A DNA stretch of 64,000 nucleotides, from assembly GCA_903826865.1 (NCBI GenBank), contig CAIKGD010000016.1, positions 25,885 through 89,884 of the forward strand, in the 5' to 3' direction. The notes beneath the pieces were generated by a model. That model had not been told where the DNA came from, did not search any database, and saw nothing but the letters and a program-made list of their open reading frames with translations. The stretch comes from an uncultured Verrucomicrobiota bacterium. Lineage in GTDB: Bacteria; Verrucomicrobiota; Kiritimatiellia; Kiritimatiellales; Tichowtungiaceae. Below are positions 1 to 64,000 of this stretch, in pieces. A program made the position numbers and the translations under genes. Each line of letters begins with the position of its first letter. The stretch's first letter is position 1.

Positions 1-64
1 ACAACCTGTCGATATCTCCCCTCGAATTGTTAATTGTTTTCTAACTGTGCCGATTTGGAGCCCT

Positions 65-1432
65 ATGCGCAAAGATAAAGATACGCTTTGGAAAGAGGCC
101 TGTCACCATTTGGAGGCCACTCTGCCAAAGGATATTTTCGAAAAGTGGATTGCTGTCATCCAGTGCCGCAGTATCGAAGAGAACACGGTTATCCTTGTGG
201 TCGGCAATGATTTTTATCAGTCGTGGCTTGAAGAACATTACATTCCGCTTATCCGGACGGCACTGGCCGTGGTCTCCGGCCGTGAGATGCGGATTGATTT
301 GACGGTGGACTATTCATTGATTGCCGAGCTGCCGGAAGAAAAGAAGGAGAAGGCGCCTTCTTCCCCGGCGACGAAGAAACCGGCAGAAACGAATCTGAAT
401 AAAAACTACACGTTCGATGCCTTTGTGGTCGGCCCGTCAAACCAGTTTGCACACGCAGCCTCGATTGCGGCGGCACAAGCACCGGCGCGTACATACAACC
501 CGCTCTTTATCCACGGCGATGTCGGTTTGGGCAAAACCCACCTGATGCAGGCCATTGGAAATTTTATGCATTCCAAAAGCTCACGCGGCAGCGTTTGCTG
601 CACGAACTGCGAAAGTTTCGTTAATGAGTATATTGAAGCGCTTACAACCCGCTCGCTGTCCAAATTCCGGAAAAAATACCGGACCGTGGATGCCCTGCTG
701 ATCGATGACATTCATTTTCTCGCGGGCAAAGATCAGATGCAGGAGGAATTTTTCCATACCTTCAATGCCATTTTTGAAAATCATAAGCAGATCGTGATGA
801 CGTCCGACCGGCCGGCCGGTGAATTGGCGGGTCTGGCTCCGCGTCTGGTGTCACGCTTCGAGTGGGGCCTGGTGGTCGAGCTCGAAAGCCCGGATGTCGA
901 AACCCGCGTGGCGATTCTGCGCAAAAAGTGTGAGCAATTGAATCTTACGATCGAACAAAGCCTTCTTTTCTATATTGCGGAACGGATTTCATCCAATATC
1001 CGCCGGCTGGAAGGCGCGCTGATCCGCGTAGCTTCTTATGTTTCGTTAACGGGGCTGAAAATGGATCGCACGAAACTGGAGTATCTGCTGCGCGACACGC
1101 TGGATCAGGAGCGTAAACACGCCATCAGCATAGAAGGAATCCAGAAAGCCGTTGCAGAACATTTTGAAATACGGCTGGGAGACCTGGTTGGGCCGAAACG
1201 CCCTCAAAATATTGCCTGGCCGAGACAAATTGCCATGTATTTGTCCCGTACCATGACCGGGCAGTCTTTCCCGGTCATAGGCGATGCTTTCAGCCGGAAC
1301 CATGCCACGATTGTCCACGCCTGTCAGTTGGTGGAGCGGCGGCAAAATGAGGATATGAAGCTGAAACATACGCTCTCCTTGCTTCGTCAGCGCGTCAGCC
1401 ATAACTCCCAAAAGGCCGGACAGGAGCAGTGA
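65..1432 (+). CDS. dnaA: chromosomal replication initiator DnaA
   Basis: DnaA binds DnaA boxes at the origin, oligomerises with ATP and opens the duplex. The protein (455 aa) shows an N-terminal domain I, a linker rich in Lys/Pro/Glu, an AAA+ core with Walker A GDVGLGKTH near residue 150 and Walker B-type LLIDDIHFL, and a C-terminal domain IV with the helix-turn-helix signature region SRNHATIVHAC. The ORF track begins at a GTG at 47, but the ATG at 65 has GGAG just upstream and gives the more usual N-terminus MRKDKDTLW, so I chose it. The next gene downstream is dnaN, the classical dnaA-dnaN order near an origin. Identity is essentially certain; only the start is open. Confidence 0.97.
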   Translation: MRKDKDTLWKEACHHLEATLPKDIFEKWIAVIQCRSIEENTVILVVGNDFYQSWLEEHYIPLIRTALAVVSGREMRIDLTVDYSLIAELPEEKKEKAPSSPATKKPAETNLNKNYTFDAFVVGPSNQFAHAASIAAAQAPARTYNPLFIHGDVGLGKTHLMQAIGNFMHSKSSRGSVCCTNCESFVNEYIEALTTRSLSKFRKKYRTVDALLIDDIHFLAGKDQMQEEFFHTFNAIFENHKQIVMTSDRPAGELAGLAPRLVSRFEWGLVVELESPDVETRVAILRKKCEQLNLTIEQSLLFYIAERISSNIRRLEGALIRVASYVSLTGLKMDRTKLEYLLRDTLDQERKHAISIEGIQKAVAEHFEIRLGDLVGPKRPQNIAWPRQIAMYLSRTMTGQSFPVIGDAFSRNHATIVHACQLVERRQNEDMKLKHTLSLLRQRVSHNSQKAGQEQ

Positions 1433-1662
1433 ATAAACTTCTTATAACCCTGTGGATAAACTGGGTACAGAAACAATAACTTCAGGTTACTGAAACCAAT
1501 CCGGATTTGTACCTGTTTTTTTAACAAAGATGTTCACAGGGGTAAGTAAGGCAACCAAACAGGGTTGAGAGAAAAAAGAGGCTGACTACGCGATCTATTT
1601 ACAGTACTAATAATAATACGGGTTATATAAATTATAATCCTATTAAATAAAGAGGGGTGTTG
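1433..1662. other. candidate replication origin (dnaA-dnaN intergenic)
   Basis: This 230-bp gap contains one perfect DnaA box on the minus strand (TTATCCACA, read as TGTGGATAA at 1451-1459). Its right half, roughly 1595-1655, is very AT-rich and could serve as a DNA unwinding element. The dnaA-dnaN spacer is a common oriC site in bacteria. I see only one perfect box, so a second part of the origin may lie upstream of dnaA, outside the window. The assignment is inference. Confidence 0.45.
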
Positions 1663-2757
1663 ATGAAACTCACAATAGAAAAAGATGTTCTGCTCGAAGC
1701 TCTCCAAAAAGTTCAGTCCATCGTCGGACAACGCAGCACGCTTCCCATCCTTTCAAATGTTCTTTTGAAAACGGAAGGGGAAACCGTTTCATTAACCACT
1801 ACCGATATGGAGGTTTGTGTAAAAACAAGCGCGGCGGCTGAAATTGCTGAACAAGGCGGAACCACGCTGCCCGCCCGCCGGTTTTTTAATATCTGCCGTG
1901 AACTGCCCGCCGGTCAGGTAGAAATAGAAGTGGATGTTAAAGATGTAGCCACGATCCGGTGCGGCCCATCATTTTTTAAACTGGTCGGGTTGACGGAAGA
2001 GGATTTCCCGCCGCTTCCTGAATTTGAAGAAAGCGCGGTTTACACCATTGATCAGAATGTTTTTAAAGAAATGCTTCAAAAGGTTTCGTATGCTTCTTCT
2101 ACGGATGAAACCCGTTATATTCTTAATGGCTCACTGCTTAGTTTTAAGGATGAAAAGCTTACGGTTGTAGCTACGGACGGGCGGAGGCTCGCACTGGTCG
2201 AACAGGAAGTAGAGTTTTCAGAAGATGCACAGGCCAGTCTGGTTGTTCCCACTAAAACACTGAATGAATTGATAAAAACGCTTGGTGAAGAAGGACTTTT
2301 AAGAATACGAGTGTCAGCGGCGCAAGTGGCATTTGATTTTGACCGGATTCTTATCATTTCAAAACTGATCGAAGGAACCTACCCGAACTTTCAACAGGTA
2401 ATTCCGGCGCAATGTGAGGAGCGAATCGCCATTGATCGTGAAACCTTATTGAATGCCGTGCGCCGAGTATCATTACTTACCGATGACCAAACCGCTTCCA
2501 TCCGGCTTACTTTTGGAAAAAACAAGCTCGAACTGGTCACGAACAGTCCGGAAATCGGAGAAGCGCGCGAAACCATACCTGTTAAATACGAAGGAAAAGA
2601 AATTTCCATCGCGTTCAATCCAGGGTTTTTAATGGCGCCGCTTCGTCACTTAGACTCCGACGAAATATTTTTTGAACTGTCGGACGAGTTGAGCCCGGGT
2701 GTGATAAAGACCGGTGTACCGTTCCTGTATGTGCTGATGCCGATACGGGTATCGTAA
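1663..2757 (+). CDS. dnaN: DNA polymerase III beta sliding clamp
   Basis: This is the ring-shaped processivity clamp of the replicative polymerase. The protein of 364 aa begins MKLTIEKDVLLEALQKVQSI and ends with the typical ...YVLMPIRVS tail, and its length matches the family. The ORF track starts at a GTG at 1657 (MLMKL). The ATG at 1663 is preceded at good spacing by AGAGGGG and gives the family N-terminus MKLTI, so I used it. It follows dnaA across the presumed origin. It shows no oddities. Confidence 0.97.
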   Translation: MKLTIEKDVLLEALQKVQSIVGQRSTLPILSNVLLKTEGETVSLTTTDMEVCVKTSAAAEIAEQGGTTLPARRFFNICRELPAGQVEIEVDVKDVATIRCGPSFFKLVGLTEEDFPPLPEFEESAVYTIDQNVFKEMLQKVSYASSTDETRYILNGSLLSFKDEKLTVVATDGRRLALVEQEVEFSEDAQASLVVPTKTLNELIKTLGEEGLLRIRVSAAQVAFDFDRILIISKLIEGTYPNFQQVIPAQCEERIAIDRETLLNAVRRVSLLTDDQTASIRLTFGKNKLELVTNSPEIGEARETIPVKYEGKEISIAFNPGFLMAPLRHLDSDEIFFELSDELSPGVIKTGVPFLYVLMPIRVS

Positions 2758-2765
2758 GGGAAAAA

Positions 2766-2839
2766 TGGTTGCCCGACTAGGATTTGAACCTAGACAAGCA
2801 GATTCAGAGTCTGCTGTGCTACCATTACACCATCGGGCA
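2766..2839 (-). tRNA. tRNA-Gln (CUG)
   Basis: On the minus strand the sequence folds as a cloverleaf with acceptor TGCCCGA/TCGGGCA, a T-arm with GGTTCAAATCC, and an anticodon stem GCAGA/TCTGC enclosing the loop CTCTGAA, giving anticodon CTG (Gln). The 3' CCA is encoded (TGG at 2766-2768 on the plus strand). It lies between dnaN and a small unknown gene, opposite to both. Confidence 0.93.
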
Positions 2840-2899
2840 GAAGAACGGAAAATAAGCCAGAGATTACCGCAGAGTGCAAGAGGGAACAGATAAAAAGAG

Positions 2900-3139
2900 A
2901 TGAGTGAGACCGGACAGAGCCGGGTTATTGGACTGCTCGGCGTCGGATTTGACAACGAAGACGGGCATATCCGAATCACACAAGCGGATACTTACCACGT
3001 ACTCATGGGCACTGGAAAAACCCATGAAGAACTGAAAAAAATATGTCACCGGATCGATGAATCCCTGAAAGCCGCCGGGCGGAAGCTGAACGACTGTTCC
3101 CCTGAAGAATTCATGACGATAGTGCAGGATTTGTTCTGA
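2900..3139 (+). CDS. small protein of unknown function (79 aa)
   Basis: I do not recognise this protein. It is 79 aa, acidic, with no signal peptide or membrane segment, and begins MSETGQSRVIGLLGVGFDNE. Its composition and the absence of a better overlapping frame suggest a real soluble protein. It sits 13 bp upstream of the glycosyltransferase gene on the same strand, so the two are probably cotranscribed. A purine-rich AAAAGAG stretch precedes the ATG. It could be a small regulator or an alpha/beta fold; nothing in the sequence decides this. Confidence 0.7.
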   Translation: MSETGQSRVIGLLGVGFDNEDGHIRITQADTYHVLMGTGKTHEELKKICHRIDESLKAAGRKLNDCSPEEFMTIVQDLF

Positions 3140-3152
3140 AACAGGCACCGGC

Positions 3153-4358
3153 ATGAAAATACTTTTTCTTACCAATAAACTTCCTCACGCCGAAGTGGCT
3201 GGCGGACACCGAATCATTTATGAGCGCATCCGGTGCTTGTCTGAGCACGGACACCAGGTCGGGCTGTTAACTTTTATTCAGGACGAAAAAAAGGAACAAA
3301 TAGAGTCGCTGAGGCCGCTGTTGATCGAACTTCGCACGCTGCCTCACCCGCGCCGCAATATTCTTGTCCGCGCCTTTCACGATTACTTGTCTTTAAGCCG
3401 TCCGGCGGTCTTCTGGAAGAGCTATTCTGCTGACATGATGAAAAAAGCCGGCGAAGCGGCGGAACAGGGGAAATACGATCTGGTGGTGGCCGAGTTTTCT
3501 GAAATGGGACAATACCTGCATAAAAATTCCTATCTCTCGGCCGTACACACAGTAATTTCCTGTCACCGGTGTGTAACGGACTCCTATGAGAAATACACCG
3601 AACTCGGTGAAGTAAAATGGAGACTTCACCTCAAAAGCATCCCTCAGTTGCGCGGACTTCAAAAATACGAGTTCAACATGTATCGCAGCGCCGACCGGAT
3701 TCTGGTGCTCACGCCGCAGGATCGCTTCACCATGCAATATTATGCGCAGGATCTCGCGATTTCCGTTGTGCCGGCCGGCGTGGATGTCCGGTATCTGCAG
3801 GCGCATCCTCCCGTACCCAAAGAACCGATTGTCCTGCTGACCGGCTTCATGAGCGACCCTGCGAACGAAGACGGTGTCGAATGGTTCTGTCATCATGTCT
3901 GGCCGCGCCTCAGCGAACGGCACCCCGAAGTTAAATTTTACATTGTCGGCGCCTCGCCGGGGCGCCGTATCCGGCGGCTCGCGCAGAAAGACAGCCGCAT
4001 CATCGTTACCGGCAGCGTTAAAGACCTGCGCCCGTACCGCAACCGTGCGCGCGTCTTCGTTTCTCCGGTCCGGCTGGGTTCCGGTATGCGCACCAAAGTG
4101 CTCGAAGCCATGGCGGGCGGCCTGCCGGTCGTATCCACCTCGCTCGGCATGGCCGGTATCGAAGCGCAGACCGGCGTAAACTGCCTGGTCGCCGATACCC
4201 CGGAGCTTTTCACGCAGAGCGTCGAATGGCTGCTCACCGACCGCGCGCTGGCCGCCAGAATGGCCCGCAGCGCCCGCGAGCTGGTCGAAGAGAAACACTC
4301 GCTGGAAAGCGGCCTGCGCCGCTTTGAAAACATCCTCAACGCCATCGTGGAAGGATGA
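3153..4358 (+). CDS. glycosyltransferase, GT4 family
   Basis: This is a retaining GT-B glycosyltransferase of 401 aa. The N-terminus MKILFLTNKLPHAEVAGGH is the typical first strand and glycine loop of GT4 enzymes. The C-terminal nucleotide-sugar half contains GSGMRTKVLEAMAGGLPVV, matching the family motif around the catalytic Glu, after a KFYIVGASPG strand. There is no signal peptide, so it acts on the cytoplasmic face, probably in polysaccharide or lipid-linked sugar assembly. The substrate cannot be read from the sequence. It follows the small unknown gene and precedes a methyltransferase 29 bp downstream on the same strand, which may form one transcription unit. Confidence 0.88.
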   Translation: MKILFLTNKLPHAEVAGGHRIIYERIRCLSEHGHQVGLLTFIQDEKKEQIESLRPLLIELRTLPHPRRNILVRAFHDYLSLSRPAVFWKSYSADMMKKAGEAAEQGKYDLVVAEFSEMGQYLHKNSYLSAVHTVISCHRCVTDSYEKYTELGEVKWRLHLKSIPQLRGLQKYEFNMYRSADRILVLTPQDRFTMQYYAQDLAISVVPAGVDVRYLQAHPPVPKEPIVLLTGFMSDPANEDGVEWFCHHVWPRLSERHPEVKFYIVGASPGRRIRRLAQKDSRIIVTGSVKDLRPYRNRARVFVSPVRLGSGMRTKVLEAMAGGLPVVSTSLGMAGIEAQTGVNCLVADTPELFTQSVEWLLTDRALAARMARSARELVEEKHSLESGLRRFENILNAIVEG

Positions 4359-4387
4359 CGGGCCGAACCTGCAAACAGTTTTGAATC

Positions 4388-4999
4388 ATGAACAACACGT
4401 ACTTCAACAGCAGAGCCGCAGCCTGGGATGACAATCCGGTGCGTATAGAAAACGCCCGGCGGATTGCCGCAGCCATCAGGGCGCAGCTTCCATTTTCACA
4501 AACCTGGACAGCGCTGGAGTTCGGATGCGGAACCGGACTCATCAGCCGCGAACTGCTTCCCGGTCTGGGAAGTATTCTGGCTGTTGATCTTTCTTCCGGC
4601 ATGATCGAACAGCTTCAAAAACGGATCGAAGAAGACGGCATGAAAAATATAAAGGCGCGTTGTCTGAATATCCTGACCCATCCGCCGACCGGCACAGTTG
4701 ATCTGATTTTCAGTTCCATGGCGCTTCATCATGTGCCCGAAACGGGGCTGCTGCTGGACGCGCTTACCGCACAGCTGAATCCCGGCGGCTTCATCGCGCT
4801 CGCCGACCTCGACAGCGAAGACGGAAAATTTCACGACGAAGAGGCCGGACCGGTTCATCATGGATTCAACCGCGCCGAACTGATGCAGCGGCTGCGCGAC
4901 CGGGGCTGCGAAGCCGTCGCCGCTGTTACGGCCAATACCATCCGCAAAAACGGCCGGGACTATCCGGTATTCCTTATCACCGCCCGCAAAGCGGCCTGA
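4388..4999 (+). CDS. class I SAM-dependent methyltransferase
   Basis: The 203-aa protein has SAM-binding motif I ALEFGCGTGLISREL near residue 40, motif II LAVDLSSGM, and a later strand DLIFSSMALHHVPE. This arrangement is typical of the Methyltransf_11/25 families. The substrate is unknown. Its size suits a small-molecule or quinone-type methyltransferase, but that is a guess. It lies just downstream of the glycosyltransferase, and about 110 bp separate it from the following helicase gene. Confidence 0.88.
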   Translation: MNNTYFNSRAAAWDDNPVRIENARRIAAAIRAQLPFSQTWTALEFGCGTGLISRELLPGLGSILAVDLSSGMIEQLQKRIEEDGMKNIKARCLNILTHPPTGTVDLIFSSMALHHVPETGLLLDALTAQLNPGGFIALADLDSEDGKFHDEEAGPVHHGFNRAELMQRLRDRGCEAVAAVTANTIRKNGRDYPVFLITARKAA

Positions 5000-5111
5000 T
5001 AATTTTCCGTCCTCTGGAAGAATCAGCTCGCTATTTTTCTCTGTTTGGAAAGAATGGGTTGCATTTTTCCCGCCTGTTAAGCCAGGTGCTGCGAGAGAGG
5101 CAAAACAGAGA

Positions 5112-8100
5112 ATGGCGCTACCGTTTACACAGAAAATTCTGCAAGACTGGGCCGGCTGGAAGGCGTTCCGGGACGGCAAACTGCTGTTCGAGCGCGGAGT
5201 TGTCGAGAAAGTCGAATACAACCACCCGTTTATTTCCGGCGAACTCGCCGTCGGTATCCGCGGGATGCGCACCAAGTTCGAGCTTCTGCCGGACGGTTTC
5301 GTAGACAATCACTGCCCGTGCCGCGAAAACCGGGAAAAAGGACTCATTTGCGCGCATCTTGTCGCGCTCGGACTCGAAGCCGTCAAACAGTACAGCGATC
5401 CGTTGCGGCAGGAAAAAGCGCTCAAAGAAAAACGCCGCGCCGAGCGGCTGCAGCAGCACGACGAAACCAAATACATCACCCGCGTTCCTGCCAATCATCC
5501 CAAAGCGGTTTCGGCGGTGCTGCGCATCACACTCGAACAGAACTGGCGCGAGCAGGCGCGCGGCGGGCGCTTCCCGCTGCGCTGTTTTGCCAATTACAAC
5601 GGGAGGAACATTCCGCTCAACGATGTACCGGCGGATATTCCGCTTTCGTTTACGCCGCGCGACGAAAACCTTCTTTTTGTCCTCGAAGATATTTCTGAGG
5701 GGCCCGCTAAAGGACGGCTGGTTGCACGCGAGGCGGATTTCATCAATCTGCTGCAGCTCTTCAGCAACAAGCCGCTCTACGAAGAGAACGCGGAAACGCC
5801 GCTCGCCGTTCTGCCTGAAACCGCCGGTACGCGCCTGCGCATGGAACTTGACGAAGCGAGCGGCGAACTCAACCTTTCGATGATCGCCGACCTGCCGGTG
5901 CAAAACGAAAAACCGCTTTTCATCATAGGCGCCCGCGAAGGATGGATTTTTGCGCAGAACACGTTCAGAAAACTGAACGAACTGCTGCCCGGCCCGCTGC
6001 GCAGCATCTACCACAACCCGACACGCATTGCCCGGCCCGCTGTGCCGCATTTCCTGAACCACGAACTTCCGACCCTCGGAAGTCTCATTCCGGTTGATAC
6101 GGAGGTGTCGCCTGATCTCTTCACGCTGAAGCCCGCCGAACCGCACTTCCGCCTCGTGGTCAGCGGCAGCCCGGCTTCGCTGGCCGCCAAGTTTTTTGCC
6201 GAATACGAAGACAACATTCTCATTGCCTGCCGGGACGAAGCCGCCGGCAATTTTGCCATTCCTTCACCCGGCGACATTCTCGAATACGGCGTACGCAACC
6301 CCGACGCAGAAAAACAGGCGCTCGAAAAGCTGGCCTTTTCCGGCTTCCGCGGAAACCGCGGCGATCTGCTCACCGCCATTGTCGGCCCGCGCGAAGTATT
6401 GAATTTTCTCGGCGGGGCCGTTCCGCGGCTGCGCCGCTACGGCTGGCGCGTCGAACTCGAAGGCCGCGTCGCGCCGTTCATGGAGGAAGCGGAATTCACC
6501 ACGCCCGTTATCCGCATCCATGAAGCGCCGGCCAACGGATTTTTCGATGTCGGCTACGCCTACGAAAACAGCGGCGGGCAGAGCCTGACGGAAAGCGAAA
6601 TCCAGCGCGCACTCAACATGGGCGAGGCGTTTGTCGAAAAGAACGGCCGCACCATTCTGCTCGACATCGACGCCATTGAAACCGCCCGCGAAGTGTTCAG
6701 CGACTGCGCGTTCGGCGCGGGCGGCGCGGCGGGCACTTTCCGCATGAACGATATTTATGCCGCCTACGTTCAGGCTTCGCTCCACTCTCTTGACGGCGTG
6801 GATGTCGAAGCATCGCCCGACTGGATGAAAATGGCGCAGACGCAGAACCGCGTGCAGAAAATAGAACCTGAACCGCTCGGCGCAAAACTCGAAAACACCC
6901 TGCGCTTCTATCAGAAAGAAGGCGTCTACTGGCTGCGTTTTCTCGAACGCAGCGGGTTCTGCGGACTTCTGGCCGACGAAATGGGACTTGGCAAAACACT
7001 GCAGGCGCTCGTCTGGCTTCAGCTGGAGAGGCATAATGAAAAGGCGCGCGGCAAACCGGCGCTCATCGTCTGCCCGACCAGTCTGGTGGACAACTGGGCC
7101 GAGGAAGCCGAGAAATTCACGCCGGAGCTCCGTGTACTGAAACTGCACGGCACGGAGCGCCACGACCTCTGGGGAAAAGTCGGCGAAAGCGATCTGGTCA
7201 TCACGTCCTACGCGCTGCTCCGCCGCGACATCGAAAAATATCTGGAGTATGACTTCGCCGTTGCCGTGCTCGACGAGGCGCAGCACATCAAAAACCGCTC
7301 TACGCAGAACGCCGTCGCCGCCAAAAAAATCCGCGCGGTGCACAAACTCGTGCTCACCGGTACGCCGATTGAAAACAGCGTCGCCGATCTCTGGTCCATC
7401 ATGGACTTTCTGATGCCCGGCTACCTCAGCAACCACAAAGCCTTCCGCGAAAACTACGAACTGCCGATCAGCCGCGGCGGCCCCGACGGCGAACTCGCGC
7501 AGCTGAAACTGCGCCGCAAACTGCATCCGTTCCTGCTGCGCCGCCTCAAACGCGAAGTAGCCAAAGACCTGCCCGAAAAAATCCAGCGTGTCGCGCACAG
7601 CACGCTCAGCAAGGATCAGTATCTGGTCTATAAAGAACTGCTCGAAAGTTCGAAACGCAAAATCAGCGACATGGTCGCTGCACAAGGATTCAACCGTTCG
7701 CGCATGCAGATTTTCAAAACACTGCTGCGCCTGCGCCAGACCTGCTGCCATCTCGATCTGCTCAAGCTGCCGAATCTCAAGAGCGAATTCCCGTCCGCCA
7801 AAATGGAACTTTTCTTCGAACTGGTGGACGAAGCGCTCGATGCGCGCCACCGCATTCTGGTCTTCAGCCAGTTTACCTCGATGCTCGCCATTCTGCGGCG
7901 CGAGCTGGAAACGCGGGAACTGAAATACTGCTATCTCGACGGCTCCACCAAAGAGCGGCAGAGCATCGTGCGGCAGTTCAACACCGACCGCTCCATACCG
8001 GTTTTCCTTATCAGCCTGAAAGCGGGCGGAAGCGGACTCAACCTTACCGGCGCCGACATGGTTATCCACTACGACCCGTGGTGGAACCCGGCGGTGGAAG

Positions 8101-8303
8101 ATCAGGCCACCGACCGCGCCCACCGCATCGGACAGAAAAACACTGTTTACAGCGTCAAGCTCATCACCAAAGACACCGTCGAAGAAAAGGTTCTGCAGAT
8201 GCAGCAGCGCAAGCAGGGCGTCATCAATGCCACGCTCGAAAAAGAAGGTGCCTTCATGCAGGCGCTCACCTGGAACGATGTCCAGGAACTGCTGTCGCTC
8301 TAA
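5112..8303 (+). CDS. SWIM zinc finger / SNF2-family helicase
   Basis: This is a 1063-aa Swi2/Snf2 ATPase. Near residues 67-80 a SWIM-type zinc motif reads CPCRENREKGLICAHL. A long non-enzymatic middle region follows. The SNF2 motor then has Walker A DEMGLGKTLQ near residue 622, motif II DEAQH near 719, LVLTGTPIEN (motif III) and the motif VI region DRAHRIGQ near 1002. Bacterial proteins of this build (RapA/HepA-like or SWIM-SNF2) translocate on DNA and act in transcription recycling or chromosome maintenance; the exact role here is unknown. The start ATG is preceded by a purine-rich GAGAGAGG. The MFS gene follows 13 bp downstream. Confidence 0.92.
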   Translation: MALPFTQKILQDWAGWKAFRDGKLLFERGVVEKVEYNHPFISGELAVGIRGMRTKFELLPDGFVDNHCPCRENREKGLICAHLVALGLEAVKQYSDPLRQEKALKEKRRAERLQQHDETKYITRVPANHPKAVSAVLRITLEQNWREQARGGRFPLRCFANYNGRNIPLNDVPADIPLSFTPRDENLLFVLEDISEGPAKGRLVAREADFINLLQLFSNKPLYEENAETPLAVLPETAGTRLRMELDEASGELNLSMIADLPVQNEKPLFIIGAREGWIFAQNTFRKLNELLPGPLRSIYHNPTRIARPAVPHFLNHELPTLGSLIPVDTEVSPDLFTLKPAEPHFRLVVSGSPASLAAKFFAEYEDNILIACRDEAAGNFAIPSPGDILEYGVRNPDAEKQALEKLAFSGFRGNRGDLLTAIVGPREVLNFLGGAVPRLRRYGWRVELEGRVAPFMEEAEFTTPVIRIHEAPANGFFDVGYAYENSGGQSLTESEIQRALNMGEAFVEKNGRTILLDIDAIETAREVFSDCAFGAGGAAGTFRMNDIYAAYVQASLHSLDGVDVEASPDWMKMAQTQNRVQKIEPEPLGAKLENTLRFYQKEGVYWLRFLERSGFCGLLADEMGLGKTLQALVWLQLERHNEKARGKPALIVCPTSLVDNWAEEAEKFTPELRVLKLHGTERHDLWGKVGESDLVITSYALLRRDIEKYLEYDFAVAVLDEAQHIKNRSTQNAVAAKKIRAVHKLVLTGTPIENSVADLWSIMDFLMPGYLSNHKAFRENYELPISRGGPDGELAQLKLRRKLHPFLLRRLKREVAKDLPEKIQRVAHSTLSKDQYLVYKELLESSKRKISDMVAAQGFNRSRMQIFKTLLRLRQTCCHLDLLKLPNLKSEFPSAKMELFFELVDEALDARHRILVFSQFTSMLAILRRELETRELKYCYLDGSTKERQSIVRQFNTDRSIPVFLISLKAGGSGLNLTGADMVIHYDPWWNPAVEDQATDRAHRIGQKNTVYSVKLITKDTVEEKVLQMQQRKQGVINATLEKEGAFMQALTWNDVQELLSL

Positions 8304-8315
8304 AAGGTCCGGCAG

Positions 8316-9647
8316 ATGACAGCCAAAAAACAAATCGGTCTGGATGAAATGTCTCGGTGGCAGCTGCTGTTCCGGGCGCTGCAACACCGGAATTTCCGTC
8401 TGTTTTTTCTGGGGCAGACAGTTTCGCTGCTCGGCACCTGGATGCAGATGACGGCCGTGGCCTGGCTGGTCTGGCGGCTGGAACACAATGCGTTTCTGCT
8501 GGGGTTCACCGGGTTTGCGGCGCGGATCCCTGCGTTCATCATGGCTCCGCTGGCCGGCGTACTGGTGGATCGCTGGAACCGCCACCGGCTGGTGATCATC
8601 ACGCAGACGCTCTCGATGGTTCAGGCGCTGCTGCTGGCGGGGCTGATGTTTTCGGGACACATTGCCATCTGGCAGATTATCCTGCTGTCACTGCTGCTCG
8701 GCTTCGTTGATGCACTGGACATGCCGGCGCGCCAGTCTTTCATGATCCAGATGCTGGACCGGCGGGAAGATCTGACCAGCGCGATTGCGCTGAATTCATC
8801 CATGGTGAACGGCGCGCGCCTGCTGGGTCCGGTGATTGCGGGTCTTATCATTGCGGCCTCCGGCGAAGGATTCTGTTTTCTGATCAACGGCCTCAGCTAC
8901 ATAGCCGTTATCGCGGGGCTTCTGATGATGCGGGTGCCGCTGCACCGCCGCGCCGCGTCGAAACCGGCGGTTTTCCAGCATTTGAAAGAAGGCTTCGTTT
9001 ACGCTTTCGGGTTCCCGCCGATCCGGTCGCTGCTGCTGCTGCTGGCGCTGGTCAGTCTGACCGGCGCATCGTATGCCCAGCTGTTGCCGGTTTTTGCGCA
9101 GCAGATTCTGCACGGCGGCGCACGGACGCAGGGACTGCTGGCCTCTGCGGCGGGGCTCGGTGCGCTGGCCGGCGCCATGCTGCTTGCCATGCGCCGCAGC
9201 GTCCGCGGGCTGGGGGTATGGATTGCGTGGGCACCGGCGGTTTTCGGCGCAGGACTGATCGGTATGGGGCTGTCTTCCGCGCTCTGGCTAACGCTGACGG
9301 TGATGACGGTGATCGGATTCGGCTTTCTCGTGTTAATGGCCGCAACCAATACCATTCTTCAAATGATCGTGGATGATGACAAAAGAGGCCGGGTGATGAG
9401 TTTTTATACCATGTCGTTTATGGGAACTGTTCCGCTGGGCAGTCTGCTGGCCGGATCGCTCGTCCATCTCATTGGCGCGCCGGCAACCGTTATTTCCGGC
9501 GGCGTCTGCTGTATAGCCGGAGCGCTTGTTTTCGCCGCCCGGTTGAAGAACCTGCGGCGACTGCTCCGCCCGATCTATATCCGGAAAGGAATTATTCCGG
9601 AAGTGGCCGCCGGGCTTCAATCCGCTTGCGGCGAAACACCGCCGTAG
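8316..9647 (+). CDS. MFS transporter (MFS_3/EntS-like)
   Basis: This is a 443-aa integral membrane protein with about 12 hydrophobic segments. The first begins at FRLFFLGQTVSLLGTWMQMT, which is characteristic of the MFS_3 group (enterobactin exporter-like and related efflux permeases). The signature loop after TM2 reads LAGVLVDRWNRHRL (the GxxxDRxxR motif A). It is probably a proton-driven exporter; the substrate is unknown. It follows the SNF2 gene by 13 bp on the same strand. A hairpin-rich intergenic region lies directly downstream. Confidence 0.88.
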   Translation: MTAKKQIGLDEMSRWQLLFRALQHRNFRLFFLGQTVSLLGTWMQMTAVAWLVWRLEHNAFLLGFTGFAARIPAFIMAPLAGVLVDRWNRHRLVIITQTLSMVQALLLAGLMFSGHIAIWQIILLSLLLGFVDALDMPARQSFMIQMLDRREDLTSAIALNSSMVNGARLLGPVIAGLIIAASGEGFCFLINGLSYIAVIAGLLMMRVPLHRRAASKPAVFQHLKEGFVYAFGFPPIRSLLLLLALVSLTGASYAQLLPVFAQQILHGGARTQGLLASAAGLGALAGAMLLAMRRSVRGLGVWIAWAPAVFGAGLIGMGLSSALWLTLTVMTVIGFGFLVLMAATNTILQMIVDDDKRGRVMSFYTMSFMGTVPLGSLLAGSLVHLIGAPATVISGGVCCIAGALVFAARLKNLRRLLRPIYIRKGIIPEVAAGLQSACGETPP

Positions 9648-9671
9648 AATTTAGAGCGTTTTAGGAAAAGC

Positions 9672-9722
9672 TGTAGCCGTTCGCCTGAGGCGAACGAAGT
9701 CGCCCGCAGGGCGACTGCTACA
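9672..9722. repeat. REP-like double-palindrome element, copy A
   Basis: An outer inverted repeat TGTAGC (9672-9677)/GCTACA (9717-9722) encloses two adjacent perfect palindromic hairpins, GTTCGCCTGAGGCGAAC at 9679-9695 and GTCGCCCGCAGGGCGAC at 9699-9715. It can fold into a three-way junction. The second inner sequence resembles REP-type intergenic palindromes. A second element of the same architecture but different sequence lies at 20923-20976. Confidence 0.7.
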
Positions 9723-9731
9723 AGCGAAACT

Positions 9732-9877
9732 CCCCGTGGCAAGCCACGGGGCATCTTTAGCGCAAGCACGCTTGCGCAGCCCGCCCACCATGCGGGCTTG
9801 TCGGGAAAGGGGGACGCTCCTCTTCCCCTTACAGCCCTCTTGCTATCGGACTCAGTCATCTCCGCGACAAGTCGCGG
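9732..9877. repeat. array of unrelated short hairpins
   Basis: At least four more inverted repeats follow copy A. They are CCCCGTGGC/GCCACGGGG (9732-9751, 2-nt loop), GCGCAAGC/GCTTGCGC (9760-9777), GCCCGC/GCGGGC (9779-9797) and CCGCGAC/GTCGCGG (9862-9877). Each has its own sequence. The stretch fills most of the 328-bp gap between the MFS gene and the lipoprotein gene, with no coding frame that looks real. None has the T-run of an intrinsic terminator. Confidence 0.6.
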
Positions 9878-9975
9878 GGTATTCTGCGACGGGTTTGATA
9901 AATCTTGATTTTGATAGAACCGCAACTTAGATTGACTTGAAATTATGATGCCCCTGCGGCTCGGAAAGGACTTTA

Positions 9976-10830
9976 ATGAATCGAATAAAGGGGTTAAACG
10001 CCGGTCTGCCGAAGTTGTTTATCTTATTGCTGGTTCTCTTGAGTTGCGGGTGTGCAACGCGTGTTGCCGTGCGCCCTGGGTTTTGGTTCGTTAAGGAAAG
10101 TACTGCTCCCAATGGCTCCTCGGCAGTTACTATAAAGAAAGTTCATCCGGCGTCGATTGTAGGAAAAAGTACAAGCTTTACAACCGATTTCGAAACTCAT
10201 ATCAGAGGGTATGCTCATGACTTTGATCATTCTGGTGGCAGTGCCACGCCCTTCATTCCAATCTATACGCCTAAGAGTGTTGATTTCTATACTTCTGGCA
10301 CGACGGCCACGACAACATACGACGCCGAACACATAAGGCAACGCTCTGGGGTCATCCTTGTTCGAAAATTTAAAGATGTTCGCGAGGCAGATCATAATTG
10401 TATCGGGGTAAAGCGTAATGTATTTAATATGCCAATAGCGGATATTTGTTTAAAGAATGCTGCGTCACTCGACTCAGTTGTTACAGAGTGTATTGCTGAG
10501 GCATTGAGACATGTCGGATACACTGTTATTATGGAGGGGTCGTCAGGCGCTATCGATCTGAAGCCGAATGCTGTTGTGGACGGCCAAATTCAAGACTTCT
10601 GGTCAAACATGAATGCCATACTCCGGCATAATATAACCCTGAAAATGTCGTTGCTAGATGATGATGGTCAGATTGTGTGGAAGAACACAGTAGGAGGAGA
10701 TGCTTCGGCGCTCATTTTTGTCACGCACAGGGAATATGAAGCCGTCATTGATCGCGCGATGGAAATTGCGTTGGAAAAAGCAATGCGGAGCTTTTCTTCA
10801 GATGAGTTCGCGCTCAAAGTGAAAAAGTGA
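9976..10830 (+). CDS. predicted lipoprotein, YajG-like pattern
   Basis: The 284-aa protein starts with a basic region and hydrophobic segment ending LVLLSCGCATR, a lipobox-like site with Cys at about residue 25, so it is probably membrane-anchored. The middle has the pattern ...VILVRKFKDVREADHNCIG... followed by AEALRHVGYTVIM and a conserved-looking VDGQIQDFW. This is reminiscent of YajG-type lipoproteins, but the similarity is weak and the function is unknown. Its base composition is visibly more AT-rich than the flanking genes. It stands alone between the hairpin array and a convergent ZIP gene, which suggests acquisition. Confidence 0.75.
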   Translation: MNRIKGLNAGLPKLFILLLVLLSCGCATRVAVRPGFWFVKESTAPNGSSAVTIKKVHPASIVGKSTSFTTDFETHIRGYAHDFDHSGGSATPFIPIYTPKSVDFYTSGTTATTTYDAEHIRQRSGVILVRKFKDVREADHNCIGVKRNVFNMPIADICLKNAASLDSVVTECIAEALRHVGYTVIMEGSSGAIDLKPNAVVDGQIQDFWSNMNAILRHNITLKMSLLDDDGQIVWKNTVGGDASALIFVTHREYEAVIDRAMEIALEKAMRSFSSDEFALKVKK

Positions 10831-10847
10831 TGGGGGAGAATCGGGCT

Positions 10848-10895
10848 CTATTCCGTCCATCTACCCCGCTGAGCCAAATCCTTCAAACGGAATAG
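10848..10895. other. hairpin between convergent genes
   Basis: CTATTCCGT (10848-10856) and ACGGAATAG (10887-10895) form a perfect 9-bp inverted repeat in the gap between the convergent lipoprotein and ZIP genes. There is no clear T-tract. The enclosed CTACCCCGCTGAGCC is reminiscent of the D-arm of a minus-strand tRNA, but no cloverleaf can be completed. It could be a bidirectional transcription stop or a tRNA remnant. Confidence 0.35.
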
Positions 10896-10942
10896 CGGTA
10901 AGCGTTACGGTGTTTCGGAAACCGAAGGAGTTTCAAGAGCGT

Positions 10943-11761
10943 TCATCCGAGCGCGACATCGAGCATCATCATCACCGCGAAGCCGAGCATGGCACCCATG
11001 GTGGCAATATCGGTGTTTTTATTCGACTGCGATTCGGGAATCAGCTCTTCGACGACCACAAAAATCATTGCCCCGGCGGCGAAAGAAAGCGCGTACGGCA
11101 GAATCGGGCGCATCAGCAGGACGGCGGCCGCACCGATCACCCCGGCGACCGGCTCAACAAAACCCGAAAGCTGTCCGTACCAGAAACATTTGCGGCGCGA
11201 CAGGCCTTCGCGGCGCAGCGGCACAGAAACCGCAGCGCCTTCCGGAAAATTCTGAATGCCGATACCAATGGCCAGCGCGATCGCTCCGGCCAGCGAAGCG
11301 GACGGCAGGTTATACGCCACCGCGCCGAAAGCGACGCCGACCGCGAGGCCCTCGGGAATGTTGTGCAGCGTAATCGCCAGCACCAGCAGAATACTGCGCC
11401 TCCAGGTTGTAGGAACGCCTTCCGCGTTTTCAATCGGTTCGCCCAGATGCAGATGCGGCAGAATCAAATCTATGCCGCGCAGAAAAAGGCCGCCGAGCAG
11501 AAACCCGACTACAGCGGGAACCCACGGCGGAACCGCCGGATTCTCCTTCGCCATTTCTATACACGGTGCCAGCAACGACCAGAAACTGGCGGCAAGCATT
11601 ACGCCGGCCGCAAAGCCGAGCATCGCGTCGAGCACCTTGCGGTTGATTGTTTTGAAAAAGAAAACCATCGCCGCGCCGAGCGCGGTGACGCCCCACGTGA
11701 AAAGCGTGGCGAGCAGCGCCTGAACCACCGGATGCAGTCCGGTAAACCAGTCAGCAATCAT
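10943..11761 (-). CDS. ZIP family metal transporter
   Basis: This 272-aa polytopic protein imports divalent cations, usually zinc, across the inner membrane. The ZIP signature is seen in [14 protein letters not shown] and in [16 protein letters not shown], the two metal-binding helices with His/Asn/Pro/Glu residues. The ORF track starts at 11848, but the ATG at 11761 is preceded by GGAGGG at good spacing and opens directly into the first membrane segment (MIADWFTG), so I use it. It lies 71 bp downstream of secA on the same strand and is probably cotranscribed. Confidence 0.9.
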
Positions 11762-11832
11762 GGAGCCCTCCATTTTTCCAATGACCGGAAGCCCGCCGTC
11801 CTCTGTGACTTCCGTTCTCTGTCCTCCGGCTG

Positions 11833-14800
11833 TTACGCTCCGCAGCACTTCTTATATTTTTTGCCGCTTCCGCAGGGGCAGGGGTCATTGCGGCCGATGT
11901 CAGGACCGGCGCGGCGGATCGGCTGCGGAGCCGGAACCGCGCCGGACGGCGCGCCGTGACCGGGCTGTGCAGCCTGCTGCTGGGCAAGGGCCATCGCGGA
12001 GTCCTGCTGCTGCTGTGCCCGGCTGTTCTCCATCATTTTATTGACGGATTGCCAGAAACCCTGCAGCGCCTCCATCGAGGAGCCGGTGCGGAAGATGTTC
12101 TGCCCGATTTCATTTTTGATGCGATCCATCAGATCGCCGAAAAGGTTGAAGGCTTCGCGCTTGTATTCAACCAGCGGATCGCGCTGGCCGTAGGCGCGCA
12201 AACCGATGCCCTCGCGCAGGCTGTCCATGTTGCGCAGATATTCCTGCCAGTGTTCGTCCACCGACTGCAGAATGATCATCTGCTCAAGGCCTTTGATGCG
12301 CGCCGGGTCTTCGTGCGATATTTTCAGCTCATAGGCTTCTTTAACTTTCGCGAGCACCAGCTCTATCCGCGCTTCGGTATCGACGGCCTCAGGCAGGTCG
12401 GTCACGCGCAGGCCGATCGGAAAGGTTATGTTGGCCCAGGCGACAAACTCTTCGGCGGGCGCGCCGGCGTTTTCATCTATGATGTCGCTGAGAACGGCAT
12501 AGAGCTCTTCGCGCGGGTTTTCACTGCGCAGAACAGTCTGGCGGAAGCCGTAGATCACGGTGCGCTGCTGGTTCATCACGTCGTCGTAGCGCAGGGTGTT
12601 TTTGCGGATGCCGAAGTTCATCTGTTCGACGCGCTGCTGCGCTTTCTCGATGGATTTGTTCAGCCACGGATGTTCGAGCACTTCGCCCTCTTCGATGCCG
12701 AGCTTTTCCATAATGCTGGCGATGCGGTCGGAGCCGAACAGGCGCATCAGGTCGTCTTCGAGCGAGACATAGAAACGCGAAAGGCCGGGGTCGCCCTGCC
12801 GCGCGCAGCGTCCGCGGAGCTGGCGGTCAATGCGGCGCGCCTCGTGGCGTTCCGAGCCGATCACATAAAGCCCGCACGGTTTTTCCATCAGCAGTTTTTT
12901 CAGTGTCTGCGTTTCGCCTTCCGGCTTGTCGCTGAGCGCAAGCTGCGAACAGATCTGATCGCGTTTGATCCAGACCACTTCCGCGCCGAGTTTAATGTCG
13001 GTACCGCGGCCAGCCATATTGGTGGCAATGGTGATGGCGCCGGGCTGCCCGGCCAGCGAGACGATTTCGGCTTCGCGCGCATGGTTCTTGGCGTTGAGTA
13101 CGTTATGCGGAATGCCCTGCCGGTCGAGCATCCGGCTGATCACTTCGGACGTTTCGACCGTGGCGGTACCGACCAGCACCGGCTGTCTGCGGCCGTGGCA
13201 CTCTTTGATCTGCTCGATCACCGCGTGGTACTTCTCGCGCTTGGTTTTATAAATCTGGTCGTTGATATCCACGCGGCGGATCGGGCGGTTGGTGGGGATC
13301 ACCACCACGTCGAGCTTGTAGATTTCGTGAAACTCGCCCGCTTCGGTGTCGGCGGTACCGGTCATGCCCGCGAGTTTTTTGTACATGCGGAAATAGTTCT
13401 GAATGGTGATCGTTGCCAGCGTCTGCGTTTCGCGTTCGATGCGGACGCCTTCCTTCGCTTCGACAGCCTGGTGGAGTCCGTCGCTCCAGCGGCGGCCTTC
13501 CATCAGACGGCCGGTGAATGTATCGACGATAATCACCTGATTGTTCTGCACCACGTACTCGACATCCTTTTCATAGATGCAATGGGCGCGGATCAGCTGG
13601 TTCACCGCATGGATGCGCTCGCTGCGGTTGGTAAACTCGTCCTGCAGCTTCTGGCGGATCACCAGTTTTTCCTGCGGTGCCAGACCGACGCGGCCTTCGA
13701 GTTCCGAAAGCGCCGTGGCCAGATCGGGCATCAGGAAACTTTCCGGATCTTCGGGGCTGAGTGTTTCACAACCCTTGTCCGTCAGACCGGCGTCGTGACC
13801 TTTTTCGTCCACCGTGAAGAAAAGCTCCTCGCGAAGTTCGCGCGCCTCCTCCTTGTAGGAGTCGGTGATCATCATATTATTCACCTGCTCCAGCAGGCGG
13901 CGGTTGGCGGGCTCCTCGATCAGTTTTGAAAGCGGTTTGCTCTTCGGCATGCCCTGATTCACCTGATAAAGCTTACGCTGGGCATCATCCTTTTCGCCCT
14001 TGGCGAGCAGCTCCTGCGCTTCTTCGATCAGCTTCGCGCAGATATCCTGCTGTCGCCGGACCAGCTTCTGCACCGTGCTGTTGAGCCCGCGGTACTGCTC
14101 GTCCGCCGAATAGGGCGCGGGGCCGGAAATAATCAGCGGCGTGCGCGCTTCATCGATCAGGATAGAGTCGATTTCGTCGACGATCGCATAGGCATGGCCG
14201 CGCTGCTGCACCATATCCTCGGGGCGCATCGCCATATTGTCGCGCAGATAGTCGAAGCCGAACTCGCTGTTGGTGCCGTAGGTGATATCGCAGTCGTACT
14301 GCGCGCGGCGGTCCGGCGGCGGCATCTGTCCTTTCAGACAGCCGACCGTCAGGCCGAGGTACTGGTAGACATAGCCCATCCAGGTTGAGTCGCGTCCGGC
14401 CAGAAAGTCGTTGGTCGTCACCACATGAACCCCGTTGCCCGCCAGCGCATTGAGATAGACCGGCATGGTTGCCACCAGCGTCTTACCTTCGCCGGTCGCC
14501 ATTTCCGCGATCTTTCCGTGATGAAGCACCATTCCGCCGACGAGCTGGACATCGAACGGCACCATATCCCATTGGAGCGTGCGGCCGGAAACTTCGAGCG
14601 ATGTTCCGCACAGGCGGCGGCAGGCGTTTTTAACGGTTGCAAACGCTTCGCAGAGAATATCATCCAGTGTTTCGCCCTGCGCGAGACGCGCCTTGAACCC
14701 GGCGGTCTTGGCTTTCAGCTGATCCTCGGAGAGCTTTTGATATTCCTCCTCCAGCTGATTGATGCGCGCCACCAGCGGCATCATCTTCTTGATATCGCGC

Positions 14801-14844
14801 TCGTTCTTCGACCCGAAAATTTTTCTTAAAACTGCATTGATCAT
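11833..14844 (-). CDS. secA: preprotein translocase ATPase SecA
   Basis: SecA is the motor that drives proteins through SecYEG. The 1003-aa protein has Walker [12 protein letters not shown] near residue 120, the DEAD-like [28 protein letters not shown], and the C-terminal zinc/SecB-binding motif [16 protein letters not shown]. It carries an insertion of roughly 100 residues after the first nucleotide-binding segment (around [20 protein letters not shown]), so it is longer than the E. coli protein; such insertions are common in this part of the tree. AGGAGA precedes the ATG. A long antisense ORF over this gene is a codon-bias shadow. Confidence 0.98.
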
Positions 14845-14870
14845 AGTCTCTCCTGAAAAGGGGGAACAAA

Positions 14871-14943
14871 TTACCCGCAGAACGCGCAGAATACACGGAA
14901 AAAAGCATTCCTAACCGCGAATGAACACGAATAGACGCGAAAA
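14871..14943. repeat. short-word periodic intergenic repeat
   Basis: The spacer between the Fic and secA genes is composed of imperfect repetitions of words such as CCGCAGAACGCGCAGAA, ACACGGAA, CCGCGAATGAACACGAA and AGACGCGAAAAGG. Related words occur in other gaps of this window. No coding or hairpin structure accounts for them. Confidence 0.55.
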
Positions 14944-14948
14944 GGCCG

Positions 14949-15962
14949 TCAGCTACTTTTGATTCGGTAATAGCCCGTCTTTCGCGTTCCTTCACGGACG
15001 ATGAGTTCGCTATCCAGCAGAGGTTGCAGAATTTTGATTGCGCCCTGTCTGGAAATTTTTAAAGCGGCCCAGATTTCCGCCGGAGTCATGCGACCCTTTT
15101 GCTGAAGCAGGGCGAGCAGCTGTTCCTGTTTCGGGCGCAGCGTCAGTCTGGTTGCTGCCCCGTCAGCGCGCAATTTCTGTATGCGGTGCCAAACCCGCTC
15201 CAACGTCTGGTGAAGTCCTTCGGCGCAATAATCAATCCACGAGGTCAGCTCGCCTTTGCCCTGCTGAACAGTTTGAAGCTCGGCATAATAGCGCGGACGG
15301 TTTTCCCAATAGAATTCATCCACTGAAAAGATATGCTGTGTATCAAAGCCCCGGCGGTAGAGCTCCCACAGCGCCAGCGCACGGCCGACCCGCCCGTTAC
15401 CGTCTGCAAACGGATGAATCTCTTCAAACCGGTAATGCAGAATGGCCGAGGAGATCACAGGCGACAAAGTCGCAGCAGCGCCGTTCCACCAGCTCAACAG
15501 ATCAAACATCAGCACCGAAACATCCTGCCAGGCCGGCGGGAAATGCGCTCCGACCCTCACATTGATGGTGCGATAGCGACCCGCCTCCCCCTGATCCATC
15601 ACGCCGCCGCCGGCGAGAATGCCATGGAGATCGAACAGATCCTCATGGCGCACGGGTTTCATATCCGCCCGTTTTTCAATATGCCGGAGTCCGGCGAAAT
15701 AATTCACCACTTCACGTTTGGCGCGGTCAGTTACATCTGGAACCTCCCGGCCGTCTTCGACCGCCCGCACCTGCTCCAGCGTCAGCGGATTTCCCTCAAT
15801 CGCGGTGGAGCAGTGTGCATTGCGGGCCTTGGAATCCATTTGCAGGACAGGAATCCATGAGACATTTACCGTTGCATGGTTAATCCGTTCTCGAAGAGCA
15901 GAAATTTGCTCTATCCGGTTGACGAGACCGCTGTTTACAGAAAACACAGGCTGGTAGTTCAT
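14949..15962 (-). CDS. Fic family protein (AMPylator type, self-inhibited)
   Basis: The 337-aa protein has the Fic core HPFADGNGRVGRAL (HxFxDGNGRxxR) near residue 200. It also has an N-terminal inhibitory helix motif STAIEGN fitting [S/T]xxxE[G/N], which places it in the Fic class whose inhibition helix lies before the core. The C-terminal 70 residues look like a winged helix (MTPAEIWAALKISRQGAIKIL). Fic enzymes of this build transfer AMP from ATP to hydroxyl side chains of target proteins; the target here is unknown. It is divergent from the restriction-modification cassette and borders an accessory patch. Confidence 0.93.
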   Translation of the reverse strand: MNYQPVFSVNSGLVNRIEQISALRERINHATVNVSWIPVLQMDSKARNAHCSTAIEGNPLTLEQVRAVEDGREVPDVTDRAKREVVNYFAGLRHIEKRADMKPVRHEDLFDLHGILAGGGVMDQGEAGRYRTINVRVGAHFPPAWQDVSVLMFDLLSWWNGAAATLSPVISSAILHYRFEEIHPFADGNGRVGRALALWELYRRGFDTQHIFSVDEFYWENRPRYYAELQTVQQGKGELTSWIDYCAEGLHQTLERVWHRIQKLRADGAATRLTLRPKQEQLLALLQQKGRMTPAEIWAALKISRQGAIKILQPLLDSELIVREGTRKTGYYRIKSS

Positions 15963-15979
15963 GGAGAAAAGGGTGCCAC

Positions 15980-16199
15980 ATCAGACAACCATAAGTCAAC
16001 TCATAAGACAACCGGAAAATAAAACCATGGGCAGGAAGGCTTCCAAACGCAACTACGGAACCTGCGGATTTACACGGAAAAAAAGGGAACTAACAGCAAG
16101 AGGATACAGGTCACAGACTGTAGACTATAGACCTTGGGTTTGACTGGCGCATTTAACGGGTCGGGCGGTTGTCTGATGGTAGACTTATAGTTGTCTGAT
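15980..16199. repeat. 220-bp segment bounded by imperfect 36-bp inverted repeats
   Basis: The left end ATCAGACAACCATAAGTC (15980-15997) matches, in reverse complement and with one mismatch, GACTTATAGTTGTCTGAT at 16182-16199. The match extends inward with one indel to about 36 bp on each side. Each arm is itself built of tandem words of about 11 bp (GTCTGATGGTA, GACTTATAGTT, GTCTGAT). It could be a MITE-like element or paired operators resembling the C-box at 16356. I see no target-site duplication. The rest of the 434-bp gap (15963-16396) holds no credible gene; it has word repeats at 16111-16140 and 16279-16302. Confidence 0.6.
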
Positions 16200-16278
16200 T
16201 TCTTCATGGCGCGACAACAAGCGGTACGTATCGCCGCCGTCCCGGCGGCCTTGAAATCCGGGCAGTGAAAGAAAAACT

Positions 16279-16302
16279 CTCGCAAAGCCGCAAAGACGCC
16301 GA
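16279..16302. repeat. CTCGCAAAGCCGC-type word repeat, left of RM cassette
   Basis: CTCGCAAAGCCGCAAAGACG and the bases after it form a repeat of the GCAAAG/CGC word type. A related copy in inverse orientation lies at 19622-19645, on the other side of the restriction-modification cassette. Confidence 0.5.
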
Positions 16303-16355
16303 GCCGTTTCAAAGTGGAAGCGTGCTGGACTAAGGTGCGGATCCTGTCGCAACTT

Positions 16356-16381
16356 GACTCATCGTCCGTGGACTTATCGTC
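16356..16381 (+). promoter_or_regulatory. C-box operator of the RM controller
   Basis: Two near-identical sites GACTCATCGTC (16356-16366) and GACTTATCGTC (16371-16381) are separated by CGTG. This is the known C-box layout bound by two controller-protein dimers in many restriction-modification systems. It lies 15 bp upstream of the controller gene start, so the controller protein should autoregulate the C-M-R transcript from here. The element is seen directly; the regulatory role follows from the family. Confidence 0.88.
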
Positions 16382-16396
16382 CATGAAGCGGGCATC

Positions 16397-16657
16397 ATGC
16401 ACCGCATGAAAAAGAATCCCGTTCTTCTCGCGCTCGGCAAAAATGTCAGCGAATTTCGCAATAAAAAAGAGCTTACGCAGGAACAACTCTCGGAGCGTTC
16501 CGGCCTTGATCCGTCCTACATCAGCGGCATTGAACGCGGCGTTCGTAACCCCAGCGTTTTAAGCCTCGTTCGTTTAGCAAGCGGGCTCGGGACAACCACA
16601 TCTGAAATTTTCCGCGGTGTTGCTGTGGTTGCGGCCAAGAAGGCAGAAGCAAAGTGA
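16397..16657 (+). CDS. RM controller protein, XRE-type HTH
   Basis: This is an 86-aa single-domain HTH protein of the size of C.PvuII/C.AhdI-type controllers. The HTH reads LTQEQLSERSGLDPSYISGIERG. An alternative ATG at 16406 would give 83 aa (MKKNPVLLALG). It is preceded by a textbook C-box and overlaps the methyltransferase start by 4 bp (GTGA), so the two are translationally coupled. It is expected to delay nuclease expression until the methylase has protected the host DNA, through positive and negative feedback. Confidence 0.9.
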   Translation: MHRMKKNPVLLALGKNVSEFRNKKELTQEQLSERSGLDPSYISGIERGVRNPSVLSLVRLASGLGTTTSEIFRGVAVVAAKKAEAK

Positions 16658-17859
16658 AGTACCCTCTTCCACAATCGGATATTGACGATCTTGTTCAAGA
16701 GATGTCCGTCGCCTACGGAGCCGGGCAAGCCGCAGCATTGCTTGATATTTCTCCTTCGACTTTTCGGAGATGGGTGCGGGGCGAAAGCGCGCCACGAGAG
16801 AACGTAGTGCCGATTTTGCGGCAACTTTTAATGGATTATCGCGCAGATGAAAAAGCAGGGTTCAAATTTATTGATCTCTTTTGCGGCATAGGCGGGTTTC
16901 GATTGGCTTTTGAAAAGGCCGGAGGACAGTGCGTTTTTTCAAGTGACTGGGACAAATACTCGCGGCAAACCTACGCAGTAAACTTTGGAGAAGAGCCATA
17001 TGGCGATATTCATAAAATTGCTGTTGCCGACATTCCCGCACACGATATTTTGTGCGCGGGGTTCCCTTGCCAGCCGTTTAGCATCGCCGGGGTTTCTAAG
17101 AAAATCAGTCTTGGTCGGAAACACGGGTTTGATGATGAAAAACAAGGCAATTTGTTTTTCTCCATAGCTGAAATCATTAATTGTCACCAGCCAGCCGCGT
17201 TTGTACTGGAAAATGTGAAAAACCTCTGCCGACATGACAAGGGGCGCACCTTTCAGATCATTTATAATACACTGACAGAGGCGTTGGGCTATCAGGTTTA
17301 TTGGAAGGTAATCGATGCCAAAAAAGTCGTGCCGCAGCATCGCGAGCGCATTTTTCTCGTTGGGTTTAAGCCCGGACGCAAATTTAAGTTTCCGGAATTT
17401 CCTGCCGAAGGGCCAAAACTCGCGAGCATTCTCGAACCCAAGGTGCCAGAGAAATACACGCTTACTGATCACCTTTGGACCTATCTTCGAAACTACGCAG
17501 AGAAGCATCGGCTAGCTGGCAATGGGTTCGGCTTTGGTCTGGTTACCGGCAAAGATTCGACGCGAACGCTGAGTGCTCGCTATCACAAGGATGGCTCTGA
17601 AATTCTGGTTTCGCAGGGCGCAAAAAAGAATCCTCGCCGTCTTACGCCGCGCGAATGCGCACGCCTAATGGGATATCCTGAAACTTTCAAAATAACTGTT
17701 TCAGATACACAAGCCTACCGGCAGTTCGGAAACTCGGTTGTGGTGCCTGTTGTCGAACGCGTCGCAAAAGCAGTTGTTGAGGCGTTGAATGTGACAGTCT
17801 CTTTACCACGGATTTCATACATCAAGTCAGGAGCTAAAACTCAGCAAAAGGCCTCATGA
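16654..17859 (+). CDS. DNA (cytosine-5-)-methyltransferase
   Basis: The 401-aa enzyme has C5-MTase motif I FIDLFCGIGGFRLAFE near residue 72, motif IV GFPCQPFS with catalytic Cys near residue 138, motif VI ENVKNL near 186, motif VIII QHRERIFLVGF and the terminal motifs IX/X (RQFGNSVVVPVV). The first 70 residues form an extra HTH-like domain (AAALLDISPSTFRRWVRGES), which may bind its own promoter. It starts at GTG within the controller stop codon and ends in an ATGA overlap with the nuclease gene. The target is probably the site cut by the neighbouring MvaI/BcnI-type enzyme. Confidence 0.95.
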   Translation: MKYPLPQSDIDDLVQEMSVAYGAGQAAALLDISPSTFRRWVRGESAPRENVVPILRQLLMDYRADEKAGFKFIDLFCGIGGFRLAFEKAGGQCVFSSDWDKYSRQTYAVNFGEEPYGDIHKIAVADIPAHDILCAGFPCQPFSIAGVSKKISLGRKHGFDDEKQGNLFFSIAEIINCHQPAAFVLENVKNLCRHDKGRTFQIIYNTLTEALGYQVYWKVIDAKKVVPQHRERIFLVGFKPGRKFKFPEFPAEGPKLASILEPKVPEKYTLTDHLWTYLRNYAEKHRLAGNGFGFGLVTGKDSTRTLSARYHKDGSEILVSQGAKKNPRRLTPRECARLMGYPETFKITVSDTQAYRQFGNSVVVPVVERVAKAVVEALNVTVSLPRISYIKSGAKTQQKAS

Positions 17860-19178
17860 TGAATGTACACCAACTGTTATCAGTCTATCGCGACCATAAT
17901 TGTTCTGCGGTGTATGCAAAACGTTTGGCAGACAATGATAACTCAAAAAACCAGGTGTATTTTGGTTCAGATTTCCAAACATTGAATATGTTTCCAAACT
18001 TGGATATAGCGTCGGCAAGTACGGGCTCGTATGAAAAACCCATTTTTAAAGCGAAGCTAAATTTCAAGTGGATTGATCAAGATGGAGCCGTTTGGGAGGC
18101 ACCTGCGGCGCAAATAATATTCTATCCGCAATATCCGGAAGTGCGCTTCTCGGGATTTCTTAAAGGGTGTAAACATGCGCCGTCTGAACTTATGACTGTG
18201 CGCGAAGCAGGGCGGTGGCTTGTTTTTGGCATAAAAACCGATGGAGAAGTGCTGGGAATCGTTGTTGGACCCAAACACGGAATAGCCAAGGAGCTTGAGC
18301 ACGAATTCACGAAGGAGGCTCTTTTTTACGATCTAACTGCGCGATTAAAGGACGGAAGCACGACGGACACCAAAAGCGCGCTGCTGAAAAAGCTGAAATG
18401 TATTTGCGAAAAGGAATGGATAACTTCCAAACGGTTGTTGGCAGACGGAACCCTTGGTCCTTGCAACGCCCCGAACTGCGGCGGATATACGCTGGAAGCC
18501 GAACTGGGCATTACTCCCAACGGATTTTCTGAGCCAGATTATCTTGGTTGGGAAATAAAACAATACTCTGTGCCCCGCCTTGACCGGGTGGATTTCGGAA
18601 GGATTACACTTATGACGCCCGAACCTACAGGCGGATATTACGTTGAGCACGGTGTAGTGGATTTCCTTCGGAAATACGGATATCCCGACCGCACCGTAAA
18701 AGATCGGCTGAATTTCAGTTCTCCGCATTACACGAATAAACCCAACAACAAAACTAACTTGCGATTGCTCGTTGATGGGTATGACGAAAAAAACGCAAAA
18801 ATTACCGATGCATATGGCGGCATCGTCGTGATGGATAATGCCGAGCAGATTGTTGCAAGGTGGGATTTCAACGGACTGATGAAGCACTGGAACAGGAAAC
18901 ACGCGCTCGCGGCATATATTCCATCGTGCATGCGAACCGATCCTATTCTGCAATACCAGTATGGGCATTTGGTGCGGCTTGGTATAGGAACGGACTTTTT
19001 ACGACTCATTAAAGCCGTCTCTGCCGGGCATGTTTACTACGATCCCGGAATCAAAGTTACGGATTTACATGGCAGTCCCAAAACAAAACGGCGGAATCAG
19101 TTTCGCATTCTAACGCGAAACGTGACCGTTCTCTACAAGGCTGTTGAAACAGTAAACTTGTTTCAATGTGGCCAATGA
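17856..19178 (+). CDS. MvaI/BcnI-family type II restriction endonuclease
   Basis: The 440-aa protein contains, near residues 213-235, the motif stretch LEAELGITPNGFSEPDY followed by LGWEIKQY. The Glu, Asp and E-x-K match the catalytic D/E...EIK pattern of the MvaI/BcnI monomeric nickase-type restriction enzymes (CCWGG and CCSGG specificities in the founding members). It is longer than MvaI itself (about 250 aa), with an extra N-terminal domain of about 180 residues of unknown role. Its ATG overlaps the methyltransferase stop (ATGA). Composition is more AT-rich than the core genes. The exact recognition site is not readable. Confidence 0.85.
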   Translation: MMNVHQLLSVYRDHNCSAVYAKRLADNDNSKNQVYFGSDFQTLNMFPNLDIASASTGSYEKPIFKAKLNFKWIDQDGAVWEAPAAQIIFYPQYPEVRFSGFLKGCKHAPSELMTVREAGRWLVFGIKTDGEVLGIVVGPKHGIAKELEHEFTKEALFYDLTARLKDGSTTDTKSALLKKLKCICEKEWITSKRLLADGTLGPCNAPNCGGYTLEAELGITPNGFSEPDYLGWEIKQYSVPRLDRVDFGRITLMTPEPTGGYYVEHGVVDFLRKYGYPDRTVKDRLNFSSPHYTNKPNNKTNLRLLVDGYDEKNAKITDAYGGIVVMDNAEQIVARWDFNGLMKHWNRKHALAAYIPSCMRTDPILQYQYGHLVRLGIGTDFLRLIKAVSAGHVYYDPGIKVTDLHGSPKTKRRNQFRILTRNVTVLYKAVETVNLFQCGQ

Positions 19179-19184
19179 AATTTT

Positions 19185-19604
19185 CTATCTGCGTTCATCT
19201 GCGGGGAACTCCCGCTCCAGTCTGCGGAGTGCGGCGTCCGGCTTTTTGAGCTGGCAGCTCCAGACGGTGATAACTTTCCAGCCGAGTTTCCGGAGTTCGC
19301 GGGCGTGCTTCCGGTCATTGGCGGTATTGCGCTCGAACTTCTTTTTCCAGAAGGCTTTGTTGCTTTTGGGCGTCGTGGCGTCTTTACACCCCTTATGCCG
19401 GTGCCAGAAACAGCCGTGGACAAAAATCACGGTTTTATATTTCGGCAGGACGATATCCGGTTTGCCCGGCAGGGTGCTGACGTTTTTCCGGAAGCGGTAT
19501 CCGGCGCGGTGCAGCATGGAGCGGACGAGAACTTCCGGCCTGGTGTCTCTGCCGCGTATCCGCGACATGTTCCAGCTGCGCTTTTCTGGAGTCAGGTGAT
19601 CCAT
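19185..19604 (-). CDS. vsr: very short patch repair endonuclease Vsr
   Basis: Vsr nicks DNA 5' of a T in T:G mismatches that arise when 5-methylcytosine deaminates. The 139-aa protein has the family's landmarks: MSRIRGRDTRPE at the N-terminus, LPGKPDIVLPKYKTVIFVHG with the catalytic Asp, CFWHRHKGC (zinc and catalytic His) and W-rich WKVITVWSC. It is convergent with the nuclease gene. Pairing with a C5-methyltransferase is the expected context, so the cassette C-M-R-V is complete. Confidence 0.95.
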   Translation of the reverse strand: MDHLTPEKRSWNMSRIRGRDTRPEVLVRSMLHRAGYRFRKNVSTLPGKPDIVLPKYKTVIFVHGCFWHRHKGCKDATTPKSNKAFWKKKFERNTANDRKHARELRKLGWKVITVWSCQLKKPDAALRRLEREFPADERR

Positions 19605-19621
19605 TTCCGTGGTTTAAACTC

Positions 19622-19645
19622 AGCGGACTTGGCGGCTTTGCGAGG
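19622..19645. repeat. word repeat, right of RM cassette (inverse copy)
   Basis: Read on the minus strand, this begins CCCTCGCAAAGCCGCCAAGT and continues with a CCGCTGAG word. That closely resembles the forward element at 16279-16302. The pair brackets the restriction-modification cassette in inverted orientation. A further related stretch (minus strand CCCCGCAGATGAACGCAGAT) lies at 19186-19205 over the vsr 3' end. Confidence 0.5.
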
Positions 19646-19655
19646 GATAATTTTT

Positions 19656-20069
19656 CTATTCCGCTTTTTTCACGCGGCGGAGTTCGCCGATGTTTTTCCA
19701 GACCGTGCCGTCGGTCCACCAGCCCTCGCCGTTGTCGGCGTTGAGCACATAAACGCCGCCGGCCCGGTCAGACAGCAGCTGATAGGTTCCCCTGCGCCCG
19801 GTGTTCGCGCCGCGCGGACTGCCGAGGAAGTTCCATTCCATATTCGGAGGAGCGACCCGCCACAGGTTGCCGGTGACGGTATCGGTCCAGAAAAAGCCGG
19901 TTCCGCCGATATTTTCGCAGGCCTGAAACCGGGTTTTTTCTTCTATGGCGAACGGCTGATCAGACGCGGACGGCTGGACAATCACGGGCGGTACCGGCGT
20001 AAACGTTGTGGTTTGCGCGCCGGCGGTGAGGGCGGCGAGCAGAACGGCGGACAGCAGCAGCTTTTTCAT
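19656..20069 (-). CDS. small secreted protein of unknown function
   Basis: This is a 137-aa protein with a clear Sec signal peptide, MKKLLLSAVLLAALTAGAQT, cleaved after an AxA-type site. The mature part contains GTGFFWTDTVTGNLWRV and GEGWWTDGTVWKNI, two Trp/Gly-rich strands that look like a duplicated short motif, as in beta-propeller or sandwich proteins. No family is recognised. The ORF track begins 120 nt upstream, but only the ATG at 20069 has an AGGAGG ribosome-binding site and opens into the signal peptide. Confidence 0.75.
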   Translation of the reverse strand: MKKLLLSAVLLAALTAGAQTTTFTPVPPVIVQPSASDQPFAIEEKTRFQACENIGGTGFFWTDTVTGNLWRVAPPNMEWNFLGSPRGANTGRRGTYQLLSDRAGGVYVLNADNGEGWWTDGTVWKNIGELRRVKKAE

Positions 20070-20239
20070 GGCAGACCTCCTGTTGACCTGGAACAGCAAG
20101 ATAGTGGAACGATGAAAGCGGGAATGCAAGAAGCGGATTAGACGGAAACCGGCCGCCGTAAGCCTTGAAGTCCGGATCCGGCGGAGCATTCCTCCAATCC
20201 GGACTTGTCAATGCCGCACGTTATAACTACCGTTCCCAC

Positions 20240-20470
20240 ATGGCCTACAAAACTAAAGTCAGAAAGATCGGTAATTCGCTGGGGATCGTGCTCCCCAAAG
20301 AAGTGCTGCAGGCGATGAAGGTCGAAGAGGGTGCAACGCTGTACATCACCGAAGCGCCGGAGCACTCGGTTCAGATGACACCGGAGCGTCCTGGTTTTGC
20401 GGAGAAAGCAAAACTGGCCGACGATCTTATGAAGCGTTATCGCAACGCCCTGCGGGAACTGGCGAAATGA
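20240..20470 (+). CDS. antitoxin, AbrB/MazE (SpoVT-AbrB) type
   Basis: The 76-aa protein MAYKTKVRKIGNSLGIVLPK carries the swapped-hairpin AbrB/MazE DNA-binding motif (RKIGNSLGIVLPKEVL). The C-terminal part is a likely disordered toxin-binding tail rich in Lys, Asp and Arg. It overlaps the Doc toxin by the tetranucleotide ATGA, the standard arrangement for coupled antitoxin-toxin translation. The ORF track starts 75 nt upstream; the ATG at 20240 gives the family N-terminus. Antitoxins of this type usually repress their own promoter. Confidence 0.9.
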   Translation: MAYKTKVRKIGNSLGIVLPKEVLQAMKVEEGATLYITEAPEHSVQMTPERPGFAEKAKLADDLMKRYRNALRELAK

Positions 20471-20862
20471 AAGAGCCGGTTTGGATTGATGCGGCCGATG
20501 TGTATTCATTTCAACTCGAAATGCTCGCGGCATTTGGCGGACTTGCCGGTGTGCGGGACGAAGGACTTCTGCATTCCGCTTTAAGCCGCCCGCAGAATCT
20601 TTTTGCCTATGGGAAGCCGACGCTGTTTGAGCTGGCGGCGGAATATGCATTGGGCATTGTTAAGAACCATCCTTTTCTTGACGGCAACAAGCGCGCCGGC
20701 TTCATGGCGTCTGCGCTGTTTCTGGAGGCAAACGGACGGCGTTTTTCTGCACCCGAAGAAGAGGTTGTTCTGCAAACGCTGGCGCTGGCCGCCGGAGAGA
20801 TTGATCAGAAAGAATACGCGCTCTGGCTGAAAGCCTCCTGTCAGAAGAGAAAAAGGCTGTAG
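20467..20862 (+). CDS. doc: Doc-type (death-on-curing) toxin
   Basis: This is a 131-aa Fic-fold toxin with the Doc motif HPFLDGNKRAGF, in which the Fic Gly-Arg is replaced as in Doc. In the P1 founding member Doc phosphorylates EF-Tu and stops translation; the same is likely here. It overlaps the AbrB/MazE-type antitoxin gene. The pairing with AbrB/MazE instead of Phd is a known variant. It is the second Fic-fold gene within 6 kb, after the AMPylator at 14949. Confidence 0.93.
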   Translation: MKEPVWIDAADVYSFQLEMLAAFGGLAGVRDEGLLHSALSRPQNLFAYGKPTLFELAAEYALGIVKNHPFLDGNKRAGFMASALFLEANGRRFSAPEEEVVLQTLALAAGEIDQKEYALWLKASCQKRKRL

Positions 20863-20922
20863 GCTTTAGACCTGAGGCTGGAGGTTTCAGAGCATGTTCT
20901 GTCTGGTTAGTCGCAATTCATA

Positions 20923-20976
20923 GGTAGGGCGCTTTCGCCGAAAGCGCCGCGGACGGCTCGGCGAGCCGTCCCTACC
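20923..20976. repeat. REP-like double-palindrome element, copy B
   Basis: The outer stem GGTAGGG (20923-20929)/CCCTACC (20970-20976) encloses two perfect hairpins: GGCGCTTTC-gcc-GAAAGCGCC (20928-20948) and GGACGGCTC-ggc-GAGCCGTCC (20951-20971). The architecture is identical to copy A at 9672, but no stem sequence is shared. The rest of the Doc-trpB gap holds word repeats (20854-20890; 21037-21070). Confidence 0.7.
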
Positions 20977-21036
20977 CAATCGAATAAATACCGAATTCTA
21001 CACGGAACTGGTATCAGTTCATGAAAAGACGAACCG

Positions 21037-21070
21037 TTTTCATAGTTCATCTTTCATAATTCATCATTTC
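21037..21070. repeat. TTCAT-word periodic repeat
   Basis: The stretch is a run of TTCAT-containing words (TTCATAGTTCATCTTTCAT followed by AATTCATCATTTC). It lies just downstream of the minus-strand trpB. Neither a stem-loop nor an ORF explains it. Confidence 0.45.
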
Positions 21071-21074
21071 TCCC

Positions 21075-22286
21075 TCAATCTCCGTAGCCGTAGTTGTCCA
21101 CCACGAAGTCGAGGTCTTTGTCGCCGCGGCCGGACAGGTTGACGAGAATGGTGCCGGACTTCATCTCTTTGGCTTTTTTCATGGCGAAGGCGACGGCGTG
21201 CGCGCTTTCGAGCGCCGGGATGATGCCTTCCGAGCGGCAGAGGGTGAAGAATCCGTTGAGGCATTCCTTGTCGTCGATGGCGGTGTATTTTATGCGGCCT
21301 TCATCTTTAAGGTGGCTGTGTTCGGGGCCGACGCCGGGATAGTCAAGTCCGCTGGCGATGGAGTAGACCGGCGAGGGCTCGCCTTTTTCGTCCTGCAGGA
21401 GGTAGCACTTGAAGCCGTGGATGATGCCGGGTTTGCCGTAGGTCGCGGTGGCGGCGTGGTCGCCGGTTTTCGGTCCGCGGCCCAGCGGTTCAACACCCCA
21501 GATTTCGCACGGGTCGTTGAGGAAGCCGGAGAAGAGGCCCATCGCGTTGCTGCCGCCGCCGACGCAGGCGGTGATGAGGTTCGGCAGTCCGCCGGTCATT
21601 TCCAGAAACTGTTCGCGCGCTTCGACGCCGACGACGTGCTGGAAGTCGCGCACCATCATCGGGAACGGATGCGGGCCGACGACAGAGCCGATGCAGTAGA
21701 TGGAGTTGACCGGATCGGTCAGGTAGGCCACGAACGCGGAATCAACGGCTTCTTTCAGGGTTTTGAGTCCGGCGGAAACCGGCACAACTTTAGCGCCGAG
21801 CAGTTTCATGCGCACGACGTTCGGATGCTCTTTGATGATGTCCACTTCACCCATGTGGATTTCGCATTCAAGGCCGAAGTAGGCGGCGGCGGTGGCGAGC
21901 GCGACGCCGTGCTGGCCCGCGCCGGTTTCGGCGATGAGCTTTTTCTTGCCCATATATTTAGCCAGCAGGCCTTCGCCCATGCAGTGGTTGATTTTGTGCG
22001 CGCCGGTGTGGTTCAGGTCTTCGCGCTTGAGGTAAATCTGCGCGCCGCCGCATTTTTCGGAAAGCCGGGCGGCGTGATAGACGGGCGTCGGGCGGCCCTG
22101 ATAGTGCTTGCGGATGGAGCGCAGTTCTTCGATAAAGCGGTGCGAGCGGCTAATTTTAAGGTAAGCGTCGTTGATTTCTTTCATCGGGCCGACGAGCTGC
22201 GGCGGGATATAGGCTCCGCCGTACTGTCCGAAACGGCCTTCTGCATCGGGGGTGTTCTCCAGATAATGGCGATAATCTTTTTTCAT
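21075..22286 (-). CDS. trpB: tryptophan synthase beta chain, copy 1
   Basis: This PLP enzyme condenses indole with serine to give tryptophan. The 403-aa protein has the PLP lysine in [15 protein letters not shown] near residue 90, ETGAGQHG, the phosphate-binding GGGSNAMG and the C-terminal LSGRGDKD. The N-terminus [19 protein letters not shown] and segments such as [13 protein letters not shown] diverge from the other TrpB at 23789. It stands alone, opposite to the trpF-trpB operon, and no trpA is present in the window. It may be a stand-alone TrpB acting on free indole. AAGGAG precedes the ATG. Confidence 0.93.
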
Positions 22287-22469
22287 CGGGCAGCTCCTTT
22301 AAAGGTTGTTGAGAAAACAGGGCCGGAGCGTAGGATAAAAACCGGCGGTGGGCAAGTCTGCCCTTCTATCCTCCAAGTCCCTAAAGAAACGCTTGTGCCG
22401 CGCCCCGCGCCGCTGTTACAGTCCACACGTTGATTTCATAAACCGAACGAAACCAAGGAGTATCCGCGA

Positions 22470-23117
22470 ATGAATATTTTGCATGTGTGCGCCAACCCGA
22501 AGCCTATCGAGCAGTCTGTCTCTAAACAGCTCGCCGCACGCTTTTTCGGCAAACTGATGGAGCTTAATCCTGACGTTGAACTCAATAACGTCGACCTCTA
22601 TCAGGATAAACCGCCATACTACTCCAACGATCTCTACCGCCGCTGCTGGATGCCGGTCTTCGACGCGGCCTACGAACCGACCAAAGCCGAAGAAGCCGCA
22701 GCGAACTATGCGCAGAAACAGGCCGAAGCCTTTAAACAGGCGGACGTCCTTGTGCTCACCATGCCGATGTGGAACTTCGCCATGCCGGCCGTGATGAAGG
22801 CGTGGATGGATCAGGTGATTACTCCCGGCCTGACCTTCGAACTCAGCGCCACCGGCCCGAAACCGCTGCATAACGTTACCAGTATCGTATTGCTGGTTGC
22901 CTCCGGCGGTATCTATAAGGAAGACGACGACCGCGACGCGCTGACCCGTCAGGTGCGTGCCGCCTTCGGATTCATCGGAATCAAAGATGTCCGGATCGCC
23001 TGGGCCGACGGCCAGAACCCGCTTTTCTTCAGCGACAGCGAAGTCCGCCGCGAAACAGCCTTTGAAGCGGCCGAAGAACTGGCCGAGGAGCTCGCGGAGG
23101 AAAGCGCAGAAGGATAG
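22470..23117 (+). CDS. azoR: FMN-dependent NADH azoreductase / quinone reductase
   Basis: The 215-aa flavodoxin-like protein starts MNILHVCANPKPIEQSVSK (FMN phosphate loop) and has MPMWNFAMPAVMKAWMDQV, the conserved family motif around the flavin, then GLTF. AzoR-type enzymes reduce quinones and azo compounds with NADH in the cytoplasm. The tail EELAEELAEESAEG is an unusual acidic repeat. AAGGAG lies at good distance from the ATG. It is transcribed divergently from trpB copy 1 and lies 30 bp upstream of trpF. Confidence 0.88.
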   Translation: MNILHVCANPKPIEQSVSKQLAARFFGKLMELNPDVELNNVDLYQDKPPYYSNDLYRRCWMPVFDAAYEPTKAEEAAANYAQKQAEAFKQADVLVLTMPMWNFAMPAVMKAWMDQVITPGLTFELSATGPKPLHNVTSIVLLVASGGIYKEDDDRDALTRQVRAAFGFIGIKDVRIAWADGQNPLFFSDSEVRRETAFEAAEELAEELAEESAEG

Positions 23118-23147
23118 CGCTCCGGCCTTCCACCGCTCTATTGTTCC

Positions 23148-23792
23148 ATGGATGTTTCTATGAGCGTGTTTGTTAAAATCTGCGGAATCTGCTCCAAGAA
23201 CGATCTGGAGCAGATTTGCGCTTTAGAGCCGGACGCGATCGGCTTTATTTTCTGGCCGCGGGCCAAACGCTACGTGCGCCCCGAGCAGGTCGCCAGCTGG
23301 CTGAAAAGTATTCCCGAGCAGATTAAAAAGGTCGGTGTCTTTGTGGAACCGCCGCCCGGCGAGGTCGAAGCGGTGGCTATCGCCTGCCACCTCGACATTA
23401 TTCAGATCCATCTGATTTCCAATGACTGGAAAATCGAGCGCCCGCTTTTTCAGGGGCTGGAAACCTGGATCTCGCCGCGCATGGGCGAAGGAGTCACCCG
23501 CAGTATTCTGCACGCGGTTGAGCCCGAACCTTCCGTATTGCTGGCCGATTCGTTTGATCCGGCCACGGTCGGCGGCACCGGCAAGCTCAGCAGCTGGGAC
23601 CGCGCGATCGCCCTGAAAACCGAAGTCAGAATACCGGTCATGCTGGCGGGCGGCCTCACGCCCGAAAATGTGCGCGATGCGATCACCGCAGTAAAACCGT
23701 GGGGCGTAGATGTCAGCTCCGGTGTCGAAAAAGAGCCGGGCGTCAAAGAACTCCGCAAAGTAAAGCAGTTTATAGAAAGAGCAAGACAATGA
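23148..23792 (+). CDS. trpF: phosphoribosylanthranilate isomerase
   Basis: TrpF converts phosphoribosylanthranilate to CdRP in tryptophan synthesis. This is a TIM barrel of about 210 residues starting [14 protein letters not shown] (the KICG motif) with [14 protein letters not shown], ending in [10 protein letters not shown] and [16 protein letters not shown]. Two starts are possible, ATG 23148 and ATG 23160 (MSVFVKICG); neither has a strong ribosome-binding site. The stop overlaps the trpB ATG (ATGA), giving translational coupling. Confidence 0.95.
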
Positions 23793-24991
23793 AATCAGCC
23801 CGGCCCGATTCGCAGGGGCACTTCGGCCCGTACGGCGGCATCTTTGTTCCTGAAACCCTGATGGAGCCGCTCCGCGAACTGACGCGGGTTTACAAAGTTG
23901 CACAGAAAGATCCCGCTTTCAAAAAGGAACTCGATTACTACCTGCGCGAGTATGTCGGCCGTCCGTCGCCGCTCTGGTTCGCGCAGCGGATGACCGCACA
24001 GCTCGGCGGTCCGAAAATTTATCTCAAACGCGAAGACCTCAACCACACCGGCGCGCACAAAATCAATAATGTGGTCGGACAGGCGCTGCTGGCGCGGCGG
24101 CTGGGCAAAACGCGGCTGATCGCCGAAACCGGCGCAGGCCAGCACGGCGTCGCTACCGCCACTGCTGCCGCGCTCTTCGGTATGGAGTGTACCGTTTACA
24201 TGGGCAAAGTGGATATGGAGCGGCAGGCGCTGAATGTTTTCCGCATGGAAAGCCTCGGCGCGAAAGTCGTTGCCGTTACCGCCGGACAGCAGACGCTCAA
24301 AGAGGCGATTAACGAAGCGATGCGCGACTGGGTCAGCAACCTGCGCAACACGCACTATGTTCTCGGCACCGCTTTCGGCCCGCATCCGTACCCGATGATC
24401 GTGCGCGATTTCCAGAGCGTCATCGGCAAAGAAGCGCGCAAACAGATTCTGAAAGCCGAAGGACGCCTGCCGGCCGCCGTCATCGCCTGCGTCGGCGGCG
24501 GCAGCAACGCGATCGGCATTTTCAGCGCCTTTATAAAAGATGAAGGCGTCCGTCTGATCGGCGTCGAAGCCGGCGGACTCGGCATTGTACCCGGCAAACA
24601 CGCCGCGCGTTTCGCCGGCGGCAAAGTCGGCGTGCTGCAGGGCACAAAAAGTTACGTTCTGCAGGATGATGACGGACAGATTCTGCTGACGCACTCCGTC
24701 AGCGCCGGACTCGATTACGCCTCCGTCGGCCCCGAACACGCGATGCTGCACGACACCGGCCGCGCGGAATACACCTACATAGAAGACGCCGACGCCGTGG
24801 CCGGATTCGATCAGCTCGCGCAGTGGGAAGGCATTCTGCCCGCGCTCGAAAGCTCGCATGCCATCGCATGGGTCGTAAAAAATGCCGGGCAGTTTGCCAA
24901 AAACGACATTGTCATCATCAACGTTTCCGGCCGCGGCGACAAAGACGTTCAGCAGATCGCAGAGTGGAAAAAGGGACAGAGTACAAAATAA
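23789..24991 (+). CDS. trpB: tryptophan synthase beta chain, copy 2
   Basis: The 400-aa enzyme is of conventional type: [19 protein letters not shown] at the N-terminus, PLP lysine in [29 protein letters not shown], and [13 protein letters not shown] at the C-terminus. It overlaps trpF by ATGA, which fixes the start; the track's upstream start at 23699 lies inside trpF. Because of its trpF linkage it is the likely partner of TrpA, which is not in the window. Confidence 0.96.
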
Positions 24992-25002
24992 GAAAGGATG
25001 CC

Positions 25003-25851
25003 ATGCACAGAGCAAAGAAGGTTGAGCGGTGGTTAGGTGTCGCAATCAGCGGATTCTTTATTCTTACTGCAACGGCCGAAAAACTGCCGCTTCCGGCAGA
25101 CGGGGAATATATTGCCAACGACATGGAGAGTCAGCAACTCGCTCTGGCCGGGAAAATTGTAAAAATAAAGTTCAACCGGATATCCTATGCAGAAAAAGCA
25201 AAGGGTGAGCTGTACGCCGGCAATCTGCGTTCGTGTGTAAAACCGCAAGGGGACAGCTATGGCGACGTACCGGGAGTTCAGGTGCGGTTTCCAAAGGAAG
25301 GAGTGGGCTTTTTTTCAAAATTTATTCCTAAACCCGGAATTGGAACAGAAGAGTGGATTGCTTCCATGATCGCGTCTGATCGCGGGGAAGTCTACGTTCA
25401 GATCAGCACAAACGCCAAGGCAGGCTTTCTAGCCCTCGGGGATCGTTGTGAAAAGGACGGCGACGAAGCAAAATACGGATGGTCCGCAGACACAGAAGTT
25501 CCGGATTTAGCGGGTCAGAAGAAAGTATCCGTCAGCGATCTGGCTCTTTTTCCGGAACAACTGAATGGAAAAGTTGTGCAGCTGGAGTTTTACCAAGTAA
25601 AACGCATCAAGCAGAAAACGGCTGAAGAATTCAGTGCCTTCGTTTCTTGCGGCAGCGGACACGCTATGATTCCGATTACATTTCCGGCCGCGGCAAGCGT
25701 GTTCTTTAAGGAAATAGCGGATCGGCAAACGGATCCTAAAGCGTGCAGCGTATATGCCCAAGTAACGGTCAGCCCGAAAGGCCTGGTTTCTTTGGAGGCA
25801 AAAGGCCGGCGCGCAATCGGGGAAGGCGTAGATGCCGCATATAAGTGGTAA
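25003..25851 (+). CDS. secreted protein with a duplicated unknown domain
   Basis: The 282-aa protein starts MHRAKKVERWLGVAISGFF with an N-terminal export signal ending TATAEK. Two halves each contain an L-x-GK-h-V-h-h-x-F segment (ALAGKIVKIKFNRIS; LNGKVVQLEFYQVK), suggesting a tandem domain. The first half ends ALGDRCEKDGDEAKYGWS, which resembles the ends of the two repeated C-terminal domains in the protein at 40943 (AVGTRYSKSKNEYGW). The function is unknown. The start at 25003 follows GAAAGGA and lies 11 bp after trpB. yicC follows 12 bp downstream. Confidence 0.75.
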   Translation: MHRAKKVERWLGVAISGFFILTATAEKLPLPADGEYIANDMESQQLALAGKIVKIKFNRISYAEKAKGELYAGNLRSCVKPQGDSYGDVPGVQVRFPKEGVGFFSKFIPKPGIGTEEWIASMIASDRGEVYVQISTNAKAGFLALGDRCEKDGDEAKYGWSADTEVPDLAGQKKVSVSDLALFPEQLNGKVVQLEFYQVKRIKQKTAEEFSAFVSCGSGHAMIPITFPAAASVFFKEIADRQTDPKACSVYAQVTVSPKGLVSLEAKGRRAIGEGVDAAYKW

Positions 25852-25863
25852 AGGGGTTCCGCA

Positions 25864-26742
25864 ATGCCCATTAAAAGCATGACAGGCTTCGGCGCGGCCT
25901 CTGCGCGTTCAGAAAGCGCGCTGGTAACGGTCGAGCTGAGCGCGGTAAACCGCAAACAGCTTGATGTCGTAGTTCGTCTGCCGCCGCCGCTCACGGCGCT
26001 CGAGTCGCGCGTCCAGAAAATCATTCAGGAACATATTTCACGCGGGCGGATCAGCGGCGCGGTTCTGCTGGAGTCCGCGAACGGCGGCGCGATGATGCAG
26101 ATTGATGAGAAACGCGCTGCCGAAACGATCGGCAGGCTGCGAAGCGCAGCGAAAAAACTGAACCTCAAGGACGATTTGAGCGCCGGAGTGCTTTTGCAGA
26201 TTCCCGGGTTGCTGAAAATGCAGACGGCCGAACAGCATCCGGAAGAAATTTTCCAAACACTGGAAAAAGCTCTGCTGGCCGCGCTGAAGAAGCTTGATGT
26301 AATGCGGCTTCGTGAAGGCAAAGCGCTTGAAAACGATCTGCTGGCGCGGCTCAAGCTGCTTGAACAGATGCTTGCGGCCGTTAAACCCCGCGCGCCGCAG
26401 ATTGTTTCCGGTTACCGGAAAAAACTTTTACAGGGACTGGATGCGGCGGGACTGAAAAATGCCGCCATGGACGAACGGATCATCAAAGAGATCGCGCTGT
26501 TCGCCGAGCGCAGCGATATTGCAGAAGAGATTACGCGGCTGGAAAGCCACCTGCAGCAGTTTAAAAAAATTCTGCGCGGCGGCGAGCCCGCCGGACGTCC
26601 GCTCGATTTTCTGGCGCAGGAGCTTTTCCGCGAAATCAACACGATCGGTTCGAAAGCGAACGATCTGAAAATCACGGAACAGGTGGTGCGTTTTAAAACC
26701 GAGCTCGAACGCATCCGGGAGCAGATTCAGAATGTCGAGTAA
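25864..26742 (+). CDS. yicC: YicC/YloC family endoribonuclease
   Basis: The 292-aa protein begins MPIKSMTGFGAASA, the invariant YicC signature, and ends IREQIQNVE with the preceding EINTIGSKANDL. Members of this family are now known as endoribonucleases that affect sRNA turnover. It overlaps gmk by 11 bp, the widespread yicC-gmk pairing. It follows the secreted protein by 12 bp, in the azoR-trpF-trpB direction. Confidence 0.95.
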   Translation: MPIKSMTGFGAASARSESALVTVELSAVNRKQLDVVVRLPPPLTALESRVQKIIQEHISRGRISGAVLLESANGGAMMQIDEKRAAETIGRLRSAAKKLNLKDDLSAGVLLQIPGLLKMQTAEQHPEEIFQTLEKALLAALKKLDVMRLREGKALENDLLARLKLLEQMLAAVKPRAPQIVSGYRKKLLQGLDAAGLKNAAMDERIIKEIALFAERSDIAEEITRLESHLQQFKKILRGGEPAGRPLDFLAQELFREINTIGSKANDLKITEQVVRFKTELERIREQIQNVE

Positions 26743-27337
26743 GTGCAACCCGCTGCTGCTGGTAATTTCCGCGCCGTCGGGCGCGGGGAAATCATCGCTG
26801 TGCAACCGGCTGATCGAAAAATTTCCGGAGATGGTGTATTCGATTTCCTGCACAACGCGCGCGCCGCGCGGCAGTGAACAGAACGGCGTGCATTATCATT
26901 TTCTTTCCGAGCAGGAATTCTGCGCGCGCATCGCCGCCGGCGATTTTCTGGAGCATGCGCTGGTGCACGGCAACCGCTACGGAACCCTGAAGCAGACCGT
27001 GTACGACGCGCTGGCGCAGGGCCGTGACATCATTATGGATATTGATGTACAGGGCGCACAGCAGATCCGCCGCGCGTGTGAAGCGCTACCCGATGATGAT
27101 GTGATTAAAAAAAGTTTCGTTGATATTTTTATCGCGCCGCCTTCCATGGAGGAATTGCGCCGCCGTTTGTGCGGACGTTCCACCGACAGTGACGAAGTGA
27201 TTGAGCGGCGCATGCGCAACGCGCACGAAGAAATGAAGCATCAGCCGCATTATCAGCACACGGTTATCAATGATGTTTTTGAAAAAACGGTCGATGAACT
27301 TGCAGAAATCATCACGCGCGGACACCACAACCGGTAG
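26732..27337 (+). CDS. gmk: guanylate kinase
   Basis: Gmk phosphorylates GMP to GDP with ATP. The 201-aa protein has the P-loop SAPSGAGKSSL, the GMP-binding SCTTRAPRGSEQNGVHYHF and DIDVQGAQQIR. The usual downstream partner rpoZ is missing; the next gene is a lysine-repeat protein behind its own promoter. It overlaps yicC by 11 bp, so the ATG is supported by coupling. Confidence 0.96.
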   Translation: MSSKCNPLLLVISAPSGAGKSSLCNRLIEKFPEMVYSISCTTRAPRGSEQNGVHYHFLSEQEFCARIAAGDFLEHALVHGNRYGTLKQTVYDALAQGRDIIMDIDVQGAQQIRRACEALPDDDVIKKSFVDIFIAPPSMEELRRRLCGRSTDSDEVIERRMRNAHEEMKHQPHYQHTVINDVFEKTVDELAEIITRGHHNR

Positions 27338-27368
27338 TAAAATTTTTTTTGTTTTCCACAAACTGTAG

Positions 27369-27397
27369 TTGCAAGTAAAAAAAATTACCGCTATACC
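27369..27397 (+). promoter_or_regulatory. sigma-70 type promoter for the lysine-repeat gene
   Basis: TTGCAA (27369-27374) and TATACC (27392-27397) are spaced by exactly 17 bp. The predicted start near 27404 gives a leader of about 100 nt to the ATG at 27506. The spacer is A-rich. Confidence 0.65.
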
Positions 27398-27415
27398 TTC
27401 GCATGTACAGGGACA

Positions 27416-27466
27416 GGCTGACGTGAAGAAGCGAGAGAGAAGCGGGTAGTAGAAGTGACGTCAGCC
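27416..27466 (+). promoter_or_regulatory. long stem-loop in the leader
   Basis: GGCTGACGT (27416-27424) and ACGTCAGCC (27458-27466) are perfect inverted repeats at the very start of the predicted leader. They could stabilise the mRNA or be bound by a regulator. Confidence 0.5.
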
Positions 27467-27505
27467 GGATAGAAGGGTTAACCCAAGTCACAAAGGAGAC
27501 AGGAA

Positions 27506-27619
27506 ATGGCAGCTAAGAAAAAAGTAGCGAAGAAGAAAGTAGCGAAGAAGGCCGTTAAAAAAGTAGCGAAAAAGAAAGTCGCGAAAAAGGCCGTTAAAAA
27601 AGTCGCTAAAAAGAAATAA
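27506..27619 (+). CDS. 37-residue lysine-repeat, histone-H1-like protein
   Basis: This gene is too short for the ORF track. It encodes MAAKKKVAKKKVAKKA... ending VAKKK, composed only of Lys, Ala and Val after the start. The 13-residue unit VAKKKVAKKAVKK occurs twice in a row plus a partial third. It has GGAG 8 nt upstream of the ATG, its own promoter and leader, and an intrinsic terminator 25 bp after the stop. The composition is that of H1/Hc2/AlgP-like tails, which bind DNA or RNA non-specifically, so a nucleoid-associated role is likely but inferred. Its strong signals suggest high expression. Confidence 0.8.
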   Translation: MAAKKKVAKKKVAKKAVKKVAKKKVAKKAVKKVAKKK

Positions 27620-27643
27620 CAGCCTCGGCTGATTAATTCTGAA

Positions 27644-27671
27644 CAGCCCCGGTTTCCGGGGCTGTTTTTTT
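27644..27671 (+). terminator. intrinsic terminator
   Basis: CAGCCCCGG-ttt-CCGGGGCTG is followed by seven T residues. It closes the lysine-repeat gene and separates it from nrdR. Confidence 0.92.
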
Positions 27672-27749
27672 ATATCCGCAGTTTTTCGTTTCCTTTGAAA
27701 AAACCACCCGCTATCCTCACGCCAATTTAACAGAAGCAGGCCGCGCCGT

Positions 27750-28205
27750 ATGAAATGTCCGAAGTGCGAGCATCGTGAAAACAAAGTTATAGACAGCCGC
27801 GAAGTGCGGGAAGGCACCGCCATCCGCCGCCGCCGGCTTTGCCTGAACTGCGGGCACCGGTTCACCACCTATGAAGAAGTTCTGCGCGCCGCGCTGCAGG
27901 TCATCAAGCGCGACGGCCGCCGCGAAGAGCTTTCCCGCGAAAAACTGATGCAAAGCATCGTGGTTGCCTGCCAGAAACGGCCGATCAGCATCCAGCAGAT
28001 CGAGCAGATGACCAGCAGTGTCATCACACAGGGCGAAGCCGAATACGAACGCGAAATTCCTTCCACCGCGCTCGGCACCAAAGTAATGGCGCTGCTCGAA
28101 AAACTTGATGAAGTCGCCTATGTGCGTTTTGCCTCCGTTTACCGGCGCTTCAAAGACGTCAATCAATTCATGAACGAAGCCGAAAGGCTGATCGGGCGCG
28201 AATGA
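27750..28205 (+). CDS. nrdR: transcriptional repressor NrdR
   Basis: NrdR senses ATP/dATP and represses ribonucleotide reductase genes. The 151-aa protein has the zinc ribbon MKCPKCEHRENKVIDSR...CLNCGHRF with CxxC pairs, followed by the ATP-cone (VIKRDGRREELSREKL). Length is typical. It is the first gene of a tightly overlapping run nrdR-unknown-lnt-prfB-trpC and overlaps the next gene by ATGA. Confidence 0.96.
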   Translation: MKCPKCEHRENKVIDSREVREGTAIRRRRLCLNCGHRFTTYEEVLRAALQVIKRDGRREELSREKLMQSIVVACQKRPISIQQIEQMTSSVITQGEAEYEREIPSTALGTKVMALLEKLDEVAYVRFASVYRRFKDVNQFMNEAERLIGRE

Positions 28206-28855
28206 TTGATATGTACCAGAGCCGCCGGCTTGATGAACGCCGTCTTTGGTCCGGCCATGTACAGCAGCTTTTCCAAACACTGGAAATCGACGGCCGCGCC
28301 GCCGCGCAGGACATCTCCGAAAGTGTGGCGGTTTTCTGTCAGCATCACGCGCACATGCCGGAGCACACGCTTTCGCTGCTTATGGCCCGTTCGTTCTGCA
28401 TCGCCGGCGACGCCGAAGCCGCCGGACGGATTCTCCGCCATGACCGTACGCACTGTTCGCATACCGGATCGTGGCTCGAAGTGCTTTCCTCCGGATATCC
28501 GTTTCCCGAACTCTATCCTCTTTTTTCCTCCCGCGCCTTGCGGCCGCAGAGTCTGACTTCCGCGGGGCCGCTCTGGGTGCTCGATTTCGACCGGATCCAG
28601 CTGACCGAGGCCGACCGCCATGAACTGATTCTGTTTCAAACCGTGCGGACGCTGACGGAAAAAGTTTCCAACGTCTGGAAAAAAACAGACGGGCGGGGCA
28701 CGCTCGGCGTAAAGGGGCTTCTGCGGCTGACACAATTTGTCCGCGGCAGACAGGACTCGCACCAGCTTTCCGGCCACATTCGCGATGTGCTGGCGCTCCG
28801 CGCGCGCAAAAACGGCTGGGCTGCCTCGCCGTCTGTGCTCCTCTTAGACCTTTGA
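28202..28855 (+). CDS. unknown protein in the nrdR-lnt operon
   Basis: I do not recognise this 217-aa soluble protein. It begins MIDMYQSRRLDERRLWSGHV, has no signal peptide or membrane segment and is rich in Leu, His and Arg. The middle includes TLSLLMARSFCIAGDAEAAGRIL, which resembles a helical TPR-like hairpin. Start and stop both overlap the neighbours (ATGA with nrdR, TTGA with lnt), which argues strongly for a real gene. Confidence 0.75.
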   Translation: MIDMYQSRRLDERRLWSGHVQQLFQTLEIDGRAAAQDISESVAVFCQHHAHMPEHTLSLLMARSFCIAGDAEAAGRILRHDRTHCSHTGSWLEVLSSGYPFPELYPLFSSRALRPQSLTSAGPLWVLDFDRIQLTEADRHELILFQTVRTLTEKVSNVWKKTDGRGTLGVKGLLRLTQFVRGRQDSHQLSGHIRDVLALRARKNGWAASPSVLLLDL

Positions 28856-30420
28856 ACAACCGGATATCTGTCGTGAAAAAAACACTTCCCACCCTTGCGG
28901 CCGTTTTCAGCGGCATTCTGTTTTTCCTGAGTTTCCCGCCGTTCAGCGTTTCTTTTTGCGGCTGGATTGCGCCGGTTCCGCTGATTCTGGCCTGTGCAGG
29001 AAAAACTCCGCGCCGCGCGGCGTTTCTCGGCTGGCTGGCCGGCACGGTCTTTTTTCTGAGCTCGCTCTACTGGCTGCGGCATGTCACTTGGCTGGGCACG
29101 ATCGGGCTGGCGATGTACTGCGCACTTTATTTCATTCCGTTCGCGGTGTTTATTTCGCTCCGCCGCTGTGCGTGGCGCAGTGCAAACGGATGGAAAAACA
29201 CCGGCTGGATGCTGGGCGCGGCGGCCGTCTGGGTTTCCGGAGAGTATCTGCGCGCGCATATCATCACCGGCTTTCCGTGGAATCTGCTCGGCGGCAGCCA
29301 GTATAAAGAACTGCCGTGCATTCAAATTGCGGAATGGGGCGGGGTCTATGCCGTTTCAGCGCTGATGGTTTTTGTCAGCGCGGCGGTCGCCGTCACGGTT
29401 CTCCAATACGCAACCGGTTTGCGGCGCACCTACCGGATGCACATCGAGTTGATGTGTTCACTGCTGGCCGTCGCGGCGGTCTGGTCGCTTGGTATTCAGA
29501 AACTGCTGCACAAACCGGAATCCAAAGGAACGCCGGTGCGCGCAGCGCTCATTCAGCCGAATATTCCTGAGGTTGGAAACTGGGAGGTGGCTGATCCGGA
29601 AGTGGTTTATGAGCGGCTCGAGCGGCTCACCGCATTCGTACAGCATACGCCGGATCTCGATCTCATCATCTGGCCGGAAACCGCGCTGCCTGACTTTGTC
29701 CGTTACAGCGAACGCAGTGCGGGGCTGGTGAAAAAGCTGGTCACCAACGGCGTTCCGCTGCTGGCCGGGAGCATGGACATGACCTGGCTCGCGAACGGTC
29801 AGCCGGAGTATTACAACGCCAGCATGCTGTTTAATACGCGCGGCGAGCTGCTCGGCGCTTATTACAAACAGCATTTGGTGCTCTTCGGCGAATATATTCC
29901 GTTCGAAGGGAAAATTCCGCTGATCAATGCGCTGACGCCTATCGGCTCCAGCTTTACGCCGGGCCGCTCGGCGGTGCTGTTCAAGCGCCCCGGGGATGAT
30001 CGCCGGTTCAGCGTGCTGATCTGTTTTGAAGATTCGCTTCCGTACCTTGCGCGCCGCGCGGCGCGTGCCGGCGCGACCTGGCTGATCAATCAAACCAACG
30101 ATTCGTGGTTCGATCCGGACTGCGGCTCGGTGCAGCATCTGGCCAACGCAGTGTTCCGCTGCATAGAGACCCGCCTGCCGATGCTGCGCTGCGCCAACAC
30201 CGGCATCACCTGCGCGGTTGATCCGTTCGGACGGATTAATCAGGCGCTCAAACCCCGCACCGAAGGATTCCAGGTTGTGGAAACCGTTCCGGCCGATCCG
30301 GCGCGCGCGGCGACCTTCTATGTCCGGTTCGGCGACCTTTTCGCGCAGGCTTGCCTCGCCGGGAGCGTTGCGTTATTTATCGTTCTCTTTATCCAACGCC
30401 GGAAAACAAAAAATGCTTGA
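28852..30420 (+). CDS. lnt: apolipoprotein N-acyltransferase
   Basis: Lnt adds the third acyl chain to lipoproteins in the inner membrane. The 522-aa protein has about seven hydrophobic segments (starting FSGILFFLSFPPFS) and a periplasmic nitrilase-like domain with catalytic residues in IIWPETALPDF (Glu), YYKQHLVLFGEYIPF (Lys) and VLICFEDSLPYLAR (Cys). A TTG start at 28852 overlaps the upstream stop; an alternative GTG at 28873 would remove seven residues. It overlaps prfB by 8 bp. Confidence 0.94.
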   Translation: MNNRISVVKKTLPTLAAVFSGILFFLSFPPFSVSFCGWIAPVPLILACAGKTPRRAAFLGWLAGTVFFLSSLYWLRHVTWLGTIGLAMYCALYFIPFAVFISLRRCAWRSANGWKNTGWMLGAAAVWVSGEYLRAHIITGFPWNLLGGSQYKELPCIQIAEWGGVYAVSALMVFVSAAVAVTVLQYATGLRRTYRMHIELMCSLLAVAAVWSLGIQKLLHKPESKGTPVRAALIQPNIPEVGNWEVADPEVVYERLERLTAFVQHTPDLDLIIWPETALPDFVRYSERSAGLVKKLVTNGVPLLAGSMDMTWLANGQPEYYNASMLFNTRGELLGAYYKQHLVLFGEYIPFEGKIPLINALTPIGSSFTPGRSAVLFKRPGDDRRFSVLICFEDSLPYLARRAARAGATWLINQTNDSWFDPDCGSVQHLANAVFRCIETRLPMLRCANTGITCAVDPFGRINQALKPRTEGFQVVETVPADPARAATFYVRFGDLFAQACLAGSVALFIVLFIQRRKTKNA

Positions 30421-31534
30421 GGAACTGAAAGGGAAAATGACAGTTGTCCGCGCACGCATGGAAGAAATGCGCGGATACCTCGGCATCAACGAAAAGATCG
30501 CCGAACTCAGCCGCCTTGAAGCGGAAACGCTTTCACCCGGCTTCTGGAGCGACCAAACCCGGACGGCGGTCAATATTGCCGCCACCAAAGCCGCCAAAGC
30601 CGTGCTGGGCCCTTTTCAGAAAATCGAAGCGTCGCTCGGCGACGCCGGAGTGATGCTGGAACTCGCCGAAGCGGAAGACGAGACCGGCCGGGAGCTGGCC
30701 GCAAAAGAAATCGAACAGATGCTTTCCGACTGCGAAAACAGTTTCCGGGCATTGGAAATGCAGTCGCTGCTTGGCGGACCGATGGATTCCAAAAACGCCT
30801 ATCTCAGTTTGCACGCGGGTGCGGGCGGCACCGAGTCGTGCGACTGGGCGGACATGCTCTATCGCATGTACCGCCGCTATGCCGAGCGCAACGGATTTAC
30901 TGTGGACATCCTTGATATGCAGCCGGGCGAAGAGGCGGGGCTTAAGAGCGTGGCTTTTCAGGTTTCCGGCGACTACGCCTATGGTAATCTCAAAAGCGAA
31001 CGCGGCGTTCACCGGCTGGTGCGTATCAGCCCGTTTGACTCCGCCGCCCGCCGCCACACCTCGTTCGTCGCGCTCGATGTCACCGCAGAAATCGACGACG
31101 ACGTTGAGGTTGAGATTGAAGAAAAGGATCTGCGGATCGACACCTACCGCTCAAGCGGCAAAGGCGGACAGCACGTTAACACCACCGATTCCGCTGTGCG
31201 CATCGTCCACATTCCGTCCGGCATTATCACGCAATGTCAGGCCGAACGCTCTCAGCACAAGAACCGCGACAAAGCCATGAAGATGCTGCGCGCCAAAGTG
31301 TACGAGTACGAGCTGGACAAAAAGAAACAGGCCGCAGAGCAGTTTTATGGAGCCAAGGGGGAAATTGCCTGGGGCCATCAGATCCGCTCGTACGTCATGC
31401 AGCCCTATACGATGGTGAAAGATCACCGCACAGACGAGCAAACCGGTAATGTGCAAAGTGTACTCGACGGCAATCTGAGCGCGTTTATGGAAGCGTATCT
31501 TAAAATGCAGCAAAAAGAGGCGGCCGGCGGATGA
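30413..31534 (+). CDS. prfB: peptide chain release factor 2 (no programmed frameshift)
   Basis: RF2 terminates translation at UGA and UAA. The 373-aa protein has the stop-codon tripeptide in RISPFDSAARRH (SPF, diagnostic for RF2) and the catalytic GGQ in SSGKGGQHVNTTDS. The region where many prfB genes carry the autoregulatory in-frame TGA and CTT slippery site (after RGYL) reads straight through as MRGYLGINEKI in one frame, so the autoregulatory frameshift is absent. The start at 30413 overlaps the lnt stop; the track's 30218 start lies inside lnt. The stop overlaps trpC by ATGA. Confidence 0.96.
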   Translation: MLEELKGKMTVVRARMEEMRGYLGINEKIAELSRLEAETLSPGFWSDQTRTAVNIAATKAAKAVLGPFQKIEASLGDAGVMLELAEAEDETGRELAAKEIEQMLSDCENSFRALEMQSLLGGPMDSKNAYLSLHAGAGGTESCDWADMLYRMYRRYAERNGFTVDILDMQPGEEAGLKSVAFQVSGDYAYGNLKSERGVHRLVRISPFDSAARRHTSFVALDVTAEIDDDVEVEIEEKDLRIDTYRSSGKGGQHVNTTDSAVRIVHIPSGIITQCQAERSQHKNRDKAMKMLRAKVYEYELDKKKQAAEQFYGAKGEIAWGHQIRSYVMQPYTMVKDHRTDEQTGNVQSVLDGNLSAFMEAYLKMQQKEAAGG

Positions 31535-32349
31535 ACATATTAGAAGAAATCATCGCCAATAAACGGCGCGAGATCGAGACGCCCGGATATTTTCAGACGC
31601 TGGAAAAAGTGATCGAAAACCTTCCGCACGTTGGTACTGCTTGTACCGCTTGCGACGGAAACCCGGCGCGCCAGCCCGTCCCGGACTTCATCGCGGCGCT
31701 GAAAGCTGCGCCTATCGGCTTGATTGCCGAAGTGAAGCGGAAATCGCCGTCGGCCGGGCCGATCCGCGAGCCGTTTGATCCTGCCGCGATCGCCTGTGCT
31801 TATGAAAAAGCAGGCGCGCGAGCCGTTTCGTGTCTGATGGATTCCGCCTATTTCGGCGGCGGCGAAGAGCAGTGGAACACGGTGCGCGCGGCAACTTCCC
31901 TGCCGATGCTTTATAAGGAGTTCGTCATTGATCCGCGCCAGATCTTCCTTGCCGAAGCGCTCGGCGCGTCAGCCGTTTTGCTGATTGCCGCCGCACTCAG
32001 TGATGCCGAACTTAAAAAATATATCCGGCTGACGGAGGCGTCCGGCATGACGCCGCTGGTGGAGGTGCATACGGCAGAAGAAATGAAGCGGGCCGCCGCC
32101 GCCGGCGCGGACTGCATCGGCATCAATAACCGCAATTTGAAGACCTTCGAAACGAAAATTGAAACCACGCTAAATCTTCGCCAATTGTCACCGCAAGGCT
32201 GCACCCTGATCAGTGAAAGCGGCATCCGGAACGCGGAAGATATTAAAATGCTGCGCGAGGCGGGGATTTCTGCGGTTCTGGTCGGCGAAAGTCTGCTGCG
32301 GCAGTCCGATATCGGCGCGGCGGTTCGAGCGTTAATGAACTTATCGTAG
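31531..32349 (+). CDS. trpC: indole-3-glycerol-phosphate synthase
   Basis: TrpC closes the indole ring from CdRP. The 272-aa TIM barrel begins MNILEEIIANKRREIE and has the catalytic EVKRKSPSAGPI, MLYKEFVIDPRQI, IGINNRNLKTF and LISESGI. It ends the nrdR-lnt-prfB run, overlapping prfB by 4 bp. It is separated from trpF/trpB by 6.5 kb, so the pathway is dispersed. Confidence 0.96.
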   Translation: MNILEEIIANKRREIETPGYFQTLEKVIENLPHVGTACTACDGNPARQPVPDFIAALKAAPIGLIAEVKRKSPSAGPIREPFDPAAIACAYEKAGARAVSCLMDSAYFGGGEEQWNTVRAATSLPMLYKEFVIDPRQIFLAEALGASAVLLIAAALSDAELKKYIRLTEASGMTPLVEVHTAEEMKRAAAAGADCIGINNRNLKTFETKIETTLNLRQLSPQGCTLISESGIRNAEDIKMLREAGISAVLVGESLLRQSDIGAAVRALMNLS

Positions 32350-32356
32350 TTTGCGC

Positions 32357-32384
32357 TTGAAATACAAAGTCCGCCGACTATTCT
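32357..32384 (+). promoter_or_regulatory. promoter for tRNA-Asp
   Basis: TTGAAA (32357-32362) and TATTCT (32379-32384), spaced by 16 bp, end 17 bp before the mature tRNA 5' end. Confidence 0.5.
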
Positions 32385-32401
32385 CCTTGTCTCTTTCTTG
32401 C

Positions 32402-32477
32402 GGGGGCGTAGCTCAATGGTTAGAGTGCCAGCCTGTCACGCTGGATGTTGCGGGTTCGAGTCCCGTCGCTCCCGCCA
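32402..32477 (+). tRNA. tRNA-Asp (GUC)
   Basis: The acceptor GGGGGCG pairs with CGCTCCC; the D-arm is AGCTCAATGGTTAGAGT, the anticodon loop is CTGTCAC (GTC, Asp) and the T-arm is GGGTTCGAGTCCC. CCA is encoded at 32475-32477. Confidence 0.96.
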
Positions 32478-32526
32478 CTTTTTCCCACCGCATCGGCCTG
32501 TCTTCGGGAAAGACGATTCAAAGATA

Positions 32527-32600
32527 TCGGGGAAACAGGATTCGAACCTGCGACTTCTTGGTCCCAAACCAAGCGCTCTACCAGACTGAGCTACTCCCCG
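32527..32600 (-). tRNA. tRNA-Pro (UGG)
   Basis: On the minus strand the acceptor CGGGGAG pairs with TTCCCCG. The anticodon stem CTTGG/CCAAG encloses TTTGGGA, anticodon TGG (Pro). The T-arm is GGTTCGAATCC. CCA is not encoded, unlike the other tRNAs here. It is opposite to and 49 bp from tRNA-Asp. Confidence 0.95.
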
Positions 32601-32704
32601 TTCTCAAAGAGCGCGATAATATCGGGTAAGCTTCCGGCAAACGCAATATTAAACCGGCTTCGGCTTGCGTTTGGCCCCTCTTTCCAAGTAACCTTTGCGG
32701 CATT

Positions 32705-33499
32705 GTGACTGACACGCTGATCATTATTCCGACTTACAATGAGTGCGAAAACATTCGCGCGGCGGCTGCCGCTGTTTTTGCAAATTCGCCGGACGTGGAT
32801 ATTCTTTTTGTCGATGACAACTCTCCGGACGGCACCGGCGACATTGCGGATGAAATGGCTGCTGCCGATCCGCGCGTGCAGGTGATGCACCGCAAAGAGA
32901 AAAACGGATTGGGGCGCGCCTATATTGCCGGCTTCAAATGGGCGCTGGAGCGACAGTACGAATTCATTTGCGAAATGGACGCCGACCTTTCCCACGACCC
33001 GGCGGATATTCCCAAACTGCGCGCTGCGGCCAAAGACGCGGGACTGGTTCTTGGCTCGCGTTATCTCAACGGCATCCGCGTCATCAACTGGCCGTTACGA
33101 CGGCTTGTCCTGAGCCGCGGTGCCGGCCTTTATGTGAAATTTGTTACAGGCATGCACTTCACTGATCCAACCGGCGGCTTCAAGTGTTTCCGGCGCTGTG
33201 TACTGGAGACCATTCCGCTCGACAGGATTGAATCCAGCGGCTACTCCTTTCAGGTTGAGATGACGCATTTGGCCTGGCGCATCGGCTGCCGGATTGTCGA
33301 AGTGCCGATTGTTTTCGAAGAGCGCCGTTCCGGCGCTTCAAAAATGTCGAAGAACATCATTTTCGAAGCGCTCGGAATAGTCTGGAAGCTTTACTTCCGT
33401 GCGCGCTTCAGCCGTGCGCCGGTGTGTCCTGTTCAACCCGGCTCCGGGCGCTTCAAATGCTGTCAGCCGCAGCGCCGGCCAGCGCGACCCACTGTTTAA
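32705..33499 (+). CDS. polyprenol-phosphate mannosyl/glucosyl transferase (GT2)
   Basis: The 264-aa protein is a GT-A enzyme of the dolichol-phosphate mannose synthase group. It shows IIPTYNECENI, FVDDNSPDGTGDIAD, the metal-binding CEMDADLSHDP and DPTGGFKCFRR. It has no C-terminal membrane helix, so it acts peripherally, transferring a sugar from a nucleotide donor to polyprenyl phosphate. The GTG start follows no strong ribosome-binding site. The last 47 bp overlap the convergent rsmA, and the C-terminal tail after WKLYFRARF looks unconserved. Confidence 0.9.
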   Translation: MTDTLIIIPTYNECENIRAAAAAVFANSPDVDILFVDDNSPDGTGDIADEMAAADPRVQVMHRKEKNGLGRAYIAGFKWALERQYEFICEMDADLSHDPADIPKLRAAAKDAGLVLGSRYLNGIRVINWPLRRLVLSRGAGLYVKFVTGMHFTDPTGGFKCFRRCVLETIPLDRIESSGYSFQVEMTHLAWRIGCRIVEVPIVFEERRSGASKMSKNIIFEALGIVWKLYFRARFSRAPVCPVQPGSGRFKCCQPQRRPARPTV

Positions 33500-34289
33500 T
33501 GGGTATCTGTTCCGGGCGCGTCGCCGGATCAATTCCGCATTTTTCCAAACACGGGAAAAATTCCGGCGCATTTTTCCGGAGGTTGGAACCGATCTGCTTG
33601 CGGCGCTGCGTAAAGCAGAGTTTTATCAGTTTTTTAAAACGGGAATAATCGGCGACTTCAGCCAGCGGCCCGGCGCGCTTCTCGAAACGGACGACCGATG
33701 ACCATACTTTCGGCGCGGGCATAAAGCAGGTCGGACTGACCTGCTTTATGTTTTTCACGTCGTAGTTCAGCTGCGACCAGATGGCCAGCGGCCCGTAGTC
33801 TTTACCGCCCGGCTGTGCGGTCAGACGGTCGGCCACTTCTCGCTGCACCATAAATATCATCCGCACCGGCAGCGGGTGCGCTTCGAGCGCGTTAACAATG
33901 AACCGGCTTCCCACGGAGTAGGGCAGATTGGCAACGACCTTGTTGATGCCGCCAGAAAAAAGCGCACTCAGATTCACATCGAGCACATCCTGCTCAATCA
34001 ACGGAAGATTTTTAAAATGAGCCAGCAGGTGAGCCGCCATGGTTTTATCTTTTTCAATGGCGGTGAGCCTGGTGCCGGTTGCCAGCAAGGCCTGTGTAAG
34101 CGCGCCGAGGCCGGGACCGATTTCAAGCAGCTGATCGGCCGGAGAAATTTCTGCGGCCGCGACGATGATGCCGAGAATGTTTCCATCGATCAGATAATTC
34201 TGCCCGAGTCCTTTATTCGGACGGTGATCGAGTGAGTCGAGCAGCGCACGGATCACAGAAGGGCTGGTGAGTTTGCCGAGGGCTTTCAT
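33453..34289 (-). CDS. rsmA: 16S rRNA A1518/A1519 dimethyltransferase
   Basis: RsmA (KsgA) dimethylates two adjacent adenines in helix 45 of 16S rRNA. The 278-aa protein has KGLGQNYLIDGNIL, SAM motif LLEIGPGLGALTQAL and the catalytic NLPYSVGS. The start ATG at 34289 overlaps the pdxA stop codon (ATGA); the track's GTG at 34298 would add three residues. It is third in the surA-like-pdxA-rsmA order known from E. coli. Confidence 0.95.
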   Translation of the reverse strand: MKALGKLTSPSVIRALLDSLDHRPNKGLGQNYLIDGNILGIIVAAAEISPADQLLEIGPGLGALTQALLATGTRLTAIEKDKTMAAHLLAHFKNLPLIEQDVLDVNLSALFSGGINKVVANLPYSVGSRFIVNALEAHPLPVRMIFMVQREVADRLTAQPGGKDYGPLAIWSQLNYDVKNIKQVSPTCFMPAPKVWSSVVRFEKRAGPLAEVADYSRFKKLIKLCFTQRRKQIGSNLRKNAPEFFPCLEKCGIDPATRPEQIPIKQWVALAGAAADSI

Positions 34290-35209
34290 TTTTTCCACGG
34301 GCTTGAAACATGCGCGAGCCGGATCGCTGTTTCGATTGCGGCGATCATACTGTCGGGTCTGGCGACGCCCTTACCCGCAATGTTGAAGGCAGTGCCGTGG
34401 TCGGGAGAAGTGCGTACAATCGGCAGGCCGAGCGTCAGGTTTACGCCGCAGTCAAATGCATGCATTTTAAGCGGGCCGAGCCCCTGATCGTGATACATGG
34501 CCACGACGGCGTCGTATTGTTTATTCAGGGACTGGAAAAAAATTACATCAGCCGGAACCGGGCCGCTGGCGTTAAAGCCGTTGGCGCGCGCTGCGGCGAT
34601 AGCGGGCGCGATGACGGTTGATTCTTCATCGCCGAGCGTGCCGCCGTCGCCCGCGTGGGGGTTTAGTCCGCAGACGCCGATGTGTCCGTTTTCGAGGCCG
34701 AACCATTTCAACGCTTCACCGGTCAGCTCAATTGCTTCTTGAACCTTTGCTCTGGTAAGCGCGGCGGCAACCGCGCGCAGCGGCAGATGGCGCGTGGCAA
34801 GCATCACGCGAAGTCCTTTACCCATCAGCATCATGCCGTAGCGGTTGGTTCCGGTGAGTTCAGCGATCATTTCGGTGTGGCCCGGGTAAGGCACTCCGGC
34901 GAGCTTGAGGCCTTCTTTGCAGATCGGTGCCGTGACCATCGCATCGAGTTCGCCATCGAGGCATCCGCGCACCGCACGCTCAATGGCGGCAACGGCGGCC
35001 GTCGACGCTTCAGCGGTGATTTTTCCCGGCATCAGTTTACCGACGAACGGAATTTTCCAATGGCTGGCGGCGTCGAAGATCCGGGCAGGGCCTATAAAAG
35101 TGAATGCAACCTTTTTGTCCCAGCGGCCGGAGGCAACGGCTTTGATGGCGATTTCAGGGCCGATGCCGTTGACATCACCGCAGGTGATACCAATATGGAT
35201 TGGTTTCAT
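34286..35209 (-). CDS. pdxA: 4-hydroxythreonine-4-phosphate dehydrogenase
   Basis: PdxA oxidises 4-phosphohydroxy-L-threonine in pyridoxal phosphate synthesis. The 307-aa protein has IGITCGDVNGIGPEI, VTAPICKEGLKLAG, PGHTEMIAELTG, CGLNPHAGDGG and MYHDQGLGPLKMHAF with the metal-binding histidines, then RTSPDHGTAF. It sits between the SurA-like chaperone and rsmA; the latter is translationally coupled through ATGA. Confidence 0.96.
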   Translation of the reverse strand: MKPIHIGITCGDVNGIGPEIAIKAVASGRWDKKVAFTFIGPARIFDAASHWKIPFVGKLMPGKITAEASTAAVAAIERAVRGCLDGELDAMVTAPICKEGLKLAGVPYPGHTEMIAELTGTNRYGMMLMGKGLRVMLATRHLPLRAVAAALTRAKVQEAIELTGEALKWFGLENGHIGVCGLNPHAGDGGTLGDEESTVIAPAIAAARANGFNASGPVPADVIFFQSLNKQYDAVVAMYHDQGLGPLKMHAFDCGVNLTLGLPIVRTSPDHGTAFNIAGKGVARPDSMIAAIETAIRLAHVSSPWKK

Positions 35210-35243
35210 ATAATCCAGCGCTCCGGTACTTCATAACCCCGGG

Positions 35244-36224
35244 TTAATACCGTTCTATAAAGTGTTTGACGGTGATGCGTTTTATCAGCGCGTCGTGCAG
35301 GCGGGCTTTTTCCGCATCCAGCAGTTTGGTTTCGATACTTTTCTGCACCTCTTCGAAGGCGGAGTATCCTTCTTCGCGGCGTTCTTCGACTTTGACAATA
35401 TAGAATTCGGCAGGTGTTTCGATAAGGTCGCTGACCTGTCCGGCCGGTGTTTTGAGCAGTGCGGGACGAAGTTCTGCTCGTATATCGTCGAGAACCCGCC
35501 ACGGGGCTTCACCGGCATCGCCTTCAGAAACCTCTTTGGCGACCGCCATGAAATCCGCGCCGTTGAGCAGTTTCTGCACGGTGTTTTCAGCCTGCGTGCG
35601 TTTTGCAGCGCGGTCTTCGTCCGTTTTACCTTTGTTGATGAGAATAAAGCGGTATTTGACTTTGAAGGGGACGAGGTAGTCCGCTTTGGTGCGTTCATAT
35701 TCGTCACGCACAGCTTGTGCCGGTATCTTGGCGCGGCGGGTGACTTCCTGATTGTAGAACATGCCGACGGTAATCTGGTCGGTTACTTCCTTTTTCCATT
35801 CCTCAAAAGTCATACGGCGGTCGGCGAGTGTACGGGACAACAGGGCGCGGTCATTGTTGAACCTCTCGCGAATAAGCCGGGAGATCTCGTCGTCGGTGAA
35901 CTTTTCAGGCAGAGAAATGCCGAGAGTTTTGGTTTCAGCTTTGAGCAGCGCTTCTTCAATAAGCGACTCACGGCCGTCGAAATAGGCCGCCTGTATGCGC
36001 TCAGCGAGCTCCTTGCCCTTGTATTTGCGGGGGATCTGCTGCAAAAAGGGACCGATGCTTTGGCGCACATCGCCGTAAGTGATAATGGTGCTGTCAACGC
36101 GCGCGGCGTAGCCGTCGATAGCGGTGATCAGCGGTCCGTTGGTTGAGGGTGCCGCCGGGGTCCCGTTGGTTTGTGCGAAAAGAACCGGAGCCGCCAATGT
36201 AAAAAGCAGAAATATTTTTTTCAT
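35244..36224 (-). CDS. SurA-like periplasmic peptidyl-prolyl isomerase
   Basis: The 326-aa protein has a signal peptide MKKIFLLFTLAAPVLFAQ, a SurA N-terminal helical domain (AYFDGRESLIEEALLKAETK) and a C-terminal parvulin-like domain (YRFILINKGKTDEDRAAKR...FMAVAKEVSEGDAG). It probably chaperones outer-membrane proteins. The track start at 36395 adds a non-conserved leader; the ATG at 36224 begins the signal peptide. Gene order with pdxA and rsmA supports a surA role, although only one parvulin domain is evident. Confidence 0.88.
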   Translation of the reverse strand: MKKIFLLFTLAAPVLFAQTNGTPAAPSTNGPLITAIDGYAARVDSTIITYGDVRQSIGPFLQQIPRKYKGKELAERIQAAYFDGRESLIEEALLKAETKTLGISLPEKFTDDEISRLIRERFNNDRALLSRTLADRRMTFEEWKKEVTDQITVGMFYNQEVTRRAKIPAQAVRDEYERTKADYLVPFKVKYRFILINKGKTDEDRAAKRTQAENTVQKLLNGADFMAVAKEVSEGDAGEAPWRVLDDIRAELRPALLKTPAGQVSDLIETPAEFYIVKVEERREEGYSAFEEVQKSIETKLLDAEKARLHDALIKRITVKHFIERY

Positions 36225-36364
36225 AAGAGCGGCATTATGCGCAAAGAGGCCGTTCAGTGCAACGGCATTTCCCGCCGGCATCGAACGGGGTTCGACCCGG
36301 CGGATGTGCGAAGTCGCGTCCCGCCTGAATCTCAGATAAGGAACTGGTTTTCCATAGCGCAGAA

Positions 36365-37723
36365 ATGCAAAATCAGGCCGTGGAAATCGAGTCAAAAAAA
36401 CGGGCGGACGATCCGGTCCGGGCTATGAACCGGAAAATCAGATTATGCGCGGCTGAGGCTGCGGTTCTCAGTATCGGAATTCACCTCTTAGTGCTGTTCT
36501 TCGCCGGCTCTCTGGTGATCTGGCGGGTCGTCCATACACCGGCCGCAGAGTTCAAAAGCGAAAACATTGAACGGCCGAAGCTGGAAGACCGGGCGGCGCA
36601 ACTGCCGGTTAAAATCGAAGAATTTCAGAGACATGGCGCGAAACCTAAATTGGCGAAGCGGTTGGCAAGTACTGTTGAACGGCCTTTTGCGCTCCCGGCG
36701 ATGAGCCTTCCGGAAATGAAATTTGAAGGAGCCGGCAGCAGTCTGGATTCATTAAATCTGAGCAGCCGCAGTCTGCCCGGCGGGCTGGACCTGGGCGTTA
36801 CCGGTGTCAATTTTTTCGGCACCCGCTCCAGCGGCGAAAAAATGGTGTTCATCCTGGATGCCTCCAGACAGATGATGGAAGACGCCAAGGGCGGTTATTA
36901 CACCTATAAATTTGCCAAAGACAAAATCCACCAGCTGGTTGATGCGATGCCGGCGGCCACGCTGTTCAATGTCATGGTGTACAACGATAATAATGTCGAT
37001 ATGTTCCGCCCGCAGCCGGTACCCGCCACGCAGGCCAACCGGGATGCCCTGAAAGAGTGGCTGGCGCCGATTAACAGTAATCCGCAGTCTGTCGGACAGG
37101 TCTCCGCAAATTACCGGCCGAGGCTTGTTTACCAGTCGGAAATCGGCGGCGGAGCCCGGCACTGGCTGAAAGCGGCTCAGGCGGCGATGGAACAGACCGC
37201 GGATAATATCTTTATATTGTGCGGCGGTTTCGGGCGGTACCCCGTCCGGCAGTCCGGCGAGGCTCCGGCACGGGATGAAAATAAAATGGCTGAATACCGC
37301 GCAAAACTGAGCGCGGTGAATGAAAAAGCCCGTCAGGCTTTCAGCGCGGAAAATGAAGCGCGCGCTGCCCGAGGACTTCCGCCTAAAATTGTTTACGACT
37401 GGAACGATTACATGACGCAGGAACTGCGGCTGGTGCTTCCGGATCCTCCGGTCACAACCGGAGGCAGCAGACGGACGGTAGACCGGGAGCGGCTGGTTTT
37501 GGAGCATCTGGACGCCGTCTGGGAATCTCAATACACTCCGAAAGAACTGATGGCGCCCAGAATCCATTTTGTCTATCTGATCGCAGAAAACGCCAGTTTA
37601 AGCGAAGGCTATCTGGATGTTATGGCGATGAAAAAAACGGCGGACGCATTCCGGGGCGAGTTTGAATTGCTGCGCGGCGCAAAAGCCATGAAGAATCTGA
37701 TCCGGTACAATTCAGGATTCTGA
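36365..37723 (+). CDS. membrane-anchored protein with degenerate vWA-like domain
   Basis: This is a 452-aa protein with one N-terminal membrane helix (VLSIGIHLLVLFFAGSLVIW). A vWA-like fold follows, starting MVFILDASRQMMEDAK near residue 160. A canonical MIDAS has DxSxS; here the third position is Gln, so metal binding is doubtful. The preceding Pro/Lys-rich linker recalls TonB/ExbD-associated vWA proteins. It is divergent from the SurA-like gene. A second possible start is the ATG at 36425. Its 3' end is 1 bp from the convergent helicase gene. Confidence 0.7.
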   Translation: MQNQAVEIESKKRADDPVRAMNRKIRLCAAEAAVLSIGIHLLVLFFAGSLVIWRVVHTPAAEFKSENIERPKLEDRAAQLPVKIEEFQRHGAKPKLAKRLASTVERPFALPAMSLPEMKFEGAGSSLDSLNLSSRSLPGGLDLGVTGVNFFGTRSSGEKMVFILDASRQMMEDAKGGYYTYKFAKDKIHQLVDAMPAATLFNVMVYNDNNVDMFRPQPVPATQANRDALKEWLAPINSNPQSVGQVSANYRPRLVYQSEIGGGARHWLKAAQAAMEQTADNIFILCGGFGRYPVRQSGEAPARDENKMAEYRAKLSAVNEKARQAFSAENEARAARGLPPKIVYDWNDYMTQELRLVLPDPPVTTGGSRRTVDRERLVLEHLDAVWESQYTPKELMAPRIHFVYLIAENASLSEGYLDVMAMKKTADAFRGEFELLRGAKAMKNLIRYNSGF

Positions 37724-37724
37724 A

Positions 37725-39272
37725 TCAGTGGCGCGGACCTGAGCGGCGGGGCGGCGGACGGCTGCCGCCGCGACGGTTGTCACGTCCGCCTTCCGGCGGG
37801 CGGCTGTCGCGGTAAGGCGATTTGCGCACCGGCGGAGGCAGTATCAACATGTCCGGCTCGGGCTGGATGCAGGAGAGGCGTTTGCCGAGCAGTTCTTCAA
37901 TCGCCGGCAGCTCGAACGATTCTTTTTCGCAGGCAAAGGTGACGGAAATGCCTTTTTTGCCGGCACGGCCGGTGCGTCCGATGCGGTGGACGTAGTCGTC
38001 GGGCTGCGCCGGGATGTTGAAGTTGATGACGTGGGTGATGTCGTCCACATGGATGCCGCGTCCGGCGACGTCCGTGGCGACGACGAGTTTGCAACGCCCG
38101 TCTTTGAAGTCGGCCAGAATACGCTGGCGTTTGTTCTGGGCGACAGCGCCGGAAAGCATTTCGCTGTCGATTCCGTAGCGGTAAAGCGCGTCGGAGAGAC
38201 GTTCGGCCTGATCCCGGCGGTTGGTGAAGATGAGTGCCGTGCCTTCGACGACTTCTTTTTTGAGGATGTTGTAGAGCAGAGCGAATTTCTGATCATCGGT
38301 GACGATATAAACCTGCTGGTCAATCAGTTTGGTGGCGGCGTTGTCCTGCGCGATTTCAATTTTACCGGGATCAACCATCCAGGCGGCGGCGAGGCGCATG
38401 ACTTCATCATCGAGAGTTGCGCTGAAGAGCAGCGTCTGCCGGTTTTCTTTGGGCGGGGTTTTGTAGACGATTTTGCGGACGTCGGGAATAAAGCCCATAT
38501 CGAGCATGCGGTCGGCTTCATCGATCACCAGAACTTCAACTTCGCGCAGATTGATGACACCCTGACTGGCAAAGTCGATGAGGCGTCCGGGCGTGGCGAC
38601 GATAATATCGACGGGCTGTTCAAGCATCCGGCGCTGTTTGTCGTAGTCTATGCCGCCGTAGATCGCGACGGTTTTAAAAGGAGTGTATTTGCTGAGCTTT
38701 TCGGCATCGTCGCGAATCTGCATGGCCAGTTCGCGTGTCGGAGCCAGAATGAGCGCGCGGGGTGTTCCGGGTTTCGGCGCTTCCTGCCTGCTTTTAATGA
38801 AGCGGGTGAGGATACCGAGCAGGAAGGCGGCGGTTTTTCCGGTTCCGGTCTGCGCTTTACCGGCCATATCTTTGCCGGCGAGGGTAAGCGGAAGAATTTC
38901 CGCCTGAATGGGCGTGCAGTACTGGAAGTTGAGGTCAGCGATGGCATGAAAGACCTCGGCGGGCAGGTTCATGTCCTGAAAACGGGTTTTGCCTTCCTGC
39001 GGCTCGACTTGGAATGAAGCCGGATTCCAAGGTTCGGCCGTTTTGCGGGGTGGCGCGGGATGCTGTTCCTGCTGCAGAACGACAGAGCCGGGTTTACGGT
39101 CATGGCCGCCGCGATGAGTGCTGTGTTTGCGGGGAGCGTCCGCTTTGGGCTGGTGTTTTGGCACCTGTTTTCCGGGTTCAGCGACCGGCTTTACACCGGT
39201 TTTTGACAGCGAGGGGCGATAGGGGTCCTGCTTTTTGAACAGTTTTCCGATTTTTTCGATAAAAGAAGGCAT
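37725..39272 (-). CDS. DEAD-box RNA helicase (RhlE/RhlB type)
   Basis: The 515-aa protein contains the DEAD-box motifs in order: the Q-motif region FQYCTPIQAEILPL, Walker A AQTGTGKTAAF, VIDEADRMLDMGF, LFSATL, and the motif VI region HRIGRTGRAGKKG. The N-terminus is basic and disordered. The C-terminus is an Arg/Gly/Pro-rich tail (PEGGRDNRRGGSRPPPR) typical of RNA-binding extensions. Such helicases act in ribosome assembly or mRNA decay. Confidence 0.94.
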   Translation of the reverse strand: MPSFIEKIGKLFKKQDPYRPSLSKTGVKPVAEPGKQVPKHQPKADAPRKHSTHRGGHDRKPGSVVLQQEQHPAPPRKTAEPWNPASFQVEPQEGKTRFQDMNLPAEVFHAIADLNFQYCTPIQAEILPLTLAGKDMAGKAQTGTGKTAAFLLGILTRFIKSRQEAPKPGTPRALILAPTRELAMQIRDDAEKLSKYTPFKTVAIYGGIDYDKQRRMLEQPVDIIVATPGRLIDFASQGVINLREVEVLVIDEADRMLDMGFIPDVRKIVYKTPPKENRQTLLFSATLDDEVMRLAAAWMVDPGKIEIAQDNAATKLIDQQVYIVTDDQKFALLYNILKKEVVEGTALIFTNRRDQAERLSDALYRYGIDSEMLSGAVAQNKRQRILADFKDGRCKLVVATDVAGRGIHVDDITHVINFNIPAQPDDYVHRIGRTGRAGKKGISVTFACEKESFELPAIEELLGKRLSCIQPEPDMLILPPPVRKSPYRDSRPPEGGRDNRRGGSRPPPRRSGPRH

Positions 39273-39421
39273 AGGCTCAGTTTCAGATTTAATATCCCGG
39301 ATTTCCGATACAATCGGTAAATCCTGCGGGAAGGGCTTGGATTAAAAAGGTTTCCTAATTATTTTGCCATAAATAAATTAGAATTTAAAATCGGGCGCTT
39401 TCGAGGGTGGAAAGGAAATTA

Positions 39422-40030
39422 ATGCAGATTGCCTGTTTAGACTTAGAAGGAGTGCTGGTTCCGGAGATTTGGATCAACGTAGCGGAGCGCACCGGTATCA
39501 AAGAACTGCGCGCCACAACCCGCGACATTCCGGACTATGACCGGCTGATGCGCCAGCGTCTGCGCCTGCTGGACGAGCACGGACTGAAACTCGCCGATAT
39601 CCAGAAGGTCATCGCCGGCATGGGCCCGCTGCCCGGCGCGCCCGAGTTTATCAACCGGTTGCGGGAAAAGTTCCAGGTCATTATTCTTTCCGACACCTTC
39701 TATGATTTTGCCGCCCCGCTGATGCGGCAGCTCGGCCACCCGACGCTGCTGTGCCATCGCCTCAAAATAGCCGACGACGGGCGTGTGGCTGATTATCACC
39801 TGCGCATGCCCGACCAGAAACGCGAGGCGGTCAAGGCGCTGCACCACCTTAAGTTCCGGGTAATTGCTGTAGGCGATTCCTACAACGACACCGCCATGCT
39901 CGCCGAAGCCGATGCCGGCATCCTGTTCCGCCCGCCGCAGAACGTGATTGATGAATTTCCGCAGTTTTTAGTCACCGCCACTTACGATGAGCTGTACGAT
40001 GCAGTTCTCGAAGCCAGTTCAGAAATTTAA
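39422..40030 (+). CDS. thrH: phosphoserine phosphatase / homoserine phosphotransferase ThrH
   Basis: The 202-aa HAD-family enzyme begins MQIACLDLEGVLVPEIW (motif DLEG, catalytic Asp) and has ILSDTFYDF (motif II), KREAVKALHHL (motif III Lys) and GDSYNDTAMLAEAD (motif IV). ThrH in Pseudomonas transfers phosphate from phosphoserine to homoserine. AAAGGA before the ATG at 39422 supports this start over the GTG at 39407. The next gene follows after 12 bp. Confidence 0.93.
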   Translation: MQIACLDLEGVLVPEIWINVAERTGIKELRATTRDIPDYDRLMRQRLRLLDEHGLKLADIQKVIAGMGPLPGAPEFINRLREKFQVIILSDTFYDFAAPLMRQLGHPTLLCHRLKIADDGRVADYHLRMPDQKREAVKALHHLKFRVIAVGDSYNDTAMLAEADAGILFRPPQNVIDEFPQFLVTATYDELYDAVLEASSEI

Positions 40031-40042
40031 AGGAGAATCCCA

Positions 40043-40891
40043 ATGATCCGCAAAGAAAGAGCCACAATAAAACACCTGATCCAGCTGCAGGATCTGGTAG
40101 CCGCCCGCGCCCAGCAGCAGGCCTCTATGCCTTCGCAACGGCTGCAGCAGCTCGACAAGAGCATCAAAACGCTCGATGACGAACTGCCGATCGAACTCAA
40201 GACGCACTTCAACCGCCTCCTGCAGAAAAGCATTGAAGCCATTGTTCCGGTTACCGGAGACAACTGCTCCGGCTGCGGTTTTGCGCTGACCAAAACCATG
40301 GTTAACAGCATTCATGCCGGCGATGAGCTCAACCGCTGTCCAAACTGCACCCGGATCCTCTACGCGCCCGCCGTACCGCTCACCCGCCGCTCGCCGCGCC
40401 GCCGCTGGGGCGATCCCGTCAAGCGCGGCGTCGAACGCTTTTCCGCACCTGAACTGATGATTGCTTCACTCAAAGGAACAACCAAAGAAGATGTTCTGCT
40501 GGAAATGTGCGAAACCCTGCGCGCGGAAGGGTATATCGAAAACTGTACCGACCTGCACGACGCAGCGTTGCGTCGTGAAGCGATTGTCGCTACTGCGGTT
40601 GAAAACGGCATCGCTTTCCCGCACGTGCGCGGGGTCGAAGGTGGCGGGCTGACACTGACGCTGGGCATCAGCAAAAAAGGCATTAAATTCGGAGCACCGT
40701 CCGACAAGCCCTCGAAAATTTTCTTCTACATGGTCATTCCGACCGCCGCGAGCGCCTTCTACCTGAAACTGCTTTCCGGTCTGACGAAAAGTTTCGCAAC
40801 CAAAGAAGCGCGCGACTCACTGCTTAATGCCAAAACGCAGGAAGATCTGTGGAAGGCGCTGGTTAAAGCCACCAAAAAAATGATCCAGTAA
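40043..40891 (+). CDS. zinc-ribbon / PTS EIIA (type 2) fusion
   Basis: The 282-aa protein fuses two parts. Residues 1-110 form a short coiled coil followed by a C4 zinc ribbon (CSGCGF...CPNCTRIL) resembling the zf-RING_7/CdsZ family. Residues 135-280 are a PTS EIIA fructose/nitrogen-type domain with the phosphorylatable His in GIAFPHVRG. No other PTS gene lies in the window, so a regulatory (PtsN-like) role is more likely than sugar transport. AAGGAG precedes the ATG. It is cotranscribed with thrH. Confidence 0.85.
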   Translation: MIRKERATIKHLIQLQDLVAARAQQQASMPSQRLQQLDKSIKTLDDELPIELKTHFNRLLQKSIEAIVPVTGDNCSGCGFALTKTMVNSIHAGDELNRCPNCTRILYAPAVPLTRRSPRRRWGDPVKRGVERFSAPELMIASLKGTTKEDVLLEMCETLRAEGYIENCTDLHDAALRREAIVATAVENGIAFPHVRGVEGGGLTLTLGISKKGIKFGAPSDKPSKIFFYMVIPTAASAFYLKLLSGLTKSFATKEARDSLLNAKTQEDLWKALVKATKKMIQ

Positions 40892-40942
40892 TTTCGGGAT
40901 AAACTTCTCCGGCGGTGAAAGCTTTATTCCGCAAGGCGGATG

Positions 40943-42970
40943 TTACCAGCCGTATTCATTTTTGCTTTTGCTGTAACGGGTGCCAACAGCCTCCAGCTGA
41001 AAGGAATGGTCTTTTCCAACCTTGATGGGGCGCTTGCCATGCACGCGCAGGTAAACAGTTTTATAGCCGACATCTTGCTTGTCTGGAAGAGGCTCAAAAA
41101 ACTTTTTCCCCTCTTCAGGGATCAGCACGGGGGGGGCCAATATATAGCCGTTTTTACTATAGCCGCAGTAGACCTTATAAAGCCCGGCGGCTATTTTTTC
41201 AAAATGAAGAACATAGTTAAAAGAGGTTTTAACAACCTTCCCGTCCAAATTAAGACAAGCGGCCTTTAGTTCATTTATATCCATTTCCTTTTTATAGGGG
41301 GCCGGGGGGAGGCCGGAAGCAGCCTCTGCCTCCGGGGCGGTTTCTGAGCTGGGTTGCCGTACAAACTCTTCGCTCTGTGCGGGCATCGTCGTCGGCCAAG
41401 TGTATTCATTTTCGCTTTGGCTGTAACGGGAGCCAACAGCTACCAGCTGAAAGGAAGTGTTTCCAATGCGTATGGGGGTTTTACTGTGTACCTGCACGTA
41501 AACAACAGTTTGGTCGTTATCGCCCGGTACGCCAGAAGTGGCTTTTACGGATAACGCCGCAAAAATCTTTTTACCATTTTCCGGTATCAGCATGAGGCAA
41601 GTTTGAGGGTGAACACCTCTTGAGTAATTAATGGGCGTCATGTTGCCGCAGACGGCACCGTACAGGGTTTCACTCACTGGCGAAAATCTTTGAACGTAGT
41701 TGATAGTTAGCTTAATAATTTCCCCGTCCAAATAGGGGAGCGTCGACTTTAAATCATCCACGCATATTTCTTTTTTATGAGGTGCCGGCAACAGCTCGGG
41801 GGCGGCAAAGCTGCTGGAATTTTTCTTTAAGGAGACAAATTTTTTTACATATGTCTTTGACAGCGCTTGTCCTTCGGCGATTTGTGCTGGTGTCATGTCT
41901 TTTACAATCAGCGGCAGACGATCCGTTGCTTGCTTATTCCCTTGAGTTGCTGCGGCACTTATCCATGCATACGCTTGTACAGGGTCATACGAAACGCCAC
42001 CGCTCGTGGCGTAAGCCCGCCCCATCGAAAATTGCGCCAGTGCATGTCCCTGCTCAGCTGCACAGCGATACAGCCGCACCGCCTCTTTGTCGTCGCGAGA
42101 AACCCCCAGCCCGCGGCGATAGAAATCTCCTAGTATGAATTGCGCCTCTGCATTTCCCTGTACAGCTGCAGGCTGGAGCCACTTTATCGCTTCCGCATAG
42201 TCCTTTGGGACGCCATCGCCTTTGGCGTAAGCAACTCCTAGATCGACCCGCGCTTTTTCATTTCCCTGTTCTGCCTTCTGCCGCAGGACAGATAAATCTT
42301 TTCTTTCTTTGGCGGGATCAACTGGCGTCGCATTATCGTTCTCGGCAAGTGCAGGCGGCGACGACGGAACTGATGGCGGAATTTGTTCTGTTTCAGGCCT
42401 CTGGGATAATGGAGCGCGACCAGCAACAGGGGCTGTTTTATCGCCGGAGGGTCTTCCTGACCCTGTTTCGGGCACCATCGTCATCCATTTTTGGTAAGCC
42501 GCCAAACCGGCATCCCGCACATCTGTTACTCCGCGTTCTGTGACGAGTTGCCCGTCTCGTATTATTATCAGCGCGGGAATGCGCACGCCGCAAAATCCGG
42601 CTCTCTTGATCTGCTTCAGAACCTTGGTTTCTTCGGAGTCATAGGGAACGGCCAGCCACGGCATTTTGGTATTCTGCATACACTGCAGCATTTCCTTCGA
42701 ACTATTAACGGCACCGACATAGATGATTTCAAAGTCACAGCCTGTTTGTTTGAGGCTGGAATAAAGATCAAGAAGCTTCGTTGTAAAGCTTTTGCAAGGC
42801 TCAGCCTCTCCGGCAAAATAGAAACCAACGATTTTCCCAGAGAGCACGGCTTCTTTTTTTTCGCCAGCTGAATTGATAAACACCGTGCCCGCCGCTTTGA
42901 TCATGTCCTCGGCCGGTACAATGTTCGTCAGACAAAAGACAAGAAGCAGAACAAAACGCAGCTTTTTCAT
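40943..42970 (-). CDS. secreted thioredoxin-like / Sel1-repeat / duplicated-domain protein
   Basis: The 675-aa protein has a signal peptide (MKKLRFVLLLVFCLTNIVPA). It is followed by a nucleoredoxin-like thioredoxin fold (VGFYFAGEAEPCKSFTTKL) in which the CxxC is reduced to one Cys. Then come three or so Sel1 repeats (AEAIKWLQPAAVQGNAEAQF). Finally there are two copies of a domain of about 130 residues, each running from a KKE-x-x-h-x-x-L start to a RYS-x-S-x-NEY-x-W end. That domain also resembles the protein at 25003. AAGGAG precedes the ATG. It is probably a periplasmic or outer-membrane protein-interaction factor; function is unknown. Confidence 0.82.
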   Translation of the reverse strand: MKKLRFVLLLVFCLTNIVPAEDMIKAAGTVFINSAGEKKEAVLSGKIVGFYFAGEAEPCKSFTTKLLDLYSSLKQTGCDFEIIYVGAVNSSKEMLQCMQNTKMPWLAVPYDSEETKVLKQIKRAGFCGVRIPALIIIRDGQLVTERGVTDVRDAGLAAYQKWMTMVPETGSGRPSGDKTAPVAGRAPLSQRPETEQIPPSVPSSPPALAENDNATPVDPAKERKDLSVLRQKAEQGNEKARVDLGVAYAKGDGVPKDYAEAIKWLQPAAVQGNAEAQFILGDFYRRGLGVSRDDKEAVRLYRCAAEQGHALAQFSMGRAYATSGGVSYDPVQAYAWISAAATQGNKQATDRLPLIVKDMTPAQIAEGQALSKTYVKKFVSLKKNSSSFAAPELLPAPHKKEICVDDLKSTLPYLDGEIIKLTINYVQRFSPVSETLYGAVCGNMTPINYSRGVHPQTCLMLIPENGKKIFAALSVKATSGVPGDNDQTVVYVQVHSKTPIRIGNTSFQLVAVGSRYSQSENEYTWPTTMPAQSEEFVRQPSSETAPEAEAASGLPPAPYKKEMDINELKAACLNLDGKVVKTSFNYVLHFEKIAAGLYKVYCGYSKNGYILAPPVLIPEEGKKFFEPLPDKQDVGYKTVYLRVHGKRPIKVGKDHSFQLEAVGTRYSKSKNEYGW

Positions 42971-43078
42971 TTTTACTCCTTGGTTGCTAGCTTACGGCGG
43001 AACTTAAACGCTTTTGGGGTAATTGTGTCAATCTTCCGATTCCCACAAGGGTGGGAGCCTGAAACAGAACGGCGCGGG

Positions 43079-45973
43079 CTATTCCGCGAGGCGGACGGTG
43101 ATACGATAAAAGCCTTTGGTGTCGGCGCTGTGAACGGTGTCGGTCCAGCAGTTTTGCGGCCAGACGATTCCGGTTTCCAGTGTTTGGAACCTTTCTGTCA
43201 ACGACGGCGTCCATTCGATGGTATAAACGCGATCTTCAACGGCGTTCCAATTCAGCACATAGCGGTCGGTCTGACGAAGTTCAAAGCGGGATTGTGAATC
43301 AAGCGGACTGAATCCGGCCAGTACTTCCGCCGCGTTACTCAAACCGTCGCGGTCGGCGTCAAGCGCCGGATCCACAACTGTACAGTTTCCGATGATAACG
43401 TCTTTGCTGTCGCGCACCAGCATGCTGGTTTTTGTTCCGTCAAGCCAGAGCAGGATCTTAGGCCCCGGTACATTGGTGCGGACATTTTCAAAGCTGAGCT
43501 GCATCCGGTTTTCGCCGCCGGCAAGCCTGTACACGTTGCCGTAGTGCAGCCCGGTGAATGTGTTGGTGACGGCGCTTTCCTGAAGCACATTCAGTTTTTC
43601 GGCGGCGACCCGGCGGCCTTCGTCGGGCAGTTCGAGATAATCGGCGCCGCCCTCACTCCAGATAAGAATTTCCGGGTTAAGGCGTGTGGAGGCCGAATAC
43701 TCAAGCGAAGTCTGTTTCCACCACGTTCCGTCGGCAAATTTGAAAATGCGCCCGTTGCCGAATCCGTAAAAGCAGCCGCTGATGGCTGTGCGGGTGACAT
43801 TGGTAAGTCGCTGAACTTCCACGTACCCGTTTAAGCCGCTGACATTCATTCGCCACCGGCCGGTTTGCAGCCAGTTGGTAATAGTGACGGCCGGGCGGTA
43901 GAGTGTATGCGAAGAGCTGTCGGGCGCGGTTTGCTGCCAGCACTGTCCGTTGACAAGTGCGAAAACCCGTTTGTTCTGCCAGCCGCGGAAGTAGCCGTCG
44001 ATTTCGCTGACAACCGGAGCGTTGACCGGCGCGCCGCAGAGTTCCGCAGTGCAGGTGCCGATGACGGCACCGTCGCGGCCGAGAAACCGCAATATCTGCT
44101 GGCCGTTTTTGAGCCAGCGCCAGACGGTAACCGGCGGGGCGGTGCTGGAAATATTTTCGAACGAAATTTGTTTCCATAGAGTGCAGTCGGCCAGTTGATA
44201 GATATTTTGATAATGCAGTCCGGTGAAGGTTCCGGTAATGGCGCTTTCGGTAACGGCCAGCGGATTCACCACCACATAACCGGTGACATTAGTTACCATC
44301 AGCCGCCGCTGATGGAAGACGTTAGTGATGGTCATATACGGCCGGTACAGCGCCGGACTGACCGTTTTTGACCCGGCTGTGCTCTGCTGCCAGAACTGTC
44401 CGTTTTCAAGTTTAAAAATAGTGTCGCCGCTCCAGCCGTAGAAATTTCCGGCAATACGCGAGCGGCTGGAAACGGTGATAGTGACGGATGCGGTATTGGT
44501 TCCTGCGAGTCCGGCTGCAGCGAAAGTTGCGGTATACGTTCCGGACATCGGACGGTTCCAGTTCAGCGTACTGCTGGCCGTGCCGGTGCCGGTGACGGCA
44601 GAGAAAGTTGCGCCGGCGGGCAGAGCAGTCGCGGAAAGCGTGATGACATCGGCGCGGACGGTATTAACAGCGGTGACGGCCAGACTTAGGCTGTCGCCGA
44701 GAAAAACAAACGGATTGGTCAGGAGCTCAAACTGCGGCAGCGAACCGTGTCTGCCAGGCGTCATGTCTCCGGTCTCGGCGCCGGATGTGATAACCCATTC
44801 CGAAGCGATCCAGACGGGCGATGGTTGCAGGACGCTGTTATTGCGCACGGCCCGGCTGTCTTCGTAATCCCATGCGGCATCTGTTCCGTCGGTGTCTTTT
44901 TCTCCGTAAACATCAATCAGTGTGCCGTTGGTATGAGTTCCGCCGCAGAAAAGGAAATACGCATCATCGCCGTTTCCGTTGGCAGCTCCGCTCTCCTGTT
45001 CCGGCACGCGGTCGTATGCCGCTTGAAAGTCTGTTGCGCTGCAGGCGATGACCCATGCGGAGGCTTGCGGGACAGAACCTGCGAGCGGAATGTCGCACCA
45101 TGTTCCGCCGTTCACCTGTTTGCTCAAGTGCCAGCTGTCCGCCGACAAATTAATCGTGTGGTTACCGGCGTTGTACAGCTCGACAAAACGGCAGCTGTCG
45201 CCGCCGGTTCCGGCGGGGTCGGCAATTTCTGAGATCATCAGGTTCGGACGCGGCGAAACCGTGATGACGATCGTTTCGCTGTCGGCTCCGTCTTTATCTG
45301 TGGCACAGAAAGTAACCGCATAAGCTCCGGCCGGTGCGGCACTGTTCCAGATGAAGGTGCCGTTTATAAAAACGGCGCCGGCCGGCAGATTGAGCGCGGT
45401 CAGTGTGACAGGATCGTTGTCCACCGGATCGGCGGCCGTAACGGTGAAGGACAGCAGACCGCGTTCAATTACTTCGCGGGTTCCGACCGGATCGAGTACC
45501 GGCGGACGGTTGCCTGCCGCGACGCTGTTTTCTACAGACACATCGTCAAGGTACAGTGTGCCGGAGCCGGTTTTGCGGAAACGGATGTATATCATATCCA
45601 GGCTGGAAAGGGGGATGATCCGCCGGTTCCACTGGTCGGTATATCCCGAGAAGGGACTGCCTGCGGCGGCTGTCCACGGGCCGTTTGTACTGGCCGAATA
45701 TTCCACAACAACGGCCGGGTCGGCGGCGGTGGTGTAACTCCAGAAAAGCAGAGTCTGCGCATGGCTGATTGGCGGAGTGATCAAATAGTCGCCGGTTGCA
45801 TTCAGCCGCGCACTGGAACTGCCGTTAGCGGCATAGGTTGTGTTTTGTTCCACGGAATTGGTGATCCAGCCTGCGGGTGGAAATGCGCCTTCAAACCCTT
45901 CCGTCCAGAGCGTTTCCGCCGGAACGGAGGAAAGGCTGCAAAAACACAACCAGATGGGCAGGAGCCGTTTCAT
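43079..45973 (-). CDS. large exported repeat protein with lamin-tail-like domain
   Basis: The 964-aa protein has a signal peptide ending SVPAE. It continues with an adhesin/MAM-like beta-sandwich (TLWTEGFEGAFPPAGW), a putative-Ig segment and an LTD-like domain (NLMISEIADPAGTGGD). A run of about five degenerate 45-60-residue repeats of the pattern G-F-x-G...F-x-L-x-NG-x-x-W-x-Q follows. The C-terminus has a calcium-loop-like DADRDGLSNAAEVLAG segment. No catalytic motif is visible. It lies 10 bp downstream of the secretin gene on the same strand, so it may be cargo or part of the same surface apparatus. Confidence 0.82.
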   Translation of the reverse strand: MKRLLPIWLCFCSLSSVPAETLWTEGFEGAFPPAGWITNSVEQNTTYAANGSSSARLNATGDYLITPPISHAQTLLFWSYTTAADPAVVVEYSASTNGPWTAAAGSPFSGYTDQWNRRIIPLSSLDMIYIRFRKTGSGTLYLDDVSVENSVAAGNRPPVLDPVGTREVIERGLLSFTVTAADPVDNDPVTLTALNLPAGAVFINGTFIWNSAAPAGAYAVTFCATDKDGADSETIVITVSPRPNLMISEIADPAGTGGDSCRFVELYNAGNHTINLSADSWHLSKQVNGGTWCDIPLAGSVPQASAWVIACSATDFQAAYDRVPEQESGAANGNGDDAYFLFCGGTHTNGTLIDVYGEKDTDGTDAAWDYEDSRAVRNNSVLQPSPVWIASEWVITSGAETGDMTPGRHGSLPQFELLTNPFVFLGDSLSLAVTAVNTVRADVITLSATALPAGATFSAVTGTGTASSTLNWNRPMSGTYTATFAAAGLAGTNTASVTITVSSRSRIAGNFYGWSGDTIFKLENGQFWQQSTAGSKTVSPALYRPYMTITNVFHQRRLMVTNVTGYVVVNPLAVTESAITGTFTGLHYQNIYQLADCTLWKQISFENISSTAPPVTVWRWLKNGQQILRFLGRDGAVIGTCTAELCGAPVNAPVVSEIDGYFRGWQNKRVFALVNGQCWQQTAPDSSSHTLYRPAVTITNWLQTGRWRMNVSGLNGYVEVQRLTNVTRTAISGCFYGFGNGRIFKFADGTWWKQTSLEYSASTRLNPEILIWSEGGADYLELPDEGRRVAAEKLNVLQESAVTNTFTGLHYGNVYRLAGGENRMQLSFENVRTNVPGPKILLWLDGTKTSMLVRDSKDVIIGNCTVVDPALDADRDGLSNAAEVLAGFSPLDSQSRFELRQTDRYVLNWNAVEDRVYTIEWTPSLTERFQTLETGIVWPQNCWTDTVHSADTKGFYRITVRLAE

Positions 45974-45983
45974 GGAATGCAGA

Positions 45984-47924
45984 CTACTTGACGATCTTCT
46001 TGCAGCCGGAAGCGTCCACCTGACTGGCGGTGACGAAAATCAGCAGATTGCGTTTCACGCTGCGTTCGCCTTCTGAGCGGAAGAGGCGGCCAAGCAGCGG
46101 AATTTTTCCAAGGATTGGAACGCTGTCCTTGAAGGTTTCAAGCTGTTCTTTGATCAGCCCGCCCATCGCGATGGTACTGCCGTCTTCGATTGTTATGGTC
46201 GTGTCCACCTTGCGGGTTTTAAAAACCGGACGGCGGGCAATCAGGCGGTCGGCGTTAACGGTGCGGCTTTCTTCGCGGCGGGTTAAAAAGTCGATCAGGT
46301 TATTATTGGCCGGCGTATCGCTGTTCATGTCCAGCGTTTCGTCCCCGTATTCGGGCCAAATCGTGCTGACATGCTGTTCGTCAAAGCCTGCCAGTTCGCG
46401 GATTTCCGGCGCGAGCTTCATGTTGATAATTCCGTTTTCCGGATCAAGCGAAGGGGTGACTTCCAGCATAACCCCGGTTTTTTGTTCTTCATAATTCAGG
46501 GGGACAAGGGCGGGCGGCGCATAACGTTCCATTTCGACATCGTAGCCCGTCGGGAACCAATGAACTTCACCGACATGAATGCGGGCGGTTTCTCCGCTCT
46601 TGGTGAGGATCTTCGGCGCGGAAAGCAGGTCGGAACCGGCGGTACGTTCCAGCGCGCGGATGAGCAGGTCTATTTTCAGGTTGCCTTTTACTTTCTGAAT
46701 CAGCAGTTCACCGGCTGTTCCAATCATGCCGGCGCCGGTTGGAGCGGCCGCAGCGCCGGCATAAGTATTGAACGAGGTTGCGCGGCCGGCGGCATTCACC
46801 GGCGCGCTGAACGCCTCCTGACCGGCGCGCAGGCTGTCTGTGAAAAGATGCTGTCCGCCCGGCATGGTCCAAACATCGGAAGTGATGTTCTCGCCGGGCG
46901 TTCCGATCGTCCAGTCGAAGCCGAGTTCATCCAAAGCGCCCTGTGAAACCTCAATAAATTTGGTTTCAATTTCGACCTGCCGCGAACACTCCTCAAGCGC
47001 CTTGCGGTTATAGCGGGCAAGCAGCTCGGTTATCTTTTCAACATGCTTCGGTATATTGCGCACCAGCAGCACATTAAACTCCGGATTATATCGTGCGCTC
47101 GCACCGGACGGGAAGGGCACCGTACTGAAAAAACTGCGCACATCCGGCAGCCCGCCGGACGGTTCGCCGGCACGTGCGGCCATTTTGCTGCCGACCGGCG
47201 GCATCACATCGAATTCCACTGACACCATTTGCTGCGGCGGGTCATAGTTAACGGGAGTCAGGCTGACCATCCCCGGGCCGATTTCATATTTCATGCCCGA
47301 CATCTGCGTGACGACATCCAGCGTTTCGAGCACGGAAAGGTCGGCTCCGGAAAAGGTGATGAATGGCAGTTGAGTCTCAGAAGCGCCAAAGACAACCAGA
47401 TTGACGCCTTTGTGCTCAGGGTCGAGATTGCGGCATAGAGCAGAAACCTCCAGCACCACTTGCTGAATGGCAGCATCCTGAAACGCAAGAACCGGAAGGC
47501 GGAGGCTTTCCAGCTTGTTGTGCAAAGCGGCAGCTTGTTTCGCGTCCGCCTCCGGTTCACGAGCGATTGCGGCCTCCGGCGCGGCCCCCGCTGCTTTTGG
47601 AGTGTTCCAGGCCGCCTGTACGTTTTCCAGCATCCGGGCGCGGGTCGTGTTGTAACTTTTTGTTTCGCGTCCGGCCTTTTTTTCCGCAATGCGCCGGAGC
47701 CAGCTGATCGCGGCGGTATTATACGGGTCGTTTTGGAGCGCGGCCTCGAAGAACCTCTGGGCGCCGTCCCAGTCGTCATCAGCATAAGCGGCTTTCCCGC
47801 TCGAGATATATGCCTCGGCATTGATCGGTTCCGCCGGTGCAACAGCGGCGGTATCACCTTGCGCAGAGGCGGCAATCCACATCAAGACGAGCGCGACGGA
47901 CAAACGGCTGAAGATTTTTTTCAT
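45984..47924 (-). CDS. secretin (type II secretion / pilus GspD-PilQ family)
   Basis: The 646-aa protein has a signal peptide and a short TPR-like region (AYADDDWDGAQRFFEAALQ). An N-domain/KH-like region with NVLLVRNIPKHVEKITELLARY follows, then the secretin beta-barrel ending TTITIEDGSTIAMGGLIKEQ and LGKIPLLGRLFRSEGE, the family signature. Secretins form outer-membrane gates. The partner ATPase and inner-membrane genes are not nearby. GGGAGC precedes the ATG. The next gene is the 964-aa exported protein. Confidence 0.92.
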   Translation of the reverse strand: MKKIFSRLSVALVLMWIAASAQGDTAAVAPAEPINAEAYISSGKAAYADDDWDGAQRFFEAALQNDPYNTAAISWLRRIAEKKAGRETKSYNTTRARMLENVQAAWNTPKAAGAAPEAAIAREPEADAKQAAALHNKLESLRLPVLAFQDAAIQQVVLEVSALCRNLDPEHKGVNLVVFGASETQLPFITFSGADLSVLETLDVVTQMSGMKYEIGPGMVSLTPVNYDPPQQMVSVEFDVMPPVGSKMAARAGEPSGGLPDVRSFFSTVPFPSGASARYNPEFNVLLVRNIPKHVEKITELLARYNRKALEECSRQVEIETKFIEVSQGALDELGFDWTIGTPGENITSDVWTMPGGQHLFTDSLRAGQEAFSAPVNAAGRATSFNTYAGAAAAPTGAGMIGTAGELLIQKVKGNLKIDLLIRALERTAGSDLLSAPKILTKSGETARIHVGEVHWFPTGYDVEMERYAPPALVPLNYEEQKTGVMLEVTPSLDPENGIINMKLAPEIRELAGFDEQHVSTIWPEYGDETLDMNSDTPANNNLIDFLTRREESRTVNADRLIARRPVFKTRKVDTTITIEDGSTIAMGGLIKEQLETFKDSVPILGKIPLLGRLFRSEGERSVKRNLLIFVTASQVDASGCKKIVK

Positions 47925-48035
47925 ATAGCTCCCGACTTTTTAAACACGGTTAAAACTTACTAAAAATAAATTGTTTAAACACAAATAAGCAAGAAGTTAT
48001 CGCCGGCTGCGCAAAAATAAATGATGGCGGGCCGG

Positions 48036-48064
48036 TTGATTTTCGTATTGGGAAGTGATAGCTT
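48036..48064 (+). promoter_or_regulatory. possible promoter for tRNA-Ser
   Basis: TTGATT (48036-48041) and TAGCTT (48059-48064) are spaced by 17 bp and end 18 bp before the tRNA. The -10 match is weak. Confidence 0.35.
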
Positions 48065-48082
48065 GCCCGCCCCTTTAAATGC

Positions 48083-48170
48083 GGAGGAGTGGCTGAGTGG
48101 CTGAAGGCGCGCGACTCGAAATCGTGTGTACCGCAAGGTACCGGGGGTTCAAATCCCTCCTCCTCCGCCA
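48083..48170 (+). tRNA. tRNA-Ser (CGA)
   Basis: This class II tRNA has acceptor GGAGGAG/CTCCTCC, anticodon loop CTCGAAA (anticodon CGA), a long variable arm (GTACCGCAAGGTAC) and T-arm GGGTTCAAATCCC. CCA is encoded at 48168-48170. Confidence 0.95.
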
Positions 48171-48522
48171 GTCTTCTTTGCAGCAGAGCAGATGATCGAA
48201 ATATGGGCGGCGTTACTTAAGGTCGTTCGCCGGCGGGCTATTCTTGTGCTTCTTTTTAAAAACCAGCCAGAGCTGAAAACGAATCCGCTGCCAAAAGGAC
48301 GGCTTAGCGATGCGCGAACAGGCCGATGGCGCTTTCATGTAATCTCTGTCGTAAATTCCCACGGCCGAATGATTTCAACTCGGGGCATATTCCGCAAGCG
48401 AATCTTTGCGCGGCAGCACCTTACACGGGGATTAATTTTCTTTAATAATATTCCTATTTGAGAGCAATTCGGGCATTATCCATCGGCAAGTCCAAATACA
48501 ATTAAACGAAAACAGGTTAACA
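48171..48522. other. 352-bp gap with no supported feature
   Basis: I see no credible gene, hairpin or repeat here. The ORF at 48126-48461 overlaps the tRNA and has no ribosome-binding site or recognisable composition. The right third is AT-rich and may carry the promoter of the small membrane protein. Confidence 0.5.
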
Positions 48523-48786
48523 ATGCTTCCGATGGGCGACAGAGTACCGATGTTCAAGTTGCGACCGTATCGAGGAATGCTATGGGGCGCATTGTTTGCT
48601 TTTGTTGTTGGCGGATTGCTTTCTGCGTATTTTTTCATAGAAGACAGCTACTGCACGGCAACCCATCGCGGTCTTTTTGTTCTGATTATCACGCTGATTC
48701 TTACGACATTGCTGATTATTGTGGCTTTTTCGCGCTACGGGTTTCGCCACCTCCGGCACCATCGTCCCGGCTATAAACGCGGCTGA
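48523..48786 (+). CDS. small membrane protein (two TM segments)
   Basis: The 87-aa protein has two hydrophobic helices (GALFAFVVGGLLSAYFFI and LFVLIITLILTTLLIIVAF) separated by a short loop with Cys, and a basic C-terminus (RHLRHHRPGYKRG). It is probably an inner-membrane hairpin protein of unknown function. An alternative ATG at 48550 would give 78 aa. It stands alone between tRNA-Ser and tRNA-Thr. Confidence 0.6.
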   Translation: MLPMGDRVPMFKLRPYRGMLWGALFAFVVGGLLSAYFFIEDSYCTATHRGLFVLIITLILTTLLIIVAFSRYGFRHLRHHRPGYKRG

Positions 48787-48790
48787 GGAT

Positions 48791-48818
48791 TTGACTTTTT
48801 CCCGGCTTCCCACATAAT
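48791..48818 (+). promoter_or_regulatory. promoter for tRNA-Thr
   Basis: TTGACT (48791-48796) and CATAAT (48813-48818), spaced by 16 bp, end 17 bp before the tRNA. Confidence 0.55.
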
Positions 48819-48835
48819 CCCGCCTCTTTTCAAAC

Positions 48836-48910
48836 GCCGGCGTAGCTCAGTGGTAGAGCAGCTGATTTGTAATCAGCTGGTCGGGGGTTCAAATCCCTCC
48901 GCCGGCTCCA
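48836..48910 (+). tRNA. tRNA-Thr (UGU), integration site
   Basis: The acceptor GCCGGCG/CGCCGGC, D-arm, anticodon loop TTTGTAA (TGT, Thr) and T-arm GGGTTCAAATCCC are all present, with encoded CCA at 48908-48910. An integrase gene lies directly downstream in the same orientation, so the 3' half of this tRNA is the probable attachment site. Confidence 0.96.
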
Positions 48911-48926
48911 GTCTTAGCATTTGATG

Positions 48927-48956
48927 AACAGCACTTTGCAAAAGGTGCTGTTTTTG
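48927..48956 (+). terminator. intrinsic terminator after tRNA-Thr
   Basis: The inverted repeat AACAGCAC...GTGCTGTT is followed by a T-rich run (TTTTTGTTTTT). It isolates the tRNA transcript from the integrase. Confidence 0.8.
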
Positions 48957-49066
48957 TTTTTCCGCCTCGTTCGGTCCGACTTCGGGGGAAACTTCGGGTT
49001 TGGCCGGTTGATTCGCCCTGTTTGATTAAGGGCATTTCATATGAACGCAAAATAAGGAGGCTGAAA

Positions 49067-50416
49067 ATGGGACTGGAAATTACACGGAAGAAAGACGGAT
49101 CACTTCGGGCAAAATGGTGGTACGGGCGGTTCGAAATAAACGGGAAATCAACCTGCGTTAATCTCGGGATAGAGATTAAAGGCGAGATTCCTGAAACGCT
49201 CAAAATGCGCGGAGATTCGCTCTTTGAGCATTCCCGAATGAAGGCTCAGGTTAAGCTCGAAGAACTGCGGAGCGAGGCACACAGCCGCAAATCGGCGGCG
49301 CATCATCTGGAAGAACTTTATGAGATTAAGTCAGGAGAAGGGCTTACGCAGATTCCTTTGACCGAAATGGAAATACGGTGGGCGTTTCTGCCTGCTAAAA
49401 AAACGCGTACGGAAAAGGCAGAGACGGCCCAGAAAGCAAATATCCGCGAGTTCCGCGAGGTTATGCAGGCAAAGTATCCGGCCGTCAAAAATATGTCACA
49501 GGTCTCCCGTCCCATGGTGCTGGCCTGGCTGACAACCCTGAACGAGCGCAAGCTGTCTGGCGCCAGCTACAACGTGAAGCTCTCCGTCATGCGAGGGCTG
49601 TTTGAGCAGCTTGGTCACGATGCCGGGATTCTGAAAAATCCTTTCGCGGGTATCCCGCACCGGTCTCTGCGCACTGTCCACCGCCAGCCGTTCTCGGAAA
49701 AGGAGTTGAATGACATTCTTGAGCACTGCGACGCCATCATCCGCCCCGTTGTTCTGACGGCCATGTGCACAGCCATGCGACGTGGCGACTGCTGCAAACT
49801 CAAATGGGAATCGATCGATATAAAAAACGGGTTCATTTCCGTAAAAACTTCGAAGACCGGCGAAATGGCTGAAATCCCGTTATTCCCGCTGTTGCGGGCC
49901 GAATTGGCGAACCGTCCGCGGGACAGTGAGTATGTCTTTCCTGAAGCTGAGGAAATGTATCGCACCAATGATCACGGTCTCACATGGCGGTTTAAGAAAG
50001 TTTTGCGTGATGCGGGTATCAAAAACATCCGGACGGTAAATGAGAACGCCAGCCAGAAAGCCAGCGTGAAGGATTTCCACTCCCTGCGGACGACATGGAT
50101 CACCATGGCGCTGACCGCCGGAGTGCCGATGGAACTGGTACGGCGCGTCACCGGTCATTCCACTGTCGAAGTCGTCTTGAAGCACTACTTCCGCCCGAAG
50201 CGTGAGGAATTCCGCCACGCGCTGGAATCTTCATTGCCGAAAGCGCTGACCGGCGGCATCGAAGAACGCTTTGATCTCCCTCAGGCGGTATTGGATCTCG
50301 GTAAAGAGGCGGAATCGTTGCAACCGGAAGAGGTCGTAAAAAAATTCAAGGCGTTGGTCGAAACTGTCGCCCGAATGACGGATGAGGAAAAAGCCGCCGC
50401 CGTCATCGCCGCCTGA
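49067..50416 (+). CDS. int: tyrosine recombinase / integrase
   Basis: The 449-aa protein has an N-terminal Arm-binding region, a core-binding SAM-like domain (VLAWLTTLNERKLSGASYNV) and the catalytic domain. The catalytic domain has Arg in CTAMRRGDCCKL, the H-x-x-R box HSLRTTWI, His in VTGHST and the nucleophile Tyr in KHYFRP. AGGAGG lies 7 nt before the ATG at 49067, which decides the start against 49022. Position and orientation next to tRNA-Thr support site-specific integration there. Confidence 0.94.
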   Translation: MGLEITRKKDGSLRAKWWYGRFEINGKSTCVNLGIEIKGEIPETLKMRGDSLFEHSRMKAQVKLEELRSEAHSRKSAAHHLEELYEIKSGEGLTQIPLTEMEIRWAFLPAKKTRTEKAETAQKANIREFREVMQAKYPAVKNMSQVSRPMVLAWLTTLNERKLSGASYNVKLSVMRGLFEQLGHDAGILKNPFAGIPHRSLRTVHRQPFSEKELNDILEHCDAIIRPVVLTAMCTAMRRGDCCKLKWESIDIKNGFISVKTSKTGEMAEIPLFPLLRAELANRPRDSEYVFPEAEEMYRTNDHGLTWRFKKVLRDAGIKNIRTVNENASQKASVKDFHSLRTTWITMALTAGVPMELVRRVTGHSTVEVVLKHYFRPKREEFRHALESSLPKALTGGIEERFDLPQAVLDLGKEAESLQPEEVVKKFKALVETVARMTDEEKAAAVIAA

Positions 50417-50445
50417 GCAGGGAGGTGAAACAAGGTGAGCAGAGC

Positions 50446-50459
50446 CCCGTTTGATTTTT
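50446..50459 (+). repeat. 14-bp direct repeat, left flank of cargo operon
   Basis: CCCGTTTGATTTTT recurs exactly at 61048-61061. Both copies are followed by a GTGG word, an A-run and a T-run, so the similarity extends imperfectly over about 50 bp. The two copies bracket the four-gene operon. The 176-bp gap holding this copy contains no other feature apart from a possible 14-codon GTG frame. Confidence 0.6.
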
Positions 50460-50592
50460 CGTGGTTTTTGGAAAAATAATTCAGAATATTTTTTGTGCTC
50501 AAAAAAGAAACGCCCCAAAGGGAGTGGCAATGGCTGAAAGAAATCGGTAAAACGAGTTCCATCTTTAGAACTTTGAACCGGAGTAGGAATAC

Positions 50593-53500
50593 ATGGCGCA
50601 AACAGATAGACAGAAGGCGGTTCTGGAAATCCTTCAGAATTTGCGCAATTTAGACGGCCTGAAGAGGCTTTTCTGGGAAGAACTGAACTACGAGCGTGAA
50701 AACAAGCCGCTCAGCATTCGCAACTGGCCGGAGAGCGCGAAGGAATGCCTTGCCGAAGACCCGGTTCTTTTCGCCGGTGGCGGTGAAGGCGGCGACTTTC
50801 ATGTGGTGTACTGCCGTCTGGCTTCAAAGGATTTAAGCCGCGGGCTTCAACGCCCGGTGGTGAACCAGTTGCTCAAGGATCATCCTTACGCCCTGTTTGT
50901 CTTCTCGAACAAGGATCAATCCGCCTGGCACTTCCTGAATGTTAAATTTGATGAAAAGGCGGAGAACAGACGGCTTTTCCGCAGAATTACGGTCAGGCCG
51001 GGTGCCGGACTGCGCACGGCAACCGAACGCGTTCAACTGCTGGATTTGGCCGGGATCAGTCCCGAATTATTCGGCATCTCGCCGCTGGCGATTCAAGGCC
51101 AATGCGATACGGCGTTCGATGTTGAAGCGGTCACCAAAGATTTCTTCCGCGAAATTGCCAACTGGTACTTCTGGGCGCTGAAAAACGTCCAGTTCCCGAA
51201 AGATGCGCCCAAGGAAGCGGACGGCCACGACCATATCAGCGTCATCCGCCTCATCACGCGCCTGATCTTCTGCTGGTTCCTGAAAGAAAAAGGGCTCATC
51301 CCGGAAACGCTGTTCGACGAGCGGATGCTTGCCAAGACGCTGACCGGCTTTGAGCCGACCAAGGCCGACGAAAAGGAGTCCGTTTTTTACCGTGCCATCC
51401 TGCAGAATCTCTTTTTCGCCACACTCAATACCGAAATGGATAAACGCGGCTGGACGAAGGAAGAGCAGAATTTCATGGCGCACAGCCTCTACCGTCACCG
51501 CGACTGTTTCAGCGAGCCGAAATCGGCGCTCGATCTGTTCAAAGAGATCCCGTTCCTCAACGGCGGACTGTTTGAATGTCTCGATAAAGACCTCGGCGAA
51601 AACGCCAAACCGCGCTATGTCCGCATCGACGGATTCTCTCGGCGCGAAGACAGTCAGCCCGTTGTACCGGATTTCCTTTTCTTCGGCCCCGAGCGCGAAA
51701 TGGATTTGAGCGAGGACTATGGCGACAAGAAGTTTAAAAAAGTCCGGGTACGTGGGCTGATTGACACACTCCAGCGCTACCACTTTACGATTGAGGAAAA
51801 CACGCCGATTGAGCAGGAAGTCGCGCTCGACCCGGAACTGTCCGGCAAGGTGTTTGAAAACCTGCTGGCGGCCTACAATCCGGAAACCGGTGCAACCGCC
51901 CGCAAGCAGACCGGCTCGTTCTACACCCCGCGCGAGATCGTCAACTACATGGTGGACGAGGCGCTCATCGCCTGTCTGAAAGAAAAATTAACCACGGAAC
52001 ACACTGAAAACACGGAAAAGAAATTGAGGCATCTCTTTGCCTACAACGACGAGCCGCACCGATTTACCTCAAAGGAAGTCGAGGCGCTGATCGCCGCCAT
52101 TGACAGCCTGAAGACGATTGACCCGGCGGTCGGTTCCGGCGCGTTTCCGATGGGTATTTTGCACAAGCTGGTTTTCATCCTCGGCAAGCTAGACCCGCGC
52201 AACGAGAAATGGAAGGAACGGCAGATTGCCCGCGTCCGCGACACAATGAAGGTGGCGGAAAAGATTGATGATGCCACGGCCCGCGAACGCGCCGTGCAGG
52301 AACTGGGACAGCAGATTACCGGCATCACCGAAGCCTTTGAGCGCAACGAACTGGATTACGGCCGCAAGCTCTACCTGATTGAAAACTGCATTTACGGCGT
52401 GGATATCCAGCCCATCGCCGTCCAGATCTCCAAGATGCGCTTCTTCATCTCGCTCATCGTGGATCAGAAGATTGACGACACCTTACCCAATCGCGGGGTT
52501 CGCCCGCTGCCGAATCTGGAAACCAAGTTTGTCGCCGCCAATACGCTGATTGGTGTGAACCGGCCCGGCCAGCAACTATTGCGCAACCGCGACATAGACA
52601 CGAAGGAAGCCGAACTGCGCGACGTGCGCCGGAGGCACTTTCTCGCCCGGAATCTCCGCGACAAACGCAAATGCCGTGACGACGATGCCCGGCTCCGCAC
52701 CGAAATTGCCGAACTGCTCAAAGGCGACGGCTGGGACACCGCCACCGCCCGCAGGCTCGCCTCATGGAATCCTTACGACCAGAACGCCTCCGCCGATTTC
52801 TTTGACCCGGAATGGATGTTCGGCCTCACGAGCGGTTTCGATGTGGCGGTCGGAAACCCGCCCTATGGCGCGGAAATTGCGCCCGATGTTCAGCTGCTAA
52901 TTGCTCGGCTTTATACACATCAAAACAGCCCGACAGACAGCTATCTGCTCTTCATGGAGAAAGCCCATCAACTGCTGAATCCTAATGGGGTGGTAAGTTA
53001 TATCGTTTCGAACACATGGTTGCCATCGCTTACATTCCAGAAAATCAGACGGTTTCTTACTTCGTCATTTGTTTGGCGCAGCTTGCTTGTTATTCGCACA
53101 AAAGTGTTTGCTGCCGTAGTTGACACCAATGTGTTTTTGTTTCAGAAATCGAAGCCGCAACCAAACGGCGTGTTGCCAATTCATTTCTTCACCTCAGAGG
53201 GAGTGCAGTTTGCTCATAATTTACCATGGGCAGAGATCCCCAAAAACGGGGACGCAATTAACGTGATTTTTAATCCAGCGGCCCAGACTCTCTTCCGTAA
53301 GATGAGGACGGCCAGCAAATTATTGAAGGACATAGCGAGTGTTTATAACGGCGTGAAGCCTTTCGAGAAAGGAAAGGGACACCCACCTCAAACCGCAAAG
53401 ACCATGCGAGACAAACCGTTCGTGGTTGAAGGTTGCAATAAACCATCGGGAAGGCATTGGATGCCGCTTTTGCGCGGCAGCTTAATTCATCGGTATATAA

Positions 53501-54036
53501 CGTATTGGAACAAGGATTCATGGATACAATATGGTGAATGGCTCGCGGCGCCGCGTGACTCTGCTATTTTTGAAGCACCTGAAAAACTTTTGGTTCGGCA
53601 AACGAGCGATTCTATCATCGCAACACACGGAATCGCGGGCTTCATCGCGAGAGACAATCTTCATATTATTTTGCCCTCTGGTGAATCCGATTTGATGTTC
53701 TTGCTCGGAGTATTGAATTCCCGAGCCATAGATTTTCTCTATTCCTTTATCAACCCCGAAAAGGGTGAAGTTCTCGCCCAAGTAAAAAAGAACCACGTTG
53801 AGGAACTTCCGATTCCTAACGCGACCGCTACGCAGAAGAAAGCGATTAGATATTCTGTCAAAACCATTCTCGCCGCGAAAAAAAAAGATGTGGACGCCGA
53901 CACATCGGAATTGGAGCGGGAGATCGACGAACAGGTTTACGCTTTGTACGGGCTGACGGCGGAGGAGATCAAGATTGTTGACCCGGCCTTCGTTCCGTCA
54001 GGAGGAACTCCGGCGGGCAAGGGAACGACAAAATGA
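50593..54036 (+). CDS. Eco57I-like N6-adenine methyltransferase / type IIG-like protein
   Basis: The 1147-aa protein has a central adenine-MTase: motif I TIDPAVGSGAFPMGIL near residue 509 and motif IV VGNPPYGAEI near residue 755. The C-terminal third looks like an Eco57I-type target-recognition domain (PSGESDLMFLLGVLNSRAID). The N-terminal 430 residues include FYTPREIVNYMV just before the MTase; I cannot see a clear PD-(D/E)xK nuclease there. It may be modification-only or a type IIG enzyme. Residues near 466 (TTEHTENTEK) are the in-frame translation of a dispersed word repeat. It is the first gene of the cargo operon. Confidence 0.85.
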   Translation: MAQTDRQKAVLEILQNLRNLDGLKRLFWEELNYERENKPLSIRNWPESAKECLAEDPVLFAGGGEGGDFHVVYCRLASKDLSRGLQRPVVNQLLKDHPYALFVFSNKDQSAWHFLNVKFDEKAENRRLFRRITVRPGAGLRTATERVQLLDLAGISPELFGISPLAIQGQCDTAFDVEAVTKDFFREIANWYFWALKNVQFPKDAPKEADGHDHISVIRLITRLIFCWFLKEKGLIPETLFDERMLAKTLTGFEPTKADEKESVFYRAILQNLFFATLNTEMDKRGWTKEEQNFMAHSLYRHRDCFSEPKSALDLFKEIPFLNGGLFECLDKDLGENAKPRYVRIDGFSRREDSQPVVPDFLFFGPEREMDLSEDYGDKKFKKVRVRGLIDTLQRYHFTIEENTPIEQEVALDPELSGKVFENLLAAYNPETGATARKQTGSFYTPREIVNYMVDEALIACLKEKLTTEHTENTEKKLRHLFAYNDEPHRFTSKEVEALIAAIDSLKTIDPAVGSGAFPMGILHKLVFILGKLDPRNEKWKERQIARVRDTMKVAEKIDDATARERAVQELGQQITGITEAFERNELDYGRKLYLIENCIYGVDIQPIAVQISKMRFFISLIVDQKIDDTLPNRGVRPLPNLETKFVAANTLIGVNRPGQQLLRNRDIDTKEAELRDVRRRHFLARNLRDKRKCRDDDARLRTEIAELLKGDGWDTATARRLASWNPYDQNASADFFDPEWMFGLTSGFDVAVGNPPYGAEIAPDVQLLIARLYTHQNSPTDSYLLFMEKAHQLLNPNGVVSYIVSNTWLPSLTFQKIRRFLTSSFVWRSLLVIRTKVFAAVVDTNVFLFQKSKPQPNGVLPIHFFTSEGVQFAHNLPWAEIPKNGDAINVIFNPAAQTLFRKMRTASKLLKDIASVYNGVKPFEKGKGHPPQTAKTMRDKPFVVEGCNKPSGRHWMPLLRGSLIHRYITYWNKDSWIQYGEWLAAPRDSAIFEAPEKLLVRQTSDSIIATHGIAGFIARDNLHIILPSGESDLMFLLGVLNSRAIDFLYSFINPEKGEVLAQVKKNHVEELPIPNATATQKKAIRYSVKTILAAKKKDVDADTSELEREIDEQVYALYGLTAEEIKIVDPAFVPSGGTPAGKGTTK
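51988..52020 (+). repeat. intergenic-type word repeat inside the methylase gene
   Basis: The coding sequence contains TTAACCACGGAACACACTGA followed by AAACACGGAAAAG. This is the same ACACGGAA/ACCxCGxA word type found in the secA-Fic gap. It is 11 codons in frame and lies in a poorly conserved loop between the FYTPRE region and motif I. Confidence 0.55.
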
Positions 54037-54119
54037 ATTGGGTCAACGCCACGATCTTTGATGTCAAATCGCTGGACGCAACTGGAGAGATTGAAGACAA
54101 TCCGAACAAGAACGCATAG
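54033..54119 (+). CDS. possible 28-residue ORF coupled to the methylase
   Basis: An ATG overlapping the methylase stop (ATGA) opens a 28-codon frame, MNWVNATIFDVKSLDATGEI and eight more residues, ending TAG. Coupling and the soluble composition make translation plausible. It could be a micro-protein or the stump of a larger decayed gene. The next gene starts 20 bp later behind its own GGAGAGA site. Confidence 0.3.
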   Translation: MNWVNATIFDVKSLDATGEIEDNPNKNA

Positions 54120-54139
54120 GCAGAAACCGGAGAGAAGTC

Positions 54140-55891
54140 ATGATCACAAAACTTGTACTGAAAAATTTTAAAAGCATTTCAGAGCAGACCTATGATCTAA
54201 CCGACTTTGATTTGCTGGTCGGGCGGAACAACTGTGGCAAGAGCACCATTCTGCAATCCTTGGCGATTTGGCAGTTTTGCGTGGATGAATTCCATCGCGC
54301 ACGCCGAAGCGGGGCCAATGGCATTCAGGTTGTTCTCCCGAATTTTACAGCCCTGCCGGTGCCGGAGTTTAACCTTCTCTGGCATGAAAAGGTTGATCGG
54401 AAATATCCCATGGTGGCGGGCAAGAGATCCAAGAAGCCCGAATATGTTTTAATTGAGATTGAACTCACCTGGCTGGCTCCTAACCGCGAGCTCCGGACTT
54501 TCGGGGTGCAGCTTCGCTATACCACAGCACAATCCGTTTATGCGATTCCCATGCAAGGCTGGAAAACATTTCGGGAGATGGAGAAGGAGCCGGATTTCCC
54601 GAAAATCGCCTATGTGCCTCCGTTCTCGGGTCTTGAGCCCAACGAGGAATGGAGAGACGAGGGCCCGCTTAGAAAACAGGTCGGCAAGGCCCAGCCGGGA
54701 AGCATTCTACGGAATCTTTTACTGAAAGTCTGTCCGGCACCCCCGCGTGATGACACAGGGCGCATTGATAAAACGTATGAGCCTCCTGCGGAATGGAATG
54801 AACTGAAACAGGCTATAAAGCGCTGGTTTTCTGTGGAGCTGGTGGAACCCCGGTATGAGCGCGGTGTGGATACGCAGATTCTTTGTGAATATAAACAAAG
54901 AGGAAAGTCGTACGACATTATATCCGGTGGAAGCGGATTCCATCAGGCTTTAACCCTTTTGGGGTTTCTCTACGGCTACCGTCCGACAACGCTTCTTCTG
55001 GATGAGCCCGACGCTCACATGCATGTAAACCTTCAACGTGAAATACTGGACTATTTTAAGAAAAAATCCGGCGAAACAGGAGTTCAATTTCTCGTGGCGA
55101 CTCATGCGGAGGAGTTGATTAAAGGTGTTGATCCGAGTCAGGTTGTGTCCATATTGCAACATAAACCGCATCGGCTGACTTCGGCCACTGGCGTTCTGAC
55201 TGCGATGGCTGACGTATCCAATGCCGAACTCAGCCAGCTTGCGGCTTCGCCATTTGTCCTTTATGTGGAAGGCGAAACAGATGAACGCATTTTGCGGGCT
55301 TGGGCTTCAGTCTGCAAGGCCGACGATGTGCTTCCAAAGGTATGTTTTCATACCATGGGCGGTGGCACCAAAAAGCTGATGAAAGACCATGCGGACAGGC
55401 ATTACGAAGGAGTTCGGCAGGTGTTCCCGCAGGTGAGTCGCTTGATGCTGTTCGATTATGACAGCGAAGAAAATGCATTCCATCCCACAGCAAGCAATTC
55501 TGCTTTGTTTGAGTGGGGTCGTAAAAATATTGAGAACTATCTGCTTGTTCCTGATGCGTGGATGCTTGCCGTCTCAAAAGATTTGGGGCTTCCAGACGAT
55601 GATTTAATGGCGGAGCCAGCCCGGCAAGTCATCAGAGACTTCTTTTCCAATGAGAATCTCACTCTGCCCCGCGGACAGACTTGGCAAACCGTGACGGCAA
55701 ACATCTTTAAAGTGGTGGACGGTAAAAAACTGCTTTTTGACTCGGATGTTGCTCTATTCACGAAACTTGAAGCCATGAACCCTCCTGTAAAGGCAATCCG
55801 GGAGAAGGTCGCGGGCTTCATGAAAGAAAACGAGATACACGAAGATGTTAACAGGTTTTTCACCAAGCTGCGTGAAGCGGTTGAAGCCTAG
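54140..55891 (+). CDS. OLD-like ATPase with TOPRIM domain
   Basis: The 583-aa protein is an SMC/ABC-type ATPase: LKNFKSI at the N-terminus, Walker A VGRNNCGKST near residue 27, signature-like ISGGSGFHQ, Walker B LLLDEPDAHMH near residue 286, and H-loop ATHAEELI. A C-terminal TOPRIM-type domain follows, with VEGETDERIL near 376 and LFDYDSEEN near 437. OLD nucleases in Gabija and PARIS have this build. It is the second large gene of the operon. Whether the TOPRIM part is catalytic is unknown. Confidence 0.88.
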   Translation: MITKLVLKNFKSISEQTYDLTDFDLLVGRNNCGKSTILQSLAIWQFCVDEFHRARRSGANGIQVVLPNFTALPVPEFNLLWHEKVDRKYPMVAGKRSKKPEYVLIEIELTWLAPNRELRTFGVQLRYTTAQSVYAIPMQGWKTFREMEKEPDFPKIAYVPPFSGLEPNEEWRDEGPLRKQVGKAQPGSILRNLLLKVCPAPPRDDTGRIDKTYEPPAEWNELKQAIKRWFSVELVEPRYERGVDTQILCEYKQRGKSYDIISGGSGFHQALTLLGFLYGYRPTTLLLDEPDAHMHVNLQREILDYFKKKSGETGVQFLVATHAEELIKGVDPSQVVSILQHKPHRLTSATGVLTAMADVSNAELSQLAASPFVLYVEGETDERILRAWASVCKADDVLPKVCFHTMGGGTKKLMKDHADRHYEGVRQVFPQVSRLMLFDYDSEENAFHPTASNSALFEWGRKNIENYLLVPDAWMLAVSKDLGLPDDDLMAEPARQVIRDFFSNENLTLPRGQTWQTVTANIFKVVDGKKLLFDSDVALFTKLEAMNPPVKAIREKVAGFMKENEIHEDVNRFFTKLREAVEA

Positions 55892-55906
55892 ACCGGGGTT
55901 CTTCGT

Positions 55907-57664
55907 ATGACCGACACAACCCGACAGAATATCGCCCGCTGGATCGCCGCTGAAGAAGGCCAGTTCTTTGAGCGGAAGTCTGCGCTGGATCGCTCGTCTG
56001 AAAAGGTGAAGCCGCGCAAGGCGGCAGAGATCGCCCATGATATTGCTGAAACGCTTTGCGCAATGGCAAATGCGGACGGCGGCGAATTGGTGATTGGCAT
56101 CGAAGACAACGGGACGCTTTCCGGCGTTCCGCACGCAGAGGACAAAATCAATTTACTGCTGGGGATTCCGAAAGACCGGAATTACGTCAATCCGCCGCTC
56201 CCTTGCCGAGCCAGCAAAGTTGCCGCTCCGGATGGAATGACGCTTCTCCATTTTGAGGCAGATTGGAGCCCGGATGTGCATCTGCTGGCGGACAGCCGTT
56301 GTCTGTTGCGCATCCGCGACCGGAATGAGCCTTTCGACAAGGATAAGGTCAAAGCGCTGAAAGAGTCCAAGACTCAGGGACTGTTTGAACGCACGTTTCC
56401 CGCCGGGGCCCGGATGGAGGATTTAGACGAAACCTTATTGGCCGCGTTTGCCGGAAAAGTTTCTGTGGAAAGTGCGCCCCGCGAGGTGCTGTCCCGGTTT
56501 CGGCTGGTTGAAGGGCGCAACGGGCATGCTGTGCCGACGCTGGCGGCACTGCTGCTGTTCGGTCGTGATCCGTCGCGCTGGCATGACCGCTGCGGCATTG
56601 ATTTTGTCCGCTGGGAAGGTAAGGAGCGTAAGTCCGGTGCGGAGTTAAATATTTCCAAGCGATTCCGGGTCGAAGCGCCGCTGTCGGTTCTGCCGGAAAA
56701 AGCGTTTGAGTCTATCAAGCCCTTTATCCGCGAACGGCAGCAGTTGCATGACCTGTTTTTTGCCGAGAAACTGGAATATCCAACCTTTGCATGGCAGGAA
56801 GCCATCGTGAATGCAGTTGCCCATCGCGATTACAGCATCCGGGGTCTTGGAATCGAGGTCTGGATGTTTGACGACCGGATGGAAATCCGCAGTCCGGGTC
56901 TGCCTCCGGCACCGGTCACATTAGATGCCTTGGCAAAGTGCCGGCACATGCACTGTTCCCGCAATCCTTTAATGGTGCGGGCGCTGACTTCGCTGGGCTA
57001 TATGCGGGAACTCGGCGAGGGCGTGCCGCGTATGTTTGACGAGATGGAGCGCGCCGGTTGCTATCCGCCGCGTTTCGAGGCGGTCGGCGGCGCTGTTGTG
57101 CGGGTTACTTTGCGCAATGAGCCGATCTATGATCAGGCAACGCTGGAGTGGCTCGCTCAATTTAAAGAAGTTGAGTTGTCCGGCGACCAGAAGCGGATGC
57201 TGGCCTATGCTCATGCGCACGGGGATTGCTTTACCAGCCGTGAATACCAGAAGGTTGTCGAAGCGGACATCTATGGCGCCTCGAATGCCATCAAGGACAT
57301 GATCCGCAAAGGGATCGTTCGTTCTGAAGCCAAGGGCGGTAGAGTTTACAGTGTTGTGATTCCGCTTATGGCAGTAGACGGTATGCCGGACGATTTAAAG
57401 GCTCTCTTGAAACAATTAACAAAAGCCGGGTGTATCAGAAATGTAGATGTTCAGAAGGTTCTGAAGGTGTCCCGCATATCGGCATGGAGAATCATAACTG
57501 GCTTAATTGCAGATGGTTGGCTCGCTCCAAAAGGGTCTGGTAAGGGGCGGAGCAGTTCGTATGTGCCCGGTTCCCGTTTATTGTTTCAGGCTCAAAGTAG
57601 CAAAAACGAGCGTGAGGCTGAAACAATAGGTGCTGAGGCTGAAACATTAAAACCACAGGAATAG
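55907..57664 (+). CDS. AlbA_2 / HATPase regulator with C-terminal HTH
   Basis: The 585-aa protein has an AlbA_2 (Schlafen-like) domain over residues 8-130 (EGQFFERKSALDRSS; ANADGGELVIGIEDNG). A GHKL-type ATP-binding region follows with EAIVNAVAHRDYS near residue 297, the G-box IRSPGLPPAPV and LGEGVPRM. Two winged-helix segments complete it (DCFTSREYQKV; VQKVLKVSRISAWRII). COG2865 proteins of this build are usually called transcription regulators but often sit in defence islands. It lies 15 bp after the OLD-like gene and 4 bp before the helicase gene. Confidence 0.9.
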   Translation: MTDTTRQNIARWIAAEEGQFFERKSALDRSSEKVKPRKAAEIAHDIAETLCAMANADGGELVIGIEDNGTLSGVPHAEDKINLLLGIPKDRNYVNPPLPCRASKVAAPDGMTLLHFEADWSPDVHLLADSRCLLRIRDRNEPFDKDKVKALKESKTQGLFERTFPAGARMEDLDETLLAAFAGKVSVESAPREVLSRFRLVEGRNGHAVPTLAALLLFGRDPSRWHDRCGIDFVRWEGKERKSGAELNISKRFRVEAPLSVLPEKAFESIKPFIRERQQLHDLFFAEKLEYPTFAWQEAIVNAVAHRDYSIRGLGIEVWMFDDRMEIRSPGLPPAPVTLDALAKCRHMHCSRNPLMVRALTSLGYMRELGEGVPRMFDEMERAGCYPPRFEAVGGAVVRVTLRNEPIYDQATLEWLAQFKEVELSGDQKRMLAYAHAHGDCFTSREYQKVVEADIYGASNAIKDMIRKGIVRSEAKGGRVYSVVIPLMAVDGMPDDLKALLKQLTKAGCIRNVDVQKVLKVSRISAWRIITGLIADGWLAPKGSGKGRSSSYVPGSRLLFQAQSSKNEREAETIGAEAETLKPQE

Positions 57665-57668
57665 TCCG

Positions 57669-60600
57669 ATGCCAACGCACGACATCATAGATAACCGCAC
57701 CGAGAAGCTGGTTGACCACCTCAACCAAATGCTCGGTTCAAGCGAACGCGCCCGGTTTGCGGTCGGCTACCTTTTCCTCTCCGGTCTGACCAGCGTGGCA
57801 AAACGGCTTCTGGCCATGAAGGAACTCCGCCTGCTGATTGGCAATACGACGAACAAGGAAACGGTTGAGCTGTTGGCCGAGGGTTACAAGCGGCTTGATC
57901 TGGCTGCTGAGGAGATGGAGAAGCAAGTTTATCCAAAACGCACTGAGGCCGGAAAGATGGCCGGTGAAACGGCCGGCAATCTTCGCAATGCCGTGGAGTG
58001 GATGGATCAGACCGACGAGGCGCAGGAGCTGATTGAGGGGCTTATCCGGATGATTGAGGAGAAGCGGCTGAAAGTCCGCGTGTACACCAAGGGCCGTCTT
58101 CACGCCAAGGCCTATATCTGCGACTACGGGAAGGTTTTTGATCTGGTGGGTAAGGAAATGGATCGGCACGAAAAAGGAATCGCCGTCGTAGGCTCCTCCA
58201 ATCTGACGCTCGCCGGACTGACCCATAACACGGAGTTGAACGTGGTCGTACAAGGTAACCAGAACCATAAGGAACTGGTTCGCTGGTTCGATGCTCTTTG
58301 GGATGAATCACCTGATTTTGACGAAACGTTGATGGCGGAGCTCAAAGAATCCTGGGCGGCGGCGCAGGTGCGGCCTTACGACATTTACATGAAGACGCTC
58401 TATGCGCTCGTGCGTGACCGGCTGGAGAACGAAGACGATCAGGAACTGCTTTGGGACGATGATATTTTCCGCAAGCTGGCGAGCTTCCAGAAGGTAGCCG
58501 TCCGGCAAGCCGTCCAGATTGTGCGCGACTACGGCGGGGCTTTTGTTTCCGATGTGGTCGGGTTGGGCAAGAGCTATATCGGCGCGGCGATTGTGAAACA
58601 TTTCGAGCGCACGGATCACGCCCGGCCTCTCATTATCTGTCCGGCTCCGCTCGTGGAGATGTGGGAACGCTACAACGAGTTCTATCAACTGAATGCCCGT
58701 GTACTTTCAATGGGCTTCCTGAGGGAAGACGACGATGCCGGAGTCACCATGTTGCTGAACGACGTTAAGTTCAAGGATCGTGATTTTGTGCTGATTGATG
58801 AAAGCCACAATCTGCGGCATTCGGACACGCAACGCTATAAGGTGGTGCAGTCCTTTCTTTCAACGGGGCGGCGCTGCTGTCTGCTCACCGCAACTCCCCG
58901 CAATAAGAGCGCATGGGATGTTTATCATCAGATCAAATTGTTTCATCAGGACGACCGAACCGACTTGCCGGTTGACCCGCCGAACCTGAAAGAATACTTC
59001 AAACTGATTGATAAAGGTGAACGTAAGCTACCCGACCTGCTGACCAACATTCTCATCCGGAGAACCCGTCAGCATATTCTGCGTTGGTACGGCTTCGATT
59101 CAGAAACTCACGAGCCGGTTGATCCGGGCCGGTTTCAGGAGTATCTGCAAGGACGGCGCAAGGCGTATGTATTGGTGGCGGGAAAGCACCAGTTTTTCCC
59201 GAAGCGGGAATTGGAAACCATCGAGTACAGCATCGAAGATACCTATCAGGGGCTCTATCAGGAGTTGCGCGGTTACCTCGGGAAACCCCGCAAGGATAAG
59301 GGACAGAAATTGCGGGCGGGCGAGCTGACGTATGCCCGTTTTGGCCTGTGGCATTATGTTAAAGATGGGAGTCAGAAAAAAGAACCCTATCTCAGCCTTC
59401 AGCGGGCCGGAGCCAATCTGCGCGGGCTGATGCGCGTTCTGCTTTTCAAGCGGTTTGAGTCCAGCGTTTTTGCATTTCAGCAAACCATAAAGCGCTTGCT
59501 TCTGGTTAACGAACGGTTTCTTGCGGCATTGAACGGCGGAATGATTCCCGCAGGCGAGGACGCTCAGGCCATCCTCTATGAAAGCGACAAGCTGAACGAA
59601 GAGCAAATCGTGGACGCCCTCCGCAAACTGCCCGGGCGATATTCGGTAGAAGATTTCAACGTCGATCTGCTCAAACAGCATGTTGAGCACGATATTGAGC
59701 TGCTCAAGAAAGTTCAGGCGCTCGTTCTGCCCATAACGCCGGAAAAAGATGCAAAACTTCAGACCCTGAAGACTCGGCTTTCCGCCGTTCCTTTGAAGGG
59801 GGCAAAGCGGTTAATCTTTACGGAGTATGCAGACACAGCCAGATACCTTTACGAAAACTTGAATCCAGACGGCAAGTATCCGGACATCGAAGTCATCTTC
59901 AGCGGCGACAAGAGCAAGGAAAAGGTAGTGGGTCGGTTTGCGCCAAAGGCAAACCCGGAATACCGCTTTGCTAAAGACGAGGCGGAGCTGATGATGGTGA
60001 TCGCTACCGACGTGCTCGCTGAAGGGTTGAACCTTCAGGACTGCGACAACATTATCAATTACGACCTGCACTGGAATCCGGTTCGCCTGATTCAACGCTT
60101 TGGGCGCATTGACCGTATCGGATCGGAGCACCAGAAAGTTTTCGGGTTTAACTTTTTACCCGAACTCGGCATTGAGAAGAATCTCGGCCTGCGGGAAAAA
60201 CTGCACAACCGGATTCAGGAAATTCACGATACAATCGGTGAGGACGCCGCCATTCTGGATTTGTCTGAGCAAATCAATGAAGAGGCGATGTTTGCCGTTT
60301 ATGAGACGCAAGGTGGAAAAGCAGTGCAACTGGATCTGTGGGGCAGTGCGGATGACGACGGATTTCTTGACCTGAACGAAGCGGAAGAAATTTTGCGGCA
60401 GTTGCGGAAAGACAATCCGGCGGAATATGACCGGGTCGCCAATCTGCGCGACGGTATTCGAACAGCCCGCTCGTCGCTGGAACGCGGGCTCTATGTTTTT
60501 TGTCAGGCTGGGCGTTTTCAGCAACTGTTCTTGCTTGATGAAAAAGGTGAGATTGTTTCCAGAGATATTCCCCGGGTCGTCGGGGCCGTAAAGTGCGCGC

Positions 60601-61016
60601 CTGATGCCAAAGCCGCGCCTTTGCCGGATGGATACAACAAGACCGTTATGGAGATTCAGTACCGGTTCGCGGAAGAAGTTCGCCATCGTGAGGCCGAACG
60701 CGCTTACACGGCCAACCTGACCCACGGCCAACATTACGTTTTGCGGGAATTGCGGATGTTGTTTGAAATCACTGAAAACGAGGAAATCAAACAGAACGTC
60801 AACATTCTAGAAAAGGTGCTTCGTGGCACTCTGACCGGTGCGGTGCAGCGGGAACTGAATCAAATGCGCCGCAATAGTGTGACGGGTGACAGCCTCCTCA
60901 AAAGCCTGATCAGAATCTATGACCAGCATAATTTGAAGGACGCCTCCACCCGACGCAGTCTTGAAGCGGAAGACCGCCCGGTTCCCCGGATCATTTGTAG
61001 CGAAGCGTTCGTGTGA
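57669..61016 (+). CDS. PLD-nuclease / SNF2 helicase fusion
   Basis: The 1115-aa protein joins an N-terminal phospholipase D-type nuclease motif (GRLHAKAYICD near residue 143, then VVGSSNLTLAGL) to a Swi2/Snf2 helicase. The helicase has Walker A DVVGLGKSYIGAAI near 297, DESH box VLIDESHNL near 376, LLTATPRNK, and motif V/VI ATDVLAEGLNLQD with RLIQRFGRIDRIG near 805. PLD-SNF2 proteins occur in DISARM-like and other defence loci. It is the last and largest effector-like gene of the operon. Confidence 0.9.
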   Translation: MPTHDIIDNRTEKLVDHLNQMLGSSERARFAVGYLFLSGLTSVAKRLLAMKELRLLIGNTTNKETVELLAEGYKRLDLAAEEMEKQVYPKRTEAGKMAGETAGNLRNAVEWMDQTDEAQELIEGLIRMIEEKRLKVRVYTKGRLHAKAYICDYGKVFDLVGKEMDRHEKGIAVVGSSNLTLAGLTHNTELNVVVQGNQNHKELVRWFDALWDESPDFDETLMAELKESWAAAQVRPYDIYMKTLYALVRDRLENEDDQELLWDDDIFRKLASFQKVAVRQAVQIVRDYGGAFVSDVVGLGKSYIGAAIVKHFERTDHARPLIICPAPLVEMWERYNEFYQLNARVLSMGFLREDDDAGVTMLLNDVKFKDRDFVLIDESHNLRHSDTQRYKVVQSFLSTGRRCCLLTATPRNKSAWDVYHQIKLFHQDDRTDLPVDPPNLKEYFKLIDKGERKLPDLLTNILIRRTRQHILRWYGFDSETHEPVDPGRFQEYLQGRRKAYVLVAGKHQFFPKRELETIEYSIEDTYQGLYQELRGYLGKPRKDKGQKLRAGELTYARFGLWHYVKDGSQKKEPYLSLQRAGANLRGLMRVLLFKRFESSVFAFQQTIKRLLLVNERFLAALNGGMIPAGEDAQAILYESDKLNEEQIVDALRKLPGRYSVEDFNVDLLKQHVEHDIELLKKVQALVLPITPEKDAKLQTLKTRLSAVPLKGAKRLIFTEYADTARYLYENLNPDGKYPDIEVIFSGDKSKEKVVGRFAPKANPEYRFAKDEAELMMVIATDVLAEGLNLQDCDNIINYDLHWNPVRLIQRFGRIDRIGSEHQKVFGFNFLPELGIEKNLGLREKLHNRIQEIHDTIGEDAAILDLSEQINEEAMFAVYETQGGKAVQLDLWGSADDDGFLDLNEAEEILRQLRKDNPAEYDRVANLRDGIRTARSSLERGLYVFCQAGRFQQLFLLDEKGEIVSRDIPRVVGAVKCAPDAKAAPLPDGYNKTVMEIQYRFAEEVRHREAERAYTANLTHGQHYVLRELRMLFEITENEEIKQNVNILEKVLRGTLTGAVQRELNQMRRNSVTGDSLLKSLIRIYDQHNLKDASTRRSLEAEDRPVPRIICSEAFV

Positions 61017-61047
61017 TCTAAGGCGCACGGACTGTTTATCCGACCCT

Positions 61048-61061
61048 CCCGTTTGATTTTT
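61048..61061 (+). repeat. 14-bp direct repeat, right flank of cargo operon
   Basis: This is an exact copy of CCCGTTTGATTTTT at 50446. It starts 31 bp after the stop of the PLD-SNF2 gene. The 265-bp gap also holds TTCC-rich words (61105-61160), one GCGTCAT at 61131 like the downstream iterons, and the inverted repeat CCTTTA-tatag-TAAAGG at 61187-61203, a possible operator. Confidence 0.6.
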
Positions 61062-61281
61062 AGACGGTGGCTTAGAAAAAATTTTACTTTTTTTTCCGCC
61101 CGTTAATTCCGTTCCATTCCGCCCCATGTCGCGTCATTCCATTTCGTGTCGGTTTCTTCCTGTTGCACCCCGGCTGCGTTCCATTTCCTTTATATAGTAA
61201 AGGCCGCTTCCTCCGGTTGATTCCGCCCCTTTGGGTAGAGCCCCATGTTTTTTTTAACTCTAACCTATAAGGAGCGGACAT

Positions 61282-63384
61282 ATGCTACACGCCATTAAAA
61301 ATCTCGCATCGAACCAAACCAAACCGTGCAACCCCTGGGAGGTCAAAACAGTTGCCCCGCCGAAATCCGAATGGAGCAGGCCCGATCTCGACCACTGCTT
61401 TTATTCCGGATTCGAGGGTTTGCTTTCCGGGATGCGCATCGACTCAAAAAACAATCCCGCCGTCCGTCTGCACTGGATCGTTGCCGACTACGATGGCCGG
61501 ATTGATCAGCATGCGCGTGACACTGTTCTCGACCACTGCGTTGATTTCCGTCCGCAGTATATCAGCAAAACTATTTCTGGCGGTGCCCGGCTGCTCTGGC
61601 GGCTCGAAGCACCTTTCCTGCTCCATAGCAACGACCTGACTATCCGGCTCATGCAGCATGTCCGCAAAAAGCTGGGGCTCTCTAAGATCATGGTCGGGCT
61701 GGACACCGCCGCCTTTGGAAATCCCTGCCAGTACTACGAAGCCGGCACGGACTGGGTTCAGCTTTCCGGCGGCGTGATCCCGGCAAACTTTATGATGCAG
61801 TGGGCTGTTGAATCCTCTCATCAATACGACTGGCACAAACTGGGCCCTGTTATTCCTATCGAACCCATCGCCGACGAAGTGGAACGGCAATATCCCGGTC
61901 GGTGGACCGGCGATTTTGACATCGGCAGACGCGGCGTTCGCTTTTGGGATTCCTCGGCGGACAACGAGACGGCGGCGATCGTGCGTGATTCCGGTATGCA
62001 ATGTTTCACCGGTGGACAGGCCTTTGTTCCGTGGTCGGCAATTCTCGGGCGTTCCTTCGTCAATAAATTTGAAGCGGATCGTGTTGGCGGCGCCATTGAA
62101 GACATCTGGTTTGACGGCCGCGATTATTGGCACCGGCATCCTGACGGCACATGGAATTCTTTGTGCAAAAACGATACCGGCCTCGAACTCAAAGTTGCCA
62201 AGGGTCTGCGGATGTCTAAATCCCGCAACGACAACTTTACCGAAATCGACAAAGCCCTCCAGCATATCCATAAATATCAGCGTATTACTTGTGCTGCGCC
62301 TCTGATTCATCGTCCGAAAGGCATTATTCACCTTAATGGTCTCCGCATCCTCAACACCTCCACCGCTTCAGTTTGCCAACCTTCGGAAAAACAGGGGATC
62401 GATCCCGCCGCCGATTTCCCGTGGTTACTTTCGTATTTCTCCACCTTCTTCGATCCGGTTGAGCAGTTGGATTATTTTTATGCGTGGTTGCGCCGCTGGT
62501 ATAAATCCGCCCTCGACAACCGCATGCTTCCCGGACAGGCTTCCTTCTTCGCCGGCGTTCCGAACACTGGAAAGACGCTGCTCTCTACCGTTATCCTTTC
62601 CCGTATCTTCGGTGGGCATACGGATGCGTCATCATTCCTCTCCGGCGACGACAATTTCAACTCCCACCTTTTCCAGTCCGCCGTCTGGGCAGTCGACGAT
62701 ATTGTCCCGCTGACCGACCATCGCTCGCATCAGAAATTTTCAGCGCTGATCAAAAAAATGGCGGCCAACCGTACCTTTTCCATCCGGGAAAAATTCAAGG
62801 TCGATAAAACAATCGAATGGAACGGGCGAGTGGTTGTCACCTGTAACACCGACCCCGAATCCATACGAATCCTGCCGGACGTTGACCTTTCCAACCGCGA
62901 CAAGATCAACCTTTTCCGAGTGGCGGAGCGGGACACATTCGCATTTCCGCGCGATGTCGCCGATATCATCCAGACTGAATTACCGTTCTTTCTGCGTTGG
63001 CTTCTTGACTGGACACCGCCGGATCACGTTCTGGGCGATTCACGCTACGGGGTTCAAACGTACTGCGAAGCGTCTTTGTTTGAAGCGGCACGGCATTCAT
63101 CCAGTGCCTATTCCTTCCTCGAGGTCTTACTGAAGTTTTTCGAAGGCCAGACTTCCAATGTGTGGACAGGTTCGGCGACGGATTTGTTAACGGCTATGCT
63201 CAGCGATCAGGACGGCTTGGCCGGTATTGCTGCTAAATACACCACCCGCCAAGTCGGCCGGGAATTATCCAAGCTGGCATCTCAGGGTTATCCGCTTACT
63301 CAGCGACGACATCATGCTACGCGGATTTGGGATATTGACATCGTTCGGATTCGCGAAGGTGAAGGGGATACGACGCCTTTTTAA
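61282..63384 (+). CDS. primase / SF3-type helicase of the element
   Basis: The 700-aa protein has an N-terminal archaeo-eukaryotic-type primase-like part (residues 1-190, IVADYDGRIDQHARD and GLDTAAFGNPCQYYEAG). A C-terminal SF3/D5-like helicase follows with Walker A AGVPNTGKTLLS near residue 423, Walker B WAVDDI near 469, and motif C VVVTCNTDP. It is expected to initiate replication of the excised element. GGAG precedes the ATG. It is the first gene after the cargo operon. Confidence 0.85.
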   Translation: MLHAIKNLASNQTKPCNPWEVKTVAPPKSEWSRPDLDHCFYSGFEGLLSGMRIDSKNNPAVRLHWIVADYDGRIDQHARDTVLDHCVDFRPQYISKTISGGARLLWRLEAPFLLHSNDLTIRLMQHVRKKLGLSKIMVGLDTAAFGNPCQYYEAGTDWVQLSGGVIPANFMMQWAVESSHQYDWHKLGPVIPIEPIADEVERQYPGRWTGDFDIGRRGVRFWDSSADNETAAIVRDSGMQCFTGGQAFVPWSAILGRSFVNKFEADRVGGAIEDIWFDGRDYWHRHPDGTWNSLCKNDTGLELKVAKGLRMSKSRNDNFTEIDKALQHIHKYQRITCAAPLIHRPKGIIHLNGLRILNTSTASVCQPSEKQGIDPAADFPWLLSYFSTFFDPVEQLDYFYAWLRRWYKSALDNRMLPGQASFFAGVPNTGKTLLSTVILSRIFGGHTDASSFLSGDDNFNSHLFQSAVWAVDDIVPLTDHRSHQKFSALIKKMAANRTFSIREKFKVDKTIEWNGRVVVTCNTDPESIRILPDVDLSNRDKINLFRVAERDTFAFPRDVADIIQTELPFFLRWLLDWTPPDHVLGDSRYGVQTYCEASLFEAARHSSSAYSFLEVLLKFFEGQTSNVWTGSATDLLTAMLSDQDGLAGIAAKYTTRQVGRELSKLASQGYPLTQRRHHATRIWDIDIVRIREGEGDTTPF

Positions 63385-63406
63385 TCAAATCCTGGACACC
63401 TGTTTC

Positions 63407-63433
63407 GACCGCCTGCATCAGGGCGGTCTTTTT
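63407..63433 (+). terminator. intrinsic terminator after the primase
   Basis: GACCGCC and GGCGGTC form a stem with an 8-nt loop followed by TTTTTATT. Confidence 0.85.
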
Positions 63434-63443
63434 ATTGTCGGGC

Positions 63444-63624
63444 GCGTCATTTGCGTCGTTTGTGTCGTGCGTCATCATCATTTAAAAAGTTACCCTGTAA
63501 TTGCACGGTATGCAGAACGGCAGTTATCTCTATTCTCTATACTTCTATTTATAATGGTAATAATGACGCAGATGACGCAGACCAATAGGGACGGGGGTTT
63601 CCTGCGCGTCATCATCCGCGTCAT
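63444..63624. repeat. 9-bp iterons flanking an AT-rich core: candidate element origin
   Basis: Forward GCGTCAT-type units start at 63444, 63453 (GCGTCGT), 63462 (GTGTCGT) and 63469; the first three are spaced by exactly 9 bp. Inverse units ATGACGC start at 63563 and 63572, again 9 bp apart. Forward units recur at 63606 and 63618. Between the left and inverse groups lies an AT-rich stretch (63476-63562). The arrangement directly behind a primase-helicase gene is that of an iteron-controlled origin. The role is inferred. Confidence 0.65.
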
Positions 63625-63700
63625 TTCTCCCATAACTCCCATCTGTCCTATTTAGGTTTCAGGTTCCGATTTTCAGGTTTCCAAACTCCGGAGGATTCCT

Positions 63701-64000
63701 ATGCGTTGTCATAATTGCCGTCACCACGAAGCCATCCTGCGAGGCGACTTCGATTCCAAACCTTGGAACGAGACTCCTTGTGCCGCCTGCAAGCTGGGTG
63801 AGGATACGTTCTATTCCGTTCCGTTTGACGAAGAGAATCCTCCTGTCGTTGCAACGCGGCAGGCTTCCGACAGTCCGTTGATTCCCGCGGATGTGCTGGC
63901 TCAATTCGTACAGGGGTTTCTTTCTTTGCCTTCCGAGCTGCGCGACATCGTTGCTTGGCGTTATCAGGGTGTGTCGTACAAAGAGATTGCACAGCGTCAG
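63701..64000 (+). CDS. zinc-ribbon / sigma-region-4-like HTH protein (5' part)
   Basis: This gene is open at the window end and so is missing from the ORF track. It begins MRCHNCRHHEAILRGDF after a GGAGGA site. It has two Cys pairs (CHNC, CAAC) that suggest a zinc ribbon. After a linker comes LPSELRDIVAWRYQGVSYKE, the start of a region-4/RpoE-type HTH as found in small sigma factors or phage regulators. At least 100 residues are visible. It may regulate the element. Confidence 0.7.
   Translation, partial: MRCHNCRHHEAILRGDFDSKPWNETPCAACKLGEDTFYSVPFDEENPPVVATRQASDSPLIPADVLAQFVQGFLSLPSELRDIVAWRYQGVSYKEIAQRQ

Follow-up and report, generated by a model that had tools for sequence, protein, structure and literature searches.

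Short repeats that lie directly after a primase-helicase gene very probably serve an integrated phage or phage-satellite-like element as its replication origin, with units that would be bound by the upstream primase-helicase through its winged helix. The window, i.e., the whole 64,000-nucleotide stretch analyzed, covers positions 25885-89884 of contig C16 from a 2.64-Mb, 88-contig genome (G000), and its last base is the contig end. We computed the repeats, their conserved layout, a winged-helix prediction and a specific covariation between the wing and the units. The first-pass annotation had described an initiator-bound origin, and at the sequence level this reading is supported by the conserved unit positions in relatives and by the covariation of units and wing.

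A pattern search of the window located exact GCGTCRT units at 63444, 63453, 63469, 63606, and 63618 on the plus strand and at 63563 and 63572 on the minus strand. GTGTCGT at 63462 is a one-mismatch copy, and the count of seven to eight copies in the first-pass annotation is therefore correct. The left group (63444-63475, plus strand; GCGTCAT, GCGTCGT, GTGTCGT, and GCGTCAT) has steps of 9 and 9 bp (63444/63453/63462) followed by 7 bp to 63469. The inner pair (63563-63578, minus strand) is inverted and has a 9-bp step, so that the partly exact 9-bp spacing and the inverted inner group were both described correctly. A spacer (63579-63605; 34 bp from unit to unit) leads to the right pair (63606-63624, plus strand), in which two GCGTCAT units are 12 bp apart. 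Exact GCGTCRT occurs seven times within 63444-63624, compared with 0.11 expected and a maximum of three in 2000 dinucleotide shuffles, and this is the densest 181-bp place for the motif in the 64-kb window. Many short direct repeats thus stand beside a proposed initiator gene above chance, as in iteron origins. Upstream of the block, a terminator-like hairpin read in the sequence (63407-63433, plus strand; GACCGCC...GGCGGTC followed by TTTTT) closes the primase transcript.

Between the left group and the inner pair lie a TTTAAAAAGT element, a GC-containing spacer, and an AT-rich core that is likely the unwinding region (63481-63562), as judged from A+T content and from tracts that recur in relatives. 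The A+T content between the unit groups (63477-63562) is 69%, and it rises to 80% in the module's most AT-rich 40-mer, which begins at 63525. The repeats are therefore adjoined by an AT-rich region of the kind that iteron origins use for unwinding (69-80% A+T vs 46% in the preceding gene), and the units do flank an AT-rich core on both sides, as had been proposed. A further copy noted upstream of the primase at 61131 is present, and it is kept in a 93%-identical sister (L029), but it is not meaningful. GCGTCRT matches the whole window 30 times against 24 expected, and the related prophage L023 has no counterpart upstream of its primase. For these reasons, we dropped the 61131 copy as a chance match and rejected it as part of the origin.

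Nine of the 97 relatives carry homologues of the primase-helicase, frequently with several in one genome; these homologues include those of Pontiella sulfatireligans and Pontiellaceae B12227. Pontiella belongs to the phylum Kiritimatiellota. We compared the DNA after the primase stop codon in the window and in 15 further Kiritimatiellota and viral-contig relatives. The shared order after the primase-helicase is left units, a TTNAAAAAGT-like (AAAAA) tract, a GC-containing spacer, a TATA-rich tract, the inverted pair, a spacer, and the right pair. The aligned relatives have a left group of TGACRT/GCGTC-type units, and the AAAAA and TATA-rich tracts also recur in them. The inner inverted units are 8-9 bp apart and the right units 11-12 bp apart, and the first right unit follows the second inner unit at a distance of 34 bp in all loci measured (the window, L023, L042, L024, and L040). 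This layout is kept across primases that are 63-100% identical to that of the window, and conservation of this kind among related replicons is expected for an iteron origin. Loci with primases of about 42% identity (L052, L053, L055, L064, L068, and partly L044-L046) follow the same plan with other units; in these distant viruses, GTGTCC or TGTCAC recurs at 8-9 bp steps and is followed by an inverted pair. Units are degenerate in 4 of the 16 loci (L025, L026, L033, and L041) and not clear in the L047 clade. In nearly all loci examined, the unit cluster directly follows the initiator gene. Where the first-pass annotation had looked to conservation of the units in homologous elements, position and orientation are kept but the unit sequence is not, and it changes in concert.

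Several wider searches were also made. When viral contigs were scanned a second time, with a helicase peptide, only the four closest contigs came back again. The exact 15-mer TGACGCAGATGACGC occurs in at least 120 stretches of viral contigs. Among the matches listed, a single stretch (L140, from the same contig as L042) encodes a primase relative, and at least one other match (L104) consists of a long array of nearly identical GATGACGCA repeats. We therefore rejected the 15-mer as a finder of related origins. A stem-loop in the spacer between the inner and right pairs is strong in a few relatives (L024, L027, and L055), but the inner spacer of the window has no significant hairpin, and the mean z is about -1. 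Because of this, the candidate was dropped and we claim no conserved stem-loop. Folding of the inner spacer likewise gave no large conserved structure of the type that follows the replication gene in pRN1. Three viral contigs (L095, 960-1180; L098, 3197-3289; L115, 239-331) carry TGACGC units at 9-bp steps with inverted pairs about 78-96 bp apart, either just downstream of a different primase/helicase-like gene on the minus strand or no more than a few hundred bases from it. Such an origin type may have arisen more widely, perhaps by convergence.

The proposed initiator is a 700-amino acid primase-helicase (61282-63384, plus strand), recognized by Pfam DUF5906 (E=7e-8), PHROG 1156 ('DNA primase'), and its predicted fold. 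AlphaFold2 returned a pLDDT of 76 and a pTM of 0.46 for the whole protein, and 85 and 0.78 for the C-terminal 100 amino acids, which are predicted to form a winged helix. From the model and the covariation, helix 3 (residues 655-667) and the wing (671-686; tip 678-680) are assigned to codons within 63244-63339 (plus strand). The predicted wing strands span residues 672-677 and 680-686, which places residues 678-680 at the tip. Foldseek matched the full model best to the helicase region of the NrS-1 polymerase and to poxvirus D5/E5 (11-16% identity in these structural alignments) and, lower down, to SaPI PriRep1 (7pds). The top matches of the C-terminal domain were mostly winged-helix proteins, with E-values of 0.05 or weaker. 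Pfam, the predicted structure, and the fold point to an SF3/D5-type initiator helicase with a C-terminal DNA-binding domain, as in SaPI/PICI elements. A profile search of PDB chains, PriRep1 included, detected no sequence relation to solved structures at E<=0.01, and a protein search of 50,697 annotated phage records in INPHARED returned no match. In the alignment, residues 69-104 contain a D-x-D motif (ADYDG) and, at the place of the S-x-H that is usual in archaeo-eukaryotic primases, the sequence SGGARLLW. This N-terminal domain may have an altered primase active site.

The units differ between elements. They are GCGTCAT in the window, L023, and L042, GCGTCAG in L027, L034, and L035, and GTGACGT in L024, L040, and L043, and the other compared elements have TGACAT-like or degenerate units. 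Unit type does not follow the phylogeny of the primase-helicase; it follows the wing of the C-terminal winged helix. Unit distances, taken from a MAFFT alignment of divergent non-coding DNA from 16 elements, correlated with distances of the 16-residue wing (Mantel r=0.56-0.57, p=0.0002), and the correlation was the same after controlling for body or helicase distance. The corresponding values for other parts were -0.09 (body), 0.02 (helicase), 0.13 (helix-3 region), and 0.08 (tail). When the whole protein was scanned in 15-amino acid segments, the correlation peaked at 0.64 for residues 667-681 and was at most 0.15 for every segment starting before residue 650. Residues 678 and 680, two columns picked after inspection, are the only ones that separate GCGTC from TGAC elements, with His and Thr in 6/6 of the former and in 0/10 of the latter; two or more separating columns arose in 27 of 2000 label permutations. 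On the body tree, the unit class switched five times independently and the wing was concordant in 5/5 switches (sign test p=0.0625, the lowest value that five pairs allow), although 16 elements with five switches make a small sample. Between L023 and L024, two prophages of the same genome (G009), the divergence is 4% for the helicase but 50% for the wing and 54% for the units.

The wing and the units are only 60-350 bp apart, and the two could co-travel through recombination as one DNA block with no functional recognition. The neighboring spacer DNA also correlates weakly with the units (0.27-0.31), so part of the wing-unit signal may be linkage. However, sequences that are as close or closer track the units poorly (r 0.08-0.17 for the tail of 14 residues and the wing's third codon positions; 0.17 for the latter and 0.12 for the tail DNA), and the amino acid signal is confined to the wing. 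Co-travel as the sole explanation is, in our view, very improbable.

The covariation also separates the candidate binders at the sequence level. The next gene (63701-64000, plus strand; the ORF is open at the window end) encodes a zinc-ribbon and sigma/HTH-like protein that has no Pfam or PHROG match and has homologues downstream of the repeat region in 13/16 loci. A regulator such as this protein could use the units as operators to control its own promoter and late genes. The block does occupy the promoter position of this gene, between the terminator-like hairpin and the start, and operators can be iterated and inverted as well. However, the protein does not covary with unit type (r=0.01) and the primase wing does. 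Units are also kept in L027, L028, and L036, where no downstream homologue was detected, and a long AT-rich core with units on both sides exceeds what operators need. We therefore consider operators an unlikely explanation.

Covariation speaks for binding specificity and not for origin function, which leaves room for a primase-helicase whose binding to the units serves mostly to control its own level or the copy number. The block would then be a handcuffing or incompatibility site and the functional origin would lie elsewhere. The control sites of P4 alpha and of iteron plasmids are separate from the minimal origin, and in P4, ori and crr are separate sites. Against this, origins are usually built as seen here, around an AT-rich core that units flank symmetrically, and the cluster lies directly after the initiator gene in nearly all loci examined, as it does in SaPI origins. 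A pure control site is thus quite improbable, and we retain the reading as an origin.

The contig stops 300 bases into the gene after the block, so the element is incomplete in the window, and a search by DNA similarity found no continuation of the contig in its genome. The probable left end of the same element is a tyrosine integrase gene (49022-50416, plus strand; Phage_integrase E=1.6e-17) beside a tRNA-Thr (48836-48910), and integrases of the same cluster also occur in L025, L027, and L031. The stretch between this integrase and the primase consists of defence-like genes, with domain matches to a type IIG restriction-methylase, an AAA/OLD-like ATPase, AlbA_2-HATPase, and a PLD+SNF2 helicase (50593-61016, plus strand). 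The gene order of L024 is that of a complete phage, with a DUF2800 nuclease, a family-A DNA polymerase, the primase-helicase, and the repeat block, followed by a terminase, a Mu-type portal, and a Mu-like protease. No terminase of this family was found in the window's genome, where the contig ends inside the element. The sole polymerase trace found in that genome is a broken phage-family DNA polymerase gene with one TAA inside (G000:C40:42233-43033; L215-L217), probably a relic of a related prophage. Because defence genes fill the stretch from integrase to primase, the terminase was not found, and the polymerase is only a broken relic, the window element is possibly not a full prophage but a satellite or cargo element.

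The genes upstream of the 93%-identical primase of genome G013 (L029, 3-1615) are quite unlike those at 50593-61016 of the window, and the cargo has therefore been exchanged right up to the primase promoter. At L031 (311-9925) in G025, a Pontiella-order genome, a copy of the primase and origin lies between two sulfatase genes and an integrase. No phage structural genes were recognized among the proteins searched nearby, and L031 is possibly a minimal integrative element. As repeated and conserved non-coding DNA in a phage-like element, the block might alternatively be a packaging (cos/pac), resolution, or attachment site. This is hardly credible, as the block adjoins a replication gene and not a terminase or integrase, it covaries with the primase, and the window's integrase is about 13 kb away.

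For the block as an origin, we infer binding, helicase loading, melting, and origin activity by analogy with SaPI Rep, SCCmec Cch2, and pRN1 ORF904. The primase-helicase would act as a self-loading initiator that binds the short units via its C-terminal winged helix, and the unit sequence would be read by the wing hairpin, chiefly by its tip (residues 678-680). Several copies bound to the left and right of the AT-rich core, with opposing orientations at its edges, would load two helicase rings facing each other. These rings would melt the AT-rich stretch and allow bidirectional copying.

A further idea, which we regard as a real possibility though not as the expected outcome, is that the wing tip is an evolvable address reader. 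Kiritimatiellota phages and satellites would keep the origin architecture and move to another address when a few wing residues and all units change in step. If so, related prophages in one genome could replicate without cross-initiation, and roughly two to six residues would decide which origins are compatible. The three elements of G009, with their different addresses, are cited with this idea: L023, L024, and L025 have three unit types. The two elements of G019 (L027 and L035) share the unit type GCGTCAG, and different types are therefore not obligatory for co-residence.

The unusual feature here is a naturally occurring series of near-identical initiators whose origin addresses differ, along with a candidate determinant of two residues. 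Because near-identical initiators carry different addresses, specificity could be tested directly by swapping the short wing. If our reading is right, it provides a predicted origin-initiator pair for a largely unstudied phage group, as well as a rule for finding origins in such elements: directly after the primase gene, with units at 9-bp steps. We found no paper on Kiritimatiellota phage replication in the literature searched.

Among known systems, the NrS-1 phage polymerase and poxvirus D5-E5 are the best Foldseek matches of the full model, and in the literature searched no origin with such repeats is tied to them. Like the window protein, pRN1 ORF904 combines a primase, an SF3 helicase, and a C-terminal winged helix, with the origin immediately downstream (PMC4234260). 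However, the origin of pRN1 consists of a 100-nt stem-loop and lacks iterons, and here the repeats are constant and the stem-loop is weak or absent. Phage P4 alpha, compared by description, likewise unites primase, helicase, and initiator in one protein that recognizes iterons, but its primase is of the Toprim type, unlike that of the window protein (PMC4234260).

In SaPI Rep and SCCmec Cch2, a C-terminal domain binds iterons directly downstream of their own gene (PMC7581432). The putative Cch2 origin (AAGTG iterons) resembles the window module in having a D5-type helicase and direct repeats just downstream of the gene. It has only three 5-bp iterons and a separate polymerase/primase, whereas the window has seven to eight units in three groups and a fused primase. 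SaPI Rep/PriRep1 is a self-loading SF3/D5-like helicase, which in PriRep1 also carries a fused primase, and its short-iteron origin directly follows the initiator gene; the window system is predicted to share these features. Unlike SaPI, the window system belongs to a different host phylum, spaces its units regularly at 9-bp and 11-12-bp steps, has its inner pair inverted, and apparently owes its specificity to the wing of its short, C-terminal winged helix. The similarity to SaPI Rep/PriRep1 is in fold only; sequence homology was tested by the PDB profile search and not found, and the window module is therefore not filed as a SaPI module. By analogy, it nevertheless probably works like the initiator-origin pairs of SaPI, P4, and SCCmec, with the origin directly downstream of the initiator gene.
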